This document shows, piece by piece, positions 1 to 64,000 of a stretch of DNA of 64,000 bases. The notes under the pieces are model-generated. The model was not told the origin of the DNA. It searched no databases and was given only the letters and a program-made list of their open reading frames with translations. Position 1 is the first letter of the stretch, and each line of letters begins with the position of its first letter. Origin of the DNA: Caenorhabditis elegans (Eukaryota > Nematoda > Chromadorea > Rhabditida > Rhabditidae); contig NC_003283.11 of the NCBI RefSeq assembly GCF_000002985.6, positions 8,308,001-8,372,000 of the forward strand, given 5' to 3'. The position numbers were made by a program, and so were the translations under genes.

Positions 1-2696
1 CATTTTGTTTCTAGCATTTTGTGCAGGTGAGCTAACAAAAGAGATTCCCGTTTTATATTGGTTTTAAATTTGTTCGCATTTTTTTTAGATTTGGTTTGAG
101 TCAAATAAATAGTCTTGGAATTTCTGTGGAAACAGTTTGCTGTTGAAAAGCTTACCTAGAAACTTCCCGGTAATGGCAATTTTCTGTCATCAACTGGGCA
201 ACTTATTTTATTAGGTTTAAATAAGTTGCTCTGTTTTTGCCAGACAGTTGTTTCTTACGGCCCATAATATTGTAGAATTTCACTTTTTATCACTTAATTG
301 AAATGAATTCAATTTAATTTCAGTTAGATGCGCAGAACCGAATACAGAAAAAGAATGCCAATGTATCTTGAACAATATCTGGTTGGATGTCTATCTTCTA
401 ATAGATAATTCTGCAAAAATGGGATCAGTTGGACTTCTCGAGGTGGCTTCTAATGTGAATTCGGTTTTTGGTTTCACACAAATAAGAGTAGGAAGCAATT
501 ATCCTGATAAAAGAGGTGCCCGTGTCTCAGTTCTTACGTACAGTGATTCTCCAACTGTTCACGCAAATTTAAGCGATTTCAAGTCGACAGATGAGTTGAC
601 AAGTATGATATATGCATTGAAGCCAAGTACTTCTTATGATTCAAATCTTCAATCGTAAGTTAGAATTTTGAACTCGGGAAATTATGTTGAATATTAAGAT
701 CTTTGAAACTCGTGAAAAATATGATGAACTACAAAGATATAAATGCACCAAGAAATAACACACAAACTGTTATTATTATCTACGCCGGAGATTATGTGTA
801 AGTTAAGCACAGAAAACTATTTAAAAATGAATTTTAAATTTTAGGGATTATGATGAACCAACTATTGCACAATTTGGAGATCAATTAAAAGCTGATGGCG
901 TGAAAATAATCACAGTTGCTGATATATCAGTGAGTTTCAGATTAATGACAGGAATGTTGTTAATCACTAAGAAACAAATTTAGCATTATCTCTTTAAAAT
1001 ATAAAAACGTATGTATTTTTTGAACAGTGTCGCGCGGAAAAAAAAACGAAAAACAGGTAGTACCAGAAATTATTTAGTAAAAACGAGAGAAGTATTTATG
1101 GCACCGTAAACCCCTTGGGGTACTCTGACGCATTTCTCTGAATACCAATATTCTAAAAATAGACGGTATAAGATTATGATCATCAATGAACTTTCAGGGA
1201 AAATTATGACCATCTAGGATTGGAAGCTTTTCTCAAAAAATCTAGTAAAATGACCGGGGAATCAATTGATATATTTTGGATTCAAATGAAAATTTATTTT
1301 TTTTTCCAAGTCAGAGAGCCGCTTAAATTTGATTTTCGATACATGAAACTTTTTTGGCCAAAAATAAAAAGGCGTCGTGTTTTGGGAAAAACTTGAAATT
1401 TGTTCAAGTTAACCAATTTTGTTCAATTCGTGTTACAGAACACAGACCATCAACATGTTTCAAAACTGAAATGGCTCAAGGAGTTGGCAAGTGAAGGAAA
1501 TGGATTCAATATCAACGATGATTATGTTTCGGAGGAAGTTCAAAAAGCGTTATGCAGTGGTAAGACGTTATAGATAATTTAATATATTTTCTGCATTGAA
1601 ACAACTCAAAAAGGTCAATATAAGATTAAAACCGCTCTTTTCCCCTTCACGGCAAAGTTAACTTATAGTTAAGTCTATCTCCCTCTACCTTCAATGCGAA
1701 TTACGTGTGGTAGCCCTTTAGATATGGTGAAAAGCGTTTTTTGATGTTTATTTGTAAAATTCCACTTTTGGCAAGAAATCTTCAATTTAAAATTTTTTTA
1801 AATTTTCAGCGAACTGCTTCTGTCCTCGTAAATATCATCATTTTATCACTTCAAACAATGAAACAACTCACAAATATGGAACATGTGTACAGTTTAGTAT
1901 TGAACAATTAAGCTGGACAAAAGCGAAATTCTTCTGTCAGAACTTACACAAACAGGGTTACCTGGCTACCGAGTATACTGATGAGAAGCATTTGTTTAAC
2001 GAGAGTGAGTTTGAGATATTTCTTTTATTTTAGTTTCTCCCTCATCCCAGCGGGAATATTATCATGTTTTCTTCTCTACCATGCTCTTTGAAAACCTAGC
2101 ATCAAGCGTGTGAAAATTTGAAGCAATAATGTGTGGGGTTGTCAAGAGATTTTTTTTTTCTGTCAAAAATTACTGTACTGGATGGTTTATTTGTCCATTT
2201 TTTTCAATACGCCTTTCAACCAGGAAGTTGTAATTTTTTTCCAAAAAAAAACAGACCCAGCAAAAATGATAACTGTCAAAATAGCTTTAATTGTGTTAAA
2301 ATTCATCGAAATAAACATTTTACGTTGGCAAATCAACCTACAACCAATTTGGATTTCAATAATCAGTTCCTAACCTTGAAAAAACCTTGAACAAATAAAC
2401 TTTCAGAATACTTCGAAGCTCTTTCTTCTCAACCAAAGCCATTCAAATACCATATAGGATTACACTATGTAAATGGTGGATACTTCTGGGAACAAGCCAT
2501 TGGTATTCCATTAATTCCCGTTTCAACTCCACTTTACCCACTCGATAATGTACCTTCTACAACTCAACAGTGTGTTAGAAACATAGGAACACTTGACTCT
2601 GAAGATCTCAAATGGGACAATGAAAACTGCTTTAATGATGTTAGTCCTTTGATGTGTGAGGTTCCTGCATGTGATACTGAGAATTATTGCCCATAA
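1..2696 (+). CDS. Secreted vWA plus C-type-lectin-domain protein (clec family), 5' end outside window
   Basis: Spliced model: exons 1-26 (partial), 324-654, 699-797, 845-929, 1439-1559, 1810-2004, 2407-2696. The first fragment reads ILFLAFCAG, the end of a signal peptide, so the start codon is just upstream of the window. Exons 2-5 encode a von Willebrand factor A domain; the segment DVYLLIDNSAKM resembles a MIDAS strand but with DNSAK in place of canonical DxSxS, so metal binding is doubtful. Exons 6-7 encode a C-type-lectin domain (cysteines in CFCPRKYH, WTKAKFFC, CVRNIG, CFNDVSPLMCEVPAC). The stop is TAA at 2694-2696. All junctions keep frame; the acceptor of exon 3 is TTAAG, weaker than the usual TTTTCAG. 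vWA+CTLD is a large nematode-expanded secreted family, many members linked to intestine or pathogen response; a role here is inference. I do not recognise the exact clec number. Confidence 0.85.
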
Positions 2697-3520
2697 GTAG
2701 CCCCTGTTGCATTTATTTGTTAACATTAACCGAATACAAATAAGTTTATAAAAAGTGTATTTTATGTTTTAACATATTGCAAAGTTTGAAATTCCGTATT
2801 CACTGCAATTTGTGATAGTCCCAATGTTGGCAAAAGCGCGGTAATCCCACTGAGGAGAAGGGTATGAGTCTCCAAAAAGAGTTGTTTTTATTTTAAACGG
2901 ATAATTTTTTCTGTGGAATCTTAAGTTGGAACATGATAGAGGTTATATATATCATTCATTCACGTCTTCAAGGCAAAACATATAAGGGGAAAGCATATAC
3001 AAATAATCACAGGGAAGAATTGGTGGATGATAAAATGATCCCATAAACCATTACTAGTTTGAGAGATCAAGTTGGGGGAATGAGAATATTAAGGGGGAAA
3101 GAATTTAACCGGGAAGCAAACATAGAGCGATTTAATTTTTCCGGGATTTGCTTTGCTAGGCGGTTCCAGGTGGCGAGGTTGACTCTGAGGAATCCTTTGT
3201 TTGTTTCGCCAACAGATCTGAGCTGCTGAATTTTTTGTAAAATATATTTTGACGCATGTCTCAAGGTTGTTTATTACTTCTTTATTATCTACTTTTTGAC
3301 AATCTTAAGATTAAAAACTTTATACTTATTAAATATCCATTGATTGATCGACGTTAACTTCAATAGTTCAACTGTTCAAAAATCCTTTTCTGATTGAATA
3401 ATTGGTTTTGCAAAATGACACGAAAACTGATTAACATACAAACAATAGATGAATTTGAACATCTGTTGTCAAAAGAATTCCATAAAAGCCGAGGCATATC
3501 AGTAGGTTTATTGCATAACC
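2697..3520. other. Intergenic, no gene seen
   Basis: About 0.8 kb between the lectin gene and the next secreted-protein gene. It includes a short minus-strand ORF (3067-3264) with no recognisable motif or splice signals. The final part directly upstream of the ATG at 3521 is presumably the promoter of the next gene. Confidence 0.5.
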
Positions 3521-4019
3521 ATGAAATTCATCTTGAACATCCTTCTTGTTGCTGGTCTTCTCGCACTTTGTGATGCTGCTTGTGAAGGTAACTTTGCACT
3601 AAAAATTGCAATATATAATTTTGTTTAAATAATTTGATTTAGTCTGCGGATGTGAGACAGCTCCACCACTCTTCACTGGCAATTTTTTCAACACTGTTAT
3701 CAAACCAGAAAACACTGCAGAGGACCGAAAAATGGTAACTGCAACTACACCAGAAGTCAAGGGATGTCAAGTTTCCGTTGAATGCAAATTTTCGGAAGTT
3801 CCTGATTTGGAAGAATATCGCATGATTTACGTTATCGAAGGTCAAGAAGTGAGTTGTTTAAAATTATTTATTGATAAGGTTGACATTGTTTTGTAGACTC
3901 CATACAGTTCCAATCTTAATGACGTGACCTGTGTTGGATCAAAATGGATGGTTGAGAACAACGAAGTTACTTCTGTCGGCTGCTACGGAGTCGGACCTTT
4001 TATGCCCCCTGGCTTCTAA
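3521..4019 (+). CDS. Small secreted cysteine-rich protein (DUF281-like domain)
   Basis: Three exons: 3521-3587, 3643-3848, 3897-4019, giving about 131 residues. The ATG is chosen because it opens a clear signal peptide (MKFILNILLVAGLLALCDAA). The mature part has a C-G-C start, a GCQVSVECKF pair, and ends CVGSKWMVENNEVTSVGCYG. The pattern C-x(4)-W-x(7)-GC near the C-terminus resembles the nematode DUF281 family, and the same pattern closes the mucin-like gene at 19.6-23.1 kb. Both introns are about 50 bp. The family has no known biochemical activity, so function is unknown; secretion is the only firm inference. An AATAAA lies about 50 bp past the stop. The gene is the nearest one on the left of the foldback element. 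Confidence 0.8.
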
Positions 4020-4068
4020 TATATCGTTAGATGTCGTCAAACTAATTTCTCAAAACATGTGTATTTGG

Positions 4069-4074
4069 AATAAA
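4069..4074 (+). terminator. Polyadenylation signal AATAAA
   Basis: Canonical AATAAA 50 bp after the stop of the small secreted protein gene. Confidence 0.6.
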
Positions 4075-5155
4075 GTTTTAAATATTGATAGTTGAAAGTT
4101 TTTAGAGTTTTATTAGACGGAAAGTTTAGCACACAATCTCAATAGTAAAATCTGAAGATGGCAACATATAAGAGATCGGTCTAAAAAATATAACGGATAT
4201 GAACACAGAAAAATGCCATACTCCAATCCCAACAGTGCAAACTCAAAAAATGACTAGTTTCATGAATTGTTACTTTTCTGAATATTTATTGAACGTTCAT
4301 GAAGTTGTAAAAAAATGATTCTTACAACTAGAAAATTAAAAAAAAATAAGGCCTCGAAGGTTTTTCGTGTCTTTTTTGGGCAAACGCTTTTTGTTATTTG
4401 TATTGTTTTTTTATTTAAAAAAAAGTGTGTATTCCATATTCAACGTTTGAAGAAGTGTGAACTTCTACCACTTGGTTGACGTTGCGATAAAAAGTCTACG
4501 AAGGATGTTCTGATTAATAAAAATCATTTTAAATGCTTCGAAGTAGTTTCAGGAAATATCATGGGTTCTGTCGGCGTATTGCTTTGGACTAGAAAAAAAG
4601 GTACAGGTGGAATTGTGAACGATGCTCTGAAAGTTGTGAACAACTTTCGAGAATCATAAAATATGAGATGTTCTCATCCGTATAAGTTTCCTATTTAAAA
4701 CTTGTGAAAATACATACGGACTTATCATGATGTTATATCGGTTTATAATTTTTTATTCATTCTTTACATTATTAACACGCGGAATGCTTGTTATTCGTTC
4801 GAAAACTGGGATTTTAAAAGGTTTTGTTTTTTTTTTGATGATTTTGATAGCATCTACTAGAACAAATAATGCATTATGGTACCCAAATATTTCCAAAAAA
4901 CACAGTCCTCTTGGGAGTTTGTGCTTTCGTATCTACTCGTGAAAATTGTTCCCTATAGACCGAGTTAGGTTCCTTCAGGCGAGCGGTGCCTTCACCCGCC
5001 TCTTGTGTCAATTTATGTATGTTAAAACTTCAACACATGTACACCTTTTTGCTTATTTTTTTAAGTTAGCATTCAAGCAGTTCTAAAAAAAAGAAAAACA
5101 CTAGAAATTAAAAAAAAATTGCAGAACGGCGGTTTATGGCAGGAGAGGCGCCGTG
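4075..5155. other. Intergenic, no gene seen
   Basis: About 1.1 kb of AT-rich sequence before the foldback element. A 71-codon ORF (4727-4942) is hydrophobic but has no signal for a real gene. No repeat structure noticed until the target duplication at 5156. Confidence 0.5.
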
Positions 5156-5164
5156 CCTTATTTC
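5156..5164. repeat. Target-site duplication CCTTATTTC (left copy)
   Basis: Identical 9-mer at 9806-9814 on the other side of the foldback element. Confidence 0.8.
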
Positions 5165-6088
5165 GCCCAACTCTCCCTAGGGGCAACAAAAAAGGGGGCA
5201 ACATTTGAACTCTCCCTGGGGGCAACAAATTAGGGGGCAACATTTTTAATAAGTATATTCAACGGCGAACAAGTTTTTATTTTCCAACCTTTTGATAATT
5301 TAATAAAAAATTCGTCCAAATTTGAAGACAAATTTTAAAATTTCGACAATTAAAACAAATTTTGCAAAGAATTTTTGACCAACCTAATATAATGTGAACT
5401 GAAAAATCTTATCACATCGTGGGAAATTTCTTATTTAGTCAAATGCTCAAATGGTAAATCAATTCAAAGGGTTCAACTATGCTTAGAATTCTTCGAGCCT
5501 GTTACATTCCCAAATCTCTTATTATGGTGCATCTAACCGACTTACTTCTATTTTTTCCAAATACGAATTTTGAATAATTTGCTCATTAAGTTTTCACTGA
5601 CTTAAATAGTCATTAAAGTCTCTTTAAATATTGCTCTACTGATTTGGGATCTCATATGGCTTTCACGTTACGATTTGATTCTTCAGCTTCAAAGTATCAT
5701 ATACAAAAACTTTTCACTTAATAATTTTTCCCTAAGTTTTTTCAAAAGATGTTTAGTTTTGGGAAAAATTATCATTATGATAAGTTCAACAAGATTTGAC
5801 GTTCAAGTTTAATTTTCTGCCAAACAATCATAAGCAATGTGTTTGATTGTGCATGTAGATGACTTATTTCAAAAGATTATATCTTTGTTGACGTTTGAAA
5901 TAACAAATTGTTGTCAACTAAAAAGTTGTTGACAATAGTTGTTAGTTGGTACCTTTTAGTGATCTTTAGTGACTGCGGAGATGTGAGCTACCAAATATGA
6001 TCTAAAATTCTAGATCTGTGCTCAACGATATCTCAGTTCTTGATAAAAGTGAAAAAATGCTTCAACTATGAAAATGTGTATTGTTTTG
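5165..6088 (+). repeat. Left inverted arm of the foldback element
   Basis: Pairs as reverse complement with about 8784-9805. It begins with CTCCCTAGGGGCAAC modules and ends near ATGTGTATTGTTTTG. Differences seen between arms are a few substitutions, small indels, and the extra terminal module in the right arm. Confidence 0.85.
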
Positions 6089-6151
6089 CACGACCTTCTT
6101 AGACATCAAAAAGTAACATGTTATTGAAAATTCTGATTTTTCAGCAAAAAA

Positions 6152-7048
6152 TAGTCAATGATCTGAGGTAGTCAATGAGCAAAGGTAGTCAATGAGCAAA
6201 AGGTAGTCAATGATCTAAGGTAGTCAATGAGCCGAAAAGTAGTCAATGATCTAAGGTAGTCAATGAGCAAAAGGTAGTCAATGATCTAAGGTAGTCAATG
6301 ATCTAAGGTAGTCAATGAGCAAAAGGTAGTCAATGATCTAAGGTAGTCAATGAGCAAAAGGTAGTCAATGAGCAAAGGTAGTCAATGAGCAAAGGTAGTC
6401 AATGATCTAAGGTAGTCAATGAGCAGAAGGTAGTCAATGAGCAAAGGTAGTCAATGAGCAAAAGGTAGTCAATGATCTAAGGTAGTCAATGAGCAAAAGG
6501 TAGTCAATGATCTAAGGTAGTCAATGAGCAGAAGGTAGTCAATGAGCAAAGGTAGTCAATGAGCAAAGGTAGTCAATGAGCAAAGGTAGTCAATGAGCAA
6601 AGGTAGTCAATGATCTAAGGTAGTCAATGATCTAAGGTAGTCAATGAGCAAAAGGTAGACAATGATCTAAGGTAGTCAATGAGCAAAAGGTAGTCAATGA
6701 GCAAAGGTAGTCAATGAGCAAAAGGTAGTCAATGATCTAAGGTAGTCAATGAGCAAAAGGTAGTCAATGAGCAAAGGTAGTCAATGAGCAAAAGGTAGTC
6801 AATGATCTAAGGTAGTCAATGAGCAAAAGGTAGTCAATGATCTAAGGTAGTCAATGAGCAAAAGGTAGTCAATGAGCAAAGGTAGTCAATGAGCAAAAGG
6901 TAGTCAATGATCTAAGGTAGTCAATGAGCAAAAGGTAGTCAATGAGCAAAGGTAGTCAATGAGCAAAGGTAGTCAATGATCTAAGGTAGTCAATGAGCAA
7001 AGGTAGTCAATGAGCAAAGGTAGTCAATGAGCAAAGGTAGTCAATGAT
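6152..7048 (+). repeat. Minisatellite of ~17-bp units AAGGTAGTCAATGAGC / AAGGTAGTCAATGATCT
   Basis: About 50 tandem units around the invariant core GGTAGTCAATGA. Units come in two main forms, one continuing GCAAA(A) and the other TCTAA, in an irregular order. A single unit near 6656 has GTAGACAAT. The array lies inside the foldback element just within its left arm and has no coding potential. Confidence 0.95.
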
Positions 7049-7696
7049 GTTTGCCGGAGCATTGCCATCATAATAAGTTTGGGCGAATCTATCAAAAAGT
7101 TTATGGCTACAAAAATGATAACCAATTATTTCTACACCAGCCGATGACCGCGCCTCCGGCGCGGCCAACGACTGGCGGAGTTTAAAATGTATAACACATA
7201 GATGTCCTTTTAATCATTCAAAAATGTATCATTAAAAAATTTGAAACTTCATCGATTAAATCGCATTTTCTTCTTCCATGGTATTCGATTCAGAAAATTC
7301 AAAGAGACAGTTAGAATGTTCTGATTTTTCTACACTCAAAATTATAAAACTGCGTTGCGTGTACGCCAAAATAGTCCCCGCCTTTTTCTCGTTCACTCAA
7401 GGGGAAAAGGCAAAAAGCGGTACCCCAGGTAATATCAGCCGCCGACATCATTCGAGGTCCGCGCACCACACTATTTTTCTCACTGTTGGCGTGGCGAGCT
7501 GTCCCCCTCCCCCGAAAAAATTCCACAGAGTTACAGTTTTTTCAATAAGTTAATAACTTTCCTTAACTGGAGAAGTCTGAATAATTAACTACTAATAGTA
7601 AGTTCTTTGAATATAGATGTGAGGAAACAAATAAAAACTCCTACAGTTATAGGAGGTTGTAGAGCATTTCAGAACTTTTTTGAATTTTCCAGATGA

Positions 7697-7734
7697 TTCT
7701 AGAACATTCTAGAATTTTCTTGAAACTTCCAGAA
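7697..7734. promoter_or_regulatory. Heat-shock-element array, 8 contiguous perfect pentamers
   Basis: TTC and GAA triplets alternate every 5 bp: TTC at 7697, 7707, 7717, 7727 and GAA at 7702, 7712, 7722, 7732. This is four times nTTCnnGAAn; three pentamers make a functional HSF-binding site in known systems. Weaker pentamers in the same register reach back to 7672. The array lies in the core of the foldback element. Binding by HSF-1 is predicted from the motif, not shown. Confidence 0.75.
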
Positions 7735-7775
7735 GGTGCTGAAACAAAAAATTGATTCCAGAACCAAAATTTGAA

Positions 7776-8326
7776 TTTCCCGCCAAATGTTTTCCTCAGA
7801 AAATTTGAATTTCACGTCAAAATCTTTTTTTCAGAAAATTTGAATTTCCCGCCAAAATTTTTCTTGGAAATTTGAATTACCGCCAAAATTTCTTTTCTCA
7901 TAAATTTTGAAGTTCCCGCCCATATTTTTAAGGGTCCCACCACGATGGGTCTCGCCAGTTCCAGGTGGTACTTAAGCTAACAAAAAGTTTCTCAGAAAAT
8001 TTGAATTTCCCGCCAAAAATGTTTTCTCAGAAATTTTGAGTTTTCGGCCAAAATTTATGGGTCTCACCACGAATATTCCAGATTTTTTTTCGAATTTTCC
8101 AGAAGGTTCTGGAACTTTCCAGAAGGTTCTGGAACTTTCCAGAAAGTTCTGGAACATTCCAGAATTTTCTCGAATTTTCCAGAAAGTTCTAGAACATTAT
8201 AGAATTTTCTGGAATTTTCCAGATGATTCCAAAACCAAAATTGAAATTCCCGCCAAAATCTTTTTCTCAGAAAATTTGAATTTCCCGCCAAAATGTTTTC
8301 ACTGAAAATTTGAATTTCCCGCCAAA
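7776..8326 (+). promoter_or_regulatory. Cluster of E2F/DP-type sites TTTCCCGCCAAA
   Basis: Perfect TTTCCCGCCAAA occurs at 7776-7787, 7845-7856, 8006-8017, 8281-8292 and 8315-8326, with near matches at about 7873, 7908 and 8246. The motif matches the E2F consensus (TTTSSCGC). Sites flank and interleave the two heat-shock-element arrays. They are part of a dispersed repeat beginning GAAAATTTGAATTTCCC. Occupancy by EFL-1/DPL-1 is untested. Confidence 0.55.
8092..8219. promoter_or_regulatory. Heat-shock-element array, 25 of 26 contiguous pentamers match
   Basis: From GAA at 8092 to TTC at 8217, GAA and TTC triplets alternate exactly every 5 bp (for example TTCCAGAAGGTTCTGGAA). The only deviation is TTA at 8197. 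A canonical HSE needs three units. The repetition comes from a degenerate 10-bp repeat, but the spacing never slips over about 130 bp. HSEs carried by Helitron repeats have been reported to recruit HSF-1 in Caenorhabditis; this array is a strong candidate of that type. Confidence 0.8.
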
Positions 8327-8331
8327 AATGT

Positions 8332-8586
8332 GGGTCTCACCGCGAAGGGTCTCACCACGATGGGTCTCACCACGAAGGGTCTCACCACGATGGGTCTCAC
8401 CACGATGGGTCTCACCACGAAGGGTCTCACCACGATGGGTCTCACCGCGAAGGGTCTCACCACGATGGGTCTCACCACGAAGGGTCTCACCACGATGGGT
8501 CTCACCACGATGGGTCTCACCACGAAGGGTCTCACCACGATGGGTCTCACCACGAAGGGTCTCACCACGATGGGTCTCACCACGAA
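8332..8586 (+). repeat. 15-bp minisatellite GGGTCTCACCACGAT / GGGTCTCACCACGAA
   Basis: About 17 tandem units alternating ACGATG and ACGAAG, with two units having CCGCGAAG. Because the unit is a multiple of three, all frames stay open and yield spurious MGLTTKGLTT-type ORFs on both strands. A lone related unit sits at 7931-7950. The array lies inside the foldback element. Confidence 0.95.
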
Positions 8587-8783
8587 GGTGACAGGCCCCG
8601 CCCACAACTCTCACTGACTTTGGGTGTGACGTCACAGACTACAAAGACTACATAGACTACAAACTATGGACAGACGAACCGTATTTTTTATATATAAGTA
8701 ATGATCTTTTCGTAGTTGGTCATTTTATACTATGACAACAGAGATATCGCTCCTACAAAAAAAAACTACAACTTCGTCAAGCT

Positions 8784-9805
8784 CAAAACAATACACATTT
8801 TCATAGTTGAAGCATCTTTTCACTTTTATCAAGAACTGAGATATCGTTGAGCACAGATCTAGAATTTTAGATCATATTTGGTAGCTCACATCTCCGCAGT
8901 CACTAAAGATCACTAAAAGGTACCAACTAACAACTATTGTCAACAACTTTTTAGTTGACAACAATTTGTTATTTCAAACGTCAACAAAGATATAATCTTT
9001 TGAAATAAGTCATCTACATGCACAATCAAACACATTGCTTATGATTGTTTGGCAGAAAATTAAACTTGAACGTCAAATCTTGTTGAACTTATCATAATGA
9101 TAATTTTTCCCAAAACTAAACATCTTTTGAAAAAACTTAGGGAAAAATTATTAAGTGAAAAGTTTTTGTATATGATACTTTGAAGCTGAAGAATCAAATC
9201 GTAACGTGAAAGCCATATGAGATCCCAAATCAGTAGAGCAATATTTAAAGAGACTTTAATGACTATTTAAGTCAGTAAAAAGTAAACTTAATGAGCAAAT
9301 TATTCAAAATTCGTATTTGGAAAAAATAGAAGTAAGTCGGTTAGATGCACCATAATAAGAGATTTGGGAATGTAACAGGCTCGAAGAATTCTAAGCATAG
9401 TTGTACCCTTTGAATTGATTTACCATTTGAGCATATGACTAAATAAGAAATTTCCCACGATGTGATAAGATTTTTCAGTTCACATTATATTAGGTTGGTC
9501 AAAAATTCTTTGCAAAATTTGTTTTAATTGTCGAAATTTTAAAATTTGTCTTCAAATTTGGACGAATTTTTTATTAAATTATCAAAAGGTTGGAAAATAA
9601 AAACTTGTTCGCCGTTGAATATACTTATTAAAAATGTTGCCCCCTAATTTGTTGCCCCCAGGGAGAGTTCAAATGTTGCCCCCTATTATGTTGCCCCCTT
9701 TTTTGCTGCCCCCTACATTTAGGAAAATGTTGCCCCCTAATTTGTTGCCCCCAGGGAGAGTTCAAATGTTGCCCCCTTTTTTGTTGCCCCTAGGGAGAGT
9801 TGGCC
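8784..9805 (-). repeat. Right inverted arm of the foldback element
   Basis: Reverse complement of 5165-6088. The stretch 9634-9800 has one more round of the GTTGCCCCCTA / CAGGGAGAGTTCAAATG modules than the left tip, so the terminus itself is a small tandem array that changes copy number. Confidence 0.85.
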
Positions 9806-9814
9806 CCTTATTTC
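9806..9814. repeat. Target-site duplication CCTTATTTC (right copy)
   Basis: Identical to 5156-5164; together they delimit a 4641-bp insertion. Confidence 0.8.
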
Positions 9815-10457
9815 CATACAAGCTCTTCTTATCGCATAATATTTGTTTGCATTATTTTTTTGAAGAATCAACTATACAGCTGGGTTGGGTAAAAGGGTTG
9901 GGTAAAAACTGCTAACGTGGAATTTGTTGAAATGTGGCCGAGGAGTTCCTGTTTTTGCTGCTTATAAATGTTTTTGGTTTTTTTTTGGGAAAACGTTTTA
10001 TGAAAAGTTCGTTTTATGAAAAGTTGGGTGGTTCGAAAATAATCACTGCCGGTAAAAATTTTTTCGGTAATATTTTTCAGTGTAACTTTAAATAATTTTT
10101 GTGAAATTTTTCATGAAATATTTATATTCTATTTATCTGCCTTGACTTGGATTTGGAGTTTCAGATAGTTGATCATATTTTCTCAAGAACATTAAATGTA
10201 TGTTTTTGTGAATTATGCAAAGTAAAAGAAATGCGAAACTCAAAAATAGCAACAACACAAAACGTGATTGAAAATGGGGGATTTAATGTCACAGTACGAC
10301 GAAGCATCTACAGCAACAATCGATGATTGCAAAAATGCAATAAACACGCGCAATGCTTCTATAAAACAAACCCCTGTTCAAAGAAATTTATTGCAAACTT
10401 CCCTTATAAAAGAATCACTGGAAGACCCGAAGTAGTACCAAAGTATTCAAATTCACA
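9815..10457. other. Intergenic, promoter side of the next gene
   Basis: About 0.64 kb between the foldback element and the C-type-lectin-like gene. No repeat or gene seen. Confidence 0.5.
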
Positions 10458-13400
10458 ATGCAAAGAAAACTATTTATTATAGTTTTCTTGGCTGTATTGA
10501 CTGAGTCCATGATACGTCCAATTTCGTCTCGTAACTATGAAGGGTGTGAGTGTGGTAAGTGTCATAGTCCCCAATGTGGCGCATCTTGCAACATAGGCCA
10601 TTTAGCTGCCTTTAAAATTGAAAACGTAATTGTGATGTTGTTTGATGAACAATACTTAAAAGATTTATGTAAATCGACTAGAGGCAATACACAATGATGA
10701 ACGCAAATACTGTTGGCTCAATAGCAATTTTTGTTTTAGAGACCTCTGTGAAACCATGTGAAGAAGAACCAACACCACCTGGTAATGAGGAGGAAACTAC
10801 CTCAATCCCACCCATAACATCACCATCAACTACCCAATCCACTACAAGCCTTCCATCAACAACATCTCCGTATATTTGCAATGTCCAAGGTTATCAATTC
10901 CGTGTGAAACGAAAAAATGGATTCTGGTGGTGTATGTTTGTAGGTTTGCATTCAAAATTGTTGAAAAAAAAATGTTGAATTAATTTAGTATACATAACTT
11001 CTCATCAGTCATGATCGAGTCACGGCAACTTGATCCAAAACCATTCCTAATTAGTAAACATCAACTAAACAGCTTAAAACCATTGCTAATTAGCCTCTTT
11101 TTGCTAATTAACAATGTTTTTTGTTGCTAATTAGCAGTGGTTTTAAGCTATTTAGTTATGGTTTACTAATTAGGAATGGTTTGGACAAGTTGTCGTGACT
11201 CGCTCTTGACTGAGTTTTCAATCGTACAATGCAAACATTATGTTTTCATATATTCCTTATTATATTCACGGTTTTTTATACTTTATAATGGAAAAATTGT
11301 ATTAAGTACGCTGAAACACACTCAAAAATTTTATAACTATTTTTTAGTTGTTCATTTTTGCTGTTAGACTATTAGAAATGCAAGACTAATAGAGAAGCTT
11401 ATTTCGTTTGTGATTTCACCTTAAAAACTATAACTTCACCAAGATTAATAGAGACTGCTAGACTATTAGAAGCTGCAAGACTAATTTTCGAAGATCCTAT
11501 AACTTTGTGAAACTGACCATTTCTAGTAAAAAACTTGATTTGAAACAAAATAAATCATACAAAATCCAAACTTTTCATTATTTCATCAATTCTTTGAACA
11601 CATTCAAGTTTAATTTAGCCAAAAAATTACAAATTTATTGAAATTTCCACAAAGTATACTGATCTGTCAAAAAAGTAGTGCAAGACTATTAGAGGCTGCA
11701 AGCTTAATTTTCGATTGGCCTCTGGAGGTGCAAGACTAATAGGGGTGCAAGACTAATAAAGGCTGCAAGACTAATAGAGGAAATACGGTAGATGGCCAAA
11801 GTATTTTTGAAAACTCGCGCGAATGAATAATAAATGTATTTTCAGTCACTGAATGGTTTTTAAGGATGTTATTTATCTATTTGTAGGTCAATTTTAAGGC
11901 TTCGGCACATTTCTTTCGGTTTTCAAAAATGTCTGGAAATGTGGGAAACAATGTTTCTAATATAAACAAAGAAAGTTTTTAACTAAAGGAAGCGTAACTG
12001 TTCGATTTGATTTTGAACGTATGGATTGAAAATATTTTCAAAAGAACGAATTTCGTATCGAAACTTTTCACCAATTGTTATGGCGGTTCAAAATTAAAAA
12101 AGGTCTCATTTAAGCTAAACCTCCAATTTTAGCCACGCATCGGTCGGAACTTGTTTTTTTGGAATTATCATCCTTTATTATAAACTTTGGTATCTTCTCT
12201 CAGGCGATTTCGTTGATTCCTATCAATAGGGCAAAAACCCACAGACACTGCTCATTTTTTTCAATATTTTCAAGTGATGTACTTATTGGAAACACATTGA
12301 AAACAAGCCAACGAAAGCATAGGAAATTTGCAAATTTGTTCATTGGGTCTTGACGCTTTCAAGGTTAAACACTTCTGCATATCAACTACCAGCTTAATTT
12401 TGATTCATAAAAGGGTTTTAAACTAATCGCGGGATTAGGGTCCATAAAAAACGCAAAAAAATACGTCAAGTTACTTATTTTCTTTTCAGGCTTCTGTCCC
12501 AGTATATAGACCTGGTGAGATGTCGTTATCATATAGTAACGCTCAATTAGCGTGTGCTTCTGATGATGGTTGGCCTGCAATCATAACAAGTATTGAATCA
12601 GATGAAGAACTTGACGTTATGTACGCCTGTAAGTTAACTGGGCACTATTGAGAAATTCCAACACTTTTATTTTGAAAACAGCTGGTAGCCCCCATTTAGT
12701 TACAATACTATAAAAGAAGATGTTCTAAAAACATACTTTTTCAAACATTCAACCCCATTTTCCTCAAAATCGAATGTTTCTCTGGGTGCCCAAAAGTGTT
12801 TTATCGTTCGTTCTCAGATTGATTTGAGCTCAATAATATTATTAGTAAGCGCTAACTATAGTTTTGAATTTTTTTCAATATGTTCAAATAAAAATATGCC
12901 CAATCTTAATAACGCTGACAGTCAAAGCGGTATTCCCAACCCAAAAACAATATCATATCTGTTTTGAGGTGGCCGCAAGAAAACTCGTTTAAAAAATATA
13001 GGCCTTTCAATAAGTTTTTTCGTTTTTCCCAGATTTTATTGTTTTTTAGATTTTCTTTTGTGGTTCCCGTATTTCCTCTATTAGTCTTACATGCAAGACT
13101 AATTTTCGCTTGGTTCGTAGTGGTGCAAGTCTAACAGAGAAAATACGGTGTATAGAACACCGTTAGCAATGATGAGAGACAAAATTTCTGTCGATTTTGT
13201 TTTATTTTTTCGGCAAAATAAAACACTTATTACGTCTTAAGGTATTATTTATTCATTTGTTGGTACTTTTCCGATTACTGCCCCCCAAAATGTGTTCGAT
13301 ATTTTCATGAATAAAACGTGAACTTTTTCCTGAATTTCAGGCTTAGTATTGTTGTTTTCTAAGCCTAAAAATTGAAATAGTATTGAAATAAACATTCACG

Positions 13401-14803
13401 TGTGAATTTAAATTGAAATATTGAGTGTTATAAAATTGAAAAACATTTTGGGGGGGGGGGGGGGGGAAGAAATCGAAAAAGTACCCATTTGTTTACTCTT
13501 ACACTTACTCTAATATTCTTGTCTACAATAAAGTCTTATCTTTGACTATTCAACAGTTAGTAAGCCGCAAATCGGTTATTACAGTCTTATGCTCAGCTAT
13601 TTGGCTGTGTTAGATTTGTTAAAATGACTAAAAATTCTTGTTGCAAAAATGAGTTTTTAAACTTTAAAGGACGTACTGCTGTAAATTGTTTAGATAAGTT
13701 AAATAATCAAGGACGTTCACCGTTCACTTGATAAACGAATTAAGTAAATCAAAAATACCTAAAAAAAGCGCTGAAGATGTTACAAAATGATCTACAAAAT
13801 TGCTCACGGTCTTCTACAAAAATATCTAACAGTATGAAAAAACAAGTAAAAACTGTGGAAAGACCAAAAAACTTATAGAAGGATCAAATAGCTGTAAAAG
13901 TTCACGTTGTGTTAAGTTCTGGGGTTATTCAAGTAGTGTCGTGAAATTGAAAAGTGAATTTCAATACATTTTTTGCCTTACCCTATCAAGTAACTTCAAA
14001 AATGTGAATGTGTTTCAATACAGTTGTGACTGAATTTCGCGACTTTGCTCGACATTGTGTGGATACACTTTTTCAGCGTCTCTCATTCTTCAGCATATGA
14101 AGTTGCCTGCTTTTTGGATGTCGGATAATGTTAAAAATGTCGCGAAATTACATCACAAACTGTATTGAAATACATGTTTTAGAAGTTATTTGAATGAGGC
14201 AAAAAGGGGATTGAAATTCACTTTTCAATTTCACCACACTACTTGAATAACCTCATTACCCCCAGACATTTTTGTGTTCAATAATATTAGTACTCACAGG
14301 AGTTAACGTAAAAATGAGGAAGCATTTGTGATAAGCAATAAAAACGGTAATTTCAAAATTTATGCATGCTCAAAAAACTCATGCGTCCTTATACTTCAAA
14401 AAAGTAGAATAGCATGAGTATTGTTTTCCAAAATATAAATCGTTTAACTATGCAGTTTAATTTATACCCATTAGTTCTTTAATTCAATAAAACCTACTAA
14501 TTTTCAGTGATTGATTCGGTAACTGCACCACATCTTCTAGTAAGACCAATAACCGGATTTTGGGTTAATGTTACGCAATATCCAAATCAGACATACTACT
14601 GGAGTGATGGCTCAGCATCTGAACAAATGGTTCCACAACCAGAAGTAATAGCACCTGGTGGAAAAGCTCTTTACACGTTTGATCCTGTTGCACGTGGAAG
14701 GGGAATTGTCCGAATCATGGAACCTACGTTTGCATCGAAAAACGTTTCCATCCCGATTCCAAATGTGACCGTTTGTGGTTTTCAAGGAATTCGATACAAT
14801 TAG
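10458..14803 (+). CDS. Secreted C-type-lectin-like protein with Thr/Ser/Pro linker
   Basis: Four exons: 10458-10554, 10740-10939, 12490-12628, 14508-14803 (about 243 residues). The start opens a signal peptide (MQRKLFIIVFLAVLTES). Exon 2 carries an acidic segment and a Thr/Ser/Pro stretch (SPSTTQSTTSLPSTTSP) that is probably O-glycosylated. The rest resembles a nematode C-type-lectin-like domain: GYQFRVKRKNGFWWCMF, then SYSNAQLACASDDGWPAI, then the WVNVTQYPNQTYYWSDGS end, closing with VCGFQGIRYN. Phases agree at every junction. Introns 2 and 3 (1550 and 1879 bp) are unusually long and filled with palindromic repeats. Ligand and role are unknown. An alternative donor one frame earlier (GTATGT at 10932) would give a stop, so I prefer GTAGGT at 10940. 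Confidence 0.72.
11020..11205. repeat. Palindromic MITE-like repeat
   Basis: Arms GAGTCACGGCAACTTG at the left and CAAGTTGTCGTGACTC at the right, followed inward by AAACCATTCCTAATTAGTAA and its complement. Nearly full-length hairpin with the TTGCTAATTA motif repeated at the centre. Located in intron 2 of the lectin-like gene. No clear target duplication found. Confidence 0.75.
11362..11790. mobile_element. TA-flanked palindromic MITE copy (CCGTATTTCC family), eroded left end
   Basis: Contains repeated GCAAGACTAATAGAGG / GCAAGACTATTAGAGG motifs and ends GAGGAAATACGGTA like the better-preserved copies at 36.4, 39.3 and 57.0 kb. The left end is degenerate. In intron 2 of the lectin-like gene. 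Confidence 0.6.
13067..13149. mobile_element. Short copy of the CCGTATTTCC palindromic MITE
   Basis: Starts CCGTATTTCCTCTATTAG and ends AGAGAAAATACGG. A compact, partly decayed member of the same family, in intron 3 of the lectin-like gene. Confidence 0.6.
13262..13485. mobile_element. 224-bp palindromic MITE with 8-bp target duplication and a G17 tract
   Basis: Ends are GGTACTTTTCCGATT and, reverse-complemented, GGTACTTTTTCGATT. Identical 8-mers CATTTGTT flank it (13254-13261 and 13486-13493), which suggests a hAT-type insertion. The left arm has CCCCCC where the right arm has a run of 17 G, so the tract expanded in one arm. Confidence 0.75.
13450..13466 (+). repeat. Homopolymer tract G17
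   Basis: Seventeen consecutive G residues inside the right arm of the 224-bp MITE. Poly-G tracts of this length can form G-quadruplexes and are deletion-prone in C. elegans lacking the DOG-1 helicase. Confidence 0.9.
13923..14252. mobile_element. 330-bp palindromic repeat
   Basis: Left end GGTTATTCAAGTAGTGTCGT, right end is its complement (CACACTACTTGAATAACC). The arms continue through TGAAATTGAAAAGTGAATTT and CTGTATTGAAATACA. Located in intron 3 of the lectin-like gene. No clear target duplication. Confidence 0.7.
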
Positions 14804-16402
14804 TCGCAAGGATGACACGCAAATTAGTCATTCTAAGACTTTTGTTTCATAAAGTTTTCATTTCAAAAGTAAATGTTGATCAGAACTAATTGTCAGGTTA
14901 TAATGAACGCGACTTTTACAGCAAGCAACTGTTAAATAACGCTTAAGTAACTTTTTCACGAGACAATTGAGTTGAGCTTTGTTAAAGAAACCTGAAACCT
15001 TCTGGAATTATGAAAACAATCTCGACAATCTTGAAAACTAAAAAAATTGAGTTTCGAAAATTGAGTTGAGCTCATAAAGAATTGTTGGTTGGTAGACAGT
15101 GCCGATGTACTATATAGTTATATAATGGTACCATAGGATGAGTAGACACTCGGCATTTTGGTTATCCGGTACTTGTGTATTATACCCCCGCCATTTTAAA
15201 AATTAAACAAATTCCATTAATTTAAATTACACGTGATACCTATTTTCCTCATTAGGCTTACTATTAGGAATGGTGTTTTCTTAAGCCTAAAAGTCCACAC
15301 GTTTCATTTTATAAATTAAAAAAAGTTTTTAAATTGGCGGGGGTATAATACACAAGTACCGAACCAAATTGCCGATCAGACACTCGCCACTCCTTCACAC
15401 AGTCACGTGCGCTTAACTATTCAACCTCGCCAGGAAAACCAGCTCCTCATCAGCAACTGGACCTGACAAGACCACACAGATGAACATCAAGAAGCGTCCT
15501 CTCAGCGTACTCACATTTTTTATTGCAATGATCAACCAAATCCACAAACATACCTATCCCAGACAACTGGAAAAAAGTCAACTTGTTTATAATCCAAGAA
15601 GGACCCCGCTATGACTAGCTCATACAGTTCTATCTCACTTCGGTCACCGATCGGCAAGCTTATGGAAAAGCTGTTTTGAGGAGAATCAGAAGCAGTATCA
15701 AATCGCATCGCCATAAACATGGCATAAAAAGTGATCATACAGCAACAACGGCAGTAGCACAAGTCATGAATTATTTAATACCCAGTCTAAATATGAAAAG
15801 TCCACCGCAACGAGTAGTCCTGACATGCCTCAATCATCGGGCCGATTTTGACTAAGTTCCTACGAAAAAGCTCTGCACAGAATAAAACTAGGAAATGAGA
15901 CACCAAATTGCAATGAGAGCTCAATCGGCGCAGAATATGTGCTCAATCGGCGCAACATGCACGGCAGCTTGAAACAGATACGGCAAAACGCAATGTGCGC
16001 AGATTGTGAGCAGACGCTTACCGAGATAGTCTATAATGTTCCTCGTGTATTTTTGAATATCTGAAAAAAGATTACAGCACATCTTCAGAACATTTTCGCG
16101 TAAGATTGTTTCATAGAAGTCTGTTTATAATATTTCTAAAACGTGTGAATTGAAAAAAAAGATGCAAATGTGTTGTGGACGGAACGTAAACCTGAACTTT
16201 ATACAGACGTGACTGAAAAGGTTTTTACAGGTTTATCAAAAACTATAAAAATGTCAAAAACTTTTTTGAATTACCTACTCAAATAAATTGCAAATAAATT
16301 GATAACTATGCTTTTCAAAAATTCAGTATATCTTATTATTTCAATTTGTATTCATGAACGGTTTTCAAAGGTTTATTAGGTATAATAAGAGGTACAAGGG
16401 TT
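14804..16402. other. Intergenic, repeat-bearing, no gene seen
   Basis: Apart from the inverted repeat at 15139-15395 I see no gene. The stretch 15400-16030 is richer in G+C than its surroundings and could be decayed transposon sequence; I cannot name it. Confidence 0.4.
15139..15395. repeat. Inverted repeat with CGGCAWTTTGGTT arms
   Basis: Arms pair CCGGTACTTGTGTATTATAC with its complement about 150 bp further on, including CCCCCGCC / GGCGGGGG. The 9-mer AGACACTCG occurs on both flanks but does not abut the right arm exactly, so it is only a possible target duplication. Confidence 0.6.
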
Positions 16403-16704
16403 TGTAGTTATTATGGTTTATTAAGGATAAACTAATAGAAAAGTAACGAGATAATGGGACCAGTAAATGTGGGGAATTTGGGATAAAAGACGCAAGTTAA
16501 AAGAAATGAGATAAGACCTTGAATGAGCGTGCTGATGGTCTTTTATACTCCCAGCTGACGAGGCGGGCTCCAATCCGAGGCGAAATCGAGCGCGCCGTCC
16601 AACGGGGCGCGTGTGCATTGAGTGCGGTATTCGAGTAACAGGCCTAGTCGTTGTTGTCGGCAGCGGTGATGGCCGAATGTCGAAAGACATTCGCTACGGC
16701 AGCA
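16403..16704 (-). mobile_element. Possible LTR-like or promoter-bearing retroelement fragment
   Basis: Read on the minus strand it has a GC-rich upstream part, a TATA box in GGGAGTATAAAAGACC, and a downstream AATAAA about 120 bp later, the order expected of U3-R-U5. The boundaries TG...CA are a guess and I find no matching target duplication. It also contains a perfect hairpin GAATGTCGAAAGACATTC. Confidence 0.3.
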
Positions 16705-16998
16705 CTTGCCGGACCTGGAAAACTAGACTGAAGCAATGTATTGTATAATGGAGAGGTGGAACCAGAAGATCCTTACAGTATGTAAAACGATGTTTCCGTC
16801 AATAAAGCTTATTAATAAAACCGTCATAACTCGAATACTAAAAAATATTTTAAAAAGCTGTCAACTACCAAAATTTTATCTACTCTGTTATTTTTATAAG
16901 TAATTTTTTACATACATTTCTATGAAAACCGTTACAGCGGCAGACATCTACCAGGTCAGTTTTTAATATATACAATCAGAAATCTGCTGAAACTGGTG

Positions 16999-17448
16999 TG
17001 TCGCGAATAGCATGGAGCAGGATCTCCATTATTCACGACTTAATAATTATTCTATAATTATTGCATAAGTATTACTGTAATTGAACTCTACTGGCGAAGA
17101 TCACTACTACCAACAATCCACATCCACATTGCTCTGAGAACTACATCATGCAACCAAGAACAAGGACGTCAATCCATTAAACACGTGAACCACTACCGCA
17201 TGCACAAAAGGATGACGGACGCGAGCAGCCACGTGGTGACCTTTCCACGTCTACACCGACGATCACAAGACACGTGTACAACACCGCCCAGCAGGAGATG
17301 CTCATCGAATCAGTCTTAACTTTTACTTACTTTTGTTCTCCGTTCTTTCGTGTAGTCTACTAGATCTTCGTCAATAAACGATTGTAGAGTCACCAAGTGT
17401 ACTGTTAGTTTAACTTATATAAAATACCACTGAACGCACTGCAAAACA
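16999..17448 (+). mobile_element. 450-bp solo LTR with TGGTG target duplication
   Basis: Begins TGTCGCGAATAGCATGGAG and ends CACTGCAAAACA (TG...CA). The 5-mer TGGTG is present directly before (16994-16998) and after (17449-17453). The uninterrupted sequence in the opposite arm (GCTGAAACTTGTGGATATG reading) confirms a clean insertion. An AATAAA lies near the 3' end. No internal retrotransposon region is present, so this looks like a solo LTR left by recombination. I cannot name the Cer family. Confidence 0.75.
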
Positions 17449-17988
17449 TGGTGGATATGTTTTTTTTTTCACAGAAAAAGGGTGTTATTAGCAAAATTAT
17501 CTACATTACATTCTCTATTGTTTGCTATTAACATTTTTTTTTCTCTCGAGCCGGCAGAAAAGCAGCGATAAAAGGTTGAACTTGTGTCCCATTAGGCATG
17601 GTTAAGCCTATATGCTTTAAAATCAGGTTAAATTTTTCCAACATATGGACAAACATATTTTTAGACTCATTCATGTTTTCAATAAACTACAATAGTATTT
17701 TAACAGAAAACCAGTGTTAAAAAAGTACGCTCAACTATGACCGAAAAAGTGCATCTTTATGATTTTATAACTGCTTTCCTGCCAGCGCGAGAGCAAAAAT
17801 TTTAAGAGCAAACAATAGAGAATGTAATGTAGATTATTTTACTAATACCACCTTTTTTGTGAAAAAACATATCCACAAGTTTCAGCCGAATTCTGATTGT
17901 ATGTTAAAAACTGACCCGTCAGATGTCTGCCGCTGTTACGGTTTTCATAGAAAGTATGTAAAAAACAATTTATAAAAAATAATATTAA

Positions 17989-19401
17989 GAAACCATGAGA
18001 TCATGAGAATGCCTACCGTTTTGGCGCGGGAATATCTCGTACTCGGCAGTTTGCTACTCCCGGCGCGCGCACGTTTCGCACCGGGCGCGCGGACGGAGCG
18101 AGCTAGTAATAATGTCGCGAGCGCCCGGCGCACTCTGCGCGCGCCCGACGCATTTCATACGAATTTGGTCACGGCTCGTTCCCCATCCCTTCACGATTTT
18201 ATCAAATACATTGTCAACTTGGTATACTGAATGTATTTAAATTTAGTTTTATTAAAGTGAAAAGATTAAAAAGAAACTTCAAAATTAAAAATTTTCCATT
18301 GTGCAGCAAGTCCCCTTCTTCCTTTGTTGGAGCTCCTCAAGTTCTTTCGATGGACCTGAAAAAATAAAGAAGTTAATTTCATTCATTGAAACATTTTTCA
18401 TGTTCATTTGAATAAGAAAAAACTTACAGGAATAAGGGAAAATAACCAGCTCCAAAAATATCCGAAGGTCCCTCGTGCATAGGCTTTTGTGAGGAGGTGG
18501 TGAATCCAAATCATCTCCACTTTGCTGCTTTTCTGAAAATATAAAACTCTGTTTTTTTTTAATAATTAGAAGAGGTTGAAGACCGGGTCGTTGTCAAATT
18601 ATTACTAATTTCGAAGTAATCGTTTTTATAATCTTACCGATGAACTATTTCATTCTAGTCCTCCGATTATTTGTTTCGTGCCGGCATTTATGCACTTTCT
18701 GCAATTTTGTTCATTAATATTTAATTAAAAAGTAAATAAAAAATAATGAAAATGTGTAAAGTCGGAAAAAAACTGAAAAAAACACAGTTTGAAAAATTTG
18801 GCAGAGTTGAAATCTAGGCCGCGGCCGCGATTGCGGAGGGCGCGCGCACGGGGCGCGTACAGAGCGTGGACGATCCGCGCACAGGGCGTAGACGATGTGG
18901 GGATTATGTTTTTTTATACGTGCATTTGAGAATTTGGAAGTCAAAATAACTATGTACTTTCTTATATACGGATCAATATAAACACATACATATTACCATA
19001 GTTTCCTATTAATTGTGTACCATTTGACAACTGCAACCTCGAGCCAATAAATGTTCCATTTTAGACGATTACGCATTCATATTCTTGATTACATAGTTAT
19101 TAGTCTATAAAGTTCAGAAAAAAGCACGTTTATTTTATTTTTTGGTTCCTGCTTCGTTCTTGTCAGACTCTATTCGCATTCAATGAGCATACTATGCGCG
19201 CCTCGAGCGCGCCCTTTCCGCTTTGGGTGCGCGCGCCAGGCGGATTCCCTTATTATCGCGCGCCAGGCGCAAACCGTGCGCGCCCCCGGAGTAGCGAACT
19301 GCCGAGTAGCGAAGGCACCTAAATCTCTCATTGCCGCATGCTCTCTCTGCTGCCGCTCGTTTCGCGCCACGAAGTAGGCATTTTCATGAACTCATGGTTT
19401 C
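17989..19401. mobile_element. 1.4-kb TTAA-flanked element with GC-rich arms
   Basis: Ends GAAACCATGAGATCATGA and its near complement TCATGAACTCATGGTTTC. TTAA lies immediately outside each end (17985-17988 and 19402-19405), as with piggyBac-type targets. The arms continue with ATGCCTAC and TACTCGGCAGTTTGCTACTC. Interior patches at ~18050-18160, 18820-18900 and 19195-19290 are strikingly rich in GCGCGC. Exon-like segments with good splice sites lie on the minus strand at 18285-18532. Confidence 0.6.
18285..18532 (-). pseudogene. Exon-like spliced ORF remnant inside the TTAA element
   Basis: Minus-strand segments 18428-18532 and 18285-18355 are joined by a 72-bp intron with GTAAGTTTTTT donor and TTTTTTCAG acceptor; the upstream segment also starts after TATTTTCAG. 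The joined frame (phase 1) reads KQQSGDDLDSPPPHKSLCTR then, past the junction, KELEELQQRKKGTCC and a stop. I find no start exon. It could be part of the element's own gene, a captured host fragment, or chance. Confidence 0.3.
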
Positions 19402-19611
19402 TTAATAGAGTAGATCATGGACAACATTTCGCTAATTGACAAATTTTTAAAATATCTCTTAGTTTTCGAGTTATGACGGTTTTATTAATGAGCATTTTTG
19501 ACGGATTTTGTAAATCGTTGGCAGCACCAGACGCGGTCCGAGACTGGTTTATACATAAAAAAATTAATTGATAGAAAGCACATTTCATTGAATAATCGAA
19601 TAATCAGAGCT

Positions 19612-22600
19612 TTAAATGATTGGACGAACTGTGACGCATCCAGAAGCAATTATTTCCTTATTATTATAGCTCCATTTGTTGCCTTCGCAGTTAATTTCAG
19701 GCCAAATTTCAAGTCCAGTTGGTACATTATAGAACGGTAGATCAATACTCTGAAATTAATTTCAAATTTTTCTAAAAATTAGATGTTTCATACCGATCCA
19801 TCAGATAGACCAATGAATAACGTAGCATTTAAATTGGATATTCCTCCTTCGGATGTATAAATACATGTCAAAATTGCCGTACAGGTTCCAATATCGAATG
19901 TACTAACGAAAGAAAAGGCAGTTCTTCTTGGTGAATCATATGACTGAATTATAATATCTCTCTTGTTTTCCCACCATTCAGTTGTGAATGGGTATACAAC
20001 TCGATCGATGTAGGAGAGAGAACAATCACATGGTACTGTGGTAGTAGTAGTCTGGACTGGTGTAGTAGAGCTGCTTGGAGGTTCTGTGCTGGTTGTCTCT
20101 GGAGCCGTGATAGTAGTCGTCTGGACTGGTGTAGTAGAGCTGCTTGGAGGTTCTGTACTGGTTGTCTCTGGAGCAGTGGTAGTAGTAGTCTGGACTGGTG
20201 TAGTAGAACTGCTTGGAGGTTCTGTACTGGTTGTTTCTGGAGCCGTGATAGTAGTAGTCTGGACTGGTGTAGTAGAACTGCTTGGAGGTTCTGTACTGGT
20301 TGTCTCTGGAGCAGTGGTAGTAGTAGTCTGGACTGGTGAAGTAGAACTGCTTGGAGGTTCTGTACTGGTTGTCTCTGGAGCAGTGGTAGTAGTAGTCTGG
20401 ACTGGTGTATTAGAACTGCTTGGAGGTTCTGTACTGGTTGTTTCTGGAGCCGTGATAGTAGTAGTCTGGACTGGTGAAGTAGAACTGCTTGGAGGTTCTG
20501 TACTGGTTGTCTCTGGAGCAGTGGTAGTAGTAGTCTGGACTGGTGTATTAGAACTGCTTGGAGGTTCTGTACTGGTTGTCTCTGGAGCAGTGGTAGTAGT
20601 AGTCTGGACTGGTGTAGTAGAGCTGCTTGGAGGTTCTGTGCTGGTTGTCTCTGGAGCCGTGATAGTAGTCGTCTGGACTGGTGTAGTAGAACTGCTTGGA
20701 GGTTCTGTACTGGTTGTCTCTGGAGCAGTGGTAGTAGTAGTCTGGACTGGTGAAGTAGAACTGCTTGGAGGTTCTGTACTGGTTGTCTCTGGAGCAGTGG
20801 TAGTAGTAGTCTGGACTGGTGTATTAGAACTGCTTGGAGGTTCTGTACTGGTTGTCTCTGGAGCAGTGGTAGTAGTAGTCTGGACTGGTGTAGTAGAACT
20901 GCTTGGAGGTTCTGTACTGGTTGTCTCTGGAGCAGTGGTAGTAGTAGTCTGGACTGGTGTAGTAGAGCTGCTTGGAGGTTCTGTACTGGTTGTCTCTGGA
21001 GCAGTGGTAGTAGTAGTCTGGACTGGTGTAGTAGAACTGCTTGGAGGTTCTGTACTGGTTGTCTCTGGAGCAGTGGTAGTAGTAGTCTGGACTGGTGTAG
21101 TAGAGCTGCTTGGAGGTTCTGTACTGGTTGTCTCTGGAGCCGTAGTAGTAGTCGTCTGGACTGGTGTAGTAGAACTGCTTGGAGGTTCTGTACTGGTTGT
21201 CTCTGGAGCCGTGGTAGTAGTAGTCTGGACTGGTGTAGTAGAACTGCTTGGAGGTTCTGTGCTGGTTGTCTCTGGAGCCGTGGTAGTAGTAGTCTGGACT
21301 GGTGTAGTAGAACTGCTTGGAGATTCTGTACTGGTTGTCTCTGGAGCAGTGGTAGTAGTAGTCTGGACTGGTGTAGTAGAACTGCTTGGAGGTTCTGTAC
21401 TGGTTGTCTCTGGAGCCGTGATAGTAGTAGTCTGGACTGGTGTAGTAGAACTGCTTGGAGGTTCTGTACTGGTTGTCTCTGGAGCCGTGGTAGTAGTAGT
21501 CTGGACTGGTGTAGTAGAACTGCTTGGAGGTTCTGTACTGGTTGTCTCTGGAGCAGTGGTAGTAGTAGTCTGGACTGGTGTAGTAGAACTGCTTGGAGGT
21601 TCTGTGCTGGTTGTCTCTGGAGCCGTGATAGTAGTCGTCTGGACTGGTGTAGTAGAACTGCTTGGAGGTTCTGTACTGGTTGTCTCTGGAGCCGTGGTAG
21701 TAGTAGTCTGGACTGGTGTAGTAGAACTGCTTGGAGGTTCTGTACTGGTTGTCTCTGGAGCCGTGGTAGTAGTATTCTGGACTGGTGTAGTAGAACTGCT
21801 TGGAGGTTCTGTCCTAGTTGTCTCTGGAGCCGTGGTAGTAGTCGTCTGGACTGGTGTAGTAGAGCTGCTTGGAGGTTCTGTACTGGTTGTCTCTGGAGCC
21901 GTAGTAGTAGTCGTCTGGACTGGTGTAGTAGAGCTGCTTGGAGGTTCTGTGCTGGTTGTCTCTGGAGCCGTGATAGTAGTCGTCTGGACTGGTGTAGTAG
22001 AGCTGCTTGGAGGTTCTGTGCTGGTTGTCTCTGGAGCCGTGGTAGTAGTAGTCTGGACTGGTGTAGTAGAACTGCTTGGAGGTTCTGTGCTGGTTGTCTC
22101 TGGAGCCGTGGTAGTAGTAGTCTGGACTGGTGTAGTAGAACTGCTTGGAGATTCTGTACTGGTTGTCTCTGGAGCAGTGGTAGTAGTAGTCTGGACTGGT
22201 GTAGTAGAACTGCTTGGAGGTTCTGTACTGGTTGTCTCTGGAGCCGTGGTAGTAGTAGTCTGGACTGGTGTAGTAGAACTGCTTGGAGGTTCTGTACTGG
22301 TTGTCTCTGGAGCCGTGGTAGTAGTAGTCTGGACTGGTGAAGTAGAACTGCTTGGAGGTTCTGTACTGGTTGTCTCTGGAGCAGTGGTAGTAGTAGTCTG
22401 GACTGGTGTAGTAGAACTGCTTGGAGCTTCTGTACTGGTTGTCTCTGGAGCAGTGGTAGTAGTAGTCTGGACTGGTGAAGTAGAACTGCTTGGAGGTTCT
22501 GTACTGGTTGTCTCTGGAGCAGTGGTAGTAGTAGTCTGGACTGGTGTAGTAGAACTGCTTGGAGCTTCTGTACTGGTTGTCTCTGGAGCAGTGGTAGTAG

Positions 22601-23051
22601 TAGTCTGGACTGGTGTAGTAGAGCTGCTTGGAGGTTCTGTACTGGTTGTCTCTGGAGCCGTGGTAGTAGTCTCCTTTATCGGTGTTGAGGAACTGGTGGG
22701 AGTTGAACTCAAAACAAGTGTGCTTGGAGTTTCCATATCAACGCTTGTCAAAGTACTTGGAAGCATGGTATGTGGCTAAAAGTATATCTTACAATGATAA
22801 AATCACGTCGAAACCAAGGAAAATAATCAGAAAAAATCGGCGATCGCCGGTCGGCAATTTCTTTAAAAGAAACATAACTGTCTGATTAGCTCGGCAATCA
22901 GCGATCTCCAACTCTTTTTGTCCTATCGCCGCTCTCTCCTGGTCGAAATGTTTTCTGTTGAACTTACATGCCCAGGGACTGTCGGTGCGGGACCACATGC
23001 CGCAATTACTTGAAGAAATATATTACCAAGTAATAACAACAAATGGATCAT
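19612..23051 (-). CDS. Mucin-like secreted protein, ~38 Thr/Ser/Pro repeats plus C-terminal cysteine domain
   Basis: Three exons on the minus strand: 22968-23051, 19794-22775, 19612-19749, total about 1067 residues. Exon 1 encodes a signal peptide (MIHLLLLLGNIFLQVIAACG). Exon 2 is almost entirely a 23-residue repeat, TTTAPETTSTEPPSSSTTPV-type, in about 38 copies, expected to be heavily O-glycosylated. The C-terminus has PCDCSLSYIDR, a CTAILTC pair and, in exon 3, CEGNKWSYNNKEIIASGC, the same C-x(4)-W-x(8)-GC pattern as the small secreted protein at 3.5 kb (DUF281-like). All junctions are phase 0. The + strand is open through the array only because the unit is 69 bp. Likely an extracellular or cuticle/gut-surface glycoprotein; that role is inference. 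Confidence 0.82.
20034..22668 (-). repeat. 69-bp coding minisatellite, ~38 units
   Basis: Tandem 69-bp units encode the mucin repeat. Variation is concentrated at few sites: GCAGTGGTAG / GCCGTGGTAG / GCCGTGATAG, TGTAGTAG / TGAAGTAG / TGTATTAG, and GGAGGTTCT / GGAGATTCT / GGAGCTTCT. Blocks of variants recur, which suggests duplication of several units at a time. No frameshift or stop was seen. Confidence 0.95.
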
Positions 23052-26000
23052 TGTTCAATTTTCCTATCATTTCCTCTCCTTTTATTGGTTTCAGATAATC
23101 AGATTCCCAAACCACGCGTGTTAATTTATTCCGACTCCTCCTCTGTTTGCAAAATTTGCAGTTGAATGTGCCTCTCATAATTTGAAAAAAATAATATTGA
23201 TTAAAAAAGCGAAAGTCAGGAAATATAGAGCAGAAACTTTTTTTGATAAAATTCCCGATTGTTGACAGCATAAGGATGGATTGCGTCATTGATGAAGAAT
23301 CTTTTTAAAAACATTTACCGCCCTATCTACACATTTTCTATATACAAGATTACATAGATTCCAAGCATACTGAGTATATTGTTAGACGAGGAAAAATATT
23401 AGGAGCTGTAGTATCTAAAATGCAAAAAAAAGTCAGCTAAAAACTTCAAAATTCAACCATTCTTGTTATTTTTTAAATAGAGCTTTGTGACTGCCGAAAG
23501 TAGAATAAACAGTGGGATTTACTTTGAAAAAAAGCACAAGATTGAATTTTTGATATTGACAAAAATTGTTCAATCTCATATAAATGCTAGAAATCAAGCG
23601 GACACAAACAAAAATTGTACAGATTAAGAAAAGCTCAACAATTGAGTTTTTCATATTTTTATTGAAAAAAAAAGATTTATTTCACATTTACATTCCCATG
23701 GAAATCTGAAAATGAGTGCTGTTTAAACTTTCGAGTAGACTTCTTCATTAACAATTTGTAAGAGAGGTGGATACAGTGTCCGGGTTATTGATGAACGGGG
23801 TGAAATAGAGAAGAAAACTCGGAAGTAATTATTAGAAATTGAAAAAACAGAGTTTTTAAAGAGTTGGAATGGATTTTCTCATTAAATAATTGAAATTCAA
23901 AATTCTCCATTGAAATGGGAATCCACAAAACATTACGATTTTATCATAGGATTTTTTTCAAACAATATGGGTAATTTTTTGATGAAGTTGGGTGAAAAGT
24001 TTGATATATTTCATTTAAAGTATTCAAGAATTCTGTGTAGTTGGGTTTTGGCAAAACTTTAAGATTCAATGATTTCTACACTTTTCGTAAAAGAATCTGA
24101 AAAACGTTTGGAGATAAGTAAAGAAATGATGTTTGCTAAACTATTCTCGGCGAATTTCAAAGTTTTTTAAATGTTTTTCATGTCATCCTCCAATGTTCCA
24201 AATCCGAAGCTTCCTAATGTTCCTGAATGTTCGATTTCCCTCGACCACTAAGTAAATGAATGAAACTCGGTAACACTAATCTGCTTCACAACCCAAAGGA
24301 ACGTCTCATCCTCATTCTATGTGTATCTATTTTGTCCCATCTCTCAATTCCAACCGAAGGAATGTGTAATAATCTGTTGCATTATCTGCGTCTCCTTCTC
24401 GTACCTGAACACCAACACGCCCGCAAGAAGCTTCTACTTCTTCTGCGGGACAAACTTTTTGCCGATGCTTTCTCACTATCTCATTCTATCCAGTTATTGA
24501 TAATATAATGCAGATTTTACTCAACGTTCGACTTATCCACTTGACACTTACACCAGTAGACTGTATAAAAGTAGTTGAGGTAAATTTCAGTCGCTAGATC
24601 TAGTCTAGCTAGACAGATTGCAAAAAATTCTAATATACTTTCAATTTTTCAGAACTATTCTTAATCTAGAATTCGATAATTTTTATTTTAAAAACATTGT
24701 GAGAACCAGAAATATGTTATTTTCTTTCTTTCTGAAACCAGGTTTCATCTTGGTTTCAGAGATAAGCTAACTTCAAAACAAATTTAAATGTGAAGTAGTT
24801 CCGACTTCGGATTAGTGCCCACTTTTCGAAAATAAAACCTTTTGGATATATTTTTGATCGATATCAAGAGTACCAAAATCTGGGTGATATTAAGCCATAT
24901 TAGAACTGTAGAAATCATTTCAAAGAATTTTCAGAAAATCATAAATTTTATCTTTAATGAATCACAAATCAATCTGACCCCTCAACGAACTTATTTTTGT
25001 TTTTCGTCATCTTCCACCACCTCATAATCCCCCATCCAATCAAGCACCACATGTTCCACGTTTTCCCCACTTCCTTCCAGACCAGAAATTTCAACACAAA
25101 ACTATTTGAAAAACCGCCGTTTTAACTCATTTTCTTCGTTTTATTCTTCTCCACGACTCTCCCGAACCCGTGAAAACATCTGCAAACGCTCTTATCCATC
25201 TTTTCAAGTATAATAAACGCGTCTGTTCTTGAGTCCGGTACCCGTCCGTCCATTACGTCAAGGTGTCTAACAAGAGCTTCTCGTTGTCCCCTCCAACACT
25301 TCAATCTTTCAACCCGGTCTCTCGACTTTGTATCTCATAGAAAGTTAGTTAGTTACTCTGAGCTGCTCGCATATCTTTGAGACTTGTTTGCTCATCATGT
25401 GTCGTAGGCAACGCGGGGATGCATACACTTGATTTTTTTCAAGTTTTCACGAGTTATTTTCATATGTTTTAGTCTATTTCCAGACATTTTCCATTTTTGC
25501 TTTTTTAATTATTCTATTTTTGTTACTAATTGTTGTAGAAGCAAAATTATTGGATTCCATCCAACCATGGCGTCTTTTTGGAGAGTAAATTTATAAGTAC
25601 CCAAATTTAAACTGAATTTTACAAATTGCTGGAAAATCAAAAATGTTGAGGTTAATAGCAAGAAAAAATAATAACGTGTTTCAAAAATGAGTTTTTCAAT
25701 CCGGGCCTAATGGTCTTTCTTCTTATTAAAATATATTAGAATGTACACAGATTTTTAGCAGTATAAATATTTCCAAATTTAATTCAGACATATTTTACTG
25801 TCTTTTTATTCGGAAAGCTCCATGCAGATATGTTGTTTCTTCAATGTTTCGTTTTTCAATTATTAAAAATTTTAACTGCAGTGTAAATAAAATTTTCTGA
25901 CCGTTCAACAAATGAATTAATTTAAATGAATTAATTCGTAAATACATTGGGGTGCAGGCTTTCAAATCGTTCGGCCTATGTAAGAAAACAACGTTTTTTT

Positions 26001-28657
26001 AAATTAATTTTGTGCATTTATCGATACTTTCCACTTCCTCAACTTTTCAAAAAACTCGTTTAACTTAGAAGTTTAAATTTTCGAGACAGGGTTTTTGTTG
26101 AAAAATTGCCATGGCATCAAATTTAGTCAACACTTTTTAGATCTAAATCGGTTTAAAAAAATAATTATGAACTTCGTAAGATGTCACCCATAACTGAAGT
26201 TGTTACATAATAACTTTTGAGTTAAAATTGAAAGTATATTAAAAGTTCACCTTCATCCGAATTTCCCTATTTACACATACTGGACAATGATCAGAACTCA
26301 AGTGGAAACCGAGGGTAAAGGGAATCTCCTTCTCTTTCCATCATTCCCGCTATTTTCTCTCAGTTTCTCATTCTTCCAATCCTCTTCTTCACAATTACAT
26401 ATGCCATTCATTTTCCTACACCGCACCATTGAAAGGTGTGTCATGTCATTCATCTTCTCAGTTCACTCTCATATTTCTAATTATCTGTATTTTCACAGTA
26501 CGTCGACAAGTACTAATAACCGTTAAATTCTCACGTTCTCCGACAGTTTCCTGTGGTTTGTGATGTTGTAACGTTAACTTTTCATAAACCGATTTACATT
26601 AACATTCAATAAATTTTTGAGGAATTAAGTTTAATATTGTTTTTGTGATTTCCAGTTTCTGGAAACATCATTCAAACTCATGCCCAGCTGTTGTTGAAAA
26701 ATAAGTGAGTTATACATTAGATTCTACATTTTTCTAGCAATGCAACAAATTTCAAACAATATGTTTGTTGTTTTCCCCTAATTGGATGTATTTGAGAAAT
26801 GTTATAATCCGTAAACATTTACGACTGCATTAGATTTTACAGAATTCTACTGAAACATTTCAAATTGGATATTTGAAGTTTCAATTTGCTTCGCTAGGTG
26901 TTTTCTACGAAATACTCATTTTCTAAATATTCCAACAATAATCTTCAACTTTCCAATAGCATTTTGAATTTCGAAAACTTTCAGTCGTTCTAGAGTGTTC
27001 TTAGCTTTCAATTTCGAAGATTGCTGACTATGGTTGAGAAATTGCAGAACTACCACATCATTTAGAAAATTTCATTATGGGCTTTCTTTTGTTCAATGAT
27101 ACTTCAAATTTCAAGCTGAATTACTGAATTTTCAGAAGAAAATTATGTATTGCGTGATTGGGGTTTCTATAGGATATATGTAGTTCAATGTAGTTCTTCT
27201 GGGTATTTTTCATTTATAATGAGCATACAGTTTTCAAATTTCTTTATTTTACGGTTACTTTCAAAAGTGTAACATTTGCTCCAAGAGTTTTTACAAAACT
27301 TGGCACAACAAAATTTCAGGGATTTTTCTACAGCATTTTACCGGCCGCTAACATCCAGTGTACTTCTGTTCTAATTCATTGAACTTTCGATCTCCCACGT
27401 ATTCTCGCTTTTTCTTGCATACTTCTCACATTCTCTTCGATTTTCTCGCTCCTTACAATTAATTGAAAACAATTCACGCATATGAAATTTGTAAATCTCA
27501 TGGAAATAAAGAGATGAACGCAAATATCTCACCTTTTCTTTAGATTCTTTTTCCGTAGAAACACACAAATAGTGAGGATATAAATATTTACGTGGCAACG
27601 AAAACTGTATTTACATTCCTCCTCTACCTTTTTTTTCTATTTCTCTAGCTCCAGTATATGAGCTTCTCGTCAAAGTTAAAGAGATTTTGGGGAAAGATAA
27701 TCGATAGAAATTATAAGAAACTGAAAGTCAACGGTGAGAAATGGTCAAAGTGATGTGATGTGACATGGGACAGGGAGAAAAGTGTCACCTGTTCCAGTTC
27801 ATTGTGATCAGAAGTTACATTTCGCAACCTCGATTCTTCTTTTTCTTCTGCTCTCTCTGCGAATCTTGTTCACATTTCTCTTTTGTTCCGATTTTATGGA
27901 TTTATTGAGTTTTATACATTCGTTTTTATCAAGACCTAATAAACTTTATTCTAAAATATTTTCATCCTAAAAATTTGCGTGTGTAGTTATGTTTTACGAA
28001 TTGCTCTAATAAACTCAAAATAATCTCAAAAACTGAGAATTCTTGACAATTTTCAAAAATGCCCACATCTAGCTGAAATCTATTCAAATTGTGGTATTCT
28101 GAGAGTGATGTAGCTGACCAACATCAGTTTTTCACATAATAATTACGACTTTTCAATTGAAGTTAGAATTCGAGCTAACCCAGTCCATTTTTCGTTGTGA
28201 AAATTTGAACCGTCATAAAACTTTTTTTGTAAATTTATAGAGGTTTCCTCGTGTAATGGTATTTTTAGACAATAGGTGCGAATTAAAAAAAATTCTAACT
28301 CAAGTTTCATGATTATTTTGACAATGTTTCCAAAAGTTTAAAGTGTATTGTTTGAAACAATTTTTAAAACTTCCAGTGATGGAGCATAAAATTGTGTAAT
28401 ACTCTAGTATATTCAACATTTCCCATTTGGTTTAGTTGGTTTTTTTTTTTAATTTTTAAATCAGTCTAAAGCAAGTCAAATGATTAATTCAGATGCTCTC
28501 TATCGTATAATTAAACCATTTTCTAAATTTTCAATCAACCCATCAATTTTTCTGTTCTCTCCTGATTTATCATGCCCACATAATTTTTTTTCATCCTCTG
28601 AATTTCAAATACTACATTTATTTGTTTTGTCAGGTCAAAAATGGTTTATTTTTTCAG
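23052..28657. other. 5.6-kb noncoding stretch between divergent genes
   Basis: Lies between the mucin-like gene (minus) and the tropomodulin gene (plus). ORFs are short and lack splice context. One possible exon, an ATG at 27658 followed by ~25 codons and a GTGAGA donor, is in the wrong phase for the next coding exon and may be noncoding or chance. Probably regulatory and 5' UTR/intron sequence of the tropomodulin gene. Confidence 0.45.
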
Positions 28658-31600
28658 ATGGAGGAAGAACTCCAGCAACTACGCACAAATGCGTCATCAG
28701 ATTTGATGACTGATGAGGTATGAAAGCTAAACAGTGACTCATTCTGAAAATCTTCTTACAGGATTTCATTGCCACAATTGAGTCGATGGGCGTGGAAGCA
28801 CAGGAACGGGAGATAAATGATTTATTGAGTGAGTATTCAGTCTAAAATTTACACAATCCAATATTGTAGCTTCTGGTAACTTTGTAGTGGCACTTTGCAG
28901 ACCAGACTTCCGTTTTGATAACTTATTTTTGTTTTATTTGCTAGAAAAATAAATTCAGATCGCCGATAAAATAATGAAATTTTTGTGTTGTTTGTCTAAT
29001 TTTGAAGTCAAAATATATAACTAGTAAAAATTTATATTTTTTAGATAACTATTTATATTTTTTAGATAACTAGATTAGAAAAAACTTCTAGGTGTGAATG
29101 TTATACACTAATACTTATTAAAAATACCTGAAACAAAATAGTTTACCTTAATTTTTTTAATGCAAAATAATTTTGTTAAGTTTTTTGGAAAATTTAAAAG
29201 TTCAACCCACTAAACTTCAAGACAACCTCCATAAGACAACAAAAGCAGAGGCAGTGAATTTCCAAGAAAACAGCTCTTATTTACCTATAAGATTACCGTT
29301 TTGAACGGTCTCGCCCTCGCGTTCTGTCCATTCTCTCTCTCTCTTTGAATTGAGCAAAAACACATAGTTCTGGTATCCGGACTCTTGCAAAGTACACATC
29401 ACTTTCGCTTCTTTTTCACAGAAAATTTCTAACCAACTCTTGAAACGAAACTGTTTTTCTCTATTATCTCCATTCTTTTTTACAGAGGCAATGCACGAGA
29501 ACCGAATTGTTTCTTGGGATGAAGCAGAGCGAATTCTTATGGAGACCGATCAGACACCTGTAAGTTTTGAACGATATTTTTCAGAACTAAAATATAATTT
29601 TTCAGATAAAATGCAGTTTACCAGAACAAACAAGACCTACAGAACCAGAAAACGAGGTGGATGTTGATCAATGCATCAAAAAACTATTGGATAATGATCC
29701 TTCGCTGAAAGAAATCAACCTGAATAATATGAAGGTAAACATTAATTTATAACTTTGAAATGGAAATTAAGTCCAATTAAGTTCAAAGTTTTGATTTTCA
29801 ACATTTTTCATATTTCAGAGAACCCCTGTCCCAGCAATCAAACGATTATTGGAGGCGCTTGCTTACAATGAACATTGTGAAAGAATATCCCTTGCCAACA
29901 TGGGATTGTACGACCATGATATAAATGTTCTCGTCACTGTAATCGAAATGAATCAAGCTATCAAAAAAGTGAATTTGGAGACCAACTATCTCAGTGGAGA
30001 CTTCTTCTCAAAACTTTTTAAAGCTGCTTTGGTGAATGAATCCGTGGAAGAGATTAAAGCAGTAAATCAAGGAGTTTCGTTTTCAACACAATCTGAAAAA
30101 GAAATCATTGATGCTATTGTTAAAAATCATGGACTTACAAAGATCTCAATTAATTTTCGGTTACCAGAAGGAAGACACAAAGTTGAAAATGCAACGTTAA
30201 GAAATGGCGAGCTCAGTGAGTTTTTTGTGAATATTGATGAAAGGAACTCAAAATTGTGTTCTTTTTTTTCAATTTTCAATTCAAACTTCTGTTTGTTAGT
30301 GGCGGAACACGTATAAAAATTGAAATTCTTGAAAAATAATTGTATTTTTAAAGGAATTTAGTGGAATTTTTATAAGTTCTTTGAATTTCATGCAGTCAAA
30401 ATGCTTTTTACAATCAAAAAAGTCAATGTGTATCGATTTCAACAATTTTTTTTTAGAAAGAGTGAAACGACGAGAAGCCGCTCAAAAAGCACGATTGGAA
30501 GCTGAGGAACTTGCTAAAAACCCGGTTGTGAGTCGAATTAAACACTTGACAATAAATTTTATATTAATTTTGTAGCCAAAACTGGCACCGGAGCCCAAAA
30601 AAGAGCCCGAGCCGAAGAAAATGGCTCCAAAGGTTCGTTTGACTGTATTTTGAGCTGTTGCATGTTTTGACGCAACGGATTGTATATAATAATTACTCAT
30701 ATCAATAATTAATTATTTGTGATGATATCCCCGGTTTGATGTGATTCTTATCCTCCCTCACTATCTCAACTAATTATTTCTCTCGAGTTTGCTGATGTGA
30801 TTCTTGAATTCTACTTAACATTTCAAGTCTTGATATATTGTTTCGAATGCCTAGAAGTTTGAATTCCCATTTTGTAATTTATATAAAATTTACTTGTATA
30901 TTCGCTATTGTATTGTCCATATAATTTTCAGATTTGTCCACAATGTCCAATTTTTTGTGACTGCGGTTTTCATGTTCTTATTGATACAATTCTATTAAAT
31001 GTTCTTAAGATTCCACCTGCCGTCCCAAAATCGTTGGTGTCACCGGAACCGAAACCATCCCTAGCGCCAAAAGCTGCTCCGGTCATTGCAACAGCTCCTC
31101 CAAAGTCTACTATTTTAATGAAACAACTATCTTTCCAAAGAGCAAGTCGAGAATCTGAAGAGGATACTGAGTTTGTACCTCCACCTGCAGTACCAGAGCC
31201 ACCTAAGAAATTGGCTATCCCGAAAACTTTTATGAAGAAGGAAGAGACACCATCTTTTCAAAAAGTTGCAAAGAGGCCTACGCGACAGTGGGAACCAAAG
31301 AAACAAGAATCATTGGAACAAGAAGAACATAAGGAAACTGTGAAAGAAGAAGTTAAGAAAGAAGAGGTTAAGGAAAAAGTTCCCGCAAAAGTTGAAAGGA
31401 AACACTGGGAGCCCAAAGTTGCACCAGCTCCAGTTATTGATGGTTATGCTCCAATTCTTGATGTTTCCGGGAATGCTGCTCCATCAACTGCAAAGCCAAA
31501 ACTTGACGGAGCACCTATACGTGCTAAACGACCTCCTATCACTGCTAAAAATATTTGGGAGCAACGAATGGCAAAGATTGAGAAGAAAGAGGAAAAGAAG

Positions 31601-32074
31601 AAGCCGTTACTTTCTATTCAAAAAATTAGAGAAATGGAGAAAAATGATGTGATCAAAAAAGAAGAGGACGATCGATTGGAGCAACTTTTGAAAAAAGAAA
31701 AAGAACCAAAAAAGCTAAACAATGAGCACAGAAAGCTATTTGAAAATGGAAATGTTGCACAGAAGAAGCCGGAACCAAGACGGCATGTTCAGAAGCTCAT
31801 TGCAAAGAAACCAAACTCAATTCTGAATCAAACAGAACCCACAAAAATAGAGGGACCGGATAAGCAAGAAACCCGACCAACTACAGTAATCCGGCGTACT
31901 GTAATACGAAAAAAAGAAGAAATGGTTCCATCTGAAAAACCAGAAGTTTCTGAAAATGAGAAGCCAAAACGAAGATTGGTTCGAAAGAAGAAAGTGGTTG
32001 AAGGAGATGGGATGAACGGAACAAATGGGCATCAATCACATTTGACAAGTGCTCCACCACAAGCAGTTCATTGA
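28658..32074 (+). CDS. tmd-2: Tropomodulin (actin pointed-end capping protein) with long charged C-terminal extension
   Basis: Exons: 28658-28717, 28762-28828, 29486-29559, 29606-29734, 29819-30215, 30457-30527, 30576-30632, then 30932 or 31010 to 32074. The ATG follows a TTTTTCAG acceptor (trans-splice or UTR exon). The N-terminus MEEELQQLRTNASSDLMTDE plus DFIATIESMG and HENRIVSWDEAERIL is the tropomyosin/actin-binding region. NDPSLKEINLNNMKRTPV through NHGLTKISINFRLPEGRHKV is the leucine-rich-repeat actin-binding domain. Beyond it comes ~400 residues of Pro/Lys/Glu-rich sequence with WEPK motifs, longer than vertebrate tropomodulins and reminiscent of leiomodin layout, but I see no clear WH2 motif. 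The acceptor of the last exon is ambiguous: 30932 has better consensus, 31010 gives smoother protein. The symbol rests on memory that C. elegans has two tropomodulins, the other being unc-94. Confidence 0.85.
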
Positions 32075-32432
32075 TTTTTGTATAAACCGCTATATTATTT
32101 TGATATTTCTCCTCATTTTTTCCAATTGAATTTTACTAACTTTCAAGAAAAATAACTTCTTGATGTAATTATTGATCACCAAAAATCCTCTGCCTTTCTT
32201 GTGATACAAACATGTACTTTACTTTTTTTTTCCAATTTAACTTTATTTTAAAATTTTCCCACACATTTCTTGTTTTAATTTCCGAAACAAGAAATTTTCT
32301 AACCGCATTCTTGCTCAACCTGTCATCCACTTCTTCTTGATAATTTTCACTGTCCAATAACTTATTATTGAATGAACCTTCTTCCAGAAATACGGTTCCA
32401 GAGTAATACCTAAATCATTAATATGTTTTCAG

Positions 32433-32504
32433 TTTGGTGAAGAGAAACAAGCTCCAATGCCAGTGTACAAATTAAATCGGACGCTTTCGAGAGATGTTCA
32501 ATAA
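32433..32504 (+). CDS. Candidate alternative last exon of the tropomodulin gene
   Basis: A perfect TTTTCAG acceptor precedes an open 23-codon stretch FGEEKQAPMPVYKLNRTLSR..., with the TAA overlapping AATAAA. The length, acceptor and basic Leu-Arg-rich ending look like a real C-terminus. Joined in phase 0 from an upstream donor it would replace the SAPPQAVH ending. I cannot identify the donor. Confidence 0.35.
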   Translation, partial: FGEEKQAPMPVYKLNRTLSRDVQ

Positions 32505-32699
32505 AAAGATGCTCAAGAATGTTATTTTTTTCTATGAAAAAAATAACATTCAAAACTAAATGCTCTATGAATTTGTTTCAGTTTTCTGTTTAAAATTACA
32601 ATACTTCACTCACTTAATGATCATTGTCGGGATTTTAATACAGTACCAATTTACCAGTGAATAAAATTCAATACATATCTTCAAAATTGGCATCCGAAT

Positions 32700-33214
32700 C
32701 AAGGGTGTCATTTTTCGATTTTTCGATTTTTTCGATTTTTCGATGTTTTTCAGTGAAAATCGAAAAATCGAAAAATTCTCAAAAATTTTCAAAAATCGAA
32801 AAATCGAAAAATGTTCGATTTTTCGATTATTTTTTTTCGAAAAATCGAAAAATTAAATAAATCGTTTTTTTTCCTGTTTAGATAACATTCTTGTTTATTC
32901 GAAAAAAACATCTTGTGATATACATTTAGCTGCCAACATATCGCCACCCCACCCATAAAGAGACACATTTTTACAACCCAATGACCTACATATTCAAATA
33001 TTAGCTCTATTAAGAAGGTATCAACACGTACGATACGTCCTGCTATACTGTTATAATAATCCTTCCCTGTGGGAACCCTTTTTGAATAGATATTTACAAC
33101 CTCCTATAACGAAAAGGTTCAAAAATAAAACATTATCAGCTGTTTTGTAAGTTTATTTTAAAAATCGGAAATTTTTTTCGATTTTTTCAGAAAATCGAAA
33201 AACCGACACCCTTG
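32700..33214. mobile_element. 515-bp hAT-like MITE (CAAGGGTGTC ends) with 8-bp target duplication
   Basis: Terminal inverted repeats CAAGGGTGTCATTTTTCG and, on the other strand, CAAGGGTGTCGGTTTTTCG. The 8-mer ATCCGAAT flanks both sides (32692-32699 and 33215-33222). The interior contains runs of TTTTTCGA and its complement that can form a long hairpin. No ORF for a transposase. CA-rich ends with 8-bp duplications fit hAT elements. Confidence 0.8.
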
Positions 33215-33222
33215 ATCCGAAT

Positions 33223-36017
33223 ATGACTAGGAATCCTCGTAATTTTGTGAATGACACGTTAGGAGTGTGTAGGCATAAGACAAGAGCAGGCAGGTAATCA
33301 AAAATGTTTGTGCCTATAGGTTTATATGCTCGGAAAAGGTATTATTTTTCAAGATTAATTTGAAATAGTTGATCTATCGGTCTTCTACTTCTTTTTTGAC
33401 CCAATTGAAGTCATCCCACTCTTTTACCAATTTGTGCAATAAATGTGCAATTTTCTTCGAAAAATGTGTGTGTGCGCGTGCCAAATTTGACATCCTCACC
33501 GGTCGTCCACCCGCTCTTCTGCTTCTTCATTATTCATACACCCCAATTTTTTTTGTGAAGAAATGAAAATGCTAATTTTTCTTATTTTATATCTTGCAAT
33601 TTTTGACGAATATGTTTCATGAACGTTGCACTTTTATGAGTTCTCGATGAAGTTCCTTTTAGTGTCTATAGCATTCTGTAAATTAACTCCTAATTTTTTC
33701 GAAAACTTCTTCTATTTTTGGGAAAGCATTATTTGTTTTTCATTCCAATTTTTCTCAAAGTTTGATGTCATGATTTTTCTATTTCTGGAGAATTCATCGA
33801 ACTGATCCTAATGTTTTCCTATAATCAAGAATTTTACGAAACAAACTTCTTCTATTAACTTCTTAACAAAAAAAGGTTTGCTTTTTCTAAAAACTGACAT
33901 GCAAGTCGCCGTTAAAATTTCTCATTATGATAATTAGATTAGGCCTAATATTAAGCTGGATTCCTAGAGCACAATGCTCGAGCAGTCATTCAAATAGACA
34001 TTTTATTTCTTCTTATTCCTTTTGTCGCCTTCGCGACGATTATTAGGCTGTGTGACGAGCAGATCTTTATAAAATTTTTTGTTAGGAAAGAATCTATTTG
34101 TATTTCTTGCCAAGTGTTTTTTCTAGGCTAGAGTAGGCAAACCATCCTACCAGCCTATTTACTTCAGCGCACACTCCCATACTTCATTTGAGCAATGGGA
34201 ATTATTTTCTGGAAATTTATTTATGAAATGGAAAAGTTTCGAAATGAAGCATGCATGAAAGATTATGCCAGGCGTAGGTAACTTTGAAGGCAGATAATTA
34301 GTTCACTCAGCAAACTCACAGACACTATTTTTCATATTAAAATTTATTTTGTAATTTTGAGAATGTGAGAATCCGCTAAATTAGGTAACATTTTTAAATT
34401 AGGTTACATTGTTAAAAAAAAATATATTAAAGGTAGTTAAAGTATTTTTGCATATATTAAAAAAAATAGCGTTTAACATGGATGGTTTAACATGAAAATG
34501 GCAAAAACTAAATCGGATGTCATTATAGTTTTAACTTCGTCTCTATCTGAAATCTCTATAAAAAGTGGATCTCTGTAGCGCCTTCTTCCGGTTTTATTAT
34601 CTCATATGCATTAGTGACGGATAAATGTTAAGATCTGCTTTCCAGGAATTCCTTTTTTTAATGCTGAGAGTTTATAAACGGCTTCACCACTTCTAATCTT
34701 CTTCGCATTTGTTCTATGATAAAAAATGTAGGTGCTCTTTCTTTTGAATTTTTCAGATTTCGTTCTCGCAAGTGATTTTCAAATCTAAATGTTTAATGCA
34801 TAACTCGCGAAACATCAAATTGTCCTCGTAGATTAAGAAAAAAGCAAAGTAAAAAGCCAACACTCTTGCTCAATTATCTTACTTGAGAGAAGAGAAAAAT
34901 GTTGATAATTGAGTTAGCAAATGAGGCAAAAACATGAGGTTGCTCTGTTTTTGTCGTAGTTTGTTTTTTTCCTTTGATTTTCAAAATTTTATTTGTTTCA
35001 GTTCGATGGGACAGGTTTGGGAATCATATAGATTTTTTTTTTGATTTTCTCATGCCTTTCTGAAATTCGCTTTTGCATTTTTTAGGATTTTAAAGGTGGG
35101 TCAGATAAATTGTCTTACCATTAATTGCTCTGAAGTATTAGAATTTTTCCCATTTGTCTTGTTATAGTGGCTGGGATTTCGTTAAATATGATATTGGAGA
35201 TTTTTGTTAATTTAGTTTTCAACCAATAATTTTGAACCAGATTGTAGCTTTTCAAAATGTTTAATTTTTGTGATGTTTCATCTTAGTTCTTTCCAGTTCA
35301 AAGTTTTAATTTGAACATAAAATTAAATTCTAAATATTTCAGATCCAAGCCTCATAAACATTCTTAAAGTTCATGTCGACTTTCCCCAAAATTCAACCAA
35401 TAATTTAACAAGTTTCCCTTCCATAGTCACATTTTCTCTGAAACCCTATAAATTATAGGTTGTCCTCTAAAATTGATTCACCACTCCCACACTTTTTCCT
35501 CCCTGCCCGTCTACTTACATTTTTCCTACTTTCATTTTTCAAATCCTCAAGCCGAAAGGAAATGAGCCTGTGAGTAAGATCGTGCACGAAGATTCATCGT
35601 CTTCATCGGTCGTCCTCTCCGCTTCATTAGGCTCCTCCGAAAGCTGCAGGCCCATTTGCTCTTTTAGTGCTCTGTTGACTTTTATGCTGCTCCTTTTCCT
35701 ATTTTTGTCATGCTCCTCCCCTATTGTATTATTCTCTTCTTCTTCACTCATTTTCTTCATCTTCTCCTTCTTCTTCAATCGAATCTTCTAATAAATAAAA
35801 TTTCTTGCGGTTTTAAACGAACCTCCATCAAACCTCCTATTCTTTCCCTCGACTATTAGCGGACTCAATTTTTATGATCTTGCACAACATGCTGTTCACG
35901 GCCACTTATATCTAACAAATTCATTTTCTTAAGATTCAGCCTCGTAACTATTCAACATTACTCCCACATTCATCTGATGATGTTACTGTAGAAAAGGTCA
36001 AAAGATGTTGTGAATCA
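33223..36017. other. Intergenic, no convincing gene
   Basis: About 2.8 kb. A serine/glutamate-type ORF pair at 35539-35800 is open on both strands because of TCT/TCC-rich sequence; the minus frame is preceded by a TTTATTAG acceptor-like site but has no identifiable partner exon. Confidence 0.4.
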
Positions 36018-37334
36018 ATGGCTTTATCTGACATCTTCCCAATATTCATTGTCGCTGGTGCGCTTTGGATCCTGGTTTACTGTATTCTCATGACACAAAA
36101 AATTTTTATGGATAGTCATTATCAAGAGATTCAACCAAAACAACATGAGGAAGGGGATGAAGAAGACGAGCATGCACCGGTACATCATCAGGGAAATAAT
36201 CATTTAGATCATCCTCATGTGGAAAGAGAAAAGTAAGTCTGAAAATGCAATCATTATAAAATAATCAAAAATGAGAAGAAAACTGTAGGGTTTAAATAAA
36301 AATATGTTGAACAATCATAGAATGTTGGCATGGTATTCAGGTTTAAGCTTTTTGCTTGACATCATGGAAAGATACTGATAGTGAGAAATTAATTGAAAAT
36401 GTTTTTGAAAAACTGTCTGAAAATGATATACCGTATTTCCACTATTAGTCTTGCATGCAAGGCTAATTTTCAATCAACCCGTAGGGGTGCAAGACTAATA
36501 GAGACTGCAAGACTATTAGAGGCTGCAAGACTAATTTTCGAAGATCCAAAAGCTTTGTAAAATATACTATTTCTTGTCAAAAACTTGACTTGAGACAGTC
36601 TAAATCATACAAAATACTTATTTGTCCATTATTTTTTCAATTATTTGAACCCTTTTAAGTTGAATTTAGCCAACAAATGACGAATTTTTTGAAGTTTCCA
36701 CAAAATATTGCTGATCTAACAAAAAAAAAGGTGCAAGACTATGAGAGACTGTAATACTAATAGAGGCTGCAAGACTAATAGAGGAAATACGGTATTTCTT
36801 TGTACCTACTGCTATGAACCTTTTTTGAAAGGGTTCAGGATGCTTACTAATTTTTTCATAGGAAACTACTATCGGCATCGGATTCAGTGTACCAAAAAAC
36901 TTCTGCAACTTCGGTGTAACTAATATTAGATTTCTAAAAATTCCGATATCTCAGAAATGAAAGCGAAATAGCAAAAAGTTGAACAAGCGACTGAGATTTT
37001 TGAAAGTTTTGTCAATATACCTCAGTTTCTCAAAAAGTATATTTTTTAAACATTGAATAGCTTAAATATATGTTTTTCATGATGCACATTTCCCGGTCAA
37101 AATTGTTTAGAGTAACAATAGATTCATTCAAAAATGGGTTCAAAAACTGACCGAAACTCTCGATTTCATTTGAAAATTTCACTTCCCTGTATACACACAG
37201 TGAACGATTTGTTCACAATCTGCCAACCACAAAAATATTAATCCGGTTTCCAGTATTCATCTTTTTTATTTTTTAATTACAGCCACAAACAACACGATCA
37301 CAACGAACGGACCTTTTTCGCCTACTACCTTTAA
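36018..37334 (+). CDS. Small single-pass membrane protein with acidic/His-rich tail
   Basis: Two exons, 36018-36232 and 37283-37334, giving 88 residues. The N-terminus MALSDIFPIFIVAGALWILV plus YCILM is one membrane segment. The rest is hydrophilic: acidic EEGDEEDEHAP and histidine-rich stretches, continuing after the splice as HKQHDHNERTFFAYYL. Phase 2 joins cleanly, and the exon-2 frame keeps the His/Asn-rich character, which supports the splice. The 1050-bp intron contains a TA-flanked MITE. I do not recognise the family. Function unknown. Confidence 0.6.
36429..36794. mobile_element. TA-flanked palindromic MITE (CCGTATTTCC family)
   Basis: Runs from TACCGTATTTCCACTATTAG to GAGGAAATACGGTA; TA at both ends fits a Tc1/mariner-type target. 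Internal GCAAGACTAATAGAG motifs on both strands. In the intron of the small membrane protein gene. Confidence 0.75.
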
Positions 37335-37780
37335 ATTTTATTGGTTTTTTTTGTCATAATTATTATTTGCAGCACGGGTTGTATTTTTCAATTTTTACAA
37401 ATTTAATCAGGTATTAAACTTGTAGAATAATTAATGAGGAATTTATAATTGTTCTTTCAACTTTTTTTTTTGGTTTTTCGAATTAATAAAACCATTCAAA
37501 GCAGAAAAGTAGAGACATGAGAGACTGTTTTTGTTCTTTTGTTGAATAAAATTAAAATTGGTACATGTGTTCAGCATGATAACAATTGATAAGAGAACAT
37601 AACGTTCTCTTTCTGTTTTCTTTTTTTGAAAAAAAAGTAGATATCGACGGCTAATTTGATTGATGAGACTACAAAACGAAAACCGTACTCGTGATTTCTA
37701 GTTTGTGTCCTTTTTCGGATTTTCAACGCTATTCGCTCAGCCGAATCTTTTTCATTTTATATTTCAGTTTTTACAATCAA

Positions 37781-40700
37781 ATGTGTGGGTTTTCGCAGGC
37801 CACCAGGAATATTTGTCAACTGGGATCTGTTTTTTTCTTCAACTTTTTCTCATTTTTCACACTTTGTAAGTTTTGGAAATTTTTATTTTATACGCCGTAA
37901 TTTTTAATTAGACTCTATCCGAAAGAGACTATATCTATAGGAAAAACTTCCAAATTCAAAAAAAAAGACGATTTTTCTCGTTTATTTGTTAACGATTTTT
38001 TGCCAATGTACAATATTGTCAAAATTATCACGGGTTTCTGCTGTGCGAAGTATACTTTAGAAAATTGTTAAATAGAAAATTTAAATTTTGCACGGCCTCT
38101 CTTCATTTCAAAAAATAAATAAATTGACGTGATGAACTGTCTCTGCGTCTCTCATGGGCGAGAGAGTGAGCTTTTTGAGCCGAATTTGTACTGAAAACGG
38201 TAAAATAGGCCGGAAACGGCTGATAGTGAACAAAATCTAATAAAAATTTACTAACTGCCTGATCAAACACATAGAAATTATATGAAAAAAGGGCAAAATT
38301 GTAAATCACCTATGAATACGCCCACATGTGAAAGTTCAAAATTAGTGATTTTCCAGACAAACCTGATTAAAGCCGGCGATCCGCTGATAAATCTTTAAAT
38401 TTTTTATTAATATATTGTCAATTAAGACTAAGTGTATCTATTTTTATGCAAATATCTAGGTTAGTGATGTTCACGACGCCGGCAGACGGAAAAACACAAG
38501 GTTACCTCGAAAAATGGATTTTTTCGGGACCTCTAGTGATCCTTGAAAAGAGAAATTTGAAAATTGAAGGCCACCATTTTGTAGATAATTTTTTTCTGAT
38601 TATTTTCTGTTTTTGATGAAGGTTTTTTGATGAAAATTGACGTCGGCATCTTCAAAACAAGAATTAGGCCTGAAAACTCCAAAAATCGTTAAAAAACGAC
38701 AATTTTTGACGGGTTTTCCTAATTTTACGAGACGCGCCAAGACATAATCAAAAATTCAACATCACCAAAAGTTGCAAAATTCTCTAAGGAAGAGATTAAG
38801 ATGTCAATCACCTGATTTGATCAAAAACTGATTGAGTAATTTGAGTTTTAAGACAATGCGATTGTAATTTTTGGTCAACCGTAAGCTTATTAGTTGACTT
38901 GAACGCTTTTGAAAGCATATAGATCGGTAACCAGGAAAGCTATCAAGAAACTTTAAACTGCAAAAATAATCTTGATAACACAAGAAACATTTTCTATGTG
39001 CATAATACTTGGCTATTCTCACAAAATATATAGTTTAAGCTATGTAAAGATTCAATGCTTTGAAAAACTTAGATAGAGAAGCCACGAAGGTATTCGAAAT
39101 TATCCGTTTGCACAATCAACTCAAAGAAGCAAAAAATAACAAAGTGTGGATTAATACCGTCTGATACCTTTTTCATATGTCACTTTTTGTTTTTCCCGTA
39201 CGGGATCCCGTCTTTACAGTCGACAACCGACTGAAACCGAGGCCTCCAATGAATAACTCAGGTTGTGAACCCTGTCGGGAAAGTCTCATCAGTTTTCCAT
39301 CAGTGTACGACAAAAAATATACCGTATTTCCTCTATTAGTCTTGCACCCCTATTAGTATTGCACCCCTACGGACCAATCGAAAATCAGTCATGCTGACTC
39401 TATTAGTCTTGCACCCCTACGGGTCAATTGAAAATTAGTCTTGCATTCAAGACTAATAGAGGAAATACGGTAATTGGGTACGATAGGAATACGGTAGGTT
39501 TATAAGTTATGTAAGTTTCTACAAATATAACTACTTCAGTTTCTCTGTACCAAACTTTGGAGAATTTTTTATACTTTAAAGATCACTGAAATAGTGAGCC
39601 GTTGTCTACGAGATCAAATATGTCCGAAAATTACCATTTGGTATCGGTCCTAACAGATCAGTATTTATACCAAAGTTGTTTCTTCGGCAATATTTTGAAT
39701 TTAATTTAAAAACACATATATTATTCAATTTTCAATCTCACGTGAGAGAGTGTGAGAGAAAAAGAGGAATTTTGAAATAAATGAAATTGAGAGAGGCCGT
39801 GATTTTGTAAATGTTTTATCAATTTTGTCAAAAATCGTAAGGTTTCCTCGTTCAAACGCAAAATGCCGAAAAAATAAAACTTTGAAAGCGGCTTAAAACA
39901 ATAAATTCCAATAATTTTTAGCCGCTCTATCACAAACAATTGTCGAAAGTGTAGCCGAAGAAAAGGGAATAAATCGACATGCGGGTTATTACAGGTAAAA
40001 CTGTGAGTTTTATCTAAAAACTGAAAGTCTTCAGTGCGTTCCTCACATATCTTGTCTTCACATTTGGTCATTTCGTCGCCACACCAATTGTGGAAATAAT
40101 AACACCGAAATGGTCAATTGTCAGTGGATTAGTGGGTTATGCAATGTTTGAAGCTGCATTTTTGTGGATGAACGAGTACTTTTTATATTTCTCTGCAGCT
40201 TGTGCAGGATTTTCTGGATCGTGTGAGTTTTTTATTTTCCTTAAACATTCATAGAATTTTTTAAGTATTGTGGACTGGTCAATTTGATTATTTGGCTCAA
40301 AACTCTCAACCACACACTTTGGATCGGAACTCCTCTAATTTATGGGGACTGTCACAAACATCGTAAGATTTTTTAATAATACTGGGGATCGTTGCAAGAC
40401 CCATGATCACATGAGCGTGTACCTTTGAAATGACGTTTGAAGTTTCTGGAAATGACAAATAAATTATTTTTCAGATTAATATTTGGTGGTGCTTACCTAC
40501 TTATTTTGTACCGATTTCAGACTGGAAATGAGTTTGAGATGCCTTTGGTAACTTAAATATTTATTTTTCCTTCTTTTATTAAGTTTTTCGATTTCAGATT
40601 CGTCTAGTCGTTGGCTCATTTTTTATCTGCACGCTTGTTTCCATTGCCATCGGACTTTTCCTTCCTCAGCCCGCATTCAAAGTGGAAAAATATAAAATTG

Positions 40701-41909
40701 CATATTTTAAACATCTTTGTAAGTGATTTTTGAACTTGTTCAATACTTATTTCTATATCTAATTTTTAGCTGAAATCGTAAAAATTTCATTTGACCGAAA
40801 CTTGATGCTACTATTCTTCATGTTTTTGTACACTGGATTGGAATTATCTTTCTTTTCTGCAGTATTTCCTACAATGGTCTCATTCACAAAATCTCTGGGA
40901 AATACTAGAGATTTAAATGCTATTTCATCTATTTTTGTCGGAATCGGAAATGTTTCTGGTGAGTTTCTCTCTGCAAATTCCCCCCTTGTCTCTTTCTCAC
41001 TCTTCCTGTTGGCGCCGCCCACAACACATACAAACTGCTGCGCTCGGCGAAACTCGTGGAGTGTCGGCGGCGCGTGTTGGTGTAGTGCCGCTGGGAAGTT
41101 CTATCATCACTTGTTACATCCAATGATGAGAGTTTGCGACTAGGGCGGTCTTACACAATCATGGTGATTCTAGTCATTCTGATGGTACGTAACATTATAC
41201 AAGTATATTAATTTTGGAAAAACGTCTCTTTGGAGAGTTTAGTTCTTAAATGATTTTTTAGGCTGCTTTGCATTGTCTGTTCTTGGCTCTCGTGTTCGAG
41301 AATTTGGGAGAAAGAAAATGGTTTTGTTGGGTTCCATTCTTCACATGACATGTTTCCTGTTGACGTTTTTGATGTTCCCCGATGAATCTCCGTTGAAGCC
41401 AACCGAAGCTTTGGGTTACATTTTGCCGAGGCAAGGGATTCTAACTGAAATTAAATAATCTCCCAGAGTTATTTTCCAGTCCGTATATTATCTTAGTGTG
41501 CGGTTTTCTTTTGGGAGTTGGTGACACAATATTCAATCAACAGTGTTACACTATTTTGAGTGATATTTACGATCATGACAAGCGAATCGAAGCTTTTGCA
41601 GTTTATAGATTCTATCAGGTATTGGCGAATTGTCTTTTCAAGCACAATCTTTTTCTCAGAGCGCTGCCAGTTGTGTTGCCATGTTCTATTCAGCTCATGC
41701 TCTTTTGAGAACGCATGTTATTATTCTTTCAATGTTTTGCGTAATAGCTACAGCTACGTTTTTTGGAGTACGGTAAATTTATCTAATCGAAACAGAAATT
41801 TAACTATTAGTGTTTTTTTTCCAGGGTTCCAGAAAAATATCTAGTAAACCCAAGTGCCGAAATGCTGGAAGTTAAAGAATGTGAGCAGCAGGAAAAACTC
41901 ATGATCTAA
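37781..41909 (+). CDS. UNC-93/MFSD11-like major facilitator superfamily protein
   Basis: Eleven exons: 37781-37865, 39922-39994, 40035-40222, 40266-40362, 40475-40547, 40598-40718, 40770-40958, 41262-41430, 41480-41618, 41660-41772, 41825-41909, total 443 residues. About ten to twelve hydrophobic segments. The N-terminus MCGFSQATRNICQLGSVFFF and the LLWTGQFDYLAQNSQPHT, GIGNVSG and FLLGVGDTIFNQQCY segments match the UNC-93-like branch (human MFSD11). The conserved N-terminal membrane helix lies in an exon 2 kb upstream of the rest. Intron 8 (41431-41479) starts with GC (GAG|GCAAGG), a GC-AG intron; the frame requires it. Substrate unknown; UNC-93 relatives modulate K+ channels or traffic other membrane proteins. 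The long intron 1 contains a TA-flanked MITE. Confidence 0.82.
39320..39472. mobile_element. TA-flanked palindromic MITE (CCGTATTTCC family), compact copy
   Basis: Runs from TACCGTATTTCCTCTATTAG to TAGAGGAAATACGGTA with near-perfect terminal complementarity and repeated TCTTGCACCCCTA motifs inside. In intron 1 of the MFSD11-like gene. Confidence 0.8.
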
Positions 41910-42961
41910 TACTAACCAATGCTAACTTTTACAGATTAATTCATCAATGCGGTGCAGAGGATTTTCATGTTTTAAGTTATATATTACTTATCTAGAGAAA
42001 ACGATCAATATTAGAGATTTTTTAAATTTACAACAGACCCGAAAAGCAGACACTTCATTGTAATTTAACGAAATTTTGAAATGTCAGTTTAAAGGCACAA
42101 GCTGTTTCTTGAAGGGGATCTTGCCACGATCTCACAATAAATGAAAGTGATACTACAGGTGCCACATACATTTTACAGATTTGAACAGAAAAGCAGAAAA
42201 CATGTTTATAACATTTTAAATCCTGCTCACAATCAAAGATATTCAGGATTTATCATAAAACAGTCAGCGCCCATTCACAATCAGCAATGTCCCATTTCCA
42301 AAAACTGTTGTTCTGCAAGATTGTATTCTCTGGATGAGTAATATATTTCAATTTTTGTAAATATTTTGAGTAACTCTAGAAGAATTCTGGCATCTCAAGT
42401 CTCTCTTCAAACCATTAACGGTTGTCTTGTGAATATTTTTGTTTTCTTGAGCTTTTATTGACTTAGCTGTGATTAAGAAGAAAATAACTTTACGCTGTGA
42501 TTGAACATTTATTCACTCAATTTTTAGAAGTTATTTATACAAATTTGAAAAAAAAACCTGTTTTAAATGCCACTGCATTATGAAAAATATCACTGTTATC
42601 ACAAATCACGGAATTATGATCAGACAAAGGGGGTGAATGACTTTGCTTGGCTTAGGAATTGCAAAGTTACGCATTTTCACCATCGAATATTCAGAAATTT
42701 CAGTTAAAAAATGGATAACACAATTACTTTTACTTTGGCAAGAGGAACGAGTCAGAAGTAGGTAGCCTAGAAGGCAGGTATCCATGTACCCCACTTTTTT
42801 TACTTGAAAAAATAAGGTATTCTGTCATATATTTCCCACCGTCACGGTGTTCGTTCCTTAATTATTTTTTAGCCTATAATTTTTGTTATTTCAAAAAACG
42901 TCTTATTAAACCTGACTTTCTGAGACTGGAAATTTTATCTGAAAGTTTTTAGATCTGAACA
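41910..42961. other. Intergenic, no gene seen
   Basis: About 1 kb between the transporter gene and the chemoreceptor cluster. Short ORFs at 42141 and 42606 have no recognisable features. Confidence 0.5.
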
Positions 42962-43242
42962 ATGGAAGAACCTCTAGTACCTCTAAGATATATCATACTC
43001 TTCCTATTTCTGTCCATTATTGGTATGATTGGAAACTTGGCAATTGTGATCATCACCTATAAATACAAAACTCTTCAATCAAAATGCTGCATTCTCATTG
43101 CAATTATGGCATTTTTTAATTTTATATTTTGTATTTATCTGGTACTTTTCAAATCAAAACTATTGATTTTAACTTCTCCGTTCAGATTCAATTAAGAATA
43201 ATGATGCTCTTTGGGATGTACCTTCGGTATTGCACTCTATGA
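42962..43242 (+). pseudogene. Truncated srsx-type chemoreceptor fragment
   Basis: Exon 1 (42962-43141) is intact and encodes the first membrane segments (IIGMIGNLAIVIITYKYK, LQSKCCILIAIMAFFNFI), 60 codons in length like the two downstream paralogues. After the intron, exon 2 begins IQLRIMMLFGM as in the paralogues, then diverges and reaches a stop at 43240-43242. No later exons are found. A decayed or partial tandem duplicate. Confidence 0.7.
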
Positions 43243-43670
43243 TATATAATAGAATGCGTATTCTATGACGAGCCAACACTCCAAGGAATCGTCTTATAAA
43301 TATTGTGCCAGACATATTAACTAACGAGTAATACTCTATTGCAAACAGGAAATTCAAACTTCATCAATCTCGGTATTTTCCAACTTGTTGGCTGGCTGAT
43401 TTCTATTTGACTGTATTTTATCCTTTAATTTTTATTTTATTTGAAAAATCATTAGACGTACCAACTGAATGAGCATTCTTCTAATCTCCGGCCAACTTGT
43501 TATTCGTTTTTTTTATATCTCACCGTTCAACTAGCATTTTTTTCTTCTATATTATTAAATCGCATTTTTCCTTGTTCTCTTTTTCCTACTAAAATCTTGT
43601 CGTTTAGTTTTTTTTTCTAATGGCCTAGTTCAAAATTGTCAAAAATTTAGCTCAAGTATCAAACGAAACA

Positions 43671-45085
43671 ATGGTGGATCCTTTACTGTCCCTGCTCAAG
43701 ATTGTTGTATACATAATTTTTGCAACGATAGGTGTTTTTGGAAATCTGGCAATTGTTATAATAACTTTTAAGTATAAGTCATTGCAATCTAGATGTTGCG
43801 TTCTTATTGGAATTATGGCTTTCTTCAATTTATTTTACTGCATTTATTTTGTAAGTGTTTTTGTAATGTCGTAATCAAACTTATTGATTGAAATTCTAAT
43901 TGTAGTTTTACATTTACTGTGTCAATTATTTTTTTTTAAATTTTAATTTAAAAAAATTGAAATTTAGAATTTAAGACAACATGAGAATTTAAATACCAGT
44001 TGCTCACCTAATTTTAGTTTAGTGCGCAAAAGTTTTATGGATTAAAAATTTGATGTACCGTTGACAATTTTTGACAGTTTGTTCATATTCTGTTTAGATC
44101 CAATTGAGGGTGATGATGATTATGGAAATATACAATATTACGAACAATTTGTGTTTTTTCCTATCGATTTATGGAATATTTTCATTAAATATGCAGAGTA
44201 TGATTGGTCTTTTTATTGGTCTTGATAGACTGTACAGTGTTTCATTTCCGGTTAAGTGAGTGTTTCAGGTTTTCAGGTTTTCAGGTTTTGATTACATTTG
44301 TATGTTAAATGTTGATTTCAGATATTCTACAATTCCAGTGTATCAGTATGGTATTGTATTTTCCTGTTGCTGTATTCTTTCATTAGTCGTATCACTTGCA
44401 AAATTATTTTACTTATCAGGCAATAACTTTTCTCAAAATCCTATTTTTCAAATAATTTTTCAGAAGATATTGTTTTAACGGTTTGTTACCCAACTACATC
44501 CATGTATGGAGTTCCATTAAGTATATGGTTGGGAATGAATTTCTCGATTGCTGTTGTAGTTATATTTGTGTATGGAGGAGCTCATATCAAATGCCGGAAA
44601 CTCAAAAGTAGTTATTGTTAGGATAATTATCATATATTCATTGTTTCAGACGCAAATAGTCATGTGAAACTGGTGGAATCGGTTAATCGAATTTTGAAAT
44701 CTATGATAGTTGTTATTTCTCTTTACGTTTGCACTTGGTTTCTAGCATTACTTGTGATTTTCTGCACATACGTAATAGAAACAAAGATGCACAGTTAGTA
44801 TTCAAAATATTTCTTTCAGGTTTTAAAAATGGATAATCCGTTTGTAATAGCTCTTGAAAGTGTAACTGGATCGCTTATACTTTGTAATTCATCTATGAAT
44901 ATTTTTATATACTTTTGGAGAACTCCAGAATACAGGTAGCAGTATTCAAACCAATAAATTCATCTAAAAAATATGATTACAGAAAAGCTATTCTTCAATT
45001 TTACGGAGAAATAACTTTTAAATCGAAAGAAGCTTCAAGGATACAAGTATCGTTTATTCCAAAAAATCAACTTGTTTTAATTTGA
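43671..45085 (+). CDS. Srsx-type seven-transmembrane chemoreceptor
   Basis: Seven exons: 43671-43850, 44098-44255, 44322-44419, 44464-44607, 44650-44771, 44820-44935, 44983-45085, total 306 residues. TM1-2 region FGNLAIVIITFKYKSLQSRC; exon 2 has FSLNMQSMIGLFIGLDRLYS, the D-R-L after TM3 typical of the srsx class; later MNIFIYFWRTPEYR gives the TM7 end. The exon pattern is identical to the paralogue at 45.8 kb. Intron 3 (44420-44463) starts with GC rather than GT (TCAG|GCAATA), required to keep frame and matched by a GT donor in the paralogue. Probably a ciliated chemosensory receptor; ligand unknown. The class call is from pattern resemblance. Confidence 0.75.
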
Positions 45086-45792
45086 ACTGTCTGTTTTTCT
45101 GTAATAAATGGATCTATAATATTATAATTTTTACTACATAGAAAGAAAAATAATTAATTTGAACCCACAAATAAAGTTCAACTTTTATTGAATCTTAATG
45201 AACCTTAGAATAGCCTTAAATGACGTGAGTGATGCTGGGGGAACAAAATATTCAAAAAAAATAAAGCATAATTATAGACATCGAAATCACTTGGGAGTTC
45301 CTGTTCCTCAAAAACGTAATAGCACTTTCTGCTTCAGTCAGCTTTAGAGGAATTATCATTAATTATTGTTTTGAACCAATTGATATATTTTTGGTGTGGA
45401 TGTTATAATAAAATGGCTTAAAAAAGTAACAGATGCTGATCTCGATACAACATCAAACTTTAATTTAGAGATCGCAAGATTTTTAAGACTTTAAAAATAC
45501 TTTTTGCCTTCACCTGAAACTCGATTTCCAAAAAACTGGAAGCTTTGGACCGTAAGAAAATATGCCTATCAAAATTGGTAGATGCATCATGCTCGAAAAA
45601 TATATATTATCTCTTCTAATTAATTCATAGGTGTTCCTGTAAAACCTATAAATTTAGAATGAAAAATATTTGAAGCCTAACAATTATCTGGTTTTCTTCT
45701 TCTGTTATCTCACAAGCCTTGCATTTTATTTTTCATTTAACTCTAGACCACACTCGGTTTTTATTTAATTTTTTGTAATTGTCAGAAACGTA
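45086..45792. other. Intergenic within the receptor cluster
   Basis: About 0.7 kb with no gene; presumably the promoter of the next srsx copy. Confidence 0.5.
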
Positions 45793-47008
45793 ATGTTGGA
45801 AGGTGTCGGTCCCCCAATTCAAATCATATGCTTCATATTTCTAGCAATTCTTGGATTATTCGGAAACATTACAATCGTTTTAATAACTGCCAAATACAAA
45901 ACATTACAGTCCAGATGCTGCATTCTTATTGGAGTCATGGCATTTTTCAATTCGATTGTTTGTATTTTCTTGGTGAGACCTTGAATTTTATCTTTTAAAA
46001 TTAGTTTATTTTAACAATTTAGATTAATTTACGAGTTATGATAATCCTTTAAATGTATAACATGCCCACTTCTCTATGTTTCTACCTATCAAATTATGGA
46101 ATATTTTCAATGAACATGCAAAGTGTGCTTGGACTTTTTATTGGTTTGGACAGACTATACAACATCTGCTTTCCTCTTAAGTACGTAACAATTTTGATTT
46201 TTGTAAAACATCAAGTATTCAGGTATTCTAAAATTTCATTATACAAATACTTCATTGGGTTGTTTGTCTGTGCAATTATTTCCTTTATCGTTGCATTTTC
46301 AAAATTCATTTTCCCTGAAGGTATACTTTATATAACTCGCTTTCTGATGATGCATGAAACTTTTTCAGACGAGACGACAGTTTTCATCTGTATACCAGTT
46401 ACTGCTCTTAGGGGAACATCATTAAATATCTGGTTGAGAATGAATTTTGCGATTGCATTTTCAGTCATATTTGTTTATGGCGCGGCTCATATTAAGTGTC
46501 AGATGCTGAAAAGTTTGTAGGCGTATTTGATATTGTAATAAATGTGAACAATTTTAATTTCAAGATAATAATACAAACATAACAACAGTCAAAACAGTCA
46601 ATCGGATTTTAAATTCAATGCTCGTGGTTATTGCATTTCACGTATCTACTTGGCTTTTGGCATTAGTAGTATTGTCGTTAGCGCAGGTATGACTACGGTT
46701 TTTCGACGAAAAACAAATAATTCCGAATTTTCAGATATTTACATTTGATGAAGATTTGATGTATGTCATCCGAAGACATTCAGGATGGCTTGTACTTTTT
46801 AATTCATCGCTTCATATGTTTGTCTATTTTTGGAGGACGCCGGAGTATAGGTATACAATATTTTTAATAAAAAAATTATTGTTTCAAAAAAGTATGTAAA
46901 ACTTTTAGTTTCAGGAAGGCAATTCTTCAATATTATGGTTTTTCACCAAAAAAAGGTTCTAGGATTCAAGTGTCAATTGTTCCAAAAAATCAATTTGTTT
47001 TTTTTTGA
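45793..47008 (+). pseudogene. Srsx-type chemoreceptor, complete except for one in-frame stop
   Basis: Seven exons: 45793-45972, 46023-46180, 46223-46320, 46369-46512, 46565-46686, 46735-46850, 46915-47008. Exons 1-6 have exactly the same lengths as those of the intact paralogue at 43.7 kb, and every splice site is usable. The only lesion is TAA at 46050-46052, where the paralogue has GAA (Glu) after the TM3-proximal LRVMII. Otherwise it would encode 303 residues with the same GLFIGLDRLYN and YFWRTPEY-like motifs. This looks like a recent unitary loss, a strain-specific nonsense allele, or a sequencing error. Confidence 0.75.
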
Positions 47009-48097
47009 ATTATATGTTTGTATATTAATGTGATTACTCAATAATATTATTCTTTCCCATCTTCCTGTTAGGTAAGACACCCAGGGGCCGAGTTTTACAA
47101 TGGGAAAGTGATGGTGTTCGCACCATGTGAGAACTGCCCTCTATCCCACCCCTTTGCGGTGGTGAGAATTTTACCGGCTAAAAAAAGAAGATCCATCTCC
47201 AGACTCTTTGATTTGTGGTAGATTGTCCAATGTTTTGATTTGATAGAATTTGTTATCGGTGGTGCTCCTTGATTGAAAGTTGATGTGATAGTTTGTTGCG
47301 ATTTCTTCAGTTTTGTTTTTTGAGTTGTTTTGCCAGTTTCAGTTTTATATTTACAATCTTTTATTTATTTTTTAAAGAAGAAAATATATATTAAAAAATT
47401 AAATCTTCACTTTCAGGTTTAGCGCGAGCTCTCTAATACGGAAACTAATGTTGAAAAATTTTGTAATTTTCGTTCAGAGGTTCGCTTAACTCACTTTATT
47501 AAATAATCAAGAGTTAAAAAGTTAAAATTTCTACATATTTTAAACTATAGGAATAAAATTAGAGATGGAGAAATAGAGAAACAAAAAAGTACGGTATCTT
47601 TAAAGGTCGGCCCGATATTAGTTCTGCGGGTCTCGTACCGAAGTTGCACAGTACCCCTTCAAAACATTTTCTGTGAATTATTTTTCGGTTTTGCTTTTAT
47701 TCTTTTTTAAAGTGTTCTGTAATTTTTTAGACTTTTTCAATAAACAAAAAAACTATTTAATCGATATTTCTTACTCTCTGTTGTCAATTTCGAAATTGCG
47801 GCAATTAACAAAGTGAATTTCTATCTAATCTAAATCATCCAATTTTATGACACCCCTAAAACTGTCCGACTATTTTTGTTTCTCACAACCAATTAGTTTC
47901 AGACATAACAAATCGATATCTTATCTTCTTTTTTGACCTCCTAATTTTCCTATTTGACCTCCTTTCTCACCACGCCCATCTTTTTAGAAAGTGCACCGCC
48001 TGTGAGCGCGCGCAAACGACTCCACCCCGTCGACCTTCTCGGAAATTGTTCGAATAAATCCATTTATTCGTCCAATCTCTTCCACTTCTACACAAAA
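47009..48097. other. Upstream region of mom-2
   Basis: About 1.1 kb with no gene. The last 130 bp before the ATG is richer in G+C (GTGAGCGCGCGCAAACG). Probably holds the mom-2 promoter and 5' UTR. Confidence 0.5.
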
Positions 48098-49847
48098 ATG
48101 CACATCAACACGCCAGTTCTATTGGCTATCATCTACTTTCTTGTATTTGCTCCGAAGTCAGCGGATGCTTGGTGGTAAGTTGTTTTATTTTAAGGTTTTC
48201 TCATTTATTTCTTGATTTTAGTGACGGAAATCCAGTCGTTTGACAGAATAGTTTTGAAATGCTGAAAAATCGTGTTTTTTTTAAGCCGCAATAACAAACA
48301 TCTATCTCCTATCCCGGCTGTGAAACACTGTTTTATAAACCTGGTAGATTTGCGTATCCTTTCATAAAATGCGCATACATTGCGGTGAGATCGAAAGGAC
48401 CCTCCTGGCAGCTCTCGATCATAAAAATATTGTTGCGCGTAGAATTGTTTGGCAATATCACCAGTAATCCGTCTGCCGACAGCCGTTCTCGTTGGTCCGC
48501 CAGGTACCGCCAATTTTACGAGCAATAAGCTATAAAACATCGGCCTTATGTTCTTGAAGAGGGTGAAGGTCTCGAAGCATAAAATCAATGTATTTTCTTC
48601 AGGTTACTTTCCAAAACGGACACCTCATCAGCGAATTCTGGAAGCTCACCGATTCTCTGCAAAAATGTTCCTGGATTAACGCCTCAACAGAAGCGAATGT
48701 GTCATGAGAATCCGAATATCATCAAGTATCTGGTATGGTTGGGATGAAATATTGGCTTTGAAAAACTTTTTTTTTAGATTTCTGGACTTCGAAGTGCTCT
48801 TCACACTTGCGAGTACACATTTCAACGAGAAGCATGGAACTGTACTTTAACACTTCCTGGTGTTGGAACTTCACCTCTTCAAAGTAAGAACCTGTTCTGT
48901 ACTCATTCATTTTCAAACTATTGTCCATTTTTCAGTTGCCTCTCGTGAATCAGCTTATGTGTACGCGATTTCGGCGGCCGGTGTGTCTCACTCGTTGGCT
49001 CGTGCCTGTTCAAAGGTAAGCATGTAAATGACTCATTTTCTCAACAACCTTGATTGCTTTTTCTCTCTTGCACTTTACTTACATTTGTATCCTTTGCAGG
49101 GCTTAATCGACGATTGTGGATGCGGAGAAACACCACAAGGATCTGGAAGTGTAGCAGTCTCTCAAGCTTCTTCTCGTTCTTCAAGTGATTTTGTTTGGGC
49201 TGGATGCTCGGACAATGTCAAGTTTGGAAACACTTTCGGGCGGAAATTCGTGGACCAGTACGATCGCCAGCACGCAACCGAGCCACGTTCTCAGATGAAT
49301 TTGCACAATAATAGGGTCGGACGTCGCCTTCTTGTTAATGCCATGAATAAAGAATGCAAATGTCATGGAGTCTCGGGAAGCTGTGTCACAAAGACCTGTT
49401 GGAAAGTTATGCCGAAATTTGATGAATTTGCATCGCGTCTTCATCAAAAGTACCAACTGGCCAAACTTGTTACAAATAACGATCAGAAGCTTACTGTCAG
49501 AAGTTCTCCATCCGCTGGATCTTCAGGAAGATCAGAAAGATTTGCCAGAAATATGGATGCTTCTTCAAAGGTAAACTTTAAATTAATATTTTCCTATGCT
49601 TGAAATCAATTTTCTATTTCAGCAAATGCGTAATGAGCTCATATACCTGGATGCTTCACCAAACTACTGCGCAATCGACGTCAAGGATCGTGAGTGTGGT
49701 GAAAACTGTCCGAACATTTGCTGTGGAAGAGGATGGCGAACGACTCGCGAAATAGTTGATGAGCCCTGCCACTGTCAGTTTGTTTGGTGCTGTGAGGTGA
49801 AATGTAAAACATGCAAGAAGTTAGTAGAAAGAAACTACTGTTTGTAG
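48098..49847 (+). CDS. mom-2: Wnt ligand MOM-2
   Basis: Six exons: 48098-48174, 48603-48732, 48778-48883, 48936-49015, 49100-49570, 49623-49847, giving 362 residues. The chosen ATG opens a signal peptide (MHINTPVLLAIIYFLVFAPK). Many conserved cysteines follow the Wnt pattern: RMCHENPNI, LHTCEYTFQREAWNC, DDCGCG, KECKCHGVSGSC (the serine that is lipidated by Porcupine in Wnts), TKTCW, and the C-terminal CGRGW...CHCQFVWCCEVKC cluster ending NYCL. MOM-2 is secreted and acts through Frizzled MOM-5; it is known for P2-to-EMS signalling in endoderm induction and spindle orientation. An in-frame extension upstream of the ATG exists but is not needed. Converges with the MPDU1-like gene. Confidence 0.95.
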
Positions 49848-50283
49848 CAAAATTTTCCCAATATTGGGCCCAATGTATGTTTCATTTTGTTTTTTACCTT
49901 TTTTCCCATTGATCTTGTCACTGTCGCATTTTTTGCCGATGTACATTCCGAGTAACCAATACCGTACTTATCACTATTTTTGTCGCGTTTTCCTTCATAA
50001 CTTTATAGAATTTTAATGATCCACAAATGCATTTTCCTTTTTCATATTTCAAAGTTTATATTTATCACGCCTACTCACGCTTTTACTTGTCTGATCATGT
50101 TTTAAATCCCCTAACTGTGTGACAGTTCTTTTTTATCTAGGAGCATTTTTACCCGCTTGTCTATCTAATAAATATCCAAAATAATAACTCGCTTCGAAGT
50201 TTAGATCAAGACTATTTATAATTGGCATCACAACGAAGTATATAATTTAGACAGTTTGTAACAACTCCACTCGTATTTCCGGA

Positions 50284-51162
50284 TTAGTTTCTCTTCTTTT
50301 TCGCAGCCGATTCTGAATGGGACCAATACATGAAGAATTGTGCAAAGATGAGCCCATTGAGAACAGCGGCTGTTGAGTAAGAGACAATCAGAAGCATATC
50401 TCCAGTATCTTGAACTGAAGTGAAAACTCGTGCTAAGGTTCCGGCGAATTGAAGGAAAACGGAGATCAGGGAAAGCTGACCGGTGGATTGAGCTCGATAG
50501 TTTTGAGAGATTTGAAGAAGCTGAAAATACAATTTGTTTCTTTTAAAGATCACATTTCAACATACTTTTGACACAACAACAATAGGAATTCCGGCGGTTT
50601 GCACTGCGGTGAGAGTCTGCATTGGAATACTTTTGCTAACAACTCCATATGCCACGGCGGAAACAATTCCCAAAAATCCAACGGACAACATCGTTTGTCC
50701 TGAGAACAGGAAGATTTGAAGAATAATGATAACAAGTTGAACAGCTACGAAGAATGAATCTCCCCATCCACTGAACACGAATCCTGACCGATAACTGTAG
50801 GAAGCAGTTCCGATGGCACCGACTAGAGCAAGAAGTTGGGAAGCGGCAGAGATTCCCTGAAAAACAAAAAACATCGTGTTTTACTTAGAGACCTTAATTT
50901 TAACAATTTACCTGTGCACTGCGAGCAGCTTGAATTTTCAAAATTTGAGGAACGAAAAGGAGAATAGATCCGAGAGTGATAGCAAATCCAAGTCCCCGGC
51001 TAAGAACTGCTTTAGGGCATGTTGCTGAAATTATTTTAATTGAAATTAGTCGATATATTTTCATTTTAACTTACGATGGAAAAAATTAAAGTTGATGAGG
51101 AGTTCTTCGAAACAATTGCCTGGGAAGAGGCTTTGAATGATGTCGTTCATGATTTTTGACAT
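50284..51162 (-). CDS. MPDU1/Lec35-like PQ-loop protein (mannose-P-dolichol utilization)
   Basis: Four exons on the minus strand: 51075-51162, 50912-51024, 50566-50856, 50284-50520, total 242 residues. The first PQ-loop is visible in ILLFVPQILKIQAARSAQG, and the second repeat includes TAGIPIVVVSKLLQISQNY; about seven membrane segments; the C-terminus WSHSESAAKKKRN has a KKxx-like basic ER signal. In animals MPDU1 in the ER is needed for use of dolichol-phosphate mannose and glucose in N-glycan, O-mannose and GPI synthesis. All junctions keep frame. From memory this is F38E1.9, next to mom-2. Tail-to-tail with mom-2 (437 bp apart). Confidence 0.9.
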
Positions 51163-51297
51163 TCTGAAAAGTTAATAGGTTAAAAAGTTGAAAATTCATA
51201 AATGAAAATTGGTTAAAAAATTAATTAAAAGTTGTAAAAGATCCAAAAATAAATAAAAAAATCGTTCAAAAAATTATCCAACGTCAAGAAAACGAAT

Positions 51298-51325
51298 ATC
51301 GCGCCAGCTATTTTGCTGGCGCGAT
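51298..51325. repeat. GC-rich perfect hairpin ATCGCGCCAGC
   Basis: Two 11-bp complementary arms with a TATTTT loop, nested inside a wider imperfect pair AACGTCAAG / CTTGACGTT. Lies about 140 bp upstream of the start of the MPDU1-like gene. Could be a small MITE or a structured regulatory site. Confidence 0.6.
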
Positions 51326-51817
51326 TCTCGTGTCTTTGCGCACATCTTGACGTTTCACAAGGAAACATTTCAGAAATTAATTTTTCATTGTTGAAAAACG
51401 GAACTGAAATATAAAATTGTACGATATTTCCTTATCAGCAAAGTATTTAATATGGCAAAAAATGTGAAAAAAAGTTTAGAGCACCTGTTTCCATAGGTAA
51501 AGTATTGAAAAAAAAACTAGAAAAAATGAAATAAAATTTGGAAAAAGACGACCCTTGTACATTGGTTCTGTAGAATAGGGAGGAAATTAAATACCGAGAA
51601 ATTAAAAAAAAAGAACAGTTGTGAATCGTATGCTCTGATAAATTGTTTTCAAGAGCCTTTAAGAAAAAATATAATTGCATGCTACCTGAAAAGAAGAGCT
51701 TCTTCCTTGTTTCTTTGACGCAGAGTACATGATGTCCCGCCTTCATGATAATTACAGGGTTCGGTGTTTGTGTGATCTCTTTTTCAGTTTACCCACCATT
51801 TTTCATGGCAAATAACA

Positions 51818-53984
51818 ATGAATCATATTGTGCTTCCAGGATGTTCTGCTCCAGAAAAGGTTCTTTTCAAGCCTAATTCTACATTCGACAACTTTTTCAG
51901 AAAATTTGATGAGTTGGTTTACAAACTGTAAAAGTGGAAATCCGCCGAAAATTTTCAGATTAACTCGATCAATATCTTAAAATCTTTTAAGATCTACATT
52001 TCTTATCACAATATTGTATTTTGCATTCAATGTTTTTCATTTGATAATTTTATCAAGACCGTCTTTGATATCATTAGTTGTATCAAAAGAAATGATTTTA
52101 ATAGCAGTATGTGGAGTTCTCAATGGAATTATTGGAATTTTGAAAAGTGTAGAGGAAATCATAGATCATGAACTTCAATGGTAAGTTCAAATATTAAGAA
52201 ATGTTGTTTAAAGTAGGAGTAGCGCAAGTGGGAAAATTGTTTAAAATCACTCATATGGTGCAAACTGACCAAATATCATAGTAAAGCTTTTCAATTTTTT
52301 TTTTGGAATTTTTTTACCTACTCAGTTGTTGCCACTTTTCTGTAAGTCGTCGATCGAAAAAGGGGTTCTACTTATGCTTTAAGTTCTAATACTCAAATAC
52401 TCTCAACAAGAATTTTTCAAAACATTTTTTGAAAAGTTTTACTTTCATAGTTTGTAATTTTGACATAATAAGAGTGGTTTTTTAACAATTTCCCCACTGG
52501 CACTACTTCTGCTTTAAGTGTACTTACTTTTCAAGACATGAAGTTTTGTTTTGTTTTCAGCGCTCATTCATATTCATATTATATTCTGGTGGTAAGGATT
52601 ATTGCCATTTTGAACTTACAAAGGGTAAATATTAATTTCAGCTTGCCAACTTTGTTATATTTCAAGTTTTGAATCAAATTATATTATGGGAAATTGTGTA
52701 CATTACCTTTCTCAGAGCCACAGTAATTTTGGAAGTCAGATATGGAATGTAAGTTTCATTTTAATTTGTTCGGTTTTTTAATTGCAAAACTTATCATAGT
52801 TGTAGACCAGACAACATGTGTAATCAGTTAGATAATATATTTTTTCAGGAAAACAGAAAACTTGAAACTATACATGAGACGCTTTATCACAGTTCTTTTT
52901 ACCATTTTTCTTATAAATCACACCGTTCGAATATTTTTTCATCGAATCGAAGAAGTTACAGATAACGATATGAAAGTACGAGAACTAGGTATTCCGTGAG
53001 TTTTAAAAATTATTTTATTTTCAAAATTGAACAAATTGCTCAGATGTGATTCTGAAAAAATTTACATAATTGCTGCATTTGCTGGAGACTGTCTAAGACG
53101 GATTTTGTTAACGATAGCAGGGCTCACCAGTTTGGTAGGCTACCAAAATACATACCTCACCAGGAAATAAAATTTCAGATAATCCCGATTCTAATAATGA
53201 TTATTCTGTCAATATTCTTAATTATCGAGTTGCGAAGTTCATCTGAAACATTACAAAAGACTCAAGAATCTTCAACACGCCAAAACTCAGCAGCACGAGC
53301 ACTTCTTTTGTTTCTTTGTTTTTATGTTTTGGCAGAACTTCCATATGTTTTATTGTTCAGTGTCGGTTTGTATAATCCGGCTGACTTTGAGTAAGTTCCC
53401 AGTTTTCTTTTTTTGTTAATTATTTGTGATATTGATTATTGATATATGAAAAAAAAAAATTTAAAAATGTTATGCAGAAAATTCTGAATCAAATATATAT
53501 ATTAAAAATTAAAAAATGGAAATCATTCTCAAAATATACCAATTTCGAAACACTATTGGTTAATATCTAAAATTCGGGTGCCTCAACAAATTTATCATCA
53601 GTATTTTTGAGCATGAAGCTTGTGATTTTCCAAAGTTGCATACGAAAGTTTCTCCCAGAAATGGCAGTTACTGAATGCTTTTTGTTATAACTATTGCATA
53701 TTAGTTATTAGTTTATCTCAAAGCACAGTCTATAGTTTTTGAACTCATTTTAATGGTTTGATTTCCAGACAATTGGACGAATATATTTATAGTCAAGTGG
53801 ACATTTTTATTTATGCCAATATGTGTCTGGGTATTCTTGTATATTCCCTGATGTCATCACAGTATCGGAAAACTGTGATTGCTACTTTTTGGAGAAGAAA
53901 GTCATCTTCAGTTGTTGATCAGGTATTCTACAAAATTATAAAAAGTAATCGTTAATCTATTTTCAGAGTTCAAGAGTAACATAA
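51818..53984 (+). CDS. Rhodopsin-family orphan receptor, srw-like
   Basis: Nine exons: 51818-51927, 51992-52180, 52561-52591, 52642-52748, 52849-52995, 53044-53134, 53179-53390, 53769-53922, 53967-53984, total 352 residues. The start was chosen because it gives a continuous extracellular N-terminus with an N-glycosylation site (FKPNSTFDNF) leading into TM1. Seven hydrophobic segments are visible, including STFLITILYFAFNVFHLIIL, a TM6 segment LLLFLCFYVLAELPYVLLF and a terminal LMSSQYRKTV typical of the srw class. Exon 3 is only 31 bp. Junction phases all agree. Srw receptors resemble FMRFamide-like peptide receptors; a peptide or environmental ligand is possible. Divergent from the MPDU1-like gene. 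Confidence 0.75.
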
Positions 53985-56900
53985 TGCTTCGACAGATCAA
54001 ACATTTTGGAAAACTAGGAGGAAATAACTGAAAGCGTGATTCCATCTGACATGATAATTGTTGGTTGATTCACATTGATAACATGCTTTATCTCAATATC
54101 AGTTTGTTGATTGTAGTGTCTAACTAAATGAACATTCTTTGCTCTTTGAAACAAATGTTAACGTACTTGAAATGTTTTCTGACTAGATAATAGATTTCAG
54201 TGTTCTGTTAACTTACATATGTATAATTTCACCTTCTTAGGCAAATCAACAGTTTGATTGAAATTTTTGTTTTGTTTATTTCGAAAATTATACTCTTGAA
54301 ATAGATTGAAATATTATAAAATCAATACAAAATCCAAAAATATGAAAGTTTTGTTAACCTTTGCTTCTTTACTAATTGGCGTTTCCAGCCATTCACCCGG
54401 AAAAACCATTCAAAATAAATATTGCGGAGTCTATTCCAGATAGACTTCATTTGTGCTCTTCTCGAAACAATTACTTTTCCGTTTAGAAAAGTGAGTTCAA
54501 AGTCAGTATTATTTGGCAAAGTAATAATAAATGAAAAGAAAAATAACGAAAAATAGCTGAACTCAAAAAAGAGCAGGAAGTAGAAATAATCATCTTTGCC
54601 TTTTCTCATTTTTCGTCGGTTTCTCATATACTTATCGATATCTGTTTTCAAATGATTATTTAAATTAATATTCTTATGTGAAGCCAGAATCGTCTTCTAC
54701 TTTTGATTTATTTTGCAGACTATTTATTTTAAAAGTTTAGCACGTTTCTTAAGCTCTTGAAGTCTAACTGATAAATTATTACGTCATTTGAAATTAAATA
54801 TTTTATATGTTTTTACTGGAATTACCATTTCTCGTATCTTTGCCAATCTTATCAAATGCTCTCAAACCCAACTCTTAAAATATTCGCAAAGTCCATCTAC
54901 ACTGCAACCGCTTTTTATTCATACCAGTTAGCAGAATCAGTCACTTTTTGTGTCTTCCACCATGTCCTTCGTAGACCAACTCCAATTCCAAATAGCTGCC
55001 AGATGAAAACAAAACGTCACACACTTAAACACACATTTTCCTTCATTTCTATCTCCTGATTCCCAGCTGATTCTGAACATGTAAGCGTTAAAAGTAAGTG
55101 AAAGGCCCCCCTTCCCTTCTGCTTTTTTATCTCGTTTTCAGACTCCCTACTTCTTTTTTCTACTTCTTCTACTTGTTGGCTTTCATTGTAAGTGTCTAAC
55201 TCACGCGGTTAGGTTGCCATTGGTGATACTCTGTTGCCTCCCACCCAAATCACACCTCTCCATTTCTCCCGCTTTCCGACCCGTAACAAGTAGACAAAGA
55301 AAAATAGAGTTGTTTCTGTTTTACCAGCTATTGTTTTTCAGTAATCTATATGTATATAATTGACAAAAAATATTCGTTTTTTTCCAATTTCCCTCGTTCA
55401 TATGAAATCCAATCAGTCATCAGACAAAATGAAAGAAAAGTTATGACTGGCTGTGACTTTGAGCGCTTGGTTTCATTACGTAGAATTCCCATGGCACACC
55501 TTTTTCAGCAATTTTTCAACTATTTTTGGATACATCTCTTTACCTCACACACCCACATTCTCCTGTCTTTGAACTTTATTTCATTCATTATTTCTGCTCC
55601 TTGAGCAACTGAATCACGCACATCCACTCGAGGGATTCATTGAGGAAGTGTAAATGAAGTACGAAACATTTGGTCTTCTTCATTTTTCTTTTGCTTTTTT
55701 ATTCATTTTTCTCTCAAGGGTTTTTTTCAGAAAACTGATAGAATTATTAGAACAGCTTGAGAAAATCTAAATAACACTAGCCCATGTTTCCCCGAATGTT
55801 GAGAGAAATGTGATCTTAGAACTGAAGAATGTAATTTTGAATGAAAAACATTTCGGTTTCTTTCTAAACTCTTTCAGTTATTTTGGATAGTTTCAAACAA
55901 GAGTTTATTCGATCGAAATGTTTTCTAATATATTTCATTATCTTGCCCACTCCCAACTTGAATTATAGTTATTTTTCTGTTGATTAAAGCAATGTTCAAC
56001 TGATGAAATATAGAAAAAGATTCATTCAATGTTCCGACCCCATACTTTTTGATCACTCCAAAGGTTGTCGTTGTAAAACGTGGAAGAAAATTTGAAGTGC
56101 AATACTGATTTAAAAAATACTGTCCATCAAAGAGCCTTCAATGTACAGTATTTGTTCTTTTTGAATCCATTTGAAAATATGTTTCCATTAATAAATTATT
56201 TCTTCCGATCGCTTAAAACCATGATCCACGATGATTGGAGCGTTTCCATCTTCCAAATCTCCTTTGAACTTCTCAGTTTGATTCTGTAACTTTTAAAGAC
56301 AACTCAAACATTTCTTTCCTTCATTTTTTGAGAACCGATTAAACATGTTATCGCAAACTTATCTCGAAAATTAGTTCCGTGTAATATGCTCAACTTTACC
56401 TATTTATTCAACAAATCAAATCAAACAAAATTCCGTTGTCAACAACTTCAGCATTTTGGATTATTTTTACTTTTATCGCTCAAATTTGCGAGTAGTTTAG
56501 AATATTCGTATTATCAGACTTTGCCAATATTTTGTAATTTCTTGTTATGTTTTGTCACGCGATCTTGATTTTATGGTCTGTGGATTTAATGGGATCATAA
56601 AGCATATATTATATTTACGTATGATTCTGAAAATTTTAACTTGAAATAATGCAATTTTGTCTTCAACCACGTGAAAGTGCCGTATCTCGTTGTCTAGAAA
56701 GTTCACTATTATTTCAAAGTTAATCTCTGAATGTAGGTAAACAACAAATATCGTGAAACAGTTCTCTTCTTCAATACACTTTCTCAATAGTCATGGCATT
56801 CCTACTGTTTTAAAGAAAAAAAGCTTGATTCGTTTTGATTTCATGAAAATTCTCCTGATTGGACTGCACAAGAGGCCCAAACACAAAATCAATAGATAAA

Positions 56901-57018
56901 AGTATTTGTTAATTGAATGACTTACAACTGGAATAGTCTTCTCAAATTAAAACAAATTAAATAAATATAATATCGCACAACAGATTTGAGAGATTTTGAA
57001 AATACCAACAAAAAGAAA
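53985..57018. other. Noncoding stretch, left part of the 9-kb gap before gpa-2
   Basis: No gene supported. A Lys/Phe-rich minus ORF at 54322-54651 has no splice context or known motif. The region 54850-55610 is rich in CT and contains short ORFs only. Confidence 0.45.
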
Positions 57019-57465
57019 TACCGTATCTTCTATTAATATGGCCTCCCTATTAGACTTGCACTCCCTATTAGTATTGCCCCTCGGAGACCTTCCGAAAATT
57101 AGTATGGCACTCCCTATTAGTCTTGCACTCCCTAATAGTCTTGCGTTTACTCTTTTTTATTGCAGGCCCGTCTCGTTAATTTCAGGATTTCAACAAAAAA
57201 ATTGCCTATTTTGCTATAGTTTTTCACAAAATTTCTATGAGATTGAAGTTTTTGAACTTATATGTTACAATTAAAATCAAATTTTCTGAATTTTTACATA
57301 AAGATTCGAGCTTTTTCAGAAAAAAACTAGTAAGCTCAAAGTCAGAAAAATGTTCTGAAAATTAGTATTGCACTCCCTAATAGTCTTGCACTCCCTATTA
57401 GTATTGCAAGCGGGATGACCATCGAAAAATAGTATTGCAGCCATATTAATAGAAGAAATACGGTA
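57019..57465. mobile_element. TA-flanked palindromic MITE, larger variant
   Basis: Runs from TACCGTATCTTCTATTAATA to TTAATAGAAGAAATACGGTA. Contains repeated TTGCACTCCCTATTAG motifs. It shares TACCGTAT ends and the TATTAGT.TTGCA motif with the copies at 11, 13, 36 and 39 kb but differs inside, so it is a subfamily. Confidence 0.75.
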
Positions 57466-60400
57466 AGTCAACTTAATAAATATTGCTTAATTTTTGTTGA
57501 TTTTATTTTAGATTTAAAATTTAAAAAATTCAACTAACAAACTTTTTTGTTGTTGATGTGTAACATATAAATCAAATTATTTTCTTATTCAATAGGTATC
57601 ACAAAATCAAAAGAGCATCAATACTTTTTCAACCCACAATGTTTTATTTCCCAGGAAACAAATAAATATCTTGAGTTTGTTTCATTGACGGCTACGGCTC
57701 AGGAGGGAAACCAGATGGGAAACAAAATGTATTGGATAACCTTTTAATTTGAGAAACCAGATTCATTTTATTATTTTGGCAATTATCAAAAAATTAATTT
57801 AGTTAAAAAGGTTTCTATGCACGGAGCCTCATAATCTAGAATACTTAAAAGTTCAATATAATTTTTTCTACACATTCTTACATTTCTGTATTGTTTCCCG
57901 TTAACAAACCACAAAGAGTTTTGTGACTTTATTCGTTTCCAACCAAATCACATTACTTCACATTTACTCTGTTTCCATTATGATAATTATTTCTTTTATT
58001 GAAAATCTCTCAGTCGTCCTCATTTAGTCAAATCTATATTAACATCAGTATTGAGAGAAGAGTATAGATATGTCACTTGCACCTAATTAAATATATAAAA
58101 AAAAGAGACAGAAACATAGGAAGTCATTGATGCGCACTTTTGCATCTCCTTTCATTTCTGTTTTATTTTTTGTTTGAACTTTTTCACTCTACCCAGACAT
58201 TTGATCAGCTAATGGTGGAACTCACATTTTTGTGAAGCTATAATTACAAATCTTGTATTGGTATTTAGATTGGAAATTGATACTCAGTTTTAATTCTTAT
58301 TCCCATTTTCTAAAGTGCACAATTATTCGATTTTCTGCTTTCATTTTGCTTATTCTCCACTTTTTATTATTTTTCTAAATTCTAAAAAAATTAAAAACTG
58401 AAATAGGTAATAAGCAGCATGGAGAAAAATCAGGTGTTTTTGTAGATTATCAGCAGTGACGATGGAATTTTTAAGCAGCGGTTAACAAGTCGAAAATGAG
58501 TCACACAGCGGGTAATCAGGAGCTGTTCTTTTTGATTATTTGGAACATGAAAGTAATTATATCTTTTTTTTACATGATGCGTTAATTTTTTCAGTTGGAA
58601 ATTTAATTCTGAACTGAAAAAAAATTAAAAATCTATAACTTGACGACGGAGTTTTAAGACTATAAACTATAGTTGTAAACAATTGAAAACCAGCTGTAAA
58701 AATAACTTTCCTTGAAAATTAAATTAATTGGCAGCTTAGAAATCGCTGCATTTTTGAACTGTGTTATCATAGTGCAGTTTTATTCTAAATTATTGCTTTC
58801 GATTTCAATTCGTTCTACCTAGTCTCTTATTTTTTGCTTTCGAACACCACAAATTTTTGACTAGAATTCAGTCTGCCATTTTCAGTCTTTTGATTGATTG
58901 AGAATTGAAGTTTTGGGACTTCTTAGAATTGATTTTTGTTTGAAAAGCGGTTGTTTTTTAATTTAAATTATGTTGTTCGTCGGTTTTGAGTTTACTTACG
59001 TGAAGATGTAGAGAGAAAGTTCTGAGAATATCAATAGTTTTTCGAAAATTGTGTTTTGATTTGCTTGTTGTGTACTATAGAAAATTTGTTTTTTTGGAAT
59101 TTTCTTTTGAAAAGTAGGAGTAGCTGAACTTTGTTGTTTAAAAATTGAGTTTCTATAATAGTGTAGCTTTCAAATTAGGTAGGCACTCTTCGTATCTGGG
59201 CAGAAACAGATTGCCTTGAAGGTAGGCAGTTAGGTATTTTGTGCCTACGTGTAAAATAAATTTCACTGATGTAACATGTCTAGAACGCATTTTTATTTTA
59301 ATTCTATTTTTACAAGTGTACAAATTTACAGGAACAAGTGTTAAAATTCTAAAGTCTCACTCGGCGAAAACTGTAAATTAGAAGCTAACTCAAAACCCGC
59401 TCATTTTTAGTACGAAGTATATCACAAATGCTTTGTCTACTGTGTTTCAATAGAAAAACACTTGTAATTGCAAACTGAAATATACACCTACAACATCAGT
59501 TTCAGACATGACCTCATTTAAATGTATTAGAAAACTCAACCAAGAGAGCAACAAGTTCAAAAATGTAAATATGATAATATTGCACGTAATATTGCTATTC
59601 TATTCATATGAATACTCTAGAAACATTTGTTGTCATTTAAATTTTTTCAGATCACCTGTATTGTTACCAGAATATTAAATTAACAACTTTCCAGGGGGTG
59701 GACTAAATTGAGTTTCATACTGGACCAATTTATTTCTTCTGTATATTTTTATAAAAAGGATTATTCTTCGTAAACACATTTTCTCTTTTTGTAAAAAGAA
59801 ATCCAGCTATTTTGCAATATCTACATAAACGCCAAACCATTGATTCATTTTTTGCAATGAAAGTACTTTTCGAATGAAGCATCTCTTGAGAAACCAAAGT
59901 GCAAATGACCTCATTGAACAAAAAAACGTGATATTGATGTTTGAACTTGAATCTAGTCAAATTTTTGCAATTTTTTAGAAGTTCAACTCATTTGTTTCGT
60001 TATTATTATTTAATATCAATGAACACTTGGCTTCTGTAGAATCATAGAAGGATTATAGAATCGAAAAACGATAACTTTTAATAATTATATTACCTTTTGA
60101 AACTTCATTCTAATCTTCAAAAAACTCTTCAACTCAAAATATTATGTTTCCTATACCTAATTTAGTCTTGATGCTTGGCCGAAATAACTGGTTTTAATAT
60201 CATATCTCGTCTCACTATGACCCTCTTATTCCGTGTATGGTTAGAGTCACTCGGATCCGAGAGAGACAGGTGCACATCGGAAATTGAATTTGGGAATGCC
60301 AACCTTGTTTTTTCTCACTTCTGATACATTTTAACTTTTACCTCACATGGCGTCTCATAACTGATCATATGTCTACGGAGCCCATTAATAGTTTTGCCGC

Positions 60401-61500
60401 GGTATAATCGATATTCAGAAAGAAAAATCTATTTCCTTATGGGTTTCACGCCATCTAACTATTTTCAAATGTTACTTTGCATACAAAAAGTATTCATTTT
60501 CTTGTTTCAAAACGATTTTATACGAATTCATTCACTTGAACTCCGTCTGACTTAGCAGTTTTTGACCACAATGTAGCCGACCTTCTTTCCAATTGGTTCT
60601 TACAAACGAGAATTCCCAGAGGTTCATAACTTTATTTTCGTTGAAATTATGTAATAAATTTTGATTAAAATCTAAAGGTTATGTCGTCACAGTGATAACA
60701 TTTAGTTTTTTTTTCGAGATCTTGAATGACTACAAAATGAAGGATGACTACAAAACGAAGATAGTCTGGAAAATATGCAAAATCAAAGTTATTAGTCATT
60801 ATGATTGTTGATGTCTATTTGGAAAATAATGTAGTCTATGTATCATTTGAAGAAGTCAGTGGCATATAATTCAAAAAATATTTTATTCGTTTCATTTTTA
60901 CTCCAAACTCGAAGCATGTTTAACTGATATTCACTTCCTTGTTGCACATCACCACGGCTCAAAAAGTTCACTTTTAGTTATAGCTCGCGAATTTTGTGCA
61001 TTGTTAACTTCTGATTCTGCTGTTAGCTGATTTCTGGACTTTACAAAATTTCGTCAATGTTTAAGTAAATCATGCTTCAATGGTTTGAAACACCACCAGT
61101 GTGAGTTTTTTCTGCAGATTTTTGATCTGAAGTTACCCTATGAATCAGAATTTTGAAAAATTTTGATCACATTTTGTTGTACTTAATTTTTTATTTTCAG
61201 CGCCTGCAAAGTTTCTACGTCACATTCACTTGATACCGATCTATTCCGTGTTTGCACTAAAAATATACTTATAACTAGGTTACTACATTCAGAAATTACC
61301 TTTATTGATACTAGGAACCCGGCGCCTAAGATTAACGAGCGAAGGTTTCCAGAAAATTGGTTTCTCTTACAGAACACTGTTTACTCTCAACTTGCTGCTT
61401 GTTTTGTGTAATAACAAATCAGTCTGCATTTTTTCTAAAAAAAATTAGAAAACCCAGCATTATCTAGCAAAAAATTTACTCATTGCAATTTGGAGTTCCA
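57466..61500. other. Noncoding stretch, no gene seen
   Basis: About 4 kb AT-rich sequence with only short, unremarkable ORFs. Probably distal upstream sequence of gpa-2. Confidence 0.45.
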
Positions 61501-61523
61501 TTTCTTGTTAACAGAACTTTGAA

Positions 61524-61771
61524 ATGAAAAATAGATACGTCATGAAGCTGGACTCAACTATTTTTTCTGTTAGCCTTGTACCTCATTACTTGATTTTGAT
61601 AGCTTGGTTTTTTTCAATGATATACATAAGTACAAAAAACCTTGGCAGTAAAGAAAAAAGGTATTATACTGCCACAAAAGTGGAACAAATTGATATTCTC
61701 CTCCGGTTTCTCATAGCTTCTCAAACTTTTTTTTTCAATTTGACAAATCAAGTTTTTGTCTATTACAGGTC
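61524..61771 (+). pseudogene. Possible receptor-like membrane-protein fragment
   Basis: An open stretch from ATG 61524 encodes a hydrophobic segment (VSLVPHYLILIAWFFSMIYI), a basic loop (KNLGSKEKRYYTATKVEQ) and a second hydrophobic segment (LLRFLIASQTFFFNLTNQ) ending near a GTCAGT donor. The helix-basic loop-helix layout is like TM5-TM6 of a nematode chemoreceptor, but I find no flanking exons. A gene relic is possible; chance is also possible. Confidence 0.25.
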
Positions 61772-61859
61772 AGTCAATTGCAATATTATAAAATTATATT
61801 TGCTGAAAGTAATAAAGCCTCCTGGCAAACTCAATTCTTGTTCCAAATACATATAATAT

Positions 61860-63013
61860 CTGCTTCTGATTATCATAACATGCTGATTACAGTCTGCTTA
61901 TCTTCAAATTCTAATTAGTCCATTTCCCCTGACTCCCACCCTCCCACGTGACGCTGTCAAGCTCTCGAAGCTATCTCTGCTTGAAAACAAAGTGAAAGAG
62001 AGAGAGAAAGACGATGAGGTTGTGGTGGTAATAGTGGTTGAAGAGAGATCCAATTTCCCGCGATTCTAATATGGGGGCACGGCTAAGATGGAGACAGAAG
62101 CTGCTCTTCAGAATTCCAATATATTTATCTAAATCTCAATTCAAAACAATTTTTGCCCCTTGCCTTTTGACTCATTTATTTTGATCAAACATTCCAATCT
62201 TTCAGCGCATCTTTCTGCAAAAATTTTGAGACAGAACGAATCAAACTTTGCAGTTTCAGAGTTTATCTAAAGTCTCTGACTATTATTTTAAAATTCAGCT
62301 AAACTGCGTTTTATCACCTGAGATATTCTTTATAGTTTGAGTTCCAGAGCAGTCAAATTTTCACATTTTTCTTTCTACTCTCCAATATCTAATCTCTCAA
62401 GAGTATTCAACTCAAACACCACAAGATATTCATTGATTACGCACTCGAGAGTCTTTCTTCCTTTTTTGTTGGTTTTCTGATAGATGTGTAGATGTGTGGT
62501 TAGCATCTATTATTCTTTCATGAATTTAACCGATCTCCATGATTTTTTTCGGAGTTTTAAGAATATTTTGGGACTTTTTTGATCATGATCAGATATCTAA
62601 TTATGTGAAAAACTCAAAAACCTTGGTTGAAGTGAACAAGAAAGCTGTAATTACTACTTGAGAAAGTATTTAGTTTTTTGAATATTCCATATCAAATGGA
62701 AAATTTAAAAAAGTTTTCATCGATTCATCTTTTCAAAAACCAATTTGAAGGTCTCTATCTTCTCATAGCTTTGTGCAAACTATTTCAGTTTTTGCCTTTT
62801 TTGTCAGAATTTTTTGAAAATTTTGAAAAGTTTTCAAAAATCGGTTTTCCAAACCTTTCAAGTACCCACATTTTCCCACAGACCGCTTTTTCTTCCTCCC
62901 CTGCTCCTCCCACAATCATTTCATTTTCAGTGAATTTTTTACTAATTCTCGTTTCGCGAAGCTTCTCACTTTTTGTGAATTTTCCTCTTTAACAAACATC
63001 TGTTTTTCAGAAA
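61860..63013. other. Proximal upstream region of gpa-2
   Basis: About 1.15 kb with no gene. A strong TTTTTCAG acceptor sits 4 bp before the ATG at 63014, so the coding exon is preceded by a noncoding exon or by trans-splicing. Confidence 0.5.
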
Positions 63014-63131
63014 ATGGGTCTGTGCCAAAGTGAGGAGGAAAAAGTTGGAACACTGAAAAGTCGTGCAATTGATAAGGAGATAAAACAGTTGCAAACAAGC
63101 GAGGAACGAACTGTCAAACTATTATTGCTAG
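63014..63131 (+). CDS. gpa-2: Heterotrimeric G-protein alpha subunit, first coding exon only
   Basis: Encodes MGLCQSEEEKVGTLKSRAID through the start of the first beta strand (VKLLLLG), where the P-loop GxGxxGKS would begin in the next exon. Gly2 and Cys4 are the expected myristoylation and palmitoylation sites of Gi/o-like alpha subunits. Ends in phase 1 at a GTTTGT donor. I see no continuation to 64000, so intron 1 is at least 870 bp. The residues match my memory of C. elegans GPA-2, a chemosensory-neuron alpha subunit that with GPA-3 affects dauer pheromone response; its location next to mom-2 supports this. Confidence 0.88.
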
Positions 63132-64000
63132 GTTTGTAAATTATCTCATAAATACAATTTTTATTTACAATCAAATTCTGTCCATAATTAAAATGACGCC
63201 AGTTAACAGAAGGTTGCCATGGTACTAGACATGACTATGTGGGATTGAATACACATGTTAATAGTCTGTTATAAAGTGTTCAAAAACGAAACAATAAAAT
63301 GAAAATCAACGAAAATATACGTTCAAAAATAATACGTAAATTAATATTTTAATACAATAAAGGCGGATTAATCCGGATATTTGAGGCGTATGTGGGAAAA
63401 TGAATGATGTGTACTTAAAAGTAATAAGTTAATTTTTTTGCAAAAATGTAAGATGATATGAAAAAAGTGTATTTAAATAATTATGGAAACCGTTGAGAAG
63501 AATCTGAAGCTTTTCTGAATTTTTTTTTGAAATTTTTGCTGAAAACATAAGTACCGAATGTTCAAAATTTTTAAAACTGTACTTATTTATTTTTTGTAGT
63601 ACTGTTTATGGTATTTTTTCACATTAAAATTATTGAAAAAAAGAGTTCTCAACAGCAATCGCCCTTTTGAATTTGTTTCTTCTAGTCTCTCAACATACAT
63701 AATCTTTTTTTCAAACAGAACAATGATTATCACCAGACTAGAAAAAAATATCTCATGCGTAATTTCTACTTATTTTCTTTATTGTCTTTTCAATTCACAA
63801 ATCAAAAATAAACTGATGGTGACTAAACCGAAATAAAATTCATGTGTCATCAGTTTACGTCAGATGACGTTGGATTCTCTAGATAGTTGTGCATTGCGAT
63901 TTTGTGTTTGTTTGTTTGTTCCTCCTATATCTAAACTTCATGTGAAGAATGAAAAGACAAAGGATTTCGTGAGAATGAGGGCTCAAAAGTGCACAAGGAC
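63132..64000 (+). other. Intron 1 of gpa-2 (incomplete)
   Basis: No exon encoding the expected GxGxxGKS segment is present up to the window end. No other feature noticed. Confidence 0.6.

Follow-up and report, generated by a model that had tools for sequence, protein, structure and literature searches.

A non-autonomous Helitron carrying a heat-shock-element array sits within the loop of a Caenorhabditis elegans foldback element

We analysed a 64,000-nt stretch of the C. elegans genome (contig NC_003283.11, positions 8,308,001 to 8,372,000), referred to here as the window, in which an alternation of GAA and TTC every 5 bp had initially been annotated as a multimeric heat-shock element (HSE). 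The nearest possible target seen for this array lies about 2.2 kb to its right: an open frame whose ATG is near 10458 and whose first 80 residues gave no Pfam match. Elsewhere in the window, open frames at 302-2700 (plus strand) match PF00092, the von Willebrand A domain, at E 6.2e-12, accompanied by a C-type lectin domain match below cut-off (E 0.0089), and a 995-aa open frame at 19788-22775 (minus strand) consists of Thr/Ser-rich 23-residue repeats (69-bp unit, 38 copies) that are mucin-like by appearance. The array itself is embedded in a nest of repeats, of which the outer layers and the HSE runs are as follows.

About 5167 to 9803, no strand: foldback (long inverted-repeat) element, which received the Helitron
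6152 to 7047, plus strand: 17-bp minisatellite in the foldback loop, present in the relative L037 too
7136 to 8705, no strand: insertion site, bordered by A (7136) and T (8705) and without a target-site duplication
7137 to 8704, minus strand: non-autonomous Helitron with the HSE array, 1568 bp, both ends common to seven other copies
7697 to 7734, no strand: second HSE run, 8 exact pentamers, absent from the initial annotation
8092 to 8219, no strand: HSE array, 26 pentamer positions of which 25 match, also seen in an alignment of eight copies

Counting pentamer runs bore out the claim of a multimeric array. From 8092 onwards, GAA and TTC alternate over 21 exact pentamers, over 26 when one mismatch is allowed (ending at 8219 with 25/26 positions matching, the exception being TTA for TTC at 8197-8199) and over 28 if two are tolerated. 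Among 30 simulated 64-kb sequences (first-order Markov, with the window's dinucleotide transitions), the longest run comprised 3 exact pentamers, or 5 with one mismatch; the length of the array is far above chance expectation. Overlapping HSE triplets numbered 27 within the Helitron (7137-8704) versus 5 in the remaining 62.4 kb of the window. A search of the genome (100.29 Mb, seven contigs) with the array as query returned at least 201 matches among the best 40 of 330 candidates scored, often with more than one match at a locus, and the array of locus L001 on contig C6 is identical to that of the window in all 128 bases. Since longer arrays exist, with 37 exact pentamers in a row at L016 and 268 pentamer positions (including 40 mismatches) at L046, the 26 units of the window are unexceptional.

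Within the Helitron, the HSE runs are accompanied by further features.

7137 to 7175, minus strand: 3'-terminal hairpin before CTGG, with a 10-bp inner and a 7-bp outer stem
7766 to 7929, plus strand: first block of 34-35-bp repeats with TTTCCCGCC, which we take to be an E2F-like motif
7981 to 8053, plus strand: second block of the E2F-like 34-35-bp repeats
8237 to 8327, plus strand: third block of the E2F-like 34-35-bp repeats
8331 to 8585, plus strand: 15-bp minisatellite TGGGTCTCACCACGA, 17 copies
8586 to 8704, minus strand: 5'-terminal region common to RepHel-coding Helitrons, 92% over 118-119 bases
8627 to 8634, no strand: TGACGTCA, presumably a CRE-like motif, 70 bp from the 5' end and visible in seven other copies

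That the array might belong to a Helitron had been hinted at in the initial annotation, and the hint proved right: termini, hairpin, dispersed copies and empty sites all place the array within such an element. Read on the minus strand, the Helitron starts with 5'-TC at 8704-8703 (as TCATTACTTATATATA) and closes with a strong hairpin followed by 3'-CTGG at 7140-7137, and TC...CTGG ends, in line with the 5'-TC and 3'-CTRR by which Helitrons are recognised, were present in 8/8 copies shown. The hairpin (-17.9 kcal/mol, z -4.4; equalled by 1 of 200 shuffles) lies near the 3' end, as is expected of Helitrons, its inner stem stopping 8 nt short of that end. BLAST comparison of 4800-10200 with seven loci of 9 kb that surround the next best matches to the array (L009-L015) yielded a block spanning roughly 7125-8327, with 96.5-98.1% identity over about 1.2 kb; the right end up to about 8705 aligned in fragments, interrupted where repeat length differs. 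Outside 7137 and 8704, the flanks are unrelated among the seven other copies. The base flanking CCAG is A in all eight copies, and that at the other end is T in seven of them (A in L011). Genome searches with the 3' end and the 5' end each gave at least 40 matches (among the best 40 of 81 and the best 40 of 320 candidates scored, respectively), with 39 of the 3'-end matches being essentially full length.

A Pfam scan of 8 of the Helitron's 10 ORFs with 70 aa or more (all but two plus-strand repeat ORFs) detected no Rep, helicase or transposase domain. RepHel coding capacity, which is required of autonomous Helitrons only, is hence absent from the 8/10 ORFs scanned, and we therefore regard the element as a non-autonomous copy. 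Coding content of these ORFs was considered and dismissed, the Pfam matches being to low-complexity repeats only: the GETHR pentapeptide match (E 9e-42, over the cut-off) comes from the 15-bp array, and matches to Extensin_1 and kappa casein fell below their cut-offs. At another locus, L043 (C2:15137000-15141000), a single Helitron 3' end precedes four successive 5' ends, a pattern suggestive of tandem deposition of copies or of a skipped terminus.

Given its position between the inverted arms, the array could be taken for a constituent of the foldback itself, the reading suggested by the initial annotation; we regard this as practically untenable. When the flanks of the insertion site are joined, they align continuously in 4/4 fetched foldback relatives, all without the array, and the seven copies of the 7137-8704 element sit in unrelated flanks. 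These empty-site relatives are the closest ones returned by a search; for L037, L038 and L040 the alignment itself was read, for L039 a row of the result table. In L038 and L040, the empty site reads TTATTTCTACA up to the junction and TCTTTTCG beyond it; in L037, a single mismatch adjoins the junction. Insertion between A and T without a target-site duplication is what characterises Helitrons. The Helitron was inserted between A and T within the loop of the foldback transposon, and the foldback is its landing site only.

The arms of the foldback element (5167-6088 and 8784-9803) are 99% complementary. Its ends (5169-5245 and 9688-9801) contain GGGGGCAACA-rich direct repeats of 39 bp, and the alignments with L037-L040 extend into the repeat-bearing end. 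A 9-bp direct repeat, CCTTATTTC, bounds the element at 5156-5164 and 9806-9814; repeats of equal length arose in 2 of 2001 flank shuffles, and the pair is consistent with a 9-bp target-site duplication of the foldback. Target-site duplications of 9 bp are typical of Mutator-like elements. A role of the arms as a dsRNA hairpin was considered and set aside, because transcription outward from the array would read the same strand of both arms.

Comparison with RepHel-coding Helitrons revealed a shared 5' end. PF14214 (Helitron_like_N) has 13 matches at seven loci in the genome, six of these loci being on contig C2, and from the full-length chromosome II copies mentioned in PMC6927752 we infer that the six are of the Helitron1_CE type. 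The 92% match to the 5'-terminal region of our element lies beside 6/6 of them, separated from the Rep match by about 2.8-3.4 kb, and was confirmed in the four that were fetched. HSE runs of 3-5 units occur in 4/4 fetched C2 loci, and the C6 RepHel locus (L036) contains no HSE run of 3. By reading, L032 presents, from its 5' end, a CRE, 15-bp repeats (a related array at the corresponding place), E2F-like repeats, and HSE clusters with CREs, the HSE clusters being located upstream of TATATAAG and an ATG. A 3' part in common with RepHel-coding Helitrons was rejected: positions 7137-7660 had no match at E 0.01 in any of five loci (the four C2 loci and the C6 locus). The HSE blocks of the window and the RepHel HSE clusters gave alignments of 50-60 bp with 79-85% identity in both orientations; since any two HSE clusters might align in this manner, descent from the RepHel promoter is not demonstrated by them. 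Judged from these sequence comparisons, the window element looks like a non-autonomous relative that has kept the 5' control region, lacks the coding part and carries a different 3' part.

All five TTTCCCGCC motifs and the sole TGACGTCA of the window fall within the Helitron. Counted on either strand over whole loci, TTTCCCGCC occurs 5 times in the window element, 6-43 times in ten loci that hold copies of its family (L009-L015 and L043-L045), and 0-3 times in the seven loci with long HSE arrays (L016-L021 and L046); the E2F-like and the HSE repeats were therefore expanded in different copies. L045, of the same Helitron family, has 30 exact TTTCCCGCC sites and one 8-unit HSE run only. HSF-1 has reportedly been connected with E2F by Li and colleagues in 2016. 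With regard to transposons in C. elegans, at least 20% of EFL-1 binding sites, and more than 10% of the motifs of ATF-7 and other factors, are reported to lie in transposon-derived DNA (PMC8896005). One may imagine that the composite module of HSE array, E2F-like arrays and CRE ties Helitron copying to the HSF-1/E2F programme that operates without stress in dividing germ cells and not to heat alone, the HSE core having been built under selection for that programme and then released, with the long arrays now neutral. We consider this proposal unlikely. In none of seven sets counted did the E2F-like motif display core-specific conservation within its 24-bp repeat, a result that argues against its being under selection.

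We also examined how the array evolves. Among the eight close copies, array length varies in whole 20-bp steps (+20 in L010, -20 in L015) in addition to single changes. Comparing the window array with itself at a lag of 20 bp, core positions differed in 2/68 cases versus 20/44 for spacer positions (Fisher P 3.5e-8), and at a lag of 40 bp in 1/56 versus 10/36 (P 2.8e-4), neighbouring comparisons within the array not being independent of one another. Because the arrays of the window and of its seven close copies go back to a single ancestor, this contrast between core and spacer counts as one event. Variable columns among the eight copies, taken as a measure of purifying selection on the HSEs after transposition, were few in either class and did not distinguish core from spacer (core 2/78 versus spacer 4/50, P 0.21).

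Pooling 16 array regions from 14 sequences gave a similar contrast at lag 20 (core 303/3429 versus spacer 1388/2270), which vanished at lag 40 (227/3199 versus 167/2127, P 0.31). This count excluded regions shorter than about 110 bp, out-of-register positions and stretches with less than 50% local identity; L046 was left out, and the GAA/TTC matches themselves defined the pentamer phase. Of the eight long-array regions of L016-L021, six had a core that differed at lag 40 as often as the spacer or more often. The 40-bp lag thus gives no sign of present constraint on the long arrays.

These patterns leave some room for a neutral satellite, that is, a self-complementary minisatellite grown by copying slippage to which HSF-1 binding is incidental. 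The equality of core and spacer at lag 40 in the pooled set, the 20-bp length steps between copies and the likewise expanded non-HSE repeats of the same element family would fit such an origin. However, the cores of the window array are near invariant at both lags and its spacers are not, HSE clusters recur in 4/4 fetched C2 RepHel loci, and heat induction by HSF-1 has been published for such elements (PMC6765114, PMC6927752). We consider a purely neutral origin less likely than not. We read the data as indicating that the HSE cores mattered while the 40-bp unit was being built, and that neutral expansion followed.

With respect to HSF-1, ChIP signal on HSE-bearing C. elegans Helitrons has been reported to be stronger in heat, with neighbouring genes being heat-induced (PMC6927752), and Helitron1_CE RNA is induced by heat in an HSF-1-dependent manner (PMC6765114). 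Measurements on extended HSEs revealed that up to five HSF-1 DNA-binding domains bind cooperatively (PMC9148306). Because cooperative binding on extended HSEs and HSF-1 binding to Helitrons are both published, several HSF-1 trimers likely occupy the window array.

The initial suggestion that the array could act as a strong enhancer is not supported. Despite more HSEs, Helitron-HSE genes are described as having lower expression and Pol II coverage and more repressive marks, at similar fold-induction, and HSF-1 occupancy at the Helitron gene col-88 is below that at hsp-70 (PMC6927752). At fbxa-215, binding to the upstream Helitrons takes place mostly in the germline, their deletion affects fertility and heat resistance, and the gene goes down on heat shock, counter to induction (PMC12062965). 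The same chromatin and occupancy data bear on the idea of an HSF-1 sink, in which HSF-1 would be titrated by the numerous arrays in Helitrons, these arrays also shaping the granules that HSF-1 forms in the nuclei of worms under heat shock. As many as 61.4% of genomic HSEs (11,527/18,766) reside in Helitrons (PMC6927752), and dsRNA foci of heat shock overlap with HSF-1 granules (PMC6453478). Against this stand the col-88 occupancy, the more repressive chromatin of Helitron-HSE genes (PMC6927752) and the small share that one 26-unit array has in the total of HSEs, and we rate a sink as very improbable.

We consider it highly probable that the locus comprises a non-autonomous Helitron in a foldback loop, whose HSE block would be what remains, in expanded form, of a heat-inducible promoter region of a transposase, would bind HSF-1 and may weakly affect its neighbours. 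Given the common 5' end, RepHel would probably mobilise the element in trans, although the 3' part (7137-7660) is unmatched at E 0.01 in the five RepHel loci compared. The HSE block corresponds in position to the heat-shock promoter region of RepHel elements, from which it may descend, and would have lengthened via gain or loss of 20-bp units, in keeping with the length steps seen. Upon heat shock, HSF-1 trimers would bind the array, as published for Helitron HSEs in general. The element or a nearby gene, such as the one near 10458, could then respond modestly to heat, with repressive chromatin setting a limit.

The locus offers a clear, dissected example of a transposon spreading ready-made heat-shock switches. 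Its nesting, growth steps, core/drift contrast and E2F-like repeats render selection for HSF-1 binding, in the germline versus in heat, testable. Older literature on heat-shock-like repeats in C. elegans exists. A literature search conducted mostly at the level of listings did not encounter proof of nesting by empty site, 20-bp growth steps, conservation of cores as opposed to drift of the 40-bp unit, or E2F-like repeats beside HSEs.

The array is an ordinary case of a known kind of element, and Helitron HSEs have already been mapped genome-wide. As HSEs inside a Helitron, it corresponds to the Hac-HSEs of PMC6927752, where the HSE-bearing C. elegans Helitrons include Helitron1_CE, HelitronY1_CE, Y1A_CE, Y4_CE and Helitron2_CE. 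With these it shares Helitron ends, clustered overlapping HSEs and many non-autonomous copies, a likeness of kind. Helitron1_CE-type RepHel elements (the six C2 loci) come closest at the 5' end, which is 92% identical, and L032 has the same order of CRE, 15-bp repeats, E2F-like repeats and HSEs; unlike them, the window element has no coding part, another 3' part and a longer uninterrupted HSE array. In its tandem HSF sites, the array also resembles human satellite II/III, which HSF1 binds in stress bodies (PMC6453478), whereas it consists of about 130 bp of sites in dispersed transposon copies rather than of a pericentromeric satellite.
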